NCBI GenBank assembly: GCA_020249465.1
Contig: JADCFP010000123.1
Coordinates: 1-48,478, forward strand
DNA: 48,478 nt
Direction: 5' to 3'
Origin: Roseomonas sp.
Lineage (GTDB): Bacteria > Pseudomonadota > Alphaproteobacteria > Acetobacterales > Acetobacteraceae
Shown here: in pieces, positions 1-48,478 of the stretch
How positions within the stretch are numbered: the first letter of the stretch is position 1
How the letters are laid out: the number at the start of each line of letters is the position of its first letter
Made by a program: the position numbers and the translations under genes
Notes under the pieces: generated by a model
The model's database searches: none
Told to the model about the DNA's origin: nothing
The model's input: the letters and a program-made list of their open reading frames with translations, nothing else

Positions 1-142
1 GCGCCACAATATCGCGCCAATGGCTGTCACTACGGAATAACGCGCCAAGCGCTGATTTGTCGCCCGCCGCCAGTGCCGCATTGAAGCGCTTGAGCCAGGC
101 TTCGATGATATGGCCGATACCTTGTTCCGAAATGACCAGCAT
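1..142 (-). CDS. N-terminal fragment of a flavin-dependent monooxygenase-like protein (partial)
   Basis: The minus strand is open from an ATG at 142 to the window edge, giving 47 residues. They contain the pattern W-L-x-R-F followed by A-L-x-x-G-D, then L-F and D-S-x-W-R-D. This matches the SnoaL/NTF2-like leader found at the N-terminus of many putative flavoprotein monooxygenases of the YUCCA-like group. An in-frame TGA lies five codons upstream, so this ATG is the only likely start. The FAD-binding part is outside the window. A stand-alone SnoaL-like protein is the alternative. The gene is divergent from the SDR gene at 295. Confidence 0.5.
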   Translation of the reverse strand, partial: MLVISEQGIGHIIEAWLKRFNAALAAGDKSALGALFRSDSHWRDIVA

Positions 143-294
143 GTGCTTCTGCCTTCAATCCACCGCGCCCAACCCGGCGCCTTTTCTGGCATGATCCTAA
201 GCGCCCAAGCGCAGCGCCGCAAATCCTGGGTCGGGGCGGATTTCATCCCCGGGCGAATGCGCCTATCCTACCGGGTGAAAATGGAGAAACGCTC

Positions 295-1047
295 ATGAAT
301 GCTTCCCTTGCGGGCAAGGTCGCGCTGGTCACGGGCGCGGGCAAGAATATCGGCCGCGCCATTGCGATGCGGCTCGCCGCCGATGGTGCCGCCATTGTGG
401 TGAATGGCCGTTCGGATGAGGGCGCGATCAAGGCCGTGGCCGATGAAATCATCGCCTTTGGCGGCCGCGCCATGGCCTATCGCGCCGATATCTCCAAGCC
501 CGAGGAAGTGGCAAGCATGGCCGCCGCCGTCGCTGCGGAAATGGGCGGCGTGGATATTCTAGTGACCAATGCGGGGCTGCGCCGCCAGACCAGCTTCCTC
601 GACATGTCCTTCGCGGAATGGCGAGAAATTCTCTCGGTCGCGCTGGATGGCGCCTTTATCGTCACGCAAGCCTTCGTGCCGCAGATGATTGCGCGCGGGG
701 GCGGTTCGATCATCGGGTTGTCAGGGATTTCCACCCATGTCGGCACGCCCAATCGAGCGCATGTTTCAGCCTCCAAGGCTGGGCTTGAGGGCTTGATGCG
801 CGCCCTGGCGGTGGAATTGGCCCCCAAGGGCATTCGCGCCAATAGCGTTGCCCCCGGTGCGGTGGATACGGTGCGCGGCGCCTCGGCCGGGTCCATGCCG
901 AGCACGCTCGCCGATGGCGGCATTCCCATGCGTCGCCGTGCGAGTGTTGCCGAAATCGCCGATGTGGTGCGCCTGCTGGCGGGGCCAGAAGGCGGCTATA
1001 TCACCGGCCAGACCCTGCATGTGAATGGCGGGGCGTTTTTGACCTGA
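295..1047 (+). CDS. SDR family oxidoreductase lacking the canonical catalytic Tyr
   Basis: This 250-residue protein has the classical short-chain dehydrogenase/reductase length and fold markers: the glycine-rich cofactor motif TGAGKNIG at residues 13-20, the NAG motif at 92-94, a serine at 143, and the post-catalytic P-G segment. The expected Y-x-x-x-K active site reads V157-S-A-S-K161, with H156 just before it, so the general acid tyrosine is replaced. A GGAG Shine-Dalgarno about 9 nt upstream supports the ATG at 295. Substrate unknown; the family reduces or oxidises alcohols and ketones with NAD(P)H. It is either a divergent reductase using another residue or a non-catalytic SDR. Confidence 0.85.
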   Translation: MNASLAGKVALVTGAGKNIGRAIAMRLAADGAAIVVNGRSDEGAIKAVADEIIAFGGRAMAYRADISKPEEVASMAAAVAAEMGGVDILVTNAGLRRQTSFLDMSFAEWREILSVALDGAFIVTQAFVPQMIARGGGSIIGLSGISTHVGTPNRAHVSASKAGLEGLMRALAVELAPKGIRANSVAPGAVDTVRGASAGSMPSTLADGGIPMRRRASVAEIADVVRLLAGPEGGYITGQTLHVNGGAFLT

Positions 1048-1055
1048 AAGACGGT

Positions 1056-1085
1056 AGGGGTGACCCAGCCTGATGGGTCACCCCT
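1056..1085. terminator. Hairpin between convergent genes, probable bidirectional terminator
   Basis: A perfect 12-bp inverted repeat (aggggtgaccca / tgggtcacccct) with a 6-nt loop sits between the SDR stop (1047) and the convergent degP stop (1092). No long T-run follows on either strand, so termination strength is uncertain. Confidence 0.6.
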
Positions 1086-1091
1086 TGCACG

Positions 1092-2606
1092 TCACCCCGG
1101 CGTATTGCCCCGAGCATTGAGCCGCAGCGGCACAAAGCGCTGCCCGCCGGCGTTTTCAACCGCAAACAACCCGACATTGCGGTTCTGCCGGCGCAGGCGC
1201 TCGATCTGTTCCTGCACTTCTGCCGGCGTTGTCACGCGGTTCTGCTGCACTTCCACAATCACATCACCGGGGCGGAGTTCACGCTCTGCCGCCGGGGTGC
1301 CGGGGATCACTTCCACAATCACCACGCCACGCTGTTCGGGCTTCAGGTTGAAGCGCTGGCGAAGCTCATTCGTGATGGTCGCAACCCGCAGCCCAAGCCC
1401 GGTCAATTCTACCGGCCCCTGACTGGGAGGAGGTGCTGCCGGAGCCCCAGCCTGGCGCTGTTCCGTAGGTAATTCGCCCAAAGTCACGCTAACGGTTTCT
1501 TCCTTGCCATCGCGCCAGATCACCACCGGCACGGAACTACCCACATTGTTATCCGCGACAATGCGCGGCAGCGCGCGCATTTCCGGCACGGCCACGCCAT
1601 TGAAGCGGATGATCACATCGCCCGAGCGAATGCCCGCCTGCGCCGCCGGCCCATCGGCCTGCGCATTCGCCACCAGCGCTCCGCGCGTGCCCGCAGGCAG
1701 GCGCAAAGCTTCGGCAATGTCATCCGTCACCGCCTGGATATTCACGCCAATCCAGCCGCGCCGCACACGCCCAGCGTCACGGAGCTGCGCCACCACGCGC
1801 GTTGCCAAATTGGACGGGATAGAAAAACCAAGCCCGGCAGAAACACCGCTCGGTGAGACAATCGCAGTATTGATGCCGATCACCTGACCGCGCATGTTAA
1901 ACAAAGGCCCGCCGGAATTGCCCTGATTGATCGAAGCATCCGTCTGGATGAAATCATCATAGAGCCCCTGGCCGATATCGCGCCCACGGGCCGAGATAAT
2001 CCCCGCCGTGACCGTACCGCCAAAGCCGAAGGGATTGCCGATGGCAATGACCCAATCACCCACTTCCGATTGATCCGAATCGCCAAAGGGTACGGCGGAT
2101 AGCGGCTTGTCATGCTTGATGCGCAGCACCGCGATATCCGTGCGCGGGTCCGTGCCCACCAATTCAGCGCGAATGCTGGTCTTGTCCTGCAGGATCACAT
2201 TGATTTCATCAGCGCCATCAATCACGTGATTATTGGTCACCACAATCCCTTCGCGGGCATCAATGATGAAGCCGGACCCGAGCGATTGCGCGCGGCGCTG
2301 GCGCTGCTGCGGGCCTTCACTCTGACCCTGCCCGGGCGGGCGGTTCCGATTGAAGAAATCGCGGAAGAATTCCTCAAAGGGACTGCCCGGCGGCAATTGC
2401 GGCATATCCGGCGCATTGGGCCGGCCGGAGCGCGGCGCGACATTCTTGGTGGTGGAGATATTCACCACCGCCGGCAGCAATTCCCGCGCGAGTGGGGCGA
2501 AGCTTTCCGGCGCGCGCTGCTGCGCCTGGGCCGTGCTGATCAGCGGCAAGGGGGCGACCGGTGCCAAGGCCATGGCGCCGGCAAGGGCAAGATGGACGAT
2601 ACGCAA
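1092..2606 (-). CDS. degP: DegP/HtrA-type periplasmic serine protease (Do family)
   Basis: This 504-residue trypsin-like protease/chaperone degrades or refolds damaged envelope proteins. A signal peptide ends near the A-Q-A-Q at 26-29. The catalytic triad is visible: H127 in N-N-H-V, D157 in R-T-D-I-A, and S231 in QGNSGGP. Two PDZ domains follow, at about 275-365 and 400-495. The length is normal for DegP/MucD proteins. It is the last gene of the hflK-hflC-DUF2065-degP run, 104 bp after the DUF2065 gene. HflKC controls FtsH, so the operon groups inner-membrane and periplasmic protein quality control. DegQ/MucD-type paralogues cannot be separated by eye. Confidence 0.93.
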   Translation of the reverse strand: MRIVHLALAGAMALAPVAPLPLISTAQAQQRAPESFAPLARELLPAVVNISTTKNVAPRSGRPNAPDMPQLPPGSPFEEFFRDFFNRNRPPGQGQSEGPQQRQRRAQSLGSGFIIDAREGIVVTNNHVIDGADEINVILQDKTSIRAELVGTDPRTDIAVLRIKHDKPLSAVPFGDSDQSEVGDWVIAIGNPFGFGGTVTAGIISARGRDIGQGLYDDFIQTDASINQGNSGGPLFNMRGQVIGINTAIVSPSGVSAGLGFSIPSNLATRVVAQLRDAGRVRRGWIGVNIQAVTDDIAEALRLPAGTRGALVANAQADGPAAQAGIRSGDVIIRFNGVAVPEMRALPRIVADNNVGSSVPVVIWRDGKEETVSVTLGELPTEQRQAGAPAAPPPSQGPVELTGLGLRVATITNELRQRFNLKPEQRGVVIVEVIPGTPAAERELRPGDVIVEVQQNRVTTPAEVQEQIERLRRQNRNVGLFAVENAGGQRFVPLRLNARGNTPG

Positions 2607-2710
2607 GGAAGCTCTCCTCGGGGCAGGCGTCTATATTCCTAACAGATTGGCGTCGGTCACGCGAATTTAAGGCATCTCACTGCAACGAAATGCGACAAAA
2701 AGCGACCGCG

Positions 2711-2905
2711 TCACCAAAGCCTGAGCAGCCAGGCAAGACCAATGCCTCCCGCCGCCGCGATCAGCCCGCCTATTCTGAGCCGTGCCTCGGGCGTCTCAGC
2801 CAGGCTTGCCAGCATCCGCCGCATGAAGCCTGGGGCGATAGCATAGGCCAAACCCTCCAGGGCAAGCACTACGGCGATGCCCTGGAGCAGTGTGGTGAAG
2901 CTCAC
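2711..2905 (-). CDS. DUF2065 family small membrane protein
   Basis: A 64-residue protein with two hydrophobic segments, at about 4-24 and 43-62, separated by a short charged stretch around E-T-P-E-A-R-L-R. This is the DUF2065 pattern, a family commonly encoded beside hflC. Its ATG overlaps the hflC stop by 4 nt (ATGA), indicating translational coupling. Its function is unknown; its position suggests a small accessory of HflKC or a partner of DegP. Confidence 0.85.
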   Translation of the reverse strand: MSFTTLLQGIAVVLALEGLAYAIAPGFMRRMLASLAETPEARLRIGGLIAAAGGIGLAWLLRLW

Positions 2906-3789
2906 CTTGGCGCCGGAGTCGGCAGGCCATTCGGGCTTTCGCGGAAATAGCGAAAGAATTCCGAATCAGGCGTCAGCACCAGCCGCGTATCGCCTTCGGC
3001 AAAGGCTTCACGATAGGCCTGCATGGTGCGCCAGAACTGGAAGAAGGCCGGGTCGCGCTGGAAGGCTTCCGCAAAAATGCGGATGGCTTCCTGTTCGCCC
3101 TGACCGCGCAGGATATCGGCCTGCGCCTGGGCTTCCGCGATCAGCACGGTGCGTTCGCGTTCAGCACCCGCCCGCACGCGCTGCGCCACTTCCGCACCTT
3201 CCGCGCGCGCTTCGCGCGCCACGCGTTCACGTTCGGATTGCATGCGCGACAGGATGGCTTGCGTGTTTTCGCCCGGCAGATCGGCGCGGCGGATGCGCAC
3301 ATCCTCAACCGCAATCCCGAATTGGCGCGCTTCCTCATTCACCTGACGGCGAATTTCACCCATGATCCGCGCGCGATCCGTGGACAGCACCGCAAGCAGG
3401 GGCTCATTACCCAGCACACGCCGGAGCGATGAGGTGACAATGGAATTGAGCCGTGCGCGAATGCCGGCCTCGGTCGCGCCCACAGTCTGAAAGAAACGCA
3501 GCGGATCGGTGATGCGGTAGCGCGTGAAGCTATCCACGATCAGCCGGCGCTGATCGCCTAGGATCACTTCTTCGCCCGGCGCATCGAAATCCAGCAGGCG
3601 CCGGTCAAAGGTAATGACCGACTGGATGAAGGGCAGCTTCCAATGCAGGCCCGGTTCCTGAATCACGCGGCGCGGTTCGCCGAATTGCGTGATCAGCACC
3701 TGCTGCGTTTGGTGCACGGTGAACAGCGTGGAAGACGCGGTGAAGATCGCCGCCGCCAATACGCCAAGCAGAATGATGGAGCGGTTCAT
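2902..3789 (-). CDS. hflC: HflC, SPFH-domain regulator of FtsH
   Basis: A 295-residue inner-membrane protein with an N-terminal membrane segment (about residues 4-24) followed by the SPFH/prohibitin domain beginning at the Q-V-L-I-T-Q-F-G-E-P stretch. The charged helical part around 180-230, rich in R-E-x-A-x-A-E-A, matches HflC. HflC forms a complex with HflK that cages FtsH and modulates its proteolysis. The start overlaps the hflK stop by 4 nt, so the two are translationally coupled. Confidence 0.95.
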   Translation of the reverse strand: MNRSIILLGVLAAAIFTASSTLFTVHQTQQVLITQFGEPRRVIQEPGLHWKLPFIQSVITFDRRLLDFDAPGEEVILGDQRRLIVDSFTRYRITDPLRFFQTVGATEAGIRARLNSIVTSSLRRVLGNEPLLAVLSTDRARIMGEIRRQVNEEARQFGIAVEDVRIRRADLPGENTQAILSRMQSERERVAREARAEGAEVAQRVRAGAERERTVLIAEAQAQADILRGQGEQEAIRIFAEAFQRDPAFFQFWRTMQAYREAFAEGDTRLVLTPDSEFFRYFRESPNGLPTPAPR

Positions 3790-5006
3790 CGCGCAACCCC
3801 CGGACGGTTTTGCATCATGGGCGCGGCAGCCGCACCTGGTGGCAGCGGCGCGGGCCGCTGCTGCGGCACCGCCGCAGGCGCCTGACGCGCGCCACCCGTT
3901 TCACCCAATTGCAGGAAGGGCACCACGCCTTGCAGCCGGTCATCCACAATCACCTTGGGATTGCGGCGGAGAATTTCTTCCATGGTTTCAAGATACATCC
4001 GGCGCGTGGTCACATCGCGCGCCTGTTCGTAAGCCGAAAGCACAGACAGGAAGCGCGCACTTTCACCACCGGCACGCGCCACTTGGCTTTCGCGGAAGCC
4101 CTGGGCTTCCTGCACCATACGCTCAGCCTCACCACGGGCGCGGGGAATGATGTCATTGCGGAAGCTTTCTGCTTCATTGCGCTGACGCTCACGGTCCGCA
4201 TTGGCGCGCTGCACATCACGGAAGGCGTCAACCACTTGGGCAGGCGGGTCCACCTTCTGCAATTGCACCTGGGTGATTTCAATGCCGGCCTTGTATTGGT
4301 CCATGATCGCCTGGGCACCGCGACGCACTTCCTGTTCAATCTGCGCACGCGCTTCAGTCAGTGCCGGCTGGATTGCGGTGCGCCCAATCACTTCGCGCAT
4401 CACACTCTCGGCGGCGGTCTTCACCGTGCTTTCGGGGTTGCGCGTATTGAACAGGAATTCGCCCGCATCGCGGATGCGCCAGAACACGGCAACGTCAATA
4501 TCAATGATATTTTCATCCCCCGTCAGCATCAGGCTTTCTTCCAACACATCGCGCGCAGGCAGAACGCGCCCGCCGGCAATGGCCCCATCCTGCGCGCCGA
4601 CAAAGCCGATATCCACGCGGTTGATGCGTGTGACACGCGGTGTGGTATGGCTTTCGATCGGCCAGGGCAGGCGATAATTCAAGCCGGGCTGAGTGGTATG
4701 GCTGAAGGCGCCAAAGCGCATCACCACGCCCTGTTCATCCGGCTGCACCCGATAAAACCCCGAAGCAGCCCAGCCAACGACGAGCACAATGCCGATCAGG
4801 GCGAAAAGCTTGCCGCCGCCCGCACCACCGCTTGGCAATACGCGCCTGATAGCGTCCTGCGCCTGGCGGATCGCGTCATCTATATCCGGGCCACGGCCAC
4901 CCTGGCCGCCACCACCACCACCGCCCGAAGGCGGCTGGCCCCAAGGGCCCTGAGGGTGCGGATTGCCCCAAGGGCTTTGACCGCCACTATTGTTATTCCA
5001 GGGCAT
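3786..5006 (-). CDS. hflK: HflK, SPFH-domain regulator of FtsH
   Basis: About 406 residues. The N-terminus begins M-P-W-N-N-N and is rich in Gly, Asn and Pro, typical of HflK, followed by one transmembrane segment and the SPFH domain from V-Q-P-D-E-Q-G-V-V. I place the start at the ATG at 5006 because the family begins with this N/G-rich tail; an open extension to 5045 has no family resemblance. A Pro/Ala-rich tail follows the coiled-coil helix. First gene of the hflK-hflC-DUF2065-degP run, divergent from mrp with a 177-bp shared upstream region. Confidence 0.93.
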   Translation of the reverse strand: MPWNNNSGGQSPWGNPHPQGPWGQPPSGGGGGGGQGGRGPDIDDAIRQAQDAIRRVLPSGGAGGGKLFALIGIVLVVGWAASGFYRVQPDEQGVVMRFGAFSHTTQPGLNYRLPWPIESHTTPRVTRINRVDIGFVGAQDGAIAGGRVLPARDVLEESLMLTGDENIIDIDVAVFWRIRDAGEFLFNTRNPESTVKTAAESVMREVIGRTAIQPALTEARAQIEQEVRRGAQAIMDQYKAGIEITQVQLQKVDPPAQVVDAFRDVQRANADRERQRNEAESFRNDIIPRARGEAERMVQEAQGFRESQVARAGGESARFLSVLSAYEQARDVTTRRMYLETMEEILRRNPKVIVDDRLQGVVPFLQLGETGGARQAPAAVPQQRPAPLPPGAAAAPMMQNRPGVAR

Positions 5007-5183
5007 GAAAGGCTCGGCCTCCAGCAGGTGAACGTCAAAAACCAAAGGCCCAAAACCGGGCGGGATGCTTCAAGCGGGAAGCCAAGCCCCATATAGAGGC
5101 GCGCGACCCTCCCGCAAAGCAGCTAACGGCGCTGTAATGCCGGGCCGGGCGGATATTGACCATGAACAGGGGCTTTTCAAGCG

Positions 5184-6281
5184 ATGGCGGATGATTTGGC
5201 GGCAGCGGTGACAAAAGCCCTGACGGCGGTGAAGGATCCGGCTTCGGGCCGGGATGTGGTTTCGGCAGGGATGGTGCAGGGCCTGGTGGTGCGCGACGGC
5301 ATGGTGCATTTCGCGCTGCAGGTGGCCCGCGAAGCCGCCGCCAGCCTGGAACCGCTGCGCGCCGCCGCCGAATCCGCTGCCCGTGCTGTGCCGGGGGTGA
5401 TCTCGGCCACCGCCGTGCTGACGGCGCATCGCGCAGAAGCGCCAGCCCGCCCGGCTGGCCCGCGCGGCCCAGCGACCCCGGGCCCCATGCTGCTTTCCGA
5501 TGTGCGGGCGATCATCGCCGTTGCGTCAGGTAAAGGCGGTGTCGGCAAATCCACCACGGCGGTCAATCTGGCGGTGGCTTTGGCAGCCGATGGCCTCAAG
5601 GTCGGGCTACTGGATGCTGATATATACGGGCCATCGCTGCCGCAAATGCTGGGCACGCGGGAAAGGCCGCGGTCTGAGGGGCAGCGCATTACCCCACTCA
5701 ACCGCTGGGGTCTGAAGGCCATGTCCATCGGGTTCCTGGTGGAGGAAGAAACACCCATGATCTGGCGCGGCCCCATGGTGATGGGCGCGTTGGAGCAAAT
5801 GATGGGGCAAGTCGCCTGGGGCCCCTTGGATGTGATGATTGTGGATATGCCGCCCGGGACGGGGGATGCGCAATTGACGATGTCTCAGCGCGTGCCCTTG
5901 GCCGGCGCAGTAATTGTCTCCACCCCGCAAGATGTGGCGCTGCTGGATGCTAGGCGCGGCGTGCGCATGTTCGAGAAGGTCAATGTCCCGGTGCTGGGGC
6001 TGATCGAGAATATGTCCTTCTTCTGCTGCCCCAATTGCGGCCATCGCGCGGATATTTTCAGCCATGGCGGCGCGCGACGGGAAGCGGAGAGGCTGGGTGT
6101 GGAATTCTTGGGTGAATTGCCGCTGAAGCTCGAAATCCGCGAATTGGCCGATGCCGGCACGCCCATTGTGATGGCGCGGCCGGAATCGGAGGAAGCGCAA
6201 TCCTATCGCCGCATCGCGCGGCGCGTTTGGGAAAAGGCAGCGACGAAGGCGGATGCAGCGCCGAAGATTGTGATGGGGTGA
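5184..6281 (+). CDS. mrp: Mrp/ApbC Fe-S cluster carrier P-loop ATPase
   Basis: A 365-residue protein with an N-terminal FSCA/MIP18-like domain (about 1-85), an Ala/Pro-rich linker, and a MinD-like ATPase domain. The deviant Walker A is GKGGVGKS at 116-123. A C-C-P-N-C cluster sits in the C-terminal half, supplying the conserved CxxC that bridges an Fe-S cluster in the dimer. The protein is thought to transfer Fe-S clusters to apo-enzymes. The ATG at 5184 has an AGGGG about 11 nt upstream. Confidence 0.93.
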   Translation: MADDLAAAVTKALTAVKDPASGRDVVSAGMVQGLVVRDGMVHFALQVAREAAASLEPLRAAAESAARAVPGVISATAVLTAHRAEAPARPAGPRGPATPGPMLLSDVRAIIAVASGKGGVGKSTTAVNLAVALAADGLKVGLLDADIYGPSLPQMLGTRERPRSEGQRITPLNRWGLKAMSIGFLVEEETPMIWRGPMVMGALEQMMGQVAWGPLDVMIVDMPPGTGDAQLTMSQRVPLAGAVIVSTPQDVALLDARRGVRMFEKVNVPVLGLIENMSFFCCPNCGHRADIFSHGGARREAERLGVEFLGELPLKLEIRELADAGTPIVMARPESEEAQSYRRIARRVWEKAATKADAAPKIVMG

Positions 6282-6316
6282 GGGTGCGATTTCAGACAAA
6301 TAGCCATTTCGTGCAG

Positions 6317-6358
6317 TAGAGCGTGTTGCGTTCACATGGGTTCACGCCACCCGCTCTA
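6317..6358. repeat. 42-bp palindromic repeat, copy 1
   Basis: An imperfect palindrome with ends tagagcg and cgctcta and an inner duplicated gttcac motif. The reverse complement of 24609-24650 matches it at 33 of 42 positions. It lies between the convergent ends of mrp and the dehalogenase-like gene, just before another hairpin. Confidence 0.6.
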
Positions 6359-6383
6359 CCTCGTTGTTTTTCGAGCATCTTCA

Positions 6384-6411
6384 CACGTTCAGATGATTCC
6401 ATCTGAACGTG
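6384..6411. terminator. 12-bp stem hairpin between convergent genes
   Basis: Perfect inverted repeat cacgttcagatg / catctgaacgtg with loop attc, located between the mrp stop (6281) and the stop of the minus-strand hydrolase (6419). It could terminate transcription from both sides, or be a second dispersed palindrome next to the 42-bp repeat. No clear T-tract. Confidence 0.5.
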
Positions 6412-6418
6412 ATCTGCT

Positions 6419-7306
6419 CTAGCGCTGCAGAAAATCCTTGAGCCACGCCAGCACTTCCCCCGGCGCTTCCTCTGCCAAATAATGCCCTGAAGCGACTGCG
6501 CCGCCGGTCACCGGGCCAGCGGCGTAATCGCGCCAAATGGCCAGCGCGTCATACCATTTTGGGATGCTGCCCTTGGCGCCCCAAAGTGCGAGTAGCGGGC
6601 AGGAGATTTTCTGCCCCACCGCGCGGGACGCACGGTCGTGGTCAAGATCAATCGTGGTGGCGGCGCGGTAATCCTCACAAATCGCGGCGACCGTTCCGGG
6701 CAGATGCAAGGCGGCCAGATAATCCGCGCGCGCTTCCGGGTGGAAGAAGGATTTGTCCTTGGGTTCGCGCGATGTGTGCAGGTCAAACCAATCTTCGATA
6801 TCGCGCAGGATCATGCGTTCGGGCCGATCATGCGGCTGTGCCAGCCAGAACCAATGATAATAGCCAAGGCCAAAGGCCATGTCGGCGCGTTCAAAATGTT
6901 CAAGAGTTGGGATGATATCAAGCACACAAAGCCGTTCCACCGCTTCCGGCGTATCCAGCGCCAGCCGATGCGCGACGCGCGCGCCGCGATCATGCGCGAC
7001 AATTTGAAAGTGGGAAAAGCCCAGCCAGGCCATCAGCGCCACCATATCGGCGGCCATTTCGCGCTTGGCATAGGGCACGTGATCGGCGCTGACAGCGGGC
7101 TTGGATGAAAACCCATAGCCGCGCAGATCGGGCGCAATCACGGTGAAATCGTGAGCCAGGATCGGCGCCAAGCGATGCCACATGGCATGCGTTTGTGGAT
7201 TGCCATGCAGCAGCAAAAGCGGCGGGCCGGAACCCGCGCGGCGGAGCCGGATGCTCTGCCCATTGGCTTCACGTGTTTCCAGCGTGAAGCCTTCGAAAAA
7301 TGCCAT
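6419..7306 (-). CDS. Alpha/beta hydrolase, haloacetate (fluoroacetate) dehalogenase-like
   Basis: A 295-residue alpha/beta-hydrolase. The residues that define fluoroacetate dehalogenases can be placed: nucleophile D106 in H-D-R-G-A-R with R107 and R110 (carboxylate binding), D130, the halide pocket H151-W152 and Y213, and H275 in S-G-H-Y-L. The oxyanion segment is HGNPQT. Expected activity is hydrolytic removal of halide from a 2-haloacid, probably in the cytosol; other ester or epoxide substrates remain possible. The ATG at 7306 follows the ankyrin gene stop by one base (TGA-a-ATG), so the two are translationally coupled. A longer open frame to 7594 runs antisense-like through the ankyrin gene and is not part of the protein. 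Confidence 0.85.
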   Translation of the reverse strand: MAFFEGFTLETREANGQSIRLRRAGSGPPLLLLHGNPQTHAMWHRLAPILAHDFTVIAPDLRGYGFSSKPAVSADHVPYAKREMAADMVALMAWLGFSHFQIVAHDRGARVAHRLALDTPEAVERLCVLDIIPTLEHFERADMAFGLGYYHWFWLAQPHDRPERMILRDIEDWFDLHTSREPKDKSFFHPEARADYLAALHLPGTVAAICEDYRAATTIDLDHDRASRAVGQKISCPLLALWGAKGSIPKWYDALAIWRDYAAGPVTGGAVASGHYLAEEAPGEVLAWLKDFLQR

Positions 7307-7307
7307 T

Positions 7308-7928
7308 TCAGCCGCCGCGGCGCGCGCCACCAGGGCGCCCGGCGTCAAAGCCAAGGAAGCCCGCTTCGGGCTGCGCTGCGCCGCCATCATTGGCAAAAAG
7401 CCTGGGCCTGATGGAAACACTCGGCGCCCGCGGCCCCTGTGCCGCGGCCTGCCGCGACAGCCGCAGCGCTTCCTGCTGCGCGGCACGTTCGGCGCGCTCC
7501 TGCTCGGCGCGGGCGGCGGCGGCGCTGCGCGCACTTGTCGGGCCGGAACTGCCGGCCATTCCGCGTGCGGAGAGCAGATAGAACAGGATATCATTGCGCC
7601 CCTGATCCACCGCCCAATCTGTGGGCGTCAGGCCAAGCGCGTTGCGGCCATTCAGATCCGCGCCGCGATTGACCGCATCACGTGCCGCCGCCAGATCGCC
7701 ACGGGTGATGGCATCAAATAGCGCCGGCGTCGGCGAAAGATTGGCGCTTTCATCCGCTGGGATGGGCTCTGGCGCGCGGCGCGCGGCAAGGCCTGGCAGC
7801 GCCGGTGGCCTGGGCGCCTGCGCGCCAGGCTGACCTTGGGGGGCCGCGAATTGTGCGGCGGCGGGCAGGATATCTGCCCCCAGCAGGGCGATCACGGCCA
7901 GGGGAAGCAGGCGCGGAAGGGATTTCAT
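7308..7928 (-). CDS. Secreted ankyrin-repeat protein
   Basis: A 206-residue protein with an N-terminal signal peptide (hydrophobic run, cleavage near A-A-A-Q at about 24-27). The central region (about 70-130) has ankyrin-type features: L-F-D-A-I-T-R-G-D-L and V-N-R-G-A-D-L-N, then G-L-T-P-T-D-W-A. There are probably two repeats, flanked by low-complexity Ala/Pro/Arg stretches. Role unknown; likely a periplasmic binding scaffold. It is immediately upstream of, and coupled to, the dehalogenase-like gene. Confidence 0.75.
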   Translation of the reverse strand: MKSLPRLLPLAVIALLGADILPAAAQFAAPQGQPGAQAPRPPALPGLAARRAPEPIPADESANLSPTPALFDAITRGDLAAARDAVNRGADLNGRNALGLTPTDWAVDQGRNDILFYLLSARGMAGSSGPTSARSAAAARAEQERAERAAQQEALRLSRQAAAQGPRAPSVSIRPRLFANDGGAAQPEAGFLGFDAGRPGGARRGG

Positions 7929-7966
7929 GGCTCGATATTAGCCGCCCCGGGCCGGGACTGCCAGCT

Positions 7967-8899
7967 TTACCCCCAAGGGCCCTGCTGCGCTGGCGGCTTT
8001 TCGGATGGGATTTCCTGCCCCCAAGGGCTGCTGCTTGGCCGCGCCCCCATGTTGGCGGCGAGTTTCTCCAGCGCCGCCACGCGGTTTGCCGTGCGCGGAT
8101 GGGTCGAGAAAAGATTATCCATCCGCGCGCCCGATAGCGGATTGATGATGAACATATGCGCGGTCGCGGGATTGGCTTCTGCCCGCTGGTTCACGCGCTG
8201 ATGGGCGTAATGTTCCAATTTCTGCAGCGCTCCGGCCAGGGCCATGGGTTGGCCGCAAATCTCGGCGCCCATCCTGTCGGCCTCATATTCGCGCGACCGG
8301 CTGATCGCCATTTGCACAATCGCCGCCGCCATGGGCGCCAGGATCACCATCAGCAGCATGCCGATCGGGCCAAAGGGGTTCTGGCCCTGCCGGTTCCGGC
8401 CGCGATTGGACATCATGCCGAATTGCGCGAGTGCCGAAATGGCGCCGGCGATGCTGGCGGTCACAGTCATCAGCAGCGTGTCGCGGTTCTTAATATGCGC
8501 CAATTCATGCGCAATCACGCCGGCGGCTTCTTCTTCCGAAAGCATTTCAAGCAGGCCGGTATTCACCGCAACGGCGGCGTGTTGCGGATTGCGCCCGGTG
8601 GCGAAGGCATTGGGCTGGGCTTCGTGGATCACGTAAAGCGCTGGCATGGGAAGGCCGGCATTGGCCGCAAGCTGCGCGGTCATGTCGTAAAGCCGGGGCG
8701 CTTCTTGCGGGCCGATGGGCTGGGCATTGTGCATGCGCAGCACCATCTTGTCGCTATTCCACCAGGAAAACAGGTTCATGCCGCCCGCGAAAAGCAACGC
8801 CATGATCATGCCCTGTTGGCCGCCAATCATTTGGCCGATCACGCCAAACAACGCCGTCATGGCCGCAAGCAAAACGACGGTGCGGGTATAGCCAGCCAT
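7967..8899 (-). CDS. htpX: HtpX-type membrane zinc metalloprotease
   Basis: A 310-residue M48 family protease with two N-terminal membrane helices (about 7-25 and 30-48), the zinc motif HELAH at 131-135, further membrane segments, and a downstream R-E-Y-E-A-D supplying the third zinc ligand. HtpX degrades misfolded inner-membrane proteins alongside FtsH, which fits the nearby hflKC and degP genes. Length is slightly above the usual 280-300 because of a Pro/Ser-rich C-terminal tail. Confidence 0.93.
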
Positions 8900-8955
8900 G
8901 ATGTGTTTCCTTTATTGCCTCGTGCGCCCCTGAAGTGATGTTAGGACCGATTTTC

Positions 8956-9111
8956 ATGGAGAATAAACCCCAGGTCGAAAATGACCAAAAGCAGGCCCCC
9001 GCGCCGGCCAAGGCGCCGCCTGCCAAGCCTAAGGAAATTGGCGGCCCCAAAGGCCCGGAACCGACCCGCTTTGGCGATTGGGAACAGAAGGGCCGCGTCA
9101 GCGATTTTTAG
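8956..9111 (+). CDS. DUF1674 protein, succinate dehydrogenase assembly factor 4 homologue
   Basis: A 51-residue ORF starting at the ATG at 8956 and ending with TAG at 9109-9111. The first half is a Lys/Pro/Ala-rich tail. The second half contains E-I-G-G-P-K-G-P-E-P-T-R-F-G-D-W and ends G-R-V-S-D-F, the invariant core of the DUF1674/SdhAF4 family. Members bind flavinylated SdhA and protect it during complex II assembly. No sdh genes are in the window. The gene is divergent from htpX. Confidence 0.88.
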   Translation: MENKPQVENDQKQAPAPAKAPPAKPKEIGGPKGPEPTRFGDWEQKGRVSDF

Positions 9112-9284
9112 CGGGCCAGGGACGCGGGGCCGCTTGATGTCAGTTCCATGAACCCGCGCCAAATGGCTTGAAAGCGCGCCCCGCCCGGGCCAATTCCTGC
9201 GCGTGCAGTCGGGCGGGCGCGAATCCGCCGGCGCCATTGGATCGTTTCCCGCCCGCCCTTGTTTGCGGGATACGCTCCAAAACT

Positions 9285-9339
9285 TTGTTTGGTCGCATTT
9301 TCCAAGCCGCCGCGTGCTTCCACGCGGCTTGAAAATGCT
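9285..9339 (+). repeat. REP-like hairpin element, copy 1
   Basis: Core begins ttgtttggtcgcattttcc and ends cttgaaaatgct. Outer arms gcattttc / gaaaatgc and an inner 7-bp stem ccgcgtg / cacgcgg with loop cttc. Copies at 24550-24603 (minus) and 40356-40410 have the inner stem ccaagtg / cacttgg instead, so both sides of the stem changed together. It lies 24 nt upstream of the DUF2076 ATG. Confidence 0.75.
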
Positions 9340-9363
9340 CAATGTCGGGAGAAGGATTTCACA

Positions 9364-10017
9364 ATGACGGATGAGGAAAAGCGGATCATTACCGCTTTTG
9401 TTGAGCGGATGAGCGGCAATGCGGCAGTCGCCGGTGCGCCCTCTGGCCCCTGGGGTGCAAGCACGGCGCAGAAGCCGGACCTGCCGCCCATGGACCAGGA
9501 AGCTGACCGCCTGATCGCGGAGCTTTTCACGCGCTATCCGGAAGCGCGCTACCGCATCACGCAAGCGGCCTTCGCGCAGGAAGCCGCGCTGATCGAAGCC
9601 AATAACCGCATGCAGCAATTGGAATGGGAAGCCGAAGCCGCGCGTCGTGAAGGCCAGGCGCAGAAGGGTGGCATGCTTGGCGGGTTGTTCGGCGGCAATC
9701 GCCCTGCCCCCATGCCACCGCGCCCGCAGCCCTATTACCCGCCGGGCCATAACCCGCAGGCGCTGCAACAGCGCCAGGGTGGCGGCTTCCTTGGCACTGC
9801 GCTTGCCACTGCGGCGGGCGTGGCTGGCGGCATCATGCTGGGCAATATGTTGATGAGCGCGCTTGGCAGTGGTGGCGCGGCGCAGGCCGCTTCATCGGGC
9901 GGCTTCGCGCAGGAAGCCGTGCCCTCGTCCTCCGCTTGGAGCGGAGATGCTCAGCCGGATGCCACGGCGGATTACGGCAATGACGCCAGCGCCGATTGGG
10001 GCGACGAGGAAATTTGA
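9364..10017 (+). CDS. DUF2076 domain-containing protein
   Basis: A 217-residue protein whose N-terminus (E-E-K-R-I-I-T-A-F-V-E-R) and the stretch D-Q-E-A-D-R-L-I, R-Y-R-I-T-Q-A, Q-E-A-A-L and Q-Q-L-E match the DUF2076 family. The C-terminal half is Gly/Ala/Pro-rich, includes a hydrophobic glycine-rich segment (A-G-V-A-G-G-I-M-L-G), and ends in an acidic D-W-G-D-E-E tail as in other members. Function unknown. The start at 9364 is supported by gagaagga just upstream; a longer open frame would read through the REP-like repeat. Confidence 0.82.
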   Translation: MTDEEKRIITAFVERMSGNAAVAGAPSGPWGASTAQKPDLPPMDQEADRLIAELFTRYPEARYRITQAAFAQEAALIEANNRMQQLEWEAEAARREGQAQKGGMLGGLFGGNRPAPMPPRPQPYYPPGHNPQALQQRQGGGFLGTALATAAGVAGGIMLGNMLMSALGSGGAAQAASSGGFAQEAVPSSSAWSGDAQPDATADYGNDASADWGDEEI

Positions 10018-10024
10018 AAACCGG

Positions 10025-10053
10025 TAAGGCCCGCCTGGAAATGGCGGGCCTTA
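10025..10053. terminator. Bidirectional hairpin terminator
   Basis: Perfect 11-bp stem taaggcccgcc / ggcgggcctta with a 7-nt loop, between the DUF2076 stop (10017) and the convergent oxoamine synthase stop codon (10051), which lies inside the hairpin. On the plus strand it is followed by a short pyrimidine run (tcctttgg). Confidence 0.75.
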
Positions 10054-11364
10054 TCCTTTGGCTTCCTGGCGAATGGCGATCAGCGCTGCAACGGTGCTGC
10101 GGATATCGGCCTCACTATGTTCGCTCGACAGAAAGAACCGCAGCCGCGCTGCTTTCTCCGCCACCGCCGGATAGATGATCGGCTGCACATTGATGCCGCG
10201 CTCAAAGAGCTTTTGCGAATAGCGCCCCGCGGCAATCGAAGACCCCAGGATTACCGGGATGATTGCATGCGGTGTGGCCGATCCCGTATCGAAGCCGGCG
10301 GCACGCGCCAATTGCAGGAATAGCGCCGCATTGGCCTGAAGCTGCGTAACACGTTCCGGTTCCGCATGTAAAATCTTCAGGCTTTCCACTGCGGCTGCCG
10401 CCAAGGCAGGCGCGAGCCCCACCGAATAGACAAAGCCGGGCACGGAGTGGCGCAGCCATTCGATCAGGCTGGCATTGCCGGCGATATAGCCGCCACAGCC
10501 CGACAGGGTCTTTGAAAGTGTCCCCATCCAGATATCAACCTCATTCGGGTCAATACCGAAATGCTCATGCACGCCATGGCCGCGCGCACCAATAACGCCA
10601 AGCGCATGCGCCTCATCCACCATCAGCCAGGCGTCATGGCGGCGCGCAATTTCAATGAAACGCGGCAGATCGGGGATATCGCCATCCATGGAATAATGGC
10701 CCTCAATCACCAAAAGCGCCCGTCTTGCGCCGCGCCGCGCCTCGGCAAGGGCGGCCTCTGCGGCGCGCCAGTCATTATGCGCGAAGGAAACCCGCTTCGC
10801 ACCGGAAAGCCGCACCCCTTCCGTGCAGGAATTATGGATCGCCGCGTCATGCACAATCAGATCGCGCGGCCCCATCATATGCCCGATCACCGTGACATTA
10901 GTGGCGTGTCCTGAAACAAACACAAGCGCTGCATCTGCCTGGTAATGCGCCGCAACTGCCGCTTCCAGAGCACCATGCAATGGCCGTTCGCCGGAGACCA
11001 TGCGCGACGCCGAAGCCGATACCCCATGCCGATCAATCGCTGCCTTGGCTGCTGCCTGTACGCGCAGATCACCGTTCAGGCCAAGATAATTGTAGGACCC
11101 GAAATTGATCACCTCCCGCCCTGCAATGACACTATGGGCAGAAGGAACACCTTCATGAGGGCGGAAGAAGGGATTTTCCAATTCAAGATTGGCCGCCGCT
11201 TCGCGGATCAGCGCCATTTCCCGTTGGCCTGGCAATTCACGAAAGCTGCGCAGTGATTCGGGTGCCGGCGCATCCTCGCGCCGACGATGCAGCCGCGCCA
11301 GCAACGCCGCGCGCGTAGCAGCGGAAAGGCCAAAGCCGCTATTCATGGACCATTGCCTGTTCAT
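10051..11364 (-). CDS. PKS-associated alpha-oxoamine synthase (PLP-dependent, SPT/AONS/KBL family)
   Basis: A 437-residue fold-type I PLP enzyme. Family residues: H177 (ring stacking, A-I-H-N-S-C), D250 and H253 in D-E-A-H, and the Schiff-base lysine K285 in T-L-S-K-T-L. The segment F-G-S-Y-N-Y-L-G-L at 88-96 resembles serine palmitoyltransferases. The enzyme should condense an amino acid with an acyl thioester, releasing CO2. An N-terminal extension of about 80 residues precedes the usual start of the fold. The ATG at 11364 overlaps the PKS end by 26 nt; an inner ATG at 11346 overlaps by 8. Because the PKS ends in an ACP without thioesterase, this enzyme probably off-loads the polyketide, as in SxtA or FUM8 systems. 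The amino acid used is unknown. Confidence 0.85.
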   Translation of the reverse strand: MNRQWSMNSGFGLSAATRAALLARLHRRREDAPAPESLRSFRELPGQREMALIREAAANLELENPFFRPHEGVPSAHSVIAGREVINFGSYNYLGLNGDLRVQAAAKAAIDRHGVSASASRMVSGERPLHGALEAAVAAHYQADAALVFVSGHATNVTVIGHMMGPRDLIVHDAAIHNSCTEGVRLSGAKRVSFAHNDWRAAEAALAEARRGARRALLVIEGHYSMDGDIPDLPRFIEIARRHDAWLMVDEAHALGVIGARGHGVHEHFGIDPNEVDIWMGTLSKTLSGCGGYIAGNASLIEWLRHSVPGFVYSVGLAPALAAAAVESLKILHAEPERVTQLQANAALFLQLARAAGFDTGSATPHAIIPVILGSSIAAGRYSQKLFERGINVQPIIYPAVAEKAARLRFFLSSEHSEADIRSTVAALIAIRQEAKG

Positions 11365-14300
11365 GGGTTTCCATCAGCGCCTCAGCAGTCGCGAGATCCG
11401 GATTATCCTTGAACAACGCGCCCGCAACACGCTGCACCAGAATGGCGAGGGTCAAATCCTCGGTCACCGCCGTTAACGGCACGCTGATGCCAAGCCGCCG
11501 TTCCAACGCCATGCGCAATTCGATGCCGCCCAGTGAATCAAGCCCAAGCGCTGGCAATGGTTGATCAACGCGCACGGCCTCTGGCGGCAGGCGCAGAATG
11601 CGCGCCATTTCTTCCCGCGCCAAAGCAAGCACTTCTGTCCGCGCCGCTTCTGGCGTCATGGATAGCAACCTTGCACGCAAGGCTGCGCCATCAGCATCTT
11701 GCGTTGTCATTTGGCTGCCAAGCGCCGCGAAGGCGGGCTCCGTCAGAATGGGCAGCGCTGCCTGCATGCCCCCCCAATTCATGCGCGCCAGATGGATCAC
11801 AGGCGCGCCGGCACCAATCAAGGCGGGCAGCCTTGCCAAGGCTTCCTGCGCGGCCATGGCTTTGGCGCCACTCAAGCGTTCCAGCTTCTCAGCCGCCGCT
11901 GCCTCACGTGTGAGCACGCCGGCATCAGTGATCGGCCCCCATCCAACCGCAAGCGCTGCCTTGCCCTCAGCATGGCGGCGCCGCGCGAGCCCTTCCAAAG
12001 CGGCGTTGGCGGCGACGTAATTTGCCTGGCCGGGATTGCCAAAAACGGTGGTGGCCGAGGAGAATAGCAAAAACAAATGCAAGGGATCATCTGCGGTCTG
12101 TGCTTCCAAAGCCTCTGCCGCCAGAAGCTTCGGCGCCAGCACGCGCGCGAAACTCGCCTGATCCTGCCGCGCTGCGGCGCTATCGGCGAAAACGGCCGCT
12201 GCCTGCACCACGCCGCGAATGGGCGCGCCTTCCGCGCGCAACGCCGAAAGGACAGCGCCAAGCGCGGCACGGTCCGTTGCATCACAGGCATGAGCGCTGG
12301 CGCGGGCGCCGAGTGCCGCCAGAACGCGCAGCGCCGCATCAATCCCGGGTGTGGCCGCACCGCGGCGGGAGATCAATGCAATACGCCTAGCCCCCGCCGC
12401 CGCCAGCCATTTGGCGCATTCCAGCCCAAAGCCTTGCGTGCCGCCCAAAACCACATAACACCCGGCCTCATCCGGCTCCCAAGGTGCAGCGCTGGAATTG
12501 CTCTCCAGCGGCGGGCTGATCACGAGCTTGCCGATATGCGAAGATGCCTGAAGCTGACGGAAAGCGGCTTCCGATTCCTCGGCCGGAAAGGCGCGATAGG
12601 GAAGCGGCAGCAGCGTGCCATCGGCCAGCCGGGCGGCGATATCGCGCAACAACGCCTCAGCCAATGCAGGGCGGGCGCGGGGCAGGGCATCCGCATCCAC
12701 GGCGAAATAGCTGATATTGCGCCGGAAGGCGCCAAGCCCGGCGCGCCGACCTTCGGCAAAATCGCGCTTGCCCAATTCAATGAAGCGCCCAAAGGGCTTC
12801 AGGAGCGCCAAGCTTCTTTCCATCATGATGCCAGCAAGCGAATTCAGCACCACATCCACGCCATCCGGCCAGGTGGCACGGAGTGCATCGGCAAAGCCAG
12901 CATCGCGGCTATCCAGCACCAGATCAGCCCCAAGCTGGCGCAGGAAGGCGCGCTTTTCTGGCGTTCCGGCCGAGGTCGCAACCAGGGCACCCGCTGCCTT
13001 GGCGATTTGCAGCGCCGCTAGGCCAACGCCGCCCGCGCCGCCATGGATCAGCACGCGTTCATTGGGCCGCAGCCTCGCCAAGGTTTCCAGGGAATAGGCC
13101 GCGGTGATGAAAGCAACAGGAATGGTGGCCGCCGCTTCCGGCGTCATGCCTTGGGGCAGCGGTTGCAAAGCCTCCACCCGTGTCAGCGCATGGGTAGCGA
13201 AGGCAGCGGGGGCAAAGCCGAATACCTTGGTGCCCGGCTTCAGCCCGACCCCAGCCCCGGCTTCTTCCACAATGCCAGCGCATTCCATCCCAAGGCTTGG
13301 GCCTGCGAAGCCATCCATCAGCATATCTTCCGGCAGCAGCCCCTGCGCCCACATCACATCGCGGAAATTGAGCCCCGTCGCGGCAATGCGCAGCCTGACC
13401 TCACCTTCGCCAGGCTTGGGCAAGGTTTGGATCGGCTGCCAGACAAGGCTCGCCAACTGTCCAGGCTGGTCTATGGCAAGCCGGCCCGGAAAGGGCGGCG
13501 CCACTGCAGGCAGGCCTGTGCGGAGCAGCGGTTCGAATTGCCCGGCTTCGGAAAGGCTCACTTCTGGCGCAGCCGCCGCCCATTGAGCCATGAGCCGCAA
13601 CGCCAGGTCACCCGGCGATATGCGTGGCGCTGCCGTCACGCGTCGCAGCTTCAGGCCAGACATTTCATTGGCCAATACCCGCCCCAGCCCAAGCATCGCG
13701 CCGGCACGCGCTTCCTCAGCCTGGGCCACCATCATCATCCCCTTTGCCGCACCATCGGCTGCCGCAGCCAGGGCCGTGAGTGCCGCCAAGGTCGAAGCCG
13801 GGTCAGCCATGCCGGTTAGGGCAAGAATTTCCGCACCGCGCAGCGCCTTAGGTGGCGGTGTGTCGCCAAGCTTCAGGAGTGCAGGCCGTTCGGGCCCCCA
13901 AAGCGCAGCAAAGGCATCCGCCAAAGCCATGGCCTCAGCATCGGCAAAAATCACGCTGGGCGCAGCGATCTCACCGGCAGCTTTAGGCGGGTTTGCGATA
14001 GGATTTTGGCCGGAAATCAGCAGCGCGGGCCAGGGCGCTGCCTCCAACGAAATCACCTCGGCCGCTTGCCAGCCCGCAACGCCAAGCCCGGTCCGCCAGG
14101 CGGAGGCATCGGGCAGCGCGCCGTCGGCATCATAGCGCCACCAGGATGGGTCCTGCCCAAGGGTGAAATGCCACAGAGACGCTGGCGCCGGTTCCGCCAG
14201 CAGCAGCGCCGCCCCTGGTGCCGCCTGGGCTGCCAGCCCTTCCAGCAGCCCGAGCCCCGATCGGCTCAATACGGCCGGCGCAAGGCCCAGAACCACATCC

Positions 14301-17300
14301 GCCCTTTCCGCCACGGCGGGCGCAGATTTAAGGCTTTCCCAGGCGTCAAAACGAAGCGTGATGTTTTCTGCCACCGCGCCAGAGGCACCAGCCTTTGCCT
14401 CGCCAATGGCGCGGTAATGAATACGCCGGCCGGTCGCGCCAAGCACCGCCAAAGCGCCACGCGTCAATGCGCCCCCCGCGCCCAGTTCCAAAACCTTGAG
14501 CGGCCTATCCTTGGGCCAGGCAGCCGCCAATTCACGAAGCCCCGCCAAAAGCGGCGCCGCAAGGGCGCGCATGGCACCACCCTGGGCCGGTGGTGGGGGC
14601 AGGGTCTCTGCTTCACCGAGCAGGGCCGGCACCACTTGCTCCCGGGCGCGTGCCAGCCAGCCAAGATCGAGCGCCAGTTCAGGCTGTTCGGCCAAGACAG
14701 CGCGCCAGATGGCCTCAGGCGGCGGAAGGGGCTGATCTTCAAGGAGGCGCCAGCCGACGGCCAGCGGTTCCGCGGCTCCAGCCGCCGCCAGAATACGCCA
14801 AAGCGCCGCACGGTAAGGGCTTGCCGGGGCAGCATGATCGCGCAAGGCCGGCAGCGCTTCCGCGGCAAGATAGGCTTCCAGCAATAGCCCCGATTCCGCC
14901 ATGGGGGCCATTTGATCCCGGGCACGAACCGCCGCCAAAATCGGTTCCAAATCAATCGGTGCTGGGCCACCAGCCTCAGCCAAGCTTGGCACCGGATCGA
15001 GCCGAAAGGCAAGGCTTTCCAGCCGCTCCCGACCGGGCCTTGGCATGCGCTGGAACCAAATATCCTCAATCAGGGCGATCACCGCGCCAGCGGCATCGCG
15101 CAACGTCAGGCTTGCGGCAAAAAGCCTGGCGCCGCGTCGCCCTGGGATGATTTCCGCTGAGGCAATGGGTGCGGCATCGCGCCTCGCACAAAGCCTGCCG
15201 ATCCGGACCGGGACAATGGCCTGATCTGCGCCAAGGCTCTGTCCCAGCAGCAACGCGAAAAGCCCCTGCAAGGCGCCATCCAGCAGCGCGGGATGGAGCA
15301 TGAAACCATCATGATCCGGCGCTACTTCCGGCAGAATAAGGCGCGCCATTGCGGCGCTTCCGCCCGCATCTTTCGCCACAGTTTGTAGGCTTTGAAAGGC
15401 TGGGCCGTAATTCAAGCCATGCCGTGCAGCAAAGGCGATCACTTCCGAACCCTGGATCTGGCGCGTCTCCGCAAATTCAATCGTCGGAGCATCGGGCAGG
15501 CGTGGTAGCGGCGCGAAGCGCGCGCGGGCGCAAAGGGTCGGCGGCTCCTCAGCAAGGCGCGGGCGTGCTTCCAGGGTGAAGCCACCTTCGCCATCTGCCT
15601 TGTGGCGCAATTCCACCAGGCTCTCATTATTCAGGGTGACGGCACGCAGGATGGCGAGGTCCTGCACCTCCAGCACCGGGGCGTCGGGATGCATGAGCGC
15701 GGCAGCCGCCAGGGCGGCTTCCGCCATGGCGGCAGCGGGCAGCACGGCCTCACCAAACAGCTTATGATCAGCGAGCCACGGCGCGGCGGCGGTATCCAGC
15801 CACTGGGTCCATTGTCCTGGAGCGAGCCCTTGGCGGAACCCAAGTAGCGGATGATCCAATTCAGGGACCGTCATCCGCGCAGCTTCAACGGAAGATGGGA
15901 ACCAAATGGACCGTCGCGCAAAAGGGGTATGTGGCAATAGAGCGCGTTCAGCAGCACCCTGAAATGCGGGTGCGGTGCGCGGATCAGCGCCAGCAGCAAT
16001 GGCCCGATCGGCTATGGCTGGGAAGGGGTTCCCCGATCCATCCTGGCGTTTCAGGCTGGACAGGATCACAGCTTCCACCGTTGCGGCGCGCAGCGTTTCC
16101 CGGAGATAACTTTGCAAAACCGGTGCGGGGCCGATTTCGAGGAACAGCCGCGCACCCTGCCGCGCCGCTTCCGCTATCGCCGCCTGAAAGCGCACCGGTT
16201 CGCGCAGATTGCGCCACCAGTAAGCCGCCCCAGCTTCAGATCCGGGCAAGGTCATACCGGTGACCGAGGAAATCATCGGGCAATCACCCGGTCTGGTGCT
16301 GATCCCGGCCAAATCCTGCAACAGCCCTTCACGCACTGGCTCCATCGCAGCGCTATGGAATGCGTAATCCAGATCGAGCGGGATCGCGACGAGGCGCGCC
16401 GCTTCCGCGGCCTGGCAAAGCCGGGCTATCGCAGCCTCAGGCCCCGCGATGGTGAGGGCTGCTGGGGCGTTGATCGCAGCGATTTCAAGCCCCGGCCCGC
16501 ATTCTTCGAGCAATGGCGCAAGGGCTTCGGGGGTCCCGCCGATAGCCGCCATGCGCCCGGTGCCGCGCGTTGCATGCTGATGCCGGCTGCGCGCCACAAT
16601 CAGCGCCGCCGCCTGATCCAGCGAGAGTATTCCTGCCGCTTGTGCTGCGGCCACTTCACCGACGGAATGACCAATCACCAAGTCAGGCGAAATGCCTTCC
16701 GCCTTCAGCGCCGCCAGAACACCCATCTGCACCGCAAAAAGCAGGGGCTGGGCTAGGTCGGTACCGGCCAAGGCGGCATCGCTTACGCCCGCCTTGATCA
16801 AAGCAGCCGGCGAAACCCCAAGCCGTGGCGCCAGCGCCGCATCAGCGGCCAGCACGGTGCGCCGGAAGACAGACGAGGCACGAAACGCCTCCCGCGCCAT
16901 GCTCGCATGCTGCGCGCCATTGCCGCTGAAGACAAAGGCGATGCGGCCAATCGCGGCGATTCCCTGCGCGATACTCGCTTCGCGTTCTCCGCCTTCGTAG
17001 GCAGCCAATCGCTCAGACAAGGCGGCGCCATCGGCCCCGCGCAACACAAGCCGATGCGTCGCCAGATCACGATGCCGCGCCTGACCGCGCGCAAGTGCTG
17101 CCGCCTGCGCGGGCCCCGCACCCGCAAGCGTGTCACGCCAAGCCGCGACTGAAAGCCGCAGGGCCTCAGCAGAACGAGCGGAGAGGATCAGCGGCGGGGC
17201 AGTCTTTGCCTTGGCGGTGCGCTTGACCGGTGCAGCAGGCGCGCGGCCCAAAAGCGCCGCAGCATTGGTGCCGCCGAAGCCAAAGGAATTCACGCCAACA

Positions 17301-18547
17301 ACCGCGTCATCGGCGACCACAACCGATTCCATCGCGCGCGGTACAGCAAGGTTCAATTCGGCAAAATCAATCGCCGGATTGGGGTTTTCGAAATGCAGCG
17401 CGCGCGGCACGAAACCCTGTTCCAGCATGAGCATGGCCTTGAGTAACCCGGCCATGCCCGCGCCAGCTTCCAGATGGCCAATATTTGCCTTGGCGGAGCC
17501 AACCGGCAGCGGCGCGCTGCGCGCGCGCGCAATCGCCTGTCCAATCGCCCAGGCTTCGATGGGATCACCCGCCTGAGTGCCGGTACCATGGGCTTCAAAG
17601 GCCATGAAGCGGTCCGGATGTACCGCGCTTTTCTGCAGAACTGTCTTCAGCAATACAGCCTGTGCATCACGATTGGGGAGCGAAATGCCAACGGTACGCC
17701 CGGCCGTATTGCTCCCCGTCCCAAGCAGGAGCGCGCGGATTGGTTCCTGCGCTGCCTTGGCATCGGCAAGGCGGCGAAGGATGACAATGCCTGCCCCTTC
17801 GGCGCGCACATAGCCATCCGCAGCTGCATCAAATACTTGGCATCGCCCGCGCTGCGAGAGCATGCCCGCACGGGAAAATCCCATAAAGGCATAGGGCGAG
17901 AGCAGCAGGTTGACCCCGCCAACTACAGCGGCTTCCAGCGTAGGATCATCGGCAAGGGCTTGCGCGGCAAGATGCAGCGCCACCAGCGAGGATGAACAGG
18001 CGGTATCAATGGTCTGCGCCCCGCCGCGCAGATCAAACACATGGCCGATGCGATTGGATAGGATGGAAAGCGCATTTCCGGTCATGTGGAAACGGTCACC
18101 CGCCGCGGGATCATCCAACCGCAATTCGCCGAAATCGGTGGAAGAACCACCGATAAAGACCGCGATGTTGCGCCCAGCCAAAGCTTCCGGCCGCAGCCCT
18201 GCATCCTCAAAGGCGTCGCGAGTCACTTCCAACAGCAGGCGTTGCTGGGGATCAGCTTCCGCGATCTCCCTCGGCGAAAGGCCGAAGGCTTCAGCATCAA
18301 AGCCCCTAATATCGCCGATCGTCCCGGCAGCAAAGCTGTAGCTGCGACCCGCTACATCAAGGCGCGGGTGATACCAGCGCGCTTTTTCAAACCGATCGCT
18401 CGGGACTTCAGTGACGGCATCAACCCCTTCGCGCAGCAACGCGCCATAGGCGTTGAGGTCCTTCGCCCCGGGCAGCCTGGCGGCGGCACCAATGATCGCA
18501 ATGGGCGCAGGGCGGGCTCGATCCGATTTCGCTGTGCGGCTAGGCAT
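11339..18547 (-). CDS. Single-module reducing type I polyketide synthase (KS-AT-DH-MT*-ER-KR-ACP)
   Basis: A 2402-residue megasynthase. KS (about 14-436): C184 in D-T-A-C-S-S-S, H320 in E-A-H-G-T-G-T, H358 in N-I-G-H-L. AT (about 535-835): S628 in G-H-S-V-G and Y-A-F-H at 728-731, which suggests malonyl-CoA. DH (about 895-1170): H928 in the HxxxGxxxxP motif, D1090 and Q1094. Residues 1340-1500 resemble a methyltransferase with a degenerate SAM loop (L-E-L-G-A-G-G-A). ER (1690-2012): H-G-G-A-G-G-V-G at 1835-1842. KR (2030-2260): G-G-T-Q-G-F-G, S2164, Y2177, N2181. ACP: S2338 in G-L-D-S-L-G. No thioesterase. All reductive domains look intact, so it probably works iteratively to make a long saturated chain. 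Start chosen at the ATG at 18547, 7 nt after the glycosyltransferase stop; a TTG at 18589 is the alternative. Confidence 0.93.
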   Translation of the reverse strand: MPSRTAKSDRARPAPIAIIGAAARLPGAKDLNAYGALLREGVDAVTEVPSDRFEKARWYHPRLDVAGRSYSFAAGTIGDIRGFDAEAFGLSPREIAEADPQQRLLLEVTRDAFEDAGLRPEALAGRNIAVFIGGSSTDFGELRLDDPAAGDRFHMTGNALSILSNRIGHVFDLRGGAQTIDTACSSSLVALHLAAQALADDPTLEAAVVGGVNLLLSPYAFMGFSRAGMLSQRGRCQVFDAAADGYVRAEGAGIVILRRLADAKAAQEPIRALLLGTGSNTAGRTVGISLPNRDAQAVLLKTVLQKSAVHPDRFMAFEAHGTGTQAGDPIEAWAIGQAIARARSAPLPVGSAKANIGHLEAGAGMAGLLKAMLMLEQGFVPRALHFENPNPAIDFAELNLAVPRAMESVVVADDAVVGVNSFGFGGTNAAALLGRAPAAPVKRTAKAKTAPPLILSARSAEALRLSVAAWRDTLAGAGPAQAAALARGQARHRDLATHRLVLRGADGAALSERLAAYEGGEREASIAQGIAAIGRIAFVFSGNGAQHASMAREAFRASSVFRRTVLAADAALAPRLGVSPAALIKAGVSDAALAGTDLAQPLLFAVQMGVLAALKAEGISPDLVIGHSVGEVAAAQAAGILSLDQAAALIVARSRHQHATRGTGRMAAIGGTPEALAPLLEECGPGLEIAAINAPAALTIAGPEAAIARLCQAAEAARLVAIPLDLDYAFHSAAMEPVREGLLQDLAGISTRPGDCPMISSVTGMTLPGSEAGAAYWWRNLREPVRFQAAIAEAARQGARLFLEIGPAPVLQSYLRETLRAATVEAVILSSLKRQDGSGNPFPAIADRAIAAGADPRTAPAFQGAAERALLPHTPFARRSIWFPSSVEAARMTVPELDHPLLGFRQGLAPGQWTQWLDTAAAPWLADHKLFGEAVLPAAAMAEAALAAAALMHPDAPVLEVQDLAILRAVTLNNESLVELRHKADGEGGFTLEARPRLAEEPPTLCARARFAPLPRLPDAPTIEFAETRQIQGSEVIAFAARHGLNYGPAFQSLQTVAKDAGGSAAMARLILPEVAPDHDGFMLHPALLDGALQGLFALLLGQSLGADQAIVPVRIGRLCARRDAAPIASAEIIPGRRGARLFAASLTLRDAAGAVIALIEDIWFQRMPRPGRERLESLAFRLDPVPSLAEAGGPAPIDLEPILAAVRARDQMAPMAESGLLLEAYLAAEALPALRDHAAPASPYRAALWRILAAAGAAEPLAVGWRLLEDQPLPPPEAIWRAVLAEQPELALDLGWLARAREQVVPALLGEAETLPPPPAQGGAMRALAAPLLAGLRELAAAWPKDRPLKVLELGAGGALTRGALAVLGATGRRIHYRAIGEAKAGASGAVAENITLRFDAWESLKSAPAVAERADVVLGLAPAVLSRSGLGLLEGLAAQAAPGAALLLAEPAPASLWHFTLGQDPSWWRYDADGALPDASAWRTGLGVAGWQAAEVISLEAAPWPALLISGQNPIANPPKAAGEIAAPSVIFADAEAMALADAFAALWGPERPALLKLGDTPPPKALRGAEILALTGMADPASTLAALTALAAAADGAAKGMMMVAQAEEARAGAMLGLGRVLANEMSGLKLRRVTAAPRISPGDLALRLMAQWAAAAPEVSLSEAGQFEPLLRTGLPAVAPPFPGRLAIDQPGQLASLVWQPIQTLPKPGEGEVRLRIAATGLNFRDVMWAQGLLPEDMLMDGFAGPSLGMECAGIVEEAGAGVGLKPGTKVFGFAPAAFATHALTRVEALQPLPQGMTPEAAATIPVAFITAAYSLETLARLRPNERVLIHGGAGGVGLAALQIAKAAGALVATSAGTPEKRAFLRQLGADLVLDSRDAGFADALRATWPDGVDVVLNSLAGIMMERSLALLKPFGRFIELGKRDFAEGRRAGLGAFRRNISYFAVDADALPRARPALAEALLRDIAARLADGTLLPLPYRAFPAEESEAAFRQLQASSHIGKLVISPPLESNSSAAPWEPDEAGCYVVLGGTQGFGLECAKWLAAAGARRIALISRRGAATPGIDAALRVLAALGARASAHACDATDRAALGAVLSALRAEGAPIRGVVQAAAVFADSAAARQDQASFARVLAPKLLAAEALEAQTADDPLHLFLLFSSATTVFGNPGQANYVAANAALEGLARRRHAEGKAALAVGWGPITDAGVLTREAAAAEKLERLSGAKAMAAQEALARLPALIGAGAPVIHLARMNWGGMQAALPILTEPAFAALGSQMTTQDADGAALRARLLSMTPEAARTEVLALAREEMARILRLPPEAVRVDQPLPALGLDSLGGIELRMALERRLGISVPLTAVTEDLTLAILVQRVAGALFKDNPDLATAEALMETHEQAMVHE

Positions 18548-18554
18548 GGCCAAT

Positions 18555-19928
18555 TCAGGGGGATGCCGATGACGGCGCGGCAACAACACCCTGCATCGAC
18601 CTGGCGGGGATGCCTGCCGCCAGCTGACGTGTCACCAAGCCGGCAGGGGCCAGCGCGATTTGTTGGAGCCATGGCTCCACCATGGAGAAATGGTGATCCC
18701 AACTCGGCGCTGCCCAGCGCTTCAGGCGCTCCAGCTGCGCTTGTCGCATTCTGCTGTCATGTTCAGCATAGCCCAAAATCAGGCGGCGCCAGCCAAGCCC
18801 ATCCAAGGGGTCCAGATAATCTGGCGCGCTGCCACCCACTTCCCGCAGCGCTGGCAGGTCTGAGCAAATGGCTGGTACGCCAAGCGACAGCGCTTCGGCC
18901 AGTGGCAATCCATAGCCTTCAACAAAGGACGGAAACAGCAAAGCCTGGGCACCCTGGAGCAGTCTTGCGACCGCCTTATCCGGTAATCCATTGTATTCCC
19001 GAACAAGCCCAACAAGTGCCGGACAGCGATCCAGCATATCCAGGATGTTCTCATTCTCCCAGCCGCGCCGCCCAATCAGAATAAGCTTCGGCGCTGCAGA
19101 CCCAAGGCGTTCCGCAAGCACGCGCCAGGTATTCAACAGCATCAGATGGTTCTTGCGTGGTTCGATGGTGCCAATACAGACAAAGTAAGGTTCTGCCGGG
19201 ATTGGGAAATTCATATCCGCTGCCGGCATATCAATGCCGAGCGGCGCACAGAGCATCGGGATATCATGGTCCCCCCGGCGGAAATGGGGCGTAATTTCCT
19301 GCGCCGTGGAGGTCGAATTGGCAATCACGCCATCCGCCAAACGGGCAAAGGTATCAACAATGCGAAAATGACGCCTGGTTCCGGCCGGGGAGGCATATTC
19401 AGGAAAGCTGGCAGGAATGACGTCATGCACCAACGGCACGAACTTCATGCCACTGCGCTTGAAATTCATCATGACGTCGAGACGATCCGCCCACATGATC
19501 GAGACAAGCAGGTAAACGCTATCTTGGGGCGACCTCAAGGCGCGCCGCAGGTCCAGAAGACCGCGGCCGAGGCAAAGCCGACCAATGGCTTTTCGTGCCA
19601 GCGAGGCCGCCGATTTTGATGCGGCCTGCCAACCGGCGGAACCAAGCCGACGCTCATCAAGCGCAAACAGGAAATCCTCAACAAGGCTACGCGGAACGGC
19701 AACCGCGAGGCCAGGCGGCCCCCGCAGCACAAAGGTGACGTGCTCCGGGTCCTTCGACAGCCAATGCCTTGCATAGGCGAATTCCACACGATCAATACCA
19801 GAGGGCATGACCCGCCACGCCCCCAGGACCAACCGAGTAATGTCAAGGACTAACCTCAAGCGTCTTTCCTTCACCGACCGAGAAAATGCCTCAGACTGAT
19901 TCCTGATACCGAAGGACGCCCAACACAT
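18555..19928 (-). CDS. Glycosyltransferase, GT4 type (GT-B fold)
   Basis: About 457 residues. The C-terminal domain shows the family-4 pattern: C-I-G-T-I-E-P-R-K-N-H at 251-261, then S-F-V-E-G-Y-G-L-P-L-A-E at 334-345 containing E337-x7-E345, which binds the nucleotide sugar. V-I-A-N-S-T at 201-206 is also typical. The N-terminal half (L-D-I-T-R-L-V..G-I-D-R-V-E) is the acceptor domain. It probably transfers a sugar from an NDP donor in the cytoplasm. First gene of the GT-PKS-oxoamine synthase run. No good ribosome site precedes the ATG at 19928; a TTG at 19859 with aaggaa upstream would remove about 23 residues. Its position suggests that it glycosylates the product, but this is inference. 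Confidence 0.85.
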   Translation of the reverse strand: MCWASFGIRNQSEAFSRSVKERRLRLVLDITRLVLGAWRVMPSGIDRVEFAYARHWLSKDPEHVTFVLRGPPGLAVAVPRSLVEDFLFALDERRLGSAGWQAASKSAASLARKAIGRLCLGRGLLDLRRALRSPQDSVYLLVSIMWADRLDVMMNFKRSGMKFVPLVHDVIPASFPEYASPAGTRRHFRIVDTFARLADGVIANSTSTAQEITPHFRRGDHDIPMLCAPLGIDMPAADMNFPIPAEPYFVCIGTIEPRKNHLMLLNTWRVLAERLGSAAPKLILIGRRGWENENILDMLDRCPALVGLVREYNGLPDKAVARLLQGAQALLFPSFVEGYGLPLAEALSLGVPAICSDLPALREVGGSAPDYLDPLDGLGWRRLILGYAEHDSRMRQAQLERLKRWAAPSWDHHFSMVEPWLQQIALAPAGLVTRQLAAGIPARSMQGVVAAPSSASP

Positions 19929-20324
19929 CAATGACCAAAAAAGACATTTGCCTGGTTCTGAGGCAGCAACGCAGCGATGAATTGTCGCAGGCAGACTTGG
20001 CTGCCCTCCCCGAGCCCGTGGGTCTCAAACCGGGCCTTCGGCTTTGCCGCCCGCCGGCCCAATCGCTGATGCCGATTGCCGCCAGCAGCGTTGATCGGTC
20101 TAGCCTACAGGGTGGATGGTCCCTATCCGTTCCATTGGCAATGGATTGCGGTTCCGCAAACGGACCTCAATTGCTCCGATGGCTCGATTTGTGCTGGCCA
20201 TGCCCGATCCAGGAATGCGCCCAGGCGCCACTCGCCAGATGGGCGGCAGCAGATTTACCCTTTCCTCGGGAATCGACGGCAATGGCCGGACCGCTCGCAC
20301 CTCCGCAAGGGATACCAACAGACC
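19929..20324. other. Intergenic region between divergent glycosyltransferase and thioesterase genes
   Basis: About 396 bp with no recognisable gene. A plus-strand open frame of 139 codons beginning at 19931 overlaps both neighbours' start regions, has no visible ribosome site and no recognisable domain. The region presumably carries the promoter of the GT-PKS-oxoamine synthase genes, but no convincing -35/-10 pair was identified by eye. Confidence 0.5.
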
Positions 20325-20774
20325 ATGACCATCTGGAAACGCCCAACTGACCCCACAGCCATCGAAGCCAGGCTGGCCAATAGCCTGCCAGGCGCCTTTG
20401 GCATCCGAATTCTTGAGGTCGGGTCGGATTTCCTTCGCGCCGAAATGCCAGTGGATCGGCGCCATGTGCAGCCCTATGGTATTTTGCATGGCGGGGCCTC
20501 GGTCGTGCTCGCTGAGACCTTGGGCAGCATCGCGACCACCTTGACCCTGCCTGAGGGGCAGCATGCCGTGGGGTTGGAGGTGAATGCCAACCACCTTTCG
20601 GCCGTGCCTGAGGGGGAAACCGTGACCGCCCTATGCCGCGCGCTCCATCTTGGGCGACGGACCCAGGTCTGGCAGACGGAAATCCAGCGGCCCAATGGCA
20701 AGCTTGCCTGCGTATCGCGCCTGACCACAGTGGTGCTGGATGCCAAGGCCGATGAGCGACCGCTGCCCGGCTAG
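20325..20774 (+). CDS. PaaI/YdiI-type hotdog-fold acyl-CoA thioesterase
   Basis: A 149-residue hotdog thioesterase. The signature H-G-G-A-S-V-V-L-A-E-T is at 55-65, with E64 as the probable catalytic residue and G57-G58 at the thioester site. The V-G-L-E-V-N-A-N-H-L strand is also typical. It hydrolyses acyl- or aryl-CoA thioesters in the cytosol. The ATG at 20325 is preceded by caaggg. Divergent from the PKS gene set; editing of stalled chains is conceivable but not shown. Confidence 0.88.
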   Translation: MTIWKRPTDPTAIEARLANSLPGAFGIRILEVGSDFLRAEMPVDRRHVQPYGILHGGASVVLAETLGSIATTLTLPEGQHAVGLEVNANHLSAVPEGETVTALCRALHLGRRTQVWQTEIQRPNGKLACVSRLTTVVLDAKADERPLPG

Positions 20775-20923
20775 GCTGGGTGGTCCGGCCACCTGGCCGG
20801 CCCATGGCGCCAAAGGGCAAAACCGTTCAGGCTAGGGGAGGACGCGCATCAGCCTTCCAGGCATGTGCCGACACGCGGCGTATCGGGCATAGCGCCTTAA
20901 GGCCCAGATTTGGAGACAGAAGA

Positions 20924-20980
20924 ATGATGGAACCACTGATTGAACGACCGAACACCGCAGCGCCAAAGGTGGCGGCATGA
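20924..20980 (+). CDS. Possible 18-residue leader ORF coupled to the asparaginase-like gene
   Basis: Starts M-M-E-P-L-I-E-R-P with a ggaga ribosome site about 8 nt upstream. Its TGA overlaps the ATG of the next gene (ATGA at 20977-20980), which otherwise lacks a strong ribosome site. It could be a coupling ORF or leader peptide, or chance. Confidence 0.4.
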   Translation: MMEPLIERPNTAAPKVAA

Positions 20981-21972
20981 AGCCCCGCGTTGCCGTGATT
21001 GGTACGGGTGGCACCATTTCCTCAATGGGGACGGGGCCGCTCGATATCCTGGATTATCTTGCCAATGGTTCGATGCTGGATGTGAACGGGCTGCTTGCGC
21101 GCATTCCCGAGGCCAATCTGGTCGCAGAGGTGCTACCTGTCCCCTTCCGCGCCATTCCCTCCACACAATTGGCTTGGCCGGAATGGAAGGATTTGCTCGG
21201 GCTTTGCCATAAGCTTGCGGCGGAAGACCCGAAGCTTGCCGGCATTGTCATCACCCATGGCACCGCAAGCCTTGAGGAGACGGCCTATTTCCTCTCACTC
21301 ACGCTGAAGATCAGCATTCCTGTTGTGCTGGTCGGCGCGCAGCGCCCGGCTTCTGCGCTTTCCGGCGATGGGCCGATGAATATCGTCAATGCCATTCGTG
21401 TCGCGGCCGATCCGGGCGCGCGTGGGCTTGGTGCGCTCGTGCTGCTGAATGATGAAATTCAGGCGGCGCGGGATGTGACCAAAACTTCCACGCTTCGGAT
21501 GCAAACCTTCCGCACGGCAGATTTCGGCGCGCTGGGTCACGCCGATGGAGATATGATCGCCTGGTATCGCAAGCCCATCCGCAAGATCGCGCCTGATACG
21601 GAATTTGACGTGCGCGGCCTGGAGGCTTTGCCGCGCGTCGACATCGCCTATTGCTATGCGGGCGCGGATGGTGCGGCGATTGATGCCTTTGTCGCTGCTG
21701 GCGCCAAGGGTATTGTCACCGCGGGCTTCGCGCCCGGCTACATAACGCCTGCCATGGTCAAGGCGGGTGAGGCCGCTGTCGCTGCCGGGGTGAAGCTGGT
21801 GCTTTCCAGCCGTGCCGGATCGGGGCGCACGTTTCGTACGCAGCGCGGCGACAAATCCGGCTTTATCAGTTCTGATAACCTGACACCGCAAAAGGCACGC
21901 ATTCTGCTTTCGCTCGCGCTCACCAAGGGGCTTGATAATGATGGTATCAGGCGCGTCTTTGCGACCTACTGA
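20977..21972 (+). CDS. Type II L-asparaginase-like amidohydrolase with an altered catalytic site
   Basis: A 331-residue protein of the asparaginase/glutaminase fold. The first catalytic motif G-T-G-G-T-I places T13. The second, normally T-D in H-G-T-D-T, reads H-G-T96-A97-S, so the catalytic Asp is Ala. K169 in D-V-T-K-T is kept. Loss of the Asp should alter or abolish classical asparaginase activity; the family may act on another amide or be regulatory. No signal peptide is seen, so it is cytosolic. It is followed two bases later by the HD hydrolase gene. Confidence 0.82.
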   Translation: MKPRVAVIGTGGTISSMGTGPLDILDYLANGSMLDVNGLLARIPEANLVAEVLPVPFRAIPSTQLAWPEWKDLLGLCHKLAAEDPKLAGIVITHGTASLEETAYFLSLTLKISIPVVLVGAQRPASALSGDGPMNIVNAIRVAADPGARGLGALVLLNDEIQAARDVTKTSTLRMQTFRTADFGALGHADGDMIAWYRKPIRKIAPDTEFDVRGLEALPRVDIAYCYAGADGAAIDAFVAAGAKGIVTAGFAPGYITPAMVKAGEAAVAAGVKLVLSSRAGSGRTFRTQRGDKSGFISSDNLTPQKARILLSLALTKGLDNDGIRRVFATY

Positions 21973-21974
21973 AA

Positions 21975-22604
21975 ATGCCCGCACCCAGCCTTGGCCGCGC
22001 CTGGGTGCGGTTGCCATCCGGGCGACGGCTGGATTTGCTTTCGCCGACACCCTTTGATTGGACGGATGAGGACCTGGCCACAGGGCTTGCGCGCACCTTT
22101 CGCTGGGGCGGGCATTCCATCTGGCCGGAACCACTTTCGGTCGCGCAGCATGCGCTTTTCGTTTTGCAACTCCGCCGCCAGCGCACGCGCCATTGGCTGA
22201 CGCCGCCTGAGGAATTGCGCGAATTGCTGCATGATGCGGATGAGGGGTTGATCAATTTTGATTGCATCTCGCCGCTCAAGCCCTTTTTGGGGGAGCGTTT
22301 TGCGGCCTTGCAGGCAAGCCTCTCGGCGGCGGTGGCGTTGCGCTACCGGTTGCCGCCCTGGGGTGTCGAAGACAAACGCGCGCATAAGGCCGCCGATATC
22401 GCGGCTGCCGCGGCAGAAGCCGTGCATGTCGCCGGTTGGACTGAGGCGGAAATGCGGGAGACGCTTGGCATTCGCGCGGCGGTTTTGGCGCGTGATCCCT
22501 TGGCTGCGCGCTATGGGGGGGAAGCCTGGCGGCCCTGGCCGCCCGCGCTGGCGGCGGAGCGTTTTTTGGCGGAACTGACGCAGTTGCAGGTCAAAGCAGG
22601 CTAG
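21975..22604 (+). CDS. HD-domain phosphohydrolase (YfbR-like)
   Basis: A 209-residue protein. The HD signature is visible as S-V-A-Q-H59 and L-L-H86-D87-A-D-E, matching HD hydrolases annotated as YfbR-like phosphohydrolases, which dephosphorylate nucleoside monophosphates. The segment W-G-G-H-S just before the first His is also typical. Co-transcribed with the asparaginase-like gene (2-nt gap). Convergent with the Bug-family gene, whose stop is 3 nt away. Confidence 0.8.
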   Translation: MPAPSLGRAWVRLPSGRRLDLLSPTPFDWTDEDLATGLARTFRWGGHSIWPEPLSVAQHALFVLQLRRQRTRHWLTPPEELRELLHDADEGLINFDCISPLKPFLGERFAALQASLSAAVALRYRLPPWGVEDKRAHKAADIAAAAAEAVHVAGWTEAEMRETLGIRAAVLARDPLAARYGGEAWRPWPPALAAERFLAELTQLQVKAG

Positions 22605-22606
22605 AA

Positions 22607-23584
22607 CTACTCCCGCGGAATCCCCGCCTTTTCGATCACATCGCGCCATAGCGGCACTTCGCGCGCAATCCGTTGCGCCAGACCTTCCGGCCCGCGCGCA
22701 TTCAGCGTGAAACCAGCACCGAGCAACCGGTTGCGAGTCTCGGCTTCATTCAACAGCGCCATCGCCACTTGCGCGCAGCGATCCAGAATGGCCTGCGGCG
22801 TCCCGGCGGGCGCCAGCAGGCCCTGGAAGGTTTCGGAAACGAAACCTTCATAGCCAAGCTCCACCATCGTCGGCAGATCGGGCAGATCATGCCAGCGCTG
22901 TTCCCCGGTGATGGCCAAGGCACGCAAGGTCCCTGCCTTGATTAGGGCATGCGCCGGCGGCAGCGCGGCCACACCAATCGGCGTGGTGCCCGCCAGCACC
23001 GCTTGCACCGCCTGCGCCGCGCTTTGATGCGTCACCTGCACCAATTCAATACCGGTGCGTAACCGCAACAATTCCGCCGTCAGATGCGGCGTGGAACCCA
23101 AGCCCGGATTGGCGATATTGAGCCCGCCCGGCGTCGCCTTCGCGCGCGCCACAAGATCAGCGACTGAAGTGATGCCGCTATCGGGCTTGGTCAGGATGGT
23201 ATTGGGCGAAGCGCCCAATTCGGTGATCGGCGCGAAATCCCGGGCGATGTCATAGCCAGGGTTGCGAAACAGCGTTGGGTTCACGACAAAACCGGTAGAG
23301 GTCACCAGCAGCGTATAGCCATCGGGTGCGCTGCGTGCGGCATGGGCGATGCCGACATTGCCGCTGGCGCCGGGGCGGTTTTCCACGACCACCGGCCGGC
23401 CAAGCGCCGCCGCAAGCCCAGGCGCGATCACACGCGCCATGACATCGGTGGGGCCACCAGGCCCGAAAGGCACCACCAGGCGAATGCTGCGCGATGGCCA
23501 GACATCAGCGCTTTGCGCGCGGGCCAAAGCGGGCGCGGCCAGAAGCCCCAAAGCGGCCCGGCGCGTGAGACGCAAATCAACCAT
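22607..23584 (-). CDS. Bug-family (TctC-like) periplasmic solute-binding protein
   Basis: About 325 residues. The N-terminus has a twin-arginine-like T-R-R followed by a hydrophobic stretch and a signal peptidase site near A-R-A-Q. The mature protein starts W-P-S-R-S-I-R-L-V-V-P-F and contains G-G-P-T-D and E-N-R-P-G-A-S-G-N-V-G, the standard Bug/TctC pattern. These receptors bind carboxylated solutes for tripartite tricarboxylate transporters, but no TctAB genes are nearby, so it is an orphan. The start at 23584 is supported by aaggggag upstream; upstream codons in frame have no family match. Confidence 0.9.
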   Translation of the reverse strand: MVDLRLTRRAALGLLAAPALARAQSADVWPSRSIRLVVPFGPGGPTDVMARVIAPGLAAALGRPVVVENRPGASGNVGIAHAARSAPDGYTLLVTSTGFVVNPTLFRNPGYDIARDFAPITELGASPNTILTKPDSGITSVADLVARAKATPGGLNIANPGLGSTPHLTAELLRLRTGIELVQVTHQSAAQAVQAVLAGTTPIGVAALPPAHALIKAGTLRALAITGEQRWHDLPDLPTMVELGYEGFVSETFQGLLAPAGTPQAILDRCAQVAMALLNEAETRNRLLGAGFTLNARGPEGLAQRIAREVPLWRDVIEKAGIPRE

Positions 23585-23672
23585 GGCGGCGATCTCCCCT
23601 TCTTGCCACGTTTGTTTTGTGGCTGTCGGGAAAGGCTGAAACCGGATCAGGCCAAGGTCAAGCGCGAAGGAT

Positions 23673-24539
23673 TCATCCCGCCAAATGCCGCCGGCGAATG
23701 ACACGTTGCGCCAGCCCATCCACCGGGCCAAACAGCACCGATACCGCCCAAGCCGCGCCCGCCATCAGCACAATCGCGGGGCCGCTCGGCAAATCCGCGT
23801 GATAGGACAGCAGCAGCCCAATCACACTCGCCACCACGGCAATGGCGGATGCCGCATAGACCATGCCACTAATCTCGGCCGCCCAATGCCGCGCGGCAAT
23901 GGCGGGCAGCATCATCAGGCCGACGGCCATCAGCGTGCCCAAAGCCAAAAAGGCCGAGAGCATGTTCAGCACCACCAGCGCCATGAAGACCAAATGCCAA
24001 AACCCGCCGTGCGCGCCGGTCGCCGCGGCAAAGGCCGGGTCAAAACATTCCAGCACCAAGGGCCGCCAGCCAATCGCCAGCAGCACCAGCGTCAGCGTCG
24101 CCACCGCTGCCATCAGCAAAAGTGCAGCATCATCCACACCAAGCACGCTGCCAAACAGGATATGCTTCAAATCCCCCGCACCGCCGCCCATTGAAATCAA
24201 CGCCACACCAAGGCCAAGCGCCAGCAGGTAAAGTGCGGCCAATGTCGCATCCTCCCGCCCACCGGTAATGCGCGCCAAGGCGCCGGCACCGACCGCGACC
24301 AATAGCCCCGCCACCAGGCCACCAAACCAAAGTGCCGGTACGGAAAGCCCGGCAATCAGGAAGGCCACCGCCACCCCCGGCAAGGCGCCGTGGGAGAGCA
24401 CATCAGCCGTCAGGCTCATCCGCCGCAGCATCAGGAAAACGCCAAGCGGCGGTGCTGCAATGGCCAGGGCGAGTGACCCCAACAGGGCGCGGCGCATGAA
24501 ACCGAATTCGATGAAGGGGGCGAAAAGCGCCTCAATCAT
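23673..24539 (-). CDS. znuB: ZnuB-type metal ABC transporter permease
   Basis: A 288-residue, very hydrophobic protein of the ABC-3 family with about eight membrane helices. The L-S-H-G-A-L-P-G-V-A motif near residue 47 is the characteristic segment of zinc and manganese permeases. Zinc is most likely by context and family. The ATG at 24539 is chosen because the frame upstream translates the REP-like repeat. It lies 113 bp after znuC on the same strand; that gap contains two repeat elements. No binding-protein gene (znuA) is in the window. Confidence 0.88.
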   Translation of the reverse strand: MIEALFAPFIEFGFMRRALLGSLALAIAAPPLGVFLMLRRMSLTADVLSHGALPGVAVAFLIAGLSVPALWFGGLVAGLLVAVGAGALARITGGREDATLAALYLLALGLGVALISMGGGAGDLKHILFGSVLGVDDAALLLMAAVATLTLVLLAIGWRPLVLECFDPAFAAATGAHGGFWHLVFMALVVLNMLSAFLALGTLMAVGLMMLPAIAARHWAAEISGMVYAASAIAVVASVIGLLLSYHADLPSGPAIVLMAGAAWAVSVLFGPVDGLAQRVIRRRHLAG

Positions 24540-24549
24540 GGTGCGCCGG

Positions 24550-24603
24550 AGCATTTTCAAGCCAAGTGGCACACTTGGCGGCTCGGAAAATGCGACCAAA
24601 CAA
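24550..24603 (-). repeat. REP-like hairpin element, copy 2
   Basis: Read on the minus strand it starts ttgtttggtcgcattttcc and ends cttgaaaatgct, with inner stem ccaagtg / cacttgg and a 3-nt loop. It lies 10 nt upstream of the znuB ATG, in the same orientation relative to the gene as the copy before the DUF2076 gene. Confidence 0.75.
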
Positions 24604-24608
24604 TAATT

Positions 24609-24650
24609 TAGAGTGGTTGCCGTGAACGAAGGTGAACGGAAACCGCTCTA
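24609..24650. repeat. 42-bp palindromic repeat, copy 2
   Basis: Imperfect palindrome with ends tagag and ctcta. Its reverse complement matches 6317-6358 at 33 of 42 positions. It sits 3 bp from the znuC stop and 5 bp from the REP-like element. Confidence 0.6.
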
Positions 24651-24652
24651 GT

Positions 24653-25390
24653 TTAGGCCGCGCGCTCACAAGCCTCAGCCTCTTCTGCCCAGCCCTCGGC
24701 CATTTGCCGCGCCTTGAGGCGATTGGCGGCGGAAAGCGCCTGTTCCGTCGGCCCCCAGGCGATCAAGTCGCGCGCAAGCAAAAGCGTTTCCGGGAATTCC
24801 CGCGCCACCAGATCAAGATCATGCAAAACGGCAATCACTGTGCGGCCTTCGCCATGCCATTGGCGGATCAGCCGCAGCAGATCGGCGGCGGTTTTCGCGT
24901 CCACCGCATTGAAGGGCTCATCGAGCAGCAGGATATCGGCATCCTGCACCAAAAGCCGCGCGAATAGCAGGCGCTGCAATTGCCCAGCGGAAAGGCTGCC
25001 GACCGGGCGTTTCGCGAGGCCCGCCAGGCCAACCGCCGCCAGCGCAGCATCAACACGCGCTTGTTCGTTTGCTGGCACGGCGCGGAAGGCGCCGATGCGC
25101 GGCCAAAGCCCCTGCATAACCACATCACGGCAGGCAATGGGAAAGGCGCGATCGAGCGAGGCCAATTGCGGCAGCAGCGCAATCCGCGCCACCCCATCCT
25201 GCGCAATGCGCCCAGATTCCGGCTGATGCAGCCCGGCTAGGGCACGCAGCAGCGTGGATTTCCCCGCGCCATTCGGCCCGACAATCGCTGTCAGGCTACC
25301 CGGCGCAAAGCGGCCCGAAACATGATGCACCGCCGGCCGGCGGCCATGGCAGACCGTCAGATCCGCCAGGGTCAAAGCAGCCGGTGTCAT
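24653..25390 (-). CDS. znuC: ZnuC-type metal ABC transporter ATPase
   Basis: A 245-residue ABC ATPase. Walker A is G-P-N-G-A-G-K-S-T, the signature motif is L-S-A-G-Q (usually LSGGQ), Walker B is I-L-L-L-D-E-P, and the switch His is in L-H-D-L. Together with ZnuB it would import zinc or manganese. The start at 25390 overlaps the end of a small upstream ORF by 4 nt. Regulation by Zur is suggested by an AT-rich partial palindrome near 25508-25520. Confidence 0.88.
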   Translation of the reverse strand: MTPAALTLADLTVCHGRRPAVHHVSGRFAPGSLTAIVGPNGAGKSTLLRALAGLHQPESGRIAQDGVARIALLPQLASLDRAFPIACRDVVMQGLWPRIGAFRAVPANEQARVDAALAAVGLAGLAKRPVGSLSAGQLQRLLFARLLVQDADILLLDEPFNAVDAKTAADLLRLIRQWHGEGRTVIAVLHDLDLVAREFPETLLLARDLIAWGPTEQALSAANRLKARQMAEGWAEEAEACERAA

Positions 25391-25506
25391 GCCGCCAGCG
25401 CCCAGGCAACCCCGGCCCAAAGCAGCGCGGTCAGAACAGCTGAAAGGCCAAGCCGCGCGGCAATGCCGGCAGAAAGTGCCAAGGGGTTCGAGAAGGCCAT
25501 GAGCAT
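25387..25506 (-). CDS. Small hydrophobic protein upstream of znuC
   Basis: A 39-residue ORF (37 if the second ATG is used) with one transmembrane segment (about 17-37, Leu/Ala/Trp-rich). Its stop overlaps the znuC start by 4 nt (ATGA). No family was recognised. The ATG lies only two bases from the promoter-like element, so the mRNA may be leaderless. It could be a small membrane subunit or simply a coupling ORF. Confidence 0.5.
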   Translation of the reverse strand: MLMAFSNPLALSAGIAARLGLSAVLTALLWAGVAWALAA

Positions 25507-25507
25507 T

Positions 25508-25535
25508 GATATAACATAACACCCGTACCTGCCAA
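25508..25535 (-). promoter_or_regulatory. Putative promoter with overlapping Zur-like box for the znu genes
   Basis: On the minus strand, ttggca at 25535-25530 and tatatc at 25513-25508 are separated by 16 bp. The -10 region is part of gatataacataac (plus-strand reading), which resembles the ATAACAT half-sites of Zur operators. The transcript would begin at or next to the ATG at 25506. Confidence 0.35.
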
Positions 25536-25621
25536 GCCATGCGCCGCGCCCTGGCCGGGTTTCACGCATTCTTCGCCAAAGCGTCATTGCAGCGCCATGA
25601 ACCGCGCGCTAACGAACCATC

Positions 25622-26545
25622 ATGCAATCTGTCTCGCGTAACCCGGAAGAAGCGCTGAAGCCGCGTCGGCAAATGCGCATAAAGCCGCTGCGCTTCAAAC
25701 CCTTCATGCCCGGTGATGCCTGGGGCGATATCATGGAACCGCGCCCCCTGGGTGGTCGGTTTCGCGCCATTCGCCGCATCATCAGCGCCATCATTTGGAC
25801 GCTGATCGCGATCCCCATCCAATGCATGCTGATGCTGCTGCCGGGCCAGGCCAAGATCAGCTTTGGCTGCTTTTATCATCGGGTGCTTTGTTGGCTGATC
25901 GGCCTCAAGGTACAGGTAGTCGGCAAGGTCTCGGACAAGCCGGCCACGCTTTTCCTGCCCAATCATACCTCCTGGCTTGATATCCTCGTGCTGGGATCGG
26001 TGCTGCGGGCGAGCTTCGTCTCGAAATCCGAAGTGGGCGAATGGCCCGTGGTCGGCATTATCGCCAAGCTCGGCCGGACGGTTTTTGTCAGCCGCCGCCG
26101 TACCTCAACCGTGATCCGCGAAGCCGACACCATGCGCGAAAGGCTGCAGGCCGGCGATAGCCTGATCCTATTCGCTGAGGGCACCAGCAATGACGGCACG
26201 CGGGTGCTGCCCTTCCGCTCCGCCTTTCTGGCCGCTGCCGCCGATGCCAAGGCAGTGCAGCCGGTCTCGCTCGTTTATGACCGCCTGGGCGGGTTGCCGG
26301 CCTGCCGGCGGGATCGGCCGCTTTTCGCCTGGTATGGGGATATGGACATCGCCTCTCATTTCTGGCGGATCGCGCGCCGTTCCGGGGCGCGGGCGACGGT
26401 GCTGATGCATGAAGTGGCCGACCCCGCTACGCTGCCGGATCGCAAGGCCCTGACCGCGGCGGTGAGTGATGTCGTCGCCGCCGGGGCGGCGCAACTGCGG
26501 CAAAATCGTCCCGCCACGCCGCTTATTCTGAACGGCCAGCGATAA
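25622..26545 (+). CDS. PlsC-type 1-acyl-glycerol-3-phosphate acyltransferase
   Basis: A 307-residue membrane-associated acyltransferase. The H-x4-D motif is N-H115-T-S-W-L-D120, the acceptor-binding motif is F-A-E186-G-T-S, and a hydrophobic anchor lies at about 53-75. It transfers an acyl chain to lysophosphatidate or a related lysolipid. The first ATG is used; one at 25673 is also possible, as neither has a strong ribosome site. Ornithine-lipid acyltransferase (OlsA-like) is an alternative. Confidence 0.87.
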   Translation: MQSVSRNPEEALKPRRQMRIKPLRFKPFMPGDAWGDIMEPRPLGGRFRAIRRIISAIIWTLIAIPIQCMLMLLPGQAKISFGCFYHRVLCWLIGLKVQVVGKVSDKPATLFLPNHTSWLDILVLGSVLRASFVSKSEVGEWPVVGIIAKLGRTVFVSRRRTSTVIREADTMRERLQAGDSLILFAEGTSNDGTRVLPFRSAFLAAAADAKAVQPVSLVYDRLGGLPACRRDRPLFAWYGDMDIASHFWRIARRSGARATVLMHEVADPATLPDRKALTAAVSDVVAAGAAQLRQNRPATPLILNGQR

Positions 26546-26700
26546 GCCCTTGACCCGACGCGGGCGAAGACTCCAGGCTCCCATCATGATCCTTGGCTCC
26601 TTGATTCGCGCTTTCGGGTCTTGACGCGCTTGACCAGCGCAGCCGGCCTGCTCATTTCCTCCGTTTCGCCCTGTGCTGGGGCGACGGAGGCCCGGATTTC

Positions 26701-28086
26701 ATGACTGAACGCCAAGGCGCCCCCGCAAGGAAGCGGTTGTTGATCCGCACCTGGGGCTGCCAGATGAATGTCTATGACAGCGCGCGCATGGCGGATGTGC
26801 TCGCACCCCTTGGCTATGCGCCAACGGAAGTGGCCGAGGAAGCCGATATGGTCATCCTCAATACCTGCCATATCCGCGAAAAGGCGACCGAGAAGGTGTT
26901 TTCCGATCTGGGTCGGCTGCGTGAAGCCAAGGCCGCGCGGGGGGGCGAGATGATTGTCGCCGTCGCCGGCTGTGTCGCGCAGGCCGAAGGCGCGGAAATC
27001 ACGGCGCGCGCCCCTTGGGTGGATATCGTACTCGGCCCGCAAAGCTATCACCGACTGCCAGAGATGGTCGCACGTGCCTCCCGAGCAGCAGGCGCGGTGA
27101 TTGAAACTGAATTCCCGGTAGATGGGAAATTCGATCATTTGCCGGAACAGGCGGTACCCCAGGGGGTGACCGCTTTCCTGACCGTGCAGGAAGGCTGCGA
27201 CAAATTCTGCTCCTTCTGTGTGGTGCCTTACACACGCGGCGCCGAATATTCCCGCCCGGCGGCGGCGGTGATTGCGGAAGCCAAGCGGCTGGTTTCGCTG
27301 GGTGCGCGCGAAATCACCCTGCTTGGGCAGAATGTGAATGCCTATCACGGCGAAGGGCCGGATGGCGTGGCCTGGTCGCTGGCGCGGCTTTTGCTCGGCT
27401 TGGCGGAAATCCCAGGGCTTGATCGCTTGCGCTACACAACCTCCCACCCGCGCGACATGGGCGATGATCTGATCGCGGCGCATCGCGACATCCCGGCGCT
27501 GATGCCCTTCCTGCATCTGCCAGTGCAATCGGGGTCAGACCCCATTCTGAAGGCGATGAACCGCGGCCATACGGCAGCGGAATATTTGCGCCTGATTGAA
27601 AAGCTGCGCGCGGCGCGGCCCGATCTGGCGCTGTCTTCCGATTTCATCGCGGGCCACCCCGGTGAGCGTGATGCGGATCATCGCGCGACACTGAAACTGA
27701 TTGAGGATATCGGCTTCGCTTCCGCCTTTTCCTTCCGCTATTCCGCCCGCCCCGGCACGCCGGCCGCTGGCATGGCGGGGGCGGTGGATGAAGCGGTCGC
27801 CGATGCGCGGTTGCAGGAAATCCAGGTGCTGCTGCGCAATCAGCAATACCGCTTCAATCAAAGCCGCGCCGGCATGGAAATTCCCGTGCTGGTAACGGGC
27901 CCCGGCCGCCATCCAGGCCAAATGGCCGGGCGGTCGCCCTGGTTGCAGCCGGTGCATTTCCCGGCAGCGGGTGACCTCACGGGTCAGATCGTGACGGTGC
28001 GCGTCACCACCACCAATCCCAATTCCCTCGGCGGGGAGCTCCCCGCCGGGCCTGAACCCCAAGCATCGGAGAGAGACGCCGCTTGA
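26701..28086 (+). CDS. miaB: MiaB, tRNA-2-methylthio-N6-isopentenyladenosine synthase
   Basis: A 461-residue radical-SAM methylthiotransferase. The N-terminal cluster cysteines are C20, C56 and C91; the radical-SAM motif C166-x3-C170-x2-C173 follows; a TRAM domain fills the C-terminus (from about 385). It adds the methylthio group to i6A37 of tRNAs reading UNN codons. A ggagg site precedes the ATG. First gene of miaB-phoH-ybeY-corC-lnt, an order widely conserved in alphaproteobacteria. Confidence 0.96.
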
Positions 28087-29129
28087 ACATCCAAACCCCT
28101 GGCCTCCGCGCTGCGGAACCGCGCCAATCCAGTGACCAGCGTTCCATAACGCTGCAATTCCACGACAATGCGCTGCTGCCCCTGCTGCATGGCGAACATG
28201 ATCGTCATCTGGCGCGGATCGAACAGGTGCTTGGCGTGCGCGTGGCTTCACGCGGCAATCGCATCGCCATCTCAGGCGGGGCGGAACGCACGGAAATGGC
28301 GGAAGCGGCGCTGCTCGCGCTTTGGAAACGGCTGGAACGGGGGGAACATGTCGGCACGGCGGAAGTGGAAGCGGCCTTGAGGCTCGCGGAAGGCGGCGCG
28401 GCGCAGGGCGAACCGCGCCTGCCCTTGCAGGACCTCCCGGCGATCCGGACGCGAAAGGGGGCCATTGCACCGCGGAGCGCCGCCCAGGCAGCCTATATTG
28501 ATATGCTCGCCCGGCACGACATGGTGTTCGGCATTGGCCCCGCCGGTACGGGCAAGACCTATCTTGCCGTGGCGCAGGGGGTGGCCCTGCTGCAATCGGG
28601 CCGTGTGGACCGCATTGTGTTGTCCCGCCCGGCTGTTGAGGCCGGTGAAAGGCTTGGCTTCCTTCCAGGCGATATGAAGGAAAAGGTGGACCCCTATCTC
28701 CGCCCGCTCTACGACGCCTTGCATGACATGATGCCCGCCGATCAGGTCGCGCGCCGGATTGCGGCCGGGGAGATTGAAATCGCCCCGCTCGCCTTCATGC
28801 GTGGCCGCACCTTGGCCCATTGCTACGCCATCCTGGATGAGGCGCAGAACACCACCCCCGCCCAGATGAAGATGTTCCTGACCCGCATGGGGGAGGGGAG
28901 CCGGATGGTGATTACCGGTGACCCCACGCAGATCGACCTGCCCGCCCATCAGCCCTCCGGCCTTGTCGAGGCGCTTTCGATTGTCTCTGGCGTGGAAGGA
29001 ATCGGCATTACGCGCTTTTCTGATCAGGATGTGGTAAGGCATCCGCTGGTTGCCCGGATCGTGGCCGCTTATGGGCGGGCCGATCAGCAGGACCGGGCAA
29101 AGAAGGAGAAGTATGGAACCGGGAAGTAG
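28083..29129 (+). CDS. PhoH-like ATPase
   Basis: A 348-residue protein with an N-terminal KH-like region, Walker A G-P-A-G-T-G-K-T (near residue 155) and Walker B I-L-D-E-A-Q-N. PhoH-family proteins are ATPases that act with YbeY in RNA metabolism. The start is a TTG whose last two bases form the miaB stop (TTGA), so translation is coupled. The 3' end overlaps ybeY by 17 nt. Confidence 0.93.
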
Positions 29130-29640
29130 CCGTCCCGGCCAGGGGCGCCGCAAGGGTGCCTCGGCTGGGCTTCGGAGCGGATCGGCGGAGGGGCTTGATG
29201 TCTCCGTGATCCTGGCGGCGCCAGGCTGGCGCGCTGCCATCAAACAGCCTGAGGCGCTGGCGCGCCGCGCGGCTGATGCTGCCTTGCGCGAAGCGGGCGC
29301 GGCGGGGGCGGTCACTGTGCTGCTTGCTGATGATACCACCGTGAAGCGGCTGAATGGTACGCATCGCGCCAAGGCAAAGCCCACCAATGTGCTGTCCTTC
29401 CCGGGTGGCGTTCCCGGTTATCTCGGTGATGTGGCACTCGCCCTTGGGGTGGTGCAGCGCGAAGCGCGCGGTGCCGGGCGGCGCGTGGCGGCGCATTTCG
29501 CGCATCTTGTCGCGCATGGCGCGCTGCATCTGGCCGGGCATGATCATCTGCAAGCCGGTGAGGCGCGGCGGATGGAACGGGCCGAGGCGCGCGTGATGCG
29601 CCGGCTTGGCCTGCCCAATCCCTGGCGGGGCGCGACATGA
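29113..29640 (+). CDS. ybeY: YbeY endoribonuclease / rRNA maturation factor
   Basis: A 175-residue metalloprotein with the zinc motif H-G-A-L-H-L-A-G-H-D-H near residues 133-143 and the T-N-V-L-S-F-P motif. YbeY takes part in 16S rRNA 3' maturation and ribosome quality control. The ATG at 29113 has aaggaga directly upstream, inside the end of phoH. Confidence 0.95.
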   Translation: MEPGSSRPGQGRRKGASAGLRSGSAEGLDVSVILAAPGWRAAIKQPEALARRAADAALREAGAAGAVTVLLADDTTVKRLNGTHRAKAKPTNVLSFPGGVPGYLGDVALALGVVQREARGAGRRVAAHFAHLVAHGALHLAGHDHLQAGEARRMERAEARVMRRLGLPNPWRGAT

Positions 29641-30536
29641 GCGAGGCAGGTCACAAACCCGGCCTGTTCTGGAAAATCCAGGGCATGCTGCGCCGCAAGG
29701 AAGCGGAATCCATTCGCGATCAGGTGGAAGAACTGATCGAACGCCATGAAGCGCCAAGCGAAGCGCGCCCCGGCGATGGCCAGACCACGAGCCTTGATGC
29801 CGAAGAACGCGCGCTGCTTGGCAATGTTCTCCGGCTGCGCGGCATTACCGCCTATGATGTCATGGTGCCGCGCGCCGATATCATGGCGATCCCGGAAAGC
29901 CATTCATTGACTGAAACCATTGCGCTGATCCAGACCGAAGGCCATAGCCGCTACCCGGTCTATCGCGATGGGCTCGATGACATTATCGGCATGGTGCATA
30001 TCAAGGATGTCTTCGCTGCCGTCGGCAAGGAAGACAAAGCCTTTGTACTGGCCGATATCCTGCGCCGGCCACTTTTCGTGGTGCCATCCATTCCCGTGCT
30101 TGATCTGCTTTTGCAAATGCGCCAGGCGCGCGTGCACATGGCGCTGGTCGTGGATGAATATGGCGGCATTGATGGCCTGATCACGATTGAGGATCTGGTG
30201 GAAACCATCGTCGGCGACATCAGTGATGAACATGATGAGGTGCAGGCGCAGCAGATCACCGAACGCCCTGATGGCGCACTTGATCTTGATGCGCGTACGC
30301 CGATTGCGGCCTTTGAGGAAAAGCTCGGCAATGTGCTGACGGATGAGGAACGCGCCGCCGATATTGATACGGTGGGTGGCCTTGTGTTCACGCTGGCGGG
30401 GCGCGTGCCGGCCAAGGGGGAATTGGTTTCTCACCCCTCGGGGCTTGAATTCCGCATCCTGGACGCTGACCCACGACGCATCCGGCGCTTGCGTGTGCGC
30501 CGGCCTGGTGCCAATTCCCGCGTCGCGGCGGAATAG
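29637..30536 (+). CDS. CorC/HlyC-type CBS-domain protein
   Basis: A 299-residue cytosolic protein with two CBS domains (about 75-200; V-M-V-P-R-A-D, H-S-R-Y-P-V-Y and D-E-Y-G-G-I-D-G-L) and a C-terminal CorC_HlyC transporter-associated domain (about 215-295). Such proteins are linked to Mg/Co efflux. The start overlaps the ybeY stop (ATGA). It precedes lnt, the usual order. Confidence 0.92.
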   Translation: MSEAGHKPGLFWKIQGMLRRKEAESIRDQVEELIERHEAPSEARPGDGQTTSLDAEERALLGNVLRLRGITAYDVMVPRADIMAIPESHSLTETIALIQTEGHSRYPVYRDGLDDIIGMVHIKDVFAAVGKEDKAFVLADILRRPLFVVPSIPVLDLLLQMRQARVHMALVVDEYGGIDGLITIEDLVETIVGDISDEHDEVQAQQITERPDGALDLDARTPIAAFEEKLGNVLTDEERAADIDTVGGLVFTLAGRVPAKGELVSHPSGLEFRILDADPRRIRRLRVRRPGANSRVAAE

Positions 30537-30552
30537 AAGGGTTCGGTCTCGG

Positions 30553-32082
30553 ATGGGGTGGATGTGGCGGGCACTTGCTGCGCGGCGCGGTTGGCGCGCC
30601 CAGGTGACTGCCTTTGGGCTTGGCATGCTGGCAGTCCTGGCCCTGCCACCGCTGCATATCATCCCGGCCCTGTTTCTCGCGATCCCTGGGCTGCTCGCCA
30701 TGATTGGCGGGGCGGCGAGTTGGACTGGCGCCTTCTGGATTGGCCTCGCCTGGGGCTTTGGTTTCTTTGCGGGCGGGCTTTACTGGATCACCTCCGCCAT
30801 TCTGACCGATGTGGCGCGGTATTGGTGGCTGGTGCCGATTGCGGTGCCGGCCTTGGCGCTACCGCTTGGGCTATTTGTCGCGGTGCCCGCTGCCATTGCC
30901 TGGGCGGCGCGGCCCGGCTGGCCGCGCGTGCTGGTCTTTGCCGGCGGTTTTGTCGGGTTTGAGCTGCTGCGCGGGGAAATCCTGACCGGCTTTCCGTGGA
31001 ATCTGATGGGCACGGTCTGGGCCTTTGATGCGCTGCCCATTCAGATGGCGGCGATGATCGGCGTGCATGGCCTGTCGCTGATTACGCTTTTGGTGGCCGC
31101 AACGCCCATTCTGGATCGGCGCGCCTTTCTGGGCGGTGTCGCGGTGCTGGCGTTTTGTGGCGCCTTCGGCTTCGCCCGGCTTCGGGCGCCGGAGCCCGAG
31201 CCTCAGCCGGTCGGCCTGCTGATCGTGCAGGGCAATATCGCGCAGGAGGTGAAGTGGCGCGAGGAATCCCGCGTGCCAATCCTGCGCCGCTATGTGGAGA
31301 CCACGCGCGATGCGGCGGTGGCCGCCATGCGCGAATTGCCGCCAGGGCATCGGCTGGCGGTGATCTGGCCCGAAACCGCCGTGCCCTTCCTGCTGCCCAA
31401 TGACCCGGAGGCGCGGCAATTGGTGGCCGGCGCCCTGCCGCAAAATGCCCTGCTGCTGACCGGGACCGTGCGCGGCGATTTCACCCCAGCCGGCCATGCG
31501 CGGGATTTGTTCAATAGCCTAGTGGTGATCAGCCCCACGACGCAGGTTCTGGCCACCGCCGATAAGGTGAATCTGGTGCCCTTTGGCGAATTCATGCCCT
31601 TCAGGGGGCTTTTGCCGATCCGTCTTGTGCAAAGCACGCGCGATTTTACTTCCGCCGAGGAAAGGCGCCTTGTGGTGGCAGGCTGGCTGCCGCCCCTTGT
31701 TGGGCTGATTTGCTATGAGGTGATTTTCACTGGGCGAATCATGCCATCGCGGCGGCCCGCCTGGATTGTGAATGTCACGAATGACGCCTGGTTTGGCATC
31801 ACCGCCGGCCCCTGGCAGCATTTGGCAGCGGCACGGCTGCGGGCGGTGGAAGAAGGCCTGCCCTTGGCGCGCGCGGCGCAGACAGGGATTTCGGCGGTAT
31901 TTGATGCCCGCGGACGCTTGGTGACTCGCGGACCCTTGGGCGAATCGGCGGTTATTCGGGCCTTGCTACCCGCGCCACGTGCGCCAACCATCTACGCCTA
32001 TCTTGGCCTTATCCTGCCCTTTGGGTTTTCCTTGGCTGTTTTCGCCTTTGGGTGGATTTTATCTTCCAGAAATCAACGGTGA
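30553..32082 (+). CDS. lnt: Lnt, apolipoprotein N-acyltransferase
   Basis: A 509-residue inner-membrane enzyme with about six N-terminal helices and a periplasmic nitrilase domain. The catalytic triad is visible: E274 in W-P-E-T-A, K338 in D-K-V-N-L-V-P-F-G-E, and C387 in I-C-Y-E-V. It transfers a third acyl chain to the N-terminal Cys of lipoproteins. The ATG at 30553 is chosen because the upstream frame overlaps corC and lacks family similarity. A terminal helix near 485-505 completes the fold. Confidence 0.95.
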   Translation: MGWMWRALAARRGWRAQVTAFGLGMLAVLALPPLHIIPALFLAIPGLLAMIGGAASWTGAFWIGLAWGFGFFAGGLYWITSAILTDVARYWWLVPIAVPALALPLGLFVAVPAAIAWAARPGWPRVLVFAGGFVGFELLRGEILTGFPWNLMGTVWAFDALPIQMAAMIGVHGLSLITLLVAATPILDRRAFLGGVAVLAFCGAFGFARLRAPEPEPQPVGLLIVQGNIAQEVKWREESRVPILRRYVETTRDAAVAAMRELPPGHRLAVIWPETAVPFLLPNDPEARQLVAGALPQNALLLTGTVRGDFTPAGHARDLFNSLVVISPTTQVLATADKVNLVPFGEFMPFRGLLPIRLVQSTRDFTSAEERRLVVAGWLPPLVGLICYEVIFTGRIMPSRRPAWIVNVTNDAWFGITAGPWQHLAAARLRAVEEGLPLARAAQTGISAVFDARGRLVTRGPLGESAVIRALLPAPRAPTIYAYLGLILPFGFSLAVFAFGWILSSRNQR

Positions 32083-32208
32083 ATTCCAGGTTTTGCTTCG
32101 TGAAGGGGAAAATATTGGCTCTTTTTTGAGAATTAAGAAAAACCTATAGCTTCTCCTTGCCCCTTAAGGTAATCTCAAGCATTATCAATCGCTGATGGGG
32201 ATAGGTAC

Positions 32209-32295
32209 ATGATTGTTCATGCAACCGAGACCCCAGGGCGTGATACGAAAAACGCGCCATGGTTGCCTTTCTGGCAGGGCGGAGGAAAGAGATGA
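32209..32295 (+). CDS. 28-residue ORF translationally coupled to the XRE regulator
   Basis: Begins M-I-V-H-A-T-E-T and ends F-W-Q-G-G-G-K-R, with ggggatagg 4 nt before the ATG. Its TGA overlaps the regulator's ATG (ATGA at 32292-32295). The sequence is unlike the flanking genes and belongs to no family I recognise. It may be a leader peptide or small protein; the regulator's own ribosome site lies inside its last codons. Confidence 0.5.
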   Translation: MIVHATETPGRDTKNAPWLPFWQGGGKR

Positions 32296-32768
32296 AATCT
32301 GTAGTTGCCATGAACGACATTGATGAACCCAGCACCAAGGGGGAGCGGGAACATCGGGCCAGCCCGATTGACGCCCATGTGGGGTCCCGGGTGCGCCTGC
32401 GCCGTACGCTTCTGGGCATGAGCCAGGAAAAGCTAGGCGAAGCGCTGGGCCTGACATTCCAGCAGGTGCAGAAATATGAGCGCGGCGTCAATCGTATTGG
32501 CGCCAGCCGGCTTTTCGATCTGGCCCGTGTGCTGGATGTGCCGATCGGCTTCTTTTTTGACGATCTGCCCCCTGAAATGGGCGGCAATATCGCGGTGCGC
32601 AGCCGCCCGTCGCTTTATGGCTTCGCCGAAGCGCAGGATTCCTATGAAGACGATAACATGAGCAAGCGCGAGACGATGGAACTCGTGCGCGCCTATTACC
32701 GGATCACCGATCCCGCAGTACGCAAGCGCGTTTTTGACCTGATCAAGAGCCTCGCGCCGGTCGAATAG
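32292..32768 (+). CDS. XRE-family transcriptional regulator
   Basis: A 158-residue protein with a Cro/CI-type helix-turn-helix at about 33-85 (R-V-R-L-R-R, M-S-Q-E-K-L-G-E-A-L, F-Q-Q-V-Q-K-Y-E-R-G) and a C-terminal helical domain. This layout is common in alphaproteobacterial regulators such as the PraR group. Start at 32292 because ggaggaaag lies right before it. The AT-rich stretch at 32083-32208 is likely its promoter region. Target genes unknown. Confidence 0.88.
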   Translation: MKSVVAMNDIDEPSTKGEREHRASPIDAHVGSRVRLRRTLLGMSQEKLGEALGLTFQQVQKYERGVNRIGASRLFDLARVLDVPIGFFFDDLPPEMGGNIAVRSRPSLYGFAEAQDSYEDDNMSKRETMELVRAYYRITDPAVRKRVFDLIKSLAPVE

Positions 32769-32778
32769 GCGCGTGACC

Positions 32779-32802
32779 GCCGGGTGGCCAAGGCTACCCG
32801 GC
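32779..32802. terminator. Hairpin between convergent XRE and metW genes
   Basis: An 11-bp stem gccgggtggcc / ggctacccggc (one G-T wobble) with an aa loop. It overlaps the 3' end of metW and could terminate both transcripts. No strong T-run. Confidence 0.5.
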
Positions 32803-33426
32803 TCGGCGTAGCATGAATAGCGCCTGCTCACCAAACATATTGGCCAGCCTGAGCGAGCGGCGCCACGGTGCCCTCAGCCCCTGTTCATCAACCGCCAGCC
32901 AGCGTTCCACTGCGTAGCCATCCAGCGCGCAGAGCGCGGTGAAATCCGTGATCGTGCACGGGTGGATATTGGGCGTTTCATACCAGGGGCGGTTCCAGGT
33001 TTCCGTATCCGGCATCCGCCCACCCCACAACAACCGCCAGCGCATCTGCCAATGGCCAAAATTGGGGAAGGACACAATGGCGTAGCGCCCGATACGGAGC
33101 AATTGGCGCAACACTTCGCGCGGGTTTTCCACCGCCTGCAGCGTGCGTGACAGCACGACGTAATCAAAGGCGCCATCAGGATAGAAGGCGAGGTCATTAT
33201 CCGCATCACCATGAATGACCGCGAGCCCGGCGGAGACCGCCTTGGTCACCTGCGCCATGTCAATTTCAATGCCTCGCGCATCGGCACGTTTTTCGCGCGC
33301 CAGATATTCAATCAGCGCACCATCGCCACAGCCAATATCAAGCACGCGCGCATCATGCGAAATCATCTCCGAAATCAGGCGAAGATCAAGGCGCATATTC
33401 TTCGCGACATATTGTACGCCATCCAT
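32794..33426 (-). CDS. metW: MetW, methionine biosynthesis methyltransferase-like protein
   Basis: A 210-residue Rossmann-fold protein with the SAM-type motif V-L-D-I-G-C-G-D-G-A-L and F-D-Y-V-V-L-S-R-T-L-Q. MetW is encoded with metX and is needed for, or activates, homoserine acyltransfer in proteobacteria that lack MetA. The gene follows metX after 9 nt. Confidence 0.94.
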   Translation of the reverse strand: MDGVQYVAKNMRLDLRLISEMISHDARVLDIGCGDGALIEYLAREKRADARGIEIDMAQVTKAVSAGLAVIHGDADNDLAFYPDGAFDYVVLSRTLQAVENPREVLRQLLRIGRYAIVSFPNFGHWQMRWRLLWGGRMPDTETWNRPWYETPNIHPCTITDFTALCALDGYAVERWLAVDEQGLRAPWRRSLRLANMFGEQALFMLRRAG

Positions 33427-33435
33427 GGTGACGAC

Positions 33436-34590
33436 CTAAACCCTAAGGCGTTCAGCGCAGCCGGCGAGGAAACCGCCAAGCGCGCGATGGAAATCGGGCT
33501 CTTCCAGCAGGAAGGCGTCATGGCCCTTATCGCTGTCAATCTCAACGAAACTGACATTGGCCGCGGCCATGTTCAGCGCGCGCACCAGGGTGCGGCTTTC
33601 GCTGGTCGGGAATAGCCAATCGCTGTTGAAGGACGCGACAAAAAACCGTGTCGCCGTGCCGCGAAACGCCTTGGCCAAATCGCCTTCATGATCGGCAGCG
33701 AGGTCAAAGAAATCCATCGCCCGCGTGATGGTCAGGTATGAATTGGCGTCAAAGCGACGCACGAAGGTGGAGCCCTGATGGCGGAGATAACTCTCCACCT
33801 CAAACACATCTTCCAGGAAGGTGAGTGCCGAGGCGCCACGGAGCCGCCGGCCGAATTTCCGTGTCAGCGCCTTTTCGGACAAATAGGTGATATGCGCCAC
33901 CATGCGCGCCACAGAAAGGCCCTTGGCCGGGATGATGCCCGCTTCCCAATAGCGCCCGCCGCGCCAATCGGGATCGGAATGGATGGCGGCGCGGCCCACT
34001 TCATGAAAGGCGATATTCTGCGCCGAATGATGCGCGGCGGTGGCGATAGGGGCGGCGGCATAGACCGCTTCGGGATAGGTCGCGGCCCATTCCAGCACCT
34101 GCATCCCGCCCATGGACCCACCAATCACGGCAAGCCAGCGATTGATGCCAAGCCTTTCCATCAGGCGCTTTTGTGCGCGCACCATGTCGCGAATGGTGAC
34201 CGAGGGAAAATCCGTCCCCCAAGGCCGACCAAGCCCGCGCCCGGCGGCATCGGTCATTTCACTGCGCGGCCCGGTGGAGCCCATGCAGCCGCCGAGCACA
34301 TTGGCGCAAACCAGAAAATAGCGATCCGTATCGAGGGGCCGGCCGGGGCCGATGATATTCTCCCACCAGCCAGGCTTGCCGGTGATGGGATGGTTTTCGG
34401 CGACATATTGGTCGCCCGTCAGCGCGTGGCAGATCAGCACGGCATTGTTGGCCGCCGCATTCAGCCGCCCATAGGTGCGATAGGCGACCGTAAGGGGTGC
34501 GACGACCGCGCCGCATTCGAGCGCCAGCCCATCGGGGAATTGGGCGGCCTGATGGTCCACATCGGGCAGCGGGGCGACGGCTTGGCTCAT
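33436..34590 (-). CDS. metX: MetX, homoserine O-acyltransferase
   Basis: A 384-residue alpha/beta-hydrolase-fold acyltransferase. The nucleophile Ser is in G-G-S-M-G-G-M-Q, the Asp in S-D-W-L-F-P, and the His in K-G-H-D-A-F-L. It activates homoserine with acetyl- or succinyl-CoA for methionine synthesis. metX-metW is a two-gene operon, divergent from the chorismate mutase gene. No SAM riboswitch was recognised in the 111-bp upstream region. Confidence 0.95.
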
Positions 34591-34701
34591 GAGGGGCTTT
34601 TACGCTGCCCCCTCCCCCAGGCGCAACCTTGGCGTGTGACTTGGGGGCGCTTGGCGCCGGGCGATGTGGGGGTTATTGCTGCCCGAGAGATTTGGTCCCG
34701 C

Positions 34702-35538
34702 ATGAACGATAAACCACCTGCCACCCAAGCTGCCGATCCGGCCCTTCAGGCGCTGCGCGCCGAAATAGATGCGCTGGATGATGCGATGCATGATTTGCTG
34801 ATGCGCCGTGCTGGCGTTGTGGCGCGCATGGCCGCGAGCCGCGCCAAGACCGGGGTTGGGTCCCCCTTGCGGCCAGGGCGGGAGGCCGCCGTGTTGCGTC
34901 GCTTGCTCGCGCGGCATTCTGGCGCGCTTTCTCGTGGCGCGGTGGTGCGCATTTGGCGGCATATTTTCATGGCCCATACCGCCATCCAGGGCGCCTTCAC
35001 GGCGGCTGTCGCTGCTTCGGGCGAGGCCGCGCAGACATTGGCGCTGGCGCGTGAGCATTTCGGCACCGCCACGCCCCTGACCCCCTTCGCGTCTCCGGCG
35101 CAGGCTTTGGCAGCGCTTAGCGCCGGCAAGGCATCGGTTGCGGTGCTGCCCGCCCCAACCGGCGAAGGTGAGGGCGCCTGGTGGCAAAACCTGGAAGCGC
35201 CCCGGCTTTCCGTGGTGGCGCGCCTGCCCTTCCTGGCGGATGCCGCGCGCGCCGATGCGGCGCTGGTCATTGCGCCTGTGCCAGCCGATGCCTCGGGCGA
35301 GGATCGCAGCCTGTTGCGGCTGGAAGGCAGTGCCGATGCCGCGCGAGAAAGCTTTGCCCGCATGCTGACTGAAGCCGGGCTTGGCGGGCGTATCCTGAGC
35401 CTGGTTCGCCAGGGTGGGCGCAGCCTCGCACTTGCTGAAATTGATGCCTTCATCGCTGCGGGAGACCCGCGGCTTGCCGGGCTTAAAGCTGTTCTGCTGG
35501 GCGCCTATGCCGTGCCCGTTGCTGGAGATCTGCCATGA
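34702..35538 (+). CDS. Chorismate mutase with degenerate prephenate-dehydratase-like C-terminus
   Basis: A 278-residue protein. Residues 15-100 form an AroQ-type chorismate mutase helix bundle ([24 protein letters not shown]). The remaining 170 residues look like a remnant of a P-protein dehydratase domain: [11 protein letters not shown] and A-V-L-P-A-P align with it, but no T-R-F motif is present. It would convert chorismate to prephenate. The ATG overlaps hisC downstream via ATGA at 35535. First gene of an aromatic amino-acid operon. Confidence 0.88.
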
Positions 35539-36626
35539 CCGTGATGCCGCGCCCTTCGATCCTTTCGGTGGAGCCCTATGTCGGCGGAGAATCGAAAATC
35601 CCTGGCGTCAATCGCGTGGTGAAACTTTCATCCAATGAAGGCGCTTTCGGCCCACCGCCCGGTGCGATTGACGCGATCCGCGCCGTCGCCAGTGAGGCGC
35701 ATCGCTACCCGGATGGCGGCGTGACTGCGCTGCGGGAAGCCATTGGCGCGCGCTTTGGTTTGGACCCGGCGCGGATTGTTTGCGGCAATGGTTCCGATGA
35801 ATTGCTCGCGCTGCTGATCCTTGCCTATGGCGGTGAGGGGACGGAGCTTGTGATGTCTGCCCATGGCTTCCTGATGTATGACATCACTGGGCGCTGGGCT
35901 GGCTGCCGCATCATCAAGGTGCCGGAACGCAACCTTACCGTGGATGTGGATGCCATGCTGGCCGCGGTCGGGCCGCGCACCAAATTGGTCTGTCTGGCCA
36001 ATCCGAATAACCCGACCGGTTCGATCCTGCCGCAATCCGAAATCGTCAGGCTGCGCGCGGGGCTGCGCGATGACATTCTGCTGGTGCTTGATTCCGCCTA
36101 TGCCGAATATGTGACGCGGCCGGATTATGATGCGGGTGCGGCGCTGGTGGATGCGGGTGGCGGCAATACCGTGATGACGCGCACCTTCTCCAAAATCTTC
36201 GGGCTCGGCGGTATGCGGCTTGGCTGGGCCTATGCGCCGGCAGCGGTGGTTGGTGTGCTCTCACGCGTGCGTGGCCCCTTTAATGTGAATGCGGCGGCCA
36301 TGGCGGCGGGTATTGCTGCCGTGCAGGAAGCGGGTTGGATCGAAAAATCCATCGCGCATAACACCGAATGGCGCGGCAAGCTGGCGGCGGCGCTGACGGC
36401 GGCGGGCGTGAAGGTTTGGCCGAGCGAAGGCAATTTCCTGCTGGCTGATTTCGGTTCACCGGAAAAGGCCAAGGCGGCTGATGCCGCGCTGAAATCGCGC
36501 GGGCTGATCATGCGTGCCATGGGTGGCTATGGGTTGCCGGCGTGCTTGCGCATCAGCATCGGCACCGGTGAGGAATGCCAGATGGTGGCGGATGCCGTTG
36601 CAGCCTTCATGGCGCAACATGGCTGA
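35535..36626 (+). CDS. hisC: HisC-type histidinol-phosphate / aromatic aminotransferase
   Basis: A 363-residue fold-type I aminotransferase. The PLP lysine is K220 in [10 protein letters not shown], the N-P-N-N-P-T-G motif is at 156-162, and S-S-N-E lies near residue 32. Position between chorismate mutase and tyrA indicates that it probably transaminates the phenylpyruvate or hydroxyphenylpyruvate formed by this operon, besides or instead of histidinol phosphate. Confidence 0.92.
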
Positions 36627-37506
36627 ACCGCTCTTCAATCGGCTGTGCCTGGTTGGCATTGGCCTGATCGGGTCTTCCATCGCGCGGGTTGCCAAGAAGC
36701 GTGGCGATATCGCGAAGACGATTGTGGTCACCACGCGGCGGGCTGAGACACTTCAGCGCGTGCGTGAATTGGGCCTGGCTGATGTGGTGGAAGCCGATGC
36801 GGCGCGTGCCGTTGAAGGCTGCGATGGCGTGATTTTCTGCATCCCCGTTGGTGCCTATGCGGACGCCATGCGCCATATCGCGCCGCATCTGGCGCCGGGT
36901 GTTGTGCTGACCGATGTCGGTTCCACCAAGGGCAGCGTGGTGCGTGATCTCTCACCCCTGCTGCCGGCCGGCGTGCATCTGGTGCCGGCGCATCCCATGG
37001 CGGGGACCGAGCATTCCGGCCCCGATGCGGGTTTCCCGGAATTGTTCGAAGGCCGCTATTGCATCGTGACACCGCTGCCCGAGAGCGACCCGGCAGCGGT
37101 GGAAAAGGTGAAGGAGTTGTGGCGGCGCTGCGGTTCCATGATCGAAACCATGGACCCGGTGACGCATGACAAGGTTGTCGCCATTGTCAGCCACCTGCCG
37201 CATCTGATTGCCTTCACCATTTGCGGCACGGCGGATGATCTGGCGGAAGAAACCAAGGAAGCCGTGCTGAAATTCGCGGCATCCGGTTTTCGGGACTTCA
37301 CGCGTATCGCGGCATCCGATGTTGACATGTGGCGCGATGTTTTCCTGAATAATCGCGAAGCAGTGCTTGAGATGCTGTCGCGCTTTTCAGAGGATGCGCA
37401 TGCCTTTGGCCGCGCCATTCGCTGGGGAGAGGCCGGCTTCATTGAAGACCGCATCAAGCGCGGGCGGAAGATCAGGCGGAGCCTGATTGAACGCAAGCAG
37501 GCGTAA
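36619..37506 (+). CDS. tyrA: TyrA, prephenate/arogenate dehydrogenase
   Basis: A 295-residue NAD(P)-dependent dehydrogenase. N-terminal Rossmann motif [10 protein letters not shown]; catalytic-domain markers D-V-G-S-T-K-G, H-P-M-A-G-T-E and S-H-L-P-H. It oxidatively decarboxylates prephenate or arogenate on the way to tyrosine. Start at 36619 overlaps hisC by 8 nt. Confidence 0.94.
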
Positions 37507-37528
37507 GCGGGCCCCAACCCAGTACGCA

Positions 37529-39160
37529 TCACCCGCCCCTAGGCCGGTGATCCTTGAAGGCCTCGCGCAGCTTCGTCTTCAAGATCTTGCCTGTTGCAGT
37601 ATGGGGAATTTCATCCACCACCACCAGATCATCCGGCAACCACCATTTCGCGACCTTATCGGCTAGGAAGGCATTCATGGCGGCAAGGTCCGGCGCGGCG
37701 GCGCCCGCCTTCATCACCAGGATCATCAGCGGGCGTTCATCCCATTTCGGATCATACATGGCGACCACAGCCGCTTCCGCGACACCAGGATAACCAACTG
37801 CCGCGTTTTCCAACGCGATGGAAGAAATCCACTCACCGCCGGATTTGATCACATCCTTGGATCGGTCGGTCACTTCCATGAAGCCGTTGGCGTCAATGGT
37901 CGCGACATCGCCCGTGTCAAAAAAGCCATCGGCGTCCAGCACGGCTTCATCCTCTCGCCGGAAGTAACTGCGTGTGATGGCCGGGCCGCGCACCTTGAGG
38001 CGCCCAAAACCCTCGCCATTCCAGGGCAAATCCTGGCCGGCATCATCGGTGATTTTCATCTCCACCGTGAAGGGCGGGCAACCTTGCTTGGCTTGCAACG
38101 CCAAGGCGGCTTCGGCATCAAGCCCGCTGATTTCGGGTTTGCGCTGATAGGTGGTGCCGACAGGCGACATTTCCGTCATGCCCCAGGCATGGATCACGCG
38201 CACGCCGTATTTTTCCTGATAGGTTTTGGTGATCGCGGCAGGGCAGGCGGAACCGCCAATCACCACGCGCTTCAGCGTATCAATGCGCCCCCCCGTCGCT
38301 TCCATATGCTGCAGCAGCATCATCCAAACCGTCGGTACGGCGGCGGAGAAATTCACCTGCGCTGCGGTGATGGTTTCATGCACCGAAGCGCCATCCAGCT
38401 TGGCGCCGGGCAGGATCAGCGTGGCGCCGGCCATGGGGGCAGAAATGGGCAAGGACCAGCCATTGGCATGGAACATCGGCACCACGGGCATGACGCGGTC
38501 CGCGACACCAAGCCCCAGGCAATCCACCTGATTGCAGGCCAGCGCATGCAGCACATTGGACCGATGCGAATACAGCACGCCCTTCGGATCACCCGTAGTG
38601 CCTGACGTGTAACAAAGCCCAGCAGCGGTCCTTTCGTCAAAGGCCGCCCAGGCGAAATCGCCATCGGCTTCCGCCAGCCAATCCTCATAGGCCACGGCAT
38701 TGCGCAGGCCCGTCTCAGGCAGATGCGCGCCATCGGTCAGGATGATGAAGCGTTCGATATGCTGCAGCTTCGGCGCCAATTGCTGGATTAGCGGGATAAA
38801 GGTTAGGTCCAGCATCAGTACGCGCGATCCGGCATGGTTCAGGATCCAGACGATCTGATCCGGAAAAAGCCGCGGATTGACGGTGTGGTAAATGGCGCCA
38901 ATGCCCGCGATGCCATACCAGGCTTCCACGTGCCGCCAGGTATTCCAGGCAAGTGTCGCCACCCGATCACCAAGTTGGACGCCATCGCGCTGCAGGCGCT
39001 GCGCAACACGGAGCGCACGCACCCGCACATCGCGGTAATTCGTGCGATGGAAGGGGCCTTCGACAGACCGGCTGATGATCTCCCGCCCTGGATGCTGAAT
39101 GGCAGCGTGGTCCAGCACCTTATGCATCAGCAAGGGCCAATCCTGCATCAATCCCAACAT
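37529..39160 (-). CDS. AMP-forming long-chain acyl-CoA ligase
   Basis: A 543-residue ANL-family adenylating enzyme. The A3 motif is [11 protein letters not shown], followed by H-A-W-G-M-T-E, the Y/F-D-T-G-D motif (F-F-D-T-G-D) and [14 protein letters not shown]. It activates medium- or long-chain fatty acids to acyl-CoA. It stands alone, convergent with tyrA. Confidence 0.92.
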
Positions 39161-39272
39161 GGCTTCCCCCCGTATTTGGGCGCGTCACGCCCAGGCATCC
39201 AAGGAAACCCTACACGCAAAGCCCCAGCCTGTGGCAAGATGGCCGGCGAACCAAGCAACAGGAGACTACGCC

Positions 39273-39689
39273 ATGCCCCCCGTGCCCGATATCAGCCCCA
39301 AGGATACCTGGGATGCCTTGGCCGCCGATCACGATGCCGTGCTGATTGATGTGCGCACTGATGCGGAATGGAATTTTGTCGGACTACCGGATTTGGGTGC
39401 TCTCGGCAAACAAGTGGTGCTGATCCCCTGGCAGCTATACCCCTCCATGCAGGTGAATGACGGCTTTGCAGAGGATTTGCGGGCGGCGGGGCTGACGCCC
39501 GGGCAGAAGCTTTATTTCATCTGCCGGTCCGGCGCGCGGTCCCAATCCGCAGGGCAGGCCGCGCAGGCGGCGGGTTTCGCCCATGCCCTCAATCTGGCCG
39601 ATGGGTTTGAAGGCCCCGTGGATGGCGCCGGGCATCGCGGCAGTGCTGCCGGGTGGAAGGCTTCCGGGCTGGCTTGGCGGCAGCGCTGA
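39273..39689 (+). CDS. Rhodanese-like domain protein
   Basis: A 138-residue single-domain rhodanese. The active-site loop is C84-R-S-G-A-R-S, following the usual L-I-D-V-R-T-x-x-E-W strand. Likely a sulfurtransferase acting on thiosulfate or persulfide donors. Ribosome site ggag 9 nt before the ATG at 39273. Confidence 0.92.
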   Translation: MPPVPDISPKDTWDALAADHDAVLIDVRTDAEWNFVGLPDLGALGKQVVLIPWQLYPSMQVNDGFAEDLRAAGLTPGQKLYFICRSGARSQSAGQAAQAAGFAHALNLADGFEGPVDGAGHRGSAAGWKASGLAWRQR

Positions 39690-39710
39690 AGCAAGGTGAA
39701 TCAGCAAAAA

Positions 39711-39740
39711 GGGCCGATCAGTAATTTTGTGCGTGGGGTC
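39711..39740 (+). repeat. IS256 left terminal inverted repeat
   Basis: Shares gtaat, ttgtgcg and gggtc blocks with the reverse complement of 41081-41110; 24 of 30 positions agree. Confidence 0.75.
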
Positions 39741-40312
39741 CTATGGATTGAATGGAAGGACCCATCGATATGGCCATAGACAAAGCGTTGCTGGACCTGC
39801 TTTTGGCTGGGCGAGAGCCCCACGAGCTATTCGCCAAGAACGGTCTGATTGACGAGCTGAAGAAGGCGCTTTCGGAGCGGATGCTGGCAGCTGAGCTGGA
39901 CGATCACCTTGAATCAGAGGCCGAGGCGGGGCTCGGCAATCGCCGCAACGGCACCTCAAAGAAGACGATGCTGACCGGCTCATCGAAGTTGACGCTGGAT
40001 ATTCCGCGCGATCGGTTGGGCACCTTTGATCCCAAGCTGATCGCCAAGTACCAGCGGCGTTTTCCGGATTTCGACGACAAGATCAGCTCGATGTACGCGC
40101 GCGGCATGACGGTGCGCGAGATCCGCGGACATCTGGAGCTTTACGGCATTGATGTCTCGCCGGACCTGATCTCGACAGTGACAGACGCTGTGCTTGAGGC
40201 CGTGACTGAATGGCAGGGCCGCCCGCTTGATGCTTGTTATCCGCTGGTATTTTTCGCTGCGATCCGGGTGAAGATCCGCGATGAAGGCTTTGTCCGCAAT
40301 AAGGCGATTTAT

Positions 40313-40414
40313 CGTGCTTCCCATGCACATTCGTTCATAGGAAGCACGCCAGGTCTTGTCTGATCGCATTTTCCGAGCCGCCAAGTGAAGCCACTTGGCT
40401 TGAAAATGCTTTGC
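40313..40414 (+). repeat. 102-bp insertion within the transposase gene
   Basis: The codons on either side (K-A-I-Y and I-A-L-G-I) are normally adjacent in the family, which delimits the insert exactly. It has two hairpins: cgtgcttcc / ggaagcacg (40313-40348) and the REP-like element at 40356-40410. No clear target duplication. Length is a multiple of three. Confidence 0.75.
40356..40410 (+). repeat. REP-like hairpin element, copy 3
   Basis: Starts ttgtctgatcgcattttcc and ends cttgaaaatgct; inner stem ccaagtg / cacttgg with loop aagc. Same family as the copies at 9285 and 24550, with two changes in the leading segment. Confidence 0.75.
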
Positions 40415-41080
40415 ATCGCGCTTGGTATCTTGCCAGATGAAACCAAGGAAATCCTCGGCCTCTGGATCGAACAGACCGAAGGGGCCAAGTTCTGGCTGCG
40501 CGTCATGAACGAGCTCAGGAACCGGGGTGTCGCCGATATCCTGATTGCCGTTGTTGATGGTCTCAAGGGCTTTCCGGAGGCGATCCATGCGGTGTTTCCG
40601 AAGACCGTGGTGCAGACCTGCACTATACACCTGATCCGCAATTTCATGAGGTTTGCGTCCTGGAAGGACAGGAAGGCGATTGCAGGGGCGCTTCGCGGCG
40701 TCTACCTGGCCGAAAGCGCCGAGGCCGGCCTGGCTGCCCTGGAGGCCTTTGAGGCGGGTCCATGGGGCCAAAAATATCCGGCCATTGCGCAAAGCTGGCG
40801 CCGACACTGGGACCAGGTGCTACCCTTCTTTGCGTTCAGCCCGCCGATACGCCGGATCATTTACACAACGCATGCGATCGAGGCCTTGAATTCGAAGCTC
40901 CGACGGGCGGTGCGCACGCGTGGCCATTTCCCGGGTGACGATGCGGCGATGAAGCTGCTATACTTTGATCTCAATCGGGCGGTCGAATGAATGGAAGCGA
41001 CCGCCGCGCGAGTGTTGTGAGGCCAAAACCGAATTCGCCATCCTGTTCGGCGATAGGTTCGTGGTCTGATGATCGAAACC

Positions 41081-41110
41081 GACCCTGCGCACAAGATTAC
41101 GGATAGGGCC
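41081..41110 (-). repeat. IS256 right terminal inverted repeat
   Basis: Reverse complement begins ggccctatccgtaatcttgt and aligns to the left end. The following 140 bp up to 41250 hold no recognised gene. Confidence 0.75.
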
Positions 41111-41250
41111 GTCGGAGGACTTCTGGCTTTTCTTTTCTCTCGCTGGGGCTACGATACGCCAGAATTCCTCCGTACCTCAAATCGCCAATTGGGTCTCATA
41201 GGTGCTCACAGGGGACACATGTACTTTCTCTCCCGTTCTATTTGGCGCCT

Positions 41251-41991
41251 TCAATGCCGCAGGATGCGTGATGTGAACTCCTGTAGGCGCAGGCTGCGCG
41301 GATGGTCGAAAATCTCCGCAGGCGGGCCGGATTCAATAATGGCACCCTGATCGAGGAAAACCACACGGCTGGCTACCTCTCGGATGAAGGCCATCTCATG
41401 GCTCACGATCAGCATGGTCATGCCATCGCGTTGCAGCGCGCGGATACTGTCCAATACCTCCCCCACCAATTCGGGGTCCAGGGCGGCTGTCACTTCATCC
41501 AGCAAAAGAATATCAGGCTTCAGCGCCAAGGCGCGCGCAATGGCCACGCGCTGTTGTTGGCCGCCCGATAGCTCATCCGGATAGGCATTCACCTTCTCAG
41601 CCAGGCCAACGCGCGCAAGCAGGGCGCGTGCCTCGGTTTCCACCTCATGCTTCGCGCGCTTTTTCACAAGTGTCGGCGCAATCGCGACATTGCGCAGCGC
41701 CGTCATGTTTTGGAACAGATTATATTGCTGAAAGACAATGGCGAAGCGGTCCCTCACCGCGCGCAGGCTGGCGCGGCTGCTGTAATCCACGATGCTGCCA
41801 TCCAGCGTCACGGTACCGGCGCGTGGCTTCAGCAGCCCCACTAGCGTGCGCAGGATGGTGGATTTGCCCGAACCGGATGGGCCGATCAGGCCAATGACTT
41901 CGCCACGTTCGACATCCAAGGAGACATCGCGCAGCACATCGGCCTTGCTGCCATAAGAAACCGTCAGCCCTTTAATGGAAAGGAATGCCAA
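41251..41991 (-). CDS. Polar amino acid ABC transporter ATPase (GlnQ/HisP type)
   Basis: About 246 residues. Walker A G-P-S-G-S-G-K-S-T, Q-loop F-Q-Q-Y-N-L-F, signature L-S-G-G-Q-Q-Q-R, Walker B I-L-L-L-D-E, switch S-H-E-M. It would energise import through the permeases at 45782-47164. The start is uncertain: TTG at 41991 gives the usual N-terminus and has ggga upstream; a TTG at 42030 would add 13 residues. It is separated from the other transporter genes by the four-gene enzyme operon. Confidence 0.88.
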   Translation of the reverse strand: MAFLSIKGLTVSYGSKADVLRDVSLDVERGEVIGLIGPSGSGKSTILRTLVGLLKPRAGTVTLDGSIVDYSSRASLRAVRDRFAIVFQQYNLFQNMTALRNVAIAPTLVKKRAKHEVETEARALLARVGLAEKVNAYPDELSGGQQQRVAIARALALKPDILLLDEVTAALDPELVGEVLDSIRALQRDGMTMLIVSHEMAFIREVASRVVFLDQGAIIESGPPAEIFDHPRSLRLQEFTSRILRH

Positions 41992-42064
41992 ATCTGTTGG
42001 TCCCAGAATGATCAGAACGCCATAGTCCAAGCTTTACCTGTGTAACGTCAAGCCAATCCAGTGG

Positions 42065-42092
42065 TTGCGCATAGGCCACGCTGACCTATTAT
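42065..42092 (+). promoter_or_regulatory. Putative sigma70 promoter of a leaderless enzyme operon
   Basis: ttgcgc at 42065-42070 and tattat at 42087-42092 are 16 bp apart. The -10 ends 7 bp before the ATG at 42100, which has no ribosome site. Transcription would start at or next to the ATG, giving a leaderless mRNA. Confidence 0.5.
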
Positions 42093-42099
42093 CGCGCGC

Positions 42100-42372
42100 A
42101 TGTCGCTACGCCTTCCCCAAATCGCGCGCCCCGCAGCTGTCACCATCACGGTGGAAGGGCAGCAGGTTGCCGTGCATCCTGGGGAAAGCCTGGCCGCCGC
42201 ACTGATCGCAGCCGGCCTATGGCGTTTTGGCGAAGGCGAGGACCCTGCCCGCCCACGCACCGCCTTTTGCATGATGGGCGTGTGCCAACAATGCCTACTG
42301 CGCCTTGATGGGCGTTTGGTGCAGGCCTGCCTCACGCCCGTTGCGGCGGGGCAGGAAGTGACGCGCGCATGA
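42100..42372 (+). CDS. (2Fe-2S)-binding small subunit, HcnA/LhpF-like
   Basis: A 90-residue ferredoxin-like protein. Cysteines in C-M-M-G-V-C-Q-Q-C, plus one 11 residues further on (V-Q-A-C), fit a 2Fe-2S site; the G-E-S-L-A-A-A-L-I-A-A-G-L strand is typical. It matches the small subunit of HcnABC-type amine dehydrogenases. First gene of a four-gene operon with ATGA overlaps; it appears leaderless. Confidence 0.85.
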   Translation: MSLRLPQIARPAAVTITVEGQQVAVHPGESLAAALIAAGLWRFGEGEDPARPRTAFCMMGVCQQCLLRLDGRLVQACLTPVAAGQEVTRA

Positions 42373-43772
42373 TCCATGATATTGCCGTTTTGGGCGGTGG
42401 CCCGGCGGGCATGTCGGCCGCAACCGAAGCCGCGCACGGCGGAGCGCGCGTTGTGCTTTTGGAAGAATCGCCCGCGCCAGGCGGGCAGGTCTATCGCGCG
42501 GCACCACCCGGTTTTTCCGCCAAGCCCGATTCTGACCGGCGCGCGGGCGATGCGCTGCGCGCCGCTCTCGCCACAAGCGCTGCGGAGCTTCGCACCAGCT
42601 GTCGCGTTTGGGGCTTGGGCGGCGGGCCGCTGGTGCCGGAAGGCGAAGCCCATGCGCCCTTCAGCCTTTCGGCGCTCGGCGCGGATGGTGTCCCCTTCAC
42701 GCTTCAGGCGCGTGCGTTGATTTTGTGCTGCGGCACGCATGAAAGGATTATTCCTTTTCCAGGCTGGACTTTGCCCGGCGTGATCGGCCTGGCCGCCGCA
42801 ACCATTTTGCTGAAGGCGCAGGGCATCTTGCCGGGGCGGCGAGTCGTCGTCGCAGGTGCCGGGCCACTGCTTTACGCGGTCGCCGCGAAGATTTTGGCGG
42901 GCGGCGGTTCGGTTTCGGCGGTGATTGATGCGGCAACGCAAGGCGAATGGCTCCGCGCGCTGCCCGCCCTTGCCGCGCGGCCTGATCTTCTGACGCAAGG
43001 TATCGCTTGGCGCGCCAAGCTTCTCGCCGCGCGCGTGCCGGTATTGGCAGGCGCGCAGGTGACAGCGGCGGAGGGCGACAAGGTTCTCACCCATGTGCGG
43101 GTGGGCAATCATGTTTTTGCAGCCGATGCGCTCTGTGTCGGTCATGGTCTGGTGCCGGCCACGGAAGCCAGCCGCACCTATCGCGCGCAGCACGCGCATC
43201 GGCCGGAAGATGGCGGCTGGGTGCCGGTCTTGGATGCCGCGCAACGCACCAGCGTGCCTTTCCTCTACGCTGCCGGCGATGGCGCAGGCGTGCGCGGTGC
43301 CGCCGCCGCACCGGCAGCCGGCCGCCTTGCCGCGCGCACAGCCTTGCAGGACCTTGGTTTCAACACGCCAAACGCATCAGAAGAAGACGCGGCACTGGCC
43401 CGCGCTCGGCGCACCGGCGCCGCCATGGCGCGCATGATGGCGCTGCGCCCTGCCATGATCGAAGCCATCCCCGCCGAGACGATCATCTGCCGTTGTGAAG
43501 GTGTGACCCGCGCCGCCATTGAAGACGCCGCCGCGGCGGGGGCTGGCACGATCAATCAGCTCAAACATTTCACGCGCTGCGGCATGGGGCCTTGCCAGGG
43601 GCGCATGTGCGGTGAGGCCGCCGGCGCGCTGCTTGCCTCGGCGCGGGGCGTCAGCGTGGCGGATATTGGCTTCACCACGGGCCGCATTCCACTGCGCCCC
43701 GTGCCCATGGAAGCAATCCTTGGCGATTTCGATTACGCAGATATTCCCGTGCTAGCAGCGGCGCCGATATGA
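42369..43772 (+). CDS. FAD/NAD(P)-dependent oxidoreductase with BFD-type Fe-S domain, HcnB/LhpE-like
   Basis: A 467-residue protein. FAD motif G-G-G-P-A-G-M-S-A-A at the N-terminus, second dinucleotide motif V-A-G-A-G-P-L near 160, and a C-terminal [2Fe-2S] domain with C-R-C-E-G-V and C-G-M-G-P-C-Q-G. This is the large flavoprotein subunit of HcnABC-type or cis-4-hydroxy-D-proline dehydrogenases, passing electrons to the respiratory chain. Overlaps both neighbours by 4 nt. Confidence 0.88.
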   Translation: MIHDIAVLGGGPAGMSAATEAAHGGARVVLLEESPAPGGQVYRAAPPGFSAKPDSDRRAGDALRAALATSAAELRTSCRVWGLGGGPLVPEGEAHAPFSLSALGADGVPFTLQARALILCCGTHERIIPFPGWTLPGVIGLAAATILLKAQGILPGRRVVVAGAGPLLYAVAAKILAGGGSVSAVIDAATQGEWLRALPALAARPDLLTQGIAWRAKLLAARVPVLAGAQVTAAEGDKVLTHVRVGNHVFAADALCVGHGLVPATEASRTYRAQHAHRPEDGGWVPVLDAAQRTSVPFLYAAGDGAGVRGAAAAPAAGRLAARTALQDLGFNTPNASEEDAALARARRTGAAMARMMALRPAMIEAIPAETIICRCEGVTRAAIEDAAAAGAGTINQLKHFTRCGMGPCQGRMCGEAAGALLASARGVSVADIGFTTGRIPLRPVPMEAILGDFDYADIPVLAAAPI

Positions 43773-44881
43773 CATCGCGCTTTGACGTTGCCGTGATTGG
43801 CGCTGGTGTCATGGGCTGCGCGACGGCGCTGTTCCTCGCGCGTGGCGGTATGCGCGTTGTGTTGCTTGATCGTGGCGAGATTTGTCGCGAGGCTTCGGGC
43901 GTCAACGCCGGTACACTCACCATGCAAATGACGCGCGCGGCGCTGATCCCCTATGCGCTGCGCGCGCATGAGATGTGGATGACCATGCCCGAATGGTGCG
44001 CCGGTGGCGATGTGCTGGCGACCTCCTGCCCTGGTCTTTCGGTTGCCTTCACGGATGCAGAAGCGGCCATGTTGGAAGAACGCGCGCGCATTCGCCGCGC
44101 GGCCGGCGCGCCGATTGAATTGATTGATGGAAGCGCCGCGCAGGCGATTGAACCTGGCCTTGCGGATGGCGTGAAGCTCGCCGGGCATTGCCCGATTGAT
44201 GGCTTTGCATCGGCCTATCTGACCGGGCGCGCCTTTCGCGCTGCCTTGCAGGAAGCGGGTGTCACGCTGATGGAAGCAACGCCGGTGCGCGGCATTAATG
44301 GACGCTTTGTGCTGGATACGGAAGCAGGCCCGATTGCCGCACAGCGCGTGGTGCTGGCGGGTGGTGTTTGGTTGCAGGATATGGCGGCCTGGCTTGGTGT
44401 GACGCTGCCGATCAAGGTGCTGATCAATCAGCTGGTGGTGACTGAACGCATGCCACCTGTGATGCGCACGGTGCTTGGCGTTGCCTCTGGTCTTTTGAGC
44501 CTCAAGCAATATGCCAATGGCACGGTGCTGATCGGTGGCGGCTGGCAAGGCATTGGCGATCGCACGCGCGGCGGTGTCGCGGTACGGCCGGAAAATTTCC
44601 TCGGCAATGTGCGGCTCGCGGCGCATACCGTGCCGGCCTTGCGGCAGGCGCGGGTTGTGCGTTCCTGGCTGGGGCTGGAAGCGGAAACGGCGGATGCACT
44701 GCCCGCCATCGGCCCCATCCCTGGCATTGATGATGCCTGGATCATCGGCAGCGTGCATTCGGGCTATACCAGCGGCCCCTATATGGGCCGCATCCTGGCG
44801 CAAGCGATATTGGGTGAGGCGCCAGAACTGCCGCTATTTGCGATAGATCGGCTTCTCCACCAAGGGAGCAATTCCGCATGA
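43769..44881 (+). CDS. DAO-type FAD oxidoreductase, HcnC/LhpB-like (D-amino acid dehydrogenase subunit)
   Basis: A 370-residue protein of the glycine/D-amino-acid oxidase fold. N-terminal G-A-G-V-M-G-C-A-T-A FAD motif, the R-E-A-S-G-V-N-A-G segment and a C-terminal H-S-G-Y-T-S-G-P stretch. With the two upstream genes it forms a three-subunit membrane-linked dehydrogenase; in this setting cis-4-hydroxy-D-proline is the most likely substrate, but other D-amino or imino acids are possible. Confidence 0.88.
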   Translation: MTSRFDVAVIGAGVMGCATALFLARGGMRVVLLDRGEICREASGVNAGTLTMQMTRAALIPYALRAHEMWMTMPEWCAGGDVLATSCPGLSVAFTDAEAAMLEERARIRRAAGAPIELIDGSAAQAIEPGLADGVKLAGHCPIDGFASAYLTGRAFRAALQEAGVTLMEATPVRGINGRFVLDTEAGPIAAQRVVLAGGVWLQDMAAWLGVTLPIKVLINQLVVTERMPPVMRTVLGVASGLLSLKQYANGTVLIGGGWQGIGDRTRGGVAVRPENFLGNVRLAAHTVPALRQARVVRSWLGLEAETADALPAIGPIPGIDDAWIIGSVHSGYTSGPYMGRILAQAILGEAPELPLFAIDRLLHQGSNSA

Positions 44882-45801
44882 ATGATACGCACTTTCATGG
44901 CATCTATCCTTCAACCGTCTTGCCGATGCGCACGGATTTTACGCCGGATTGGGATGCCTATGCTGCCCATACCGCGCATTGCGTAATGCGCCCTGGCATT
45001 CGTGGCGTTTTGATCAATGGTCACGCAGGGGAGAATTACGTCATCACCCGCGCCGAAAAACGCCGTGCGGTGGAAGTGACCCGCGCCACTATTGACGCAA
45101 CACGCCTGATCGTTGCTGGTGTGAATGCCGAAAGCTCGCTGGAAGCGGCGGAAGAAGCGCGGGAAGCGCGGGCGGCGGGCGCTGATGCCATCATGGTTTT
45201 TCTGCCCAATGCCTTTGCGCTGGCGCATACCACCGCCATGGCCGTGCTGCATCACCGCGCCATCGCTGAAGCCGTGCCGGGCCTGCCGTTATTCCTGTTC
45301 CAGGCACATCATGCTGCCGGGCGCATGGGTTTCACGCCGGAAACCATGGCGGAACTGCTCAAGATTAAAACCGTCGTCGGCATCAAGGAAGGCGGCTGGG
45401 AAGTGGATGGCTATGACGCGCTGCGCCGGCAAGTGAAGCGGCTGCGCCCGGATGTCGCCGTCTGCGCCAGCGGTGATGAACATCTCTTGGCCTGCATGGT
45501 ACATGGCAGTGATGGCAGCCTTGTATCACTCGCGGATATCATGCCCGATGAAATCGTCGCCTTGGATGCGGCGGTGCGGGCGAATGATCTGCCAGCAGCA
45601 CGCGCCCTGCATGAAAAACTGGAACCCCTGGCCGAGGCGATTTACGGCGCCCCGCCCGGGGGCCGCGCCACCGCGCGCTTGAAATGGTGCCTGCGAGAGA
45701 TGGGCATCATCGCCGATGCGACCATCCGCCCGCCGCAACCGCCTGTGGATGCGGCAGATGCGGCGGCGCTGACCGCAGCACTCAAGGCGTCGGGATTGTG
45801 A
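44878..45801 (+). CDS. DapA-family lyase/deaminase (candidate hydroxyproline-pathway enzyme)
   Basis: A 307-residue TIM-barrel protein of the dihydrodipicolinate synthase family. Schiff-base K170 lies in V-G-I-K-E-G. The usual G-T-T-G-E reads G-H-A-G-E, and the tyrosine of Y-N-V-P is F141, so it is not a true DapA. Some family members deaminate pyrroline-4-hydroxy-2-carboxylate in hydroxyproline breakdown, which fits the preceding dehydrogenase genes. Its 3' end overlaps the convergent permease gene by 20 bp. Confidence 0.85.
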   Translation: MNDTHFHGIYPSTVLPMRTDFTPDWDAYAAHTAHCVMRPGIRGVLINGHAGENYVITRAEKRRAVEVTRATIDATRLIVAGVNAESSLEAAEEAREARAAGADAIMVFLPNAFALAHTTAMAVLHHRAIAEAVPGLPLFLFQAHHAAGRMGFTPETMAELLKIKTVVGIKEGGWEVDGYDALRRQVKRLRPDVAVCASGDEHLLACMVHGSDGSLVSLADIMPDEIVALDAAVRANDLPAARALHEKLEPLAEAIYGAPPGGRATARLKWCLREMGIIADATIRPPQPPVDAADAAALTAALKASGL

Positions 45802-46492
45802 GCGAGGGCCGTGTGGTCAGGCGACGTTCCGCCGCCCGCGCCAAGGACGCCAAAGCCCAAGACACGCAGAAATACAAGATCAGCGCCGTGCCATAGGTGA
45901 TCATGGCGCTGAAGCCACGTTGGGTCAGCATTTTTGCGGCAAAGGTGATTTCAATGAAGCCGATTTGTGACACCAGCGAGGTTTCCTTCACCATGCTGAG
46001 CACATGCACAATCGAAGGCGGGAGAATCACACGCCAGGATTGCGGCAGCACCACGCGCCTGAGTGCGGTCAGCGCCGGCAGGTTCATGGTCAGTGCCGCT
46101 TCCCATTGCTGCGGGCGTACGCTGTCATAGCCGGCGCGCACATTCTCTGCCGCCAGCGCACTCATGCGTATGGCAACGGCGGTGATGGCCACCGCCCATA
46201 AGGGCGCCTCCAGCCGCAGCACCTGGCCCAGAAAAAACACCAGCAGCAGCAGTACAAGGAACGGAATGCGTCGAAAGATTTCCACCCATAAAATTGCCAG
46301 GCTGCGAATCGGCGCAAAGGGCACCACTTGTCGCAGACGTAGTGTCGCCAGCAGAAAGCCGAGCGCATAGCCAAGCGCGCAGCCAAAGACCGACGCTATC
46401 AGCGTATTCAGCACCGCCTGGCCCAGGAAAAGCATATTCCACCAGGTGAAAAAGCGCGGCGCCTCATTGGCCAGTATTTGCCAGGCGGACAT
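45782..46492 (-). CDS. Polar amino acid ABC transporter permease
   Basis: A 236-residue HisM/GlnP-type permease with about five helices, and the EAA-type loop E-A-A-L-T-M-N-L-P-A-L. The N-terminus G-Q-A-V-L-N-T-L is typical of this class. Ends within the convergent lyase gene. Pairs with the permease at 46496. Confidence 0.9.
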   Translation of the reverse strand: MSAWQILANEAPRFFTWWNMLFLGQAVLNTLIASVFGCALGYALGFLLATLRLRQVVPFAPIRSLAILWVEIFRRIPFLVLLLLVFFLGQVLRLEAPLWAVAITAVAIRMSALAAENVRAGYDSVRPQQWEAALTMNLPALTALRRVVLPQSWRVILPPSIVHVLSMVKETSLVSQIGFIEITFAAKMLTQRGFSAMITYGTALILYFCVSWALASLARAAERRLTTRPSLTIPTP

Positions 46493-46495
46493 CGC

Positions 46496-47164
46496 TCAGA
46501 AAACCCTCGCCTTGACGCGGAATAACCATCGCCCAAGCAACCACAACAACACGGACGCGATGATCGTCAGCAGAATATAAATCCCTGCGGTGATCGAGAA
46601 TATCTCCACGGACCGAAAAGAAATCGCATTAGCATTCAGCGCTCGACCCGTGAGCTCCTCCACCCCGAAAATCGCCGCCATCGAGGTGCCCAAGGTCATG
46701 ATGATGTAGTGATTGGAAAGCGAGGGGTAGAGTGTGCGCACGACATGCGGCGCAATCACGTACCAGACGGTCTGCGCGCGGGAAAACCCAAGCGTTTCCG
46801 CCGCATCCAATTCCGCCTGCGGGACCGAGGCAAAGCCCGCGCGTTCAATCTCTGTCAAATAGGCACCGGCATTCAGGGTCATGCCGATGAGCACGGCAGT
46901 GATGGGTGAAAGGATGATGCCGAATTCGGGCAGCGCAAAGAACAGAAAGAATATCTGCACAAGCTGGGGCGTATAGGTGAAGAAGCGCACATACCCAATT
47001 ATCGGCACGCGCACCCAACGTGGCCCCTGTGTGAGCACCGCCGCCCCAACCAGACCAATCAGCAGCCCGCCCGCAAAGGCCAGCGCTGCGATCCACAGCG
47101 CCATGCCAGCGCCCAGCAGAAAATCGGGCAGGTAATGCAGAACCTGCCCGTATTGCAGGGACAT
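46496..47164 (-). CDS. Polar amino acid ABC transporter permease
   Basis: A 222-residue HisQ/GlnP-type permease with the loop A-A-E-T-L-G-F-S-R-A-Q and multiple membrane spans. It follows the binding-protein gene directly (1-nt gap) and precedes the second permease by 3 nt, so the three form an operon. Confidence 0.9.
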   Translation of the reverse strand: MSLQYGQVLHYLPDFLLGAGMALWIAALAFAGGLLIGLVGAAVLTQGPRWVRVPIIGYVRFFTYTPQLVQIFFLFFALPEFGIILSPITAVLIGMTLNAGAYLTEIERAGFASVPQAELDAAETLGFSRAQTVWYVIAPHVVRTLYPSLSNHYIIMTLGTSMAAIFGVEELTGRALNANAISFRSVEIFSITAGIYILLTIIASVLLWLLGRWLFRVKARVF

Positions 47165-47165
47165 G

Positions 47166-47987
47166 TCAGAACATCGGGTTGAAGGGGATGCGCGTTGTCA
47201 TCGGCACGCCGAACCACTTTTCCCAGGTTTGGTTGACGAAGTTGGAGCGGTGCATTTCAAACAGCACGACATTCAGCACATCACGGAGCGCCGTATTGCC
47301 CTTTTGCACGCCAATGCCAACCCAGAAGCTTGCCAGCACGTCGTCCAGGATTTTCCAGGGCACGCCTTGGAAGTTACGCATCGGGATAACGATCGATTCC
47401 GCAACATCCACCATGGCATCCGCGCGGCCCTGCGCCAGGGCGCGGAAGCAATCAGGGTAATTGTCCAGCAGTGTCACCTGCGCCTGCGCCGCATTCGCCT
47501 GCAGCCAGGGCACACCAACCGTGCCGCGCACCTGAACCAGCCGCACCTGACGATTATTCAAATCCGCCGGTTTTGCGATGGGCACCGCGGTGCCAGAGGA
47601 TTTGGTCAACACCACCATGGATTGCGTATGCAGCGGTTGGGTATAGTCAATCACCAAAGCACGTTCGACGGTGCGGGTGATGGCACCCAGCACAATGTCA
47701 ATGCGGTCCGACTGCAGGAAGGGAATACGATCCGGGCTGCCGACCTGGACGATTTCAAGTTCCACATTCATCCGCCGCGCGATTTCGCGGGCGATATCGG
47801 CATCAAACCCGTCAATCTGGTTGCGTTCATTGAAAGTGCCGAAAGGCGGCAGCGTCGGGTTGATGCCCACGCGCAGACGCTTGGAAGAAAGCACCTGGTC
47901 CAGCGGCCGGGCCGTTACCGGCGAAGCGACGCCAGAGGCCATGGCGGCGGCCAGCGCGAAAAGGGAACGGCGATCAGTTGTCGGCAT
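47166..47987 (-). CDS. Polar amino acid ABC transporter periplasmic binding protein
   Basis: A 273-residue protein with an N-terminal signal peptide (D-R-R-S-L-F-A-L-A-A, cleavage near V-T-A) and SBP family 3 features: L-R-V-G-I-N-P-T-L-P-P-F, D-G-F-D-A-D-I-A, and F-L-Q-S-D-R-I-D-I-V. It captures the amino acid for the permeases and ATPase of this locus. A caggag site precedes the ATG at 47987. Confidence 0.92.
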   Translation of the reverse strand: MPTTDRRSLFALAAAMASGVASPVTARPLDQVLSSKRLRVGINPTLPPFGTFNERNQIDGFDADIAREIARRMNVELEIVQVGSPDRIPFLQSDRIDIVLGAITRTVERALVIDYTQPLHTQSMVVLTKSSGTAVPIAKPADLNNRQVRLVQVRGTVGVPWLQANAAQAQVTLLDNYPDCFRALAQGRADAMVDVAESIVIPMRNFQGVPWKILDDVLASFWVGIGVQKGNTALRDVLNVVLFEMHRSNFVNQTWEKWFGVPMTTRIPFNPMF

Positions 47988-48094
47988 GTTCTACTCCTGT
48001 CTATGCATCGGCAAAGTTAAACGTAATCGCCATACGGTAACGCCTGCAAGATAGGGATAGCGTAAATAATTTGCTCCCAAGATGTCTGCCGCTC

Positions 48095-48478
48095 TGAACC
48101 GGCCCGGTTTTGCTGGAGGCTGTTTTGCTAAAGCTACGCTGCCATGGCTGGATGATCCAGTGAGGCATAGTAGCGTTCTTCGGCTCGAGCGGGCGGGATA
48201 TAGCTGATTGGTGCCAACAAGCGTCTGTTATTGAACCAATCTACCCATTCCAGGGTGGCGAATGCCACGGCCTCGAAGCTGCGCCACGGCCCGCGCCGGT
48301 GAGTGACCTCGGTCTTCAAAAGCCCGTTGATGGTCTCCGCGAGCGCGGTGCAATCGGCAATACCTTGCAGATCGGCTCGACACCGTGAACCCCGCGCTGA
48401 TCATCAATAAAGGCGATCATGGCTTGAACCGGCGGTCGAGCTCCATGAGGGTAAATCGCGCTGCGCGCAGGCAAAATA
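48095..48478 (-). mobile_element. IS3-family insertion sequence remnant (internally deleted)
   Basis: The end tgaaccggcccggttttgct at 48095 resembles terminal repeats of IS3-type elements. The remaining DNA encodes the start and end of OrfB with the middle missing. The other end is outside the window. Confidence 0.65.
48134..48420 (-). pseudogene. IS3-family OrfB transposase, internal deletion
   Basis: The minus strand starts with ATG at 48420 (M-I-A-F-I-D-D; H-G-V-E-P-I-C-K-V-L-P-I-A), the usual OrfB start. It then jumps, in another frame, to the C-terminal part: A-L-A-E-T-I-N-G-L-L-K-T-E-V, R-R-G-P-W-R-S-F-E and W-V-D-W-F-N-N-R-R-L-L. About 200 central codons, including most of the DDE core, are gone. 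OrfA's end (E-L-D-R-R-F-K-P) overlaps the start. Inactive. Confidence 0.75.

Follow-up and report, generated by a model that had tools for sequence, protein, structure and literature searches.

A glycosyltransferase, polyketide synthase and oxoamine synthase gene set of Roseomonas as a probable relative of the rkp-1/wcb lipid module

Polyketide synthases paired with oxoamine synthases

Polyketide synthases (PKSs) of the RkpA type stand beside α-oxoamine synthases (AOSs) of the RkpG type in the rkp-1 region of Sinorhizobium meliloti (rkpA-G-H-I-J) and in the wcb-type loci of Burkholderiaceae. The rkpA-J gene names come from the literature (PMC7902896, PMC4881576, PMC3557214), the S. meliloti record itself being annotated by product only, without rkp names. 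In the passages of these papers that deal with it, the rkp-1 product is termed a ‘specific lipid carrier’ (PMC4881576) or a ‘lipophilic molecule’ (PMC3557214), statements that cite work of 1993 and 1997; judged from such passages, the chemical nature of the lipid appears to be still open in the later literature. A second pair, SgaA/SgaB of Pseudomonas fluorescens MYb115, was described in 2025. Formation of C24–C28 sphinganines depends on SgaAB, and PfSgaB was shown biochemically to form 3-ketosphinganine from L-serine, its strongly preferred substrate (PMC12134224). The Sga lipids are not tied to capsules in the available text of that article, where ‘capsul’ has zero occurrences. A link between rkp capsules and PKS sphingolipids was not found in the open literature searched, mostly at the title and abstract level. 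From sequence comparison, the rkp ‘lipid carrier’ and the PKS-derived sphingolipids look like one and the same system.

A stretch of 48,478 nucleotides from Roseomonas sp. (contig JADCFP010000123.1), analysed as a whole and called here the window, carries such a pair next to a glycosyltransferase (GT) gene. A first-pass annotation had read this trio as a candidate pathway for a glycosylated, sphingoid-like polyketide amine independent of fatty acid synthesis, with no mention of capsules. By the refuting test that the annotation had itself set, the PKS–AOS pair is no new system but of a kind already known (Rkp/Wcb and Sga). The trio is probably an Acetobacterales version of the rkp-1/wcb (equivalent to sgaAB) lipid module, and its product a capsule lipid carrier or anchor, not a free glycosphingolipid; we infer this capsule role.

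The gene set and its enzymes

The GT, the single-module reducing PKS and the AOS form a tight minus-strand set. Re-reading the three open reading frames from the sequence gave the positions proposed in the first-pass annotation, with GT and PKS likewise 7 nt apart and PKS and AOS overlapping by 26 nt. Translation of the AOS possibly begins at position 11346, an inner ATG, since most relatives align only from residue 6–7 onward; the overlap with the PKS would then be the 8 nt ATGAATAG. A repeat scan located a terminator-like inverted repeat of 13 pairs (10023..10055) where the AOS gene converges with a DUF2076 gene, with the longest stem among those listed in the region. Terminator-like repeats as a class are not enriched there (15 versus 12.5 in shuffles), and a promoter scan of the region was uninformative (2 found, 2.3 expected). 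The divergent neighbour of the GT gene encodes a 4HBT hotdog thioesterase (20295..20774, plus strand), identified by profile matches and genus loci and adjoining the GT in all 16 genus loci that extend beyond it. This thioesterase is possibly a proofreading enzyme.

The PKS (11339..18547, minus strand; 2402 aa) is a single-module type I enzyme of the RkpA/SgaA type, as assigned by Pfam, motifs and full-length comparison, with the order KS-AT-DH-(CMeT fold)-ER-KR-ACP. Pfam domains, all on the minus strand, are KS at residues 15–473 (17129..18505), AT at 538–855 (15983..16936), DH at 899–1173 (15029..15853), ER at 1713–2010 (12518..13411), KR at 2029–2207 (11927..12463) and ACP at 2311–2373 (11429..11617). 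At the positions that we take to be catalytic or binding, a motif check found the KS Cys, His and His, the AT Ser (GHSVGE, with YAFH), the DH His and Asp, the KR Ser and Tyr, the ACP Ser (GLDSL) and the nucleotide-binding motifs of both ER and KR. The DH, ER and KR domains proposed earlier are confirmed. A further region between DH and ER, missing from the earlier domain list, covers residues about 1180–1690 (13478..15010, minus strand). Its structure model (pLDDT 79.5, pTM 0.64) has a C-methyltransferase (CMeT) fold, with CurJ and citrinin PKS CMeT as the top Foldseek matches. The region is perhaps a non-catalytic relic; most of 13 aligned homologues have a degenerate form of its glycine-rich motif. 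In the PKS of the window the motif is nearly intact, and the notion of a dead domain is not supportable for this protein. Identity over almost the full length is 35.6% with S. meliloti RkpA and 36.0% with a Pseudomonas homologue. A PF00109 search found this to be the only type I PKS of its genome, the remaining five matches lying in open frames of just 405–433 aa. The enzyme presumably works iteratively, and its starter unit could derive from fatty acid synthesis.

The AOS (10051..11364, minus strand; 437 aa) carries an Aminotran_1_2 domain (Pfam) and groups by phylogeny with the RkpG/SgaB type. One clade (support 100/99) gathers 43 of the 57 rows of the tree, including S. meliloti RkpG and Pseudomonas AOSs, and all rows for serine palmitoyltransferase (SPT), ALAS, Kbl and BioF fall outside it. 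Identity reaches 51.4% with RkpG and 56.1% with the homologue of Pseudomonas TMW 2.1634 (locus L040); it is 34.6% with the single SPT row (L170), which has a long branch and exceeds the SPT cut-off. The match to PDB 3a2b has an E-value of 4.6e-68. None of the oxoamine families matched in NCBIfam reaches its cut-off, with 300.6, 275.7 and 217.5 bits against cut-offs of 640, 500 and 670 in the SPT membership test. On these scores and on its position in the tree, a canonical SPT or BioF identity was rejected. The low scores would also suit a secondary metabolite: a polyketide amino ketone or amino alcohol, built with an amino acid other than serine (alanine, glycine) and released to act as a signal or bioactive agent. 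Such a product is very improbable: the closest characterised AOS homologue is described as strongly preferring serine (PMC12134224), and the genus keeps the trio at one fixed place, which is why a secondary-metabolite cluster is not the main reading.

The GT (18555..19928, minus strand; 457 aa) is a GT-B fold enzyme with GT4-type domains, as indicated by Pfam (glycosyltransferase group 1 domains), alignment and model (pLDDT 85.8). An alignment of 15 sequences shows a conserved N-terminal GIDRVE/AYAR motif and an EX7E motif (E337, E345). Foldseek retrieves many different GT-B enzymes at 10–17% identity, from which neither donor nor acceptor is readable. Elsewhere, capsule loci contain homologues of this GT, one of them with Kdo genes alongside; therefore, the acceptor may be a capsule linker rather than a sphingoid base.

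Conservation and capsule context

Conservation of the trio in relatives, which the first-pass annotation had named as support for its reading, holds across the genus and in seven of nine named Acetobacterales loci with room. An AOS of at least 74% identity occurs in 29 of the 35 genus genomes searched, the window's own among them, and the GT adjoins the PKS in 17 of 22 fetched genus loci, the contig stopping inside the PKS in the remaining five. These two counts argue against chance. The second also bears on whether the PKS and AOS constitute the lipid module while the GT is merely a neighbour serving an unrelated polysaccharide, an arrangement compatible with the other readings. In the loci examined, this GT type never adjoins the PKS outside Roseomonas-like Acetobacterales, and a second GT homologue (40%) lies among housekeeping genes of the own genome. 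Neighbourhood alone is nevertheless a rather unlikely account, given the adjacency in every genus locus with room (17 of 17), the spacing of 7 nt here and the fact that in the other two Acetobacterales loci (Gluconacetobacter L151 and L153) the GT lies beyond RkpJ in the same locus.

Capsule genes surround many of the relatives. Among 80 named AOS relatives, a PKS was scored within the fetched flank in 76 and a capsule gene in 44. Restricted to the 55 loci with full flanks, the counts are 54 for the PKS, 34 for a capsule gene and 46 for a capsule gene or RkpH/RkpI, leaving nine with neither (23 of all 80); among 20 control neighbourhoods of other AOSs, none has a capsule gene or RkpH/RkpI. In six high-ranking loci from a plasmid collection the PKS directly adjoins the AOS or, in two of them, is separated from it by a single gene, and all five that are annotated show a capsule setting. 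Within the genus, the trio faces RkpI and RkpJ in nine of 14 loci of 19–20 kb, with RkpH too in eight of these nine. Across the 35 genus genomes, 27 have both AOS and RkpJ, two AOS only, none RkpJ only and six neither (Fisher 1.7e-5, or about 5e-5 without a weak fragment in G025, the genomes not being independent). In both AOS-only genomes the contig breaks off in or just past RkpI. Capsule loci of Acidisoma (L178) and Nitrospira (L120) contain the AOS and the GT type with no PKS in the stretch covered, and the Acidisoma locus additionally an SDR, an LTA-synthase-like protein and an FA_hydroxylase; no PKS occurs within 9.6–10 kb upstream in the named loci L120, L142 and L144. Collectively, the capsule-rich surroundings of the relatives suggest that the lipid is the base on which a sugar capsule is built.

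The own genome presents a more dispersed picture. At the cut-offs used, no capsule gene occurs in the 48-kb window or in the five 19–20 kb trio loci of its closest congeners. A search of the own genome limited to PF05159, PF02563 and protein queries found one RkpJ copy (Capsule_synth, PF05159; 44% to S. meliloti RkpJ) together with a KpsM-like gene on contig C83, and KpsT-, KpsE- and KpsD-like genes on contig C153. The trio is thus on a different contig from the capsule genes found. RkpI has no match in the window or the own genome (a search of 19 other genomes of the genus located it in 12), and RkpH none in the window, the best own-genome SDR being 40% identical to a congener's RkpH and on another contig. 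Since the genome is 97.5% complete in 162 contigs, absence of RkpH and RkpI is likely, not certain. Therefore, the trio is to be seen as a relative that would function as the rkp-1 lipid module does, not as a complete rkp-1 region.

Isolation of the trio in the window and in the five close congeners fits a free membrane (glyco)sphingolipid or a secreted sphinganine with no capsule role, the GT glycosylating the base directly, a reading close to that of the first-pass annotation. Pseudomonas fluorescens is described as accumulating free sphinganines and probable PG-sphingolipids (PMC12134224). Moreover, three genus genomes (G007, G015 and G026) carry a more distant AOS (48–49%) without a detectable RkpJ; a PKS adjoins this AOS in two of them, the contig of G007 covering the AOS alone. 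A capsule role is therefore not obligatory for the module. Still, a free lipid is unlikely as the product here: RkpJ is present in 27 of the 29 trio-bearing genus genomes, capsule surroundings occur in other congeners and elsewhere, and the GT has the homologues in capsule loci mentioned above.

Proposed pathway and comparison with known systems

For a capsule-linked module, the most likely route is as follows. The PKS would extend a chain iteratively with full reduction in each round, giving a long saturated acyl-ACP, whose chain length and absence of branching are presumed by analogy. The AOS, by analogy with PfSgaB, would join the acyl thioester to serine with loss of CO2 and yield 3-ketosphinganine. 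Release of a reduced chain in this manner, probably with serine, is well supported by sequence homology to SgaA/SgaB (PMC12134224); this part of the earlier reading stands, and a new stand-alone glycolipid pathway is not supported. An SDR of the RkpH/SgaC type would then reduce the ketone and, in many relatives, LTA-synthase-like RkpI may add phosphoglycerol, as the probable PG-sphingolipids of P. fluorescens suggest. Finally, KpsS-like RkpJ and capsule glycosyltransferases would build on the head group, with putative export by KpsDEMT, and the GT of the trio would most likely add a sugar early in this capsule-linked assembly. A broader proposal, tentative and somewhat short of an even chance, is that the rkp/wcb ‘lipid carrier’ is a very long-chain sphinganine made by a PKS, to which RkpI in many cases adds phosphoglycerol, so that it mimics lyso-phosphatidylglycerol for RkpJ. 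Sphingolipid-anchored capsules would then be spread over many Proteobacteria and reach a few further phyla, in some cases with a chain that does not come from a PKS; the trio of the Acetobacterales would represent a version with an early glycosyltransferase of its own. The one-system view makes both questions, the nature of the rkp-1 lipid and the link of Sga to capsules, testable by lipid analysis of purified capsule.

Known systems resemble the trio to different degrees. Canonical bacterial SPT shares the oxoamine synthase family and chemistry with the AOS, which differs in belonging to the 43-row clade devoid of SPT and in its acyl donor, presumably a PKS-bound chain. The swf PKS/FAS clusters of sponge symbionts are described as likewise mono-modular (KS-AT-DH-ER-KR-ACP), but with a reductase/sulfotransferase (SwfB) and a radical SAM protein as partners, no AOS and a HATGT motif in the KS (PMC3908369), where the PKS of the trio has HGTGT; with both the SwfB-type partner and HATGT missing here, a swf identity was rejected. 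SgaA/SgaB, together with SgaC, would match the trio in combining an iterative PKS and an AOS in two genes, and differ in that the two-gene cluster is described without a GT. The comparison behind this likeness used, in place of MYb115, two Pseudomonas loci (L040 and L084) whose single-module reducing PKS and AOS are homologous to the pair of the trio. The order in L040 is PKS, AOS, ..., LTA-synthase, SDR and, by locus tags alone, its PKS–SDR distance (RS26445, RS26415) equals that of SgaA–SgaC as reported (RS19805, RS19775). What the trio has in common with rkp-1 is, in the own genome, RkpJ and, among congeners, partners resembling RkpH and RkpI; it differs in opening with a GT gene, in having its RkpJ on another contig and in that RkpH and RkpI were not found in the own genome. 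The E. coli group 2/3 capsules (KpsS/KpsC acting on phosphatidylglycerol) have the KpsS-like protein and KpsDEMT-like export genes in common; their lipid is described as a glycerophospholipid (PMC13410964), in contrast to the sphingoid base proposed as carrier for the trio. To these systems, the comparison adds a glycosyltransferase, fixed as the third member of the set in some of the Acetobacterales, and it points to the two capsule loci, of Acidisoma and Nitrospira, that keep an oxoamine synthase without a PKS alongside.

Anatomy of the trio in the window

The glycosyltransferase (GT, 18555-19928), the polyketide synthase (PKS, 11339-18547) and the alpha-oxoamine synthase (AOS, 10051-11364) lie on the minus strand exactly as the first-pass annotation had placed them, with a GT-PKS gap of 7 nt and a PKS/AOS overlap of 26 nt; the AOS may instead start at 11346, which reduces the overlap to 8 nt. 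An inverted repeat of 13 pairs lies between the trio and a convergent DUF2076 gene. By Pfam, the PKS is composed of KS, AT, DH, ER, KR and ACP domains, and alignment with homologues finds its catalytic motifs in place. Modelling with AlphaFold2 and searching with Foldseek match the DH-ER interval to PKS C-methyltransferases. The glycine-rich motif of this region is gone in most PKS homologues, so an unbranched chain would be expected. In the 4.07 Mb assembly, this is the sole type I PKS found, together with one PPTase family match and two oxoamine-synthase genes at E 1e-40, namely the trio AOS and one above the ALAS cut-off.

Divergent from the GT, a 4HBT thioesterase (20295-20774, plus strand) adjoins the trio in all 16 genus loci that extend beyond the GT, and is also found near the GT in two relatives (L078 and L095); it may serve the PKS as a proofreading enzyme. 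Elsewhere in the window, an ORF matching Mutator-family transposases (PF00872; 39752-40990, plus strand) is followed by an ORF resembling its other half, and the transposase is apparently broken.

Homologues and their neighbourhoods

Searches of the plasmid collection matched 1350 records with the PKS and 589 with the AOS, and high-ranking matches of the two coincide in loci of Paraburkholderia, Methylobacterium, Caballeronia, Sinorhizobium, Pseudomonas, Rhizobium and Shinella. Of six loci inspected, four have the two genes side by side, and in the two from Burkholderiaceae a single gene lies between them; five are annotated, all among capsule or polysaccharide-export genes, and the sixth carries no annotation. 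The S. meliloti locus, with PKS, AOS, SDR and capsule gene, has the order of rkpA, G, H and J in the rkp-1 capsule region. Window proteins are 35.6% (PKS) and 51.4% (AOS) identical to those of S. meliloti, and 36.0% and 56.1% to those of Pseudomonas TMW 2.1634. In S. meliloti Ak57 (L037, 21696-23417), a frame with stops and no annotated gene lie between the rkpH- and rkpJ-like genes, and rkpI may be broken in this record. In a Planktothrix agardhii plasmid (L180, 1560-9158), a single ORF contains both PKS and AOS matches.

In a tree of 57 AOS rows selected from 129, with several outgroup rows on long branches, the window AOS falls within a 43-row clade (100/99) alongside RkpG and the Pseudomonas AOSs. 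Outgroup labels were assigned first and NCBIfam cut-offs applied afterwards; five ALAS rows, the SPT row, the Kbl row and one of two BioF rows score above their own cut-offs, and the second BioF row falls below.

Neighbourhoods were scored with cut-offs set once and then left unchanged. Among the best 80 of 590 confirmed named AOS loci, the fetched flank holds a PKS in 76, a capsule gene in 44, and a capsule gene or homologue of RkpH (SDR) or RkpI (LTA-synthase-like) in 57; for the 55 with at least 20 kb, the counts are 54, 34 and 46. The same search around other oxoamine synthases gave 0/20 in neighbourhoods of 20 kb (18 from the genus, two from another genome of the class). Four loci lack a scored PKS: in L082 a PKS end lies under the cut-off at the contig edge, and L120, L142 and L144 show none within 9.6-10 kb upstream. 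L120 (10001-21095) is a Nitrospira MAG contig whose capsule locus begins with the AOS and also contains KpsEMT, KpsD, the GT type, a KpsC-like protein and the KpsS-like RkpJ; the 10 kb before it contain no PKS. An Acidisoma plasmid (L178, 5234-15216) bears a capsule locus, devoid of PKS, with a wider-clade AOS, an SDR, an LTA-synthase-like protein, a fatty-acid-hydroxylase-family protein, KpsS/KpsC-like proteins, export genes and the GT type. Together, these two loci indicate that an association of the AOS with capsule genes can exist without a PKS, the acyl chain then having to come from elsewhere. At L066 (12997-19997), where no PKS was found, another wider-clade AOS is arranged operon-like with myo-inositol-1-phosphate synthase, an SDR, CTP_transf_1 and an LptF/LptG pair, a set that looks like phosphosphingolipid synthesis and export.

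The GT has a GT-B fold in a confident structure model. Of 22 genus loci, 17 have it immediately before the PKS and five are on contigs that end within the PKS; among 11 named Acetobacterales loci it holds this place in seven (L076, L077, L078, L080, L081, L091 and L095); the contigs of L079 and L082 are too short to place it, and in Gluconacetobacter (L151, L153) the GT type lies beyond RkpJ. RkpJ follows the AOS in eight of nine Roseomonas-like named loci, L077 being the exception. Elsewhere, the capsule loci L094, L120, L131, L134 and L141 contain homologues of the GT at 37-45%, and a Novosphingobium homologue lies beside kdsA, kpsF, kdsB and a capsule gene, which points to a GT acting early in capsule assembly. 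A second homologue in the window's own genome (40%; L205, 5394-6632) sits amid housekeeping genes.

Capsule genes in the genus

Of 22 genus trio loci fetched, the 14 of 19-20 kb were tested; RkpJ and RkpI lie beside the trio in nine, with RkpH in eight of them. All three are absent from the other five, all from the window's closest congeners, and likewise from the whole 48-kb window. In 35 genus genomes, an AOS at ≥74% identity occurs in 29 and RkpJ in 27 (including a weak fragment in G025): both in 27, AOS only in two, RkpJ only in none and neither in six (Fisher 1.7e-5, inflated by shared descent). In the two AOS-only genomes (G017, G030) the contig stops in or just beyond RkpI, so RkpJ is possibly just cut off. 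Three of the 'neither' genomes (G007, G015, G026; loci L063, L064, L073) have a more distant AOS (48-49%) and no RkpJ, which counts against the coupling; PKS and SDR adjoin this AOS in G015 and G026 (L063, L064), and the G007 contig begins at the AOS.

Elsewhere in the window's own genome, one contig (C83) carries RkpJ and a KpsM-like permease, and another (C153) KpsT-like, KpsE-like and Poly_export genes, the KpsM and KpsE assignments being weak (27% and 25%). A search of 34 genomes gave no RkpI match in this genome, whereas 12 of 19 further genus genomes, among them the source of the query, and one of 14 more distant genomes had one; its best RkpH match reaches 40%. The absence of RkpI and of a clear RkpH leaves three readings for this species: the lipid may bear a different head group, unlinked enzymes may carry out the two steps, or the contigs concerned may be missing.

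Relation to known lipid pathways

In Pseudomonas fluorescens MYb115, as described in PMC12134224, C24, C26 and C28 sphinganines require the PKS SgaA and the AOS SgaB; the purified SgaB enzyme joins acyl-CoA to L-serine and shows a 'virtually exclusive preference' for this amino acid over alanine and glycine; masses of +154 Da were assigned as most likely phosphoglycerol sphingolipids; an SDR is proposed as ketone reductase; and 6101 homologous clusters are counted, 'dominantly' in Burkholderia. Anatomy, homology, conservation and context of the trio are observed directly; serine condensation and a sphinganine product are carried over by analogy with this homologue. We infer a capsule carrier role for the trio lipid and a phosphoglycerol step in its synthesis; any acceptor named for the GT is likewise putative. 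For rkp-1, later publications speak of products making a 'specific lipid carrier' by which capsule is secreted (PMC4881576) and of a lipophilic molecule, a possible carrier or anchor (PMC3557214). Searches of openly accessible papers brought up none that joins the rkp 'lipid carrier' to PKS-derived sphingolipids; that the two are one is proposed here.
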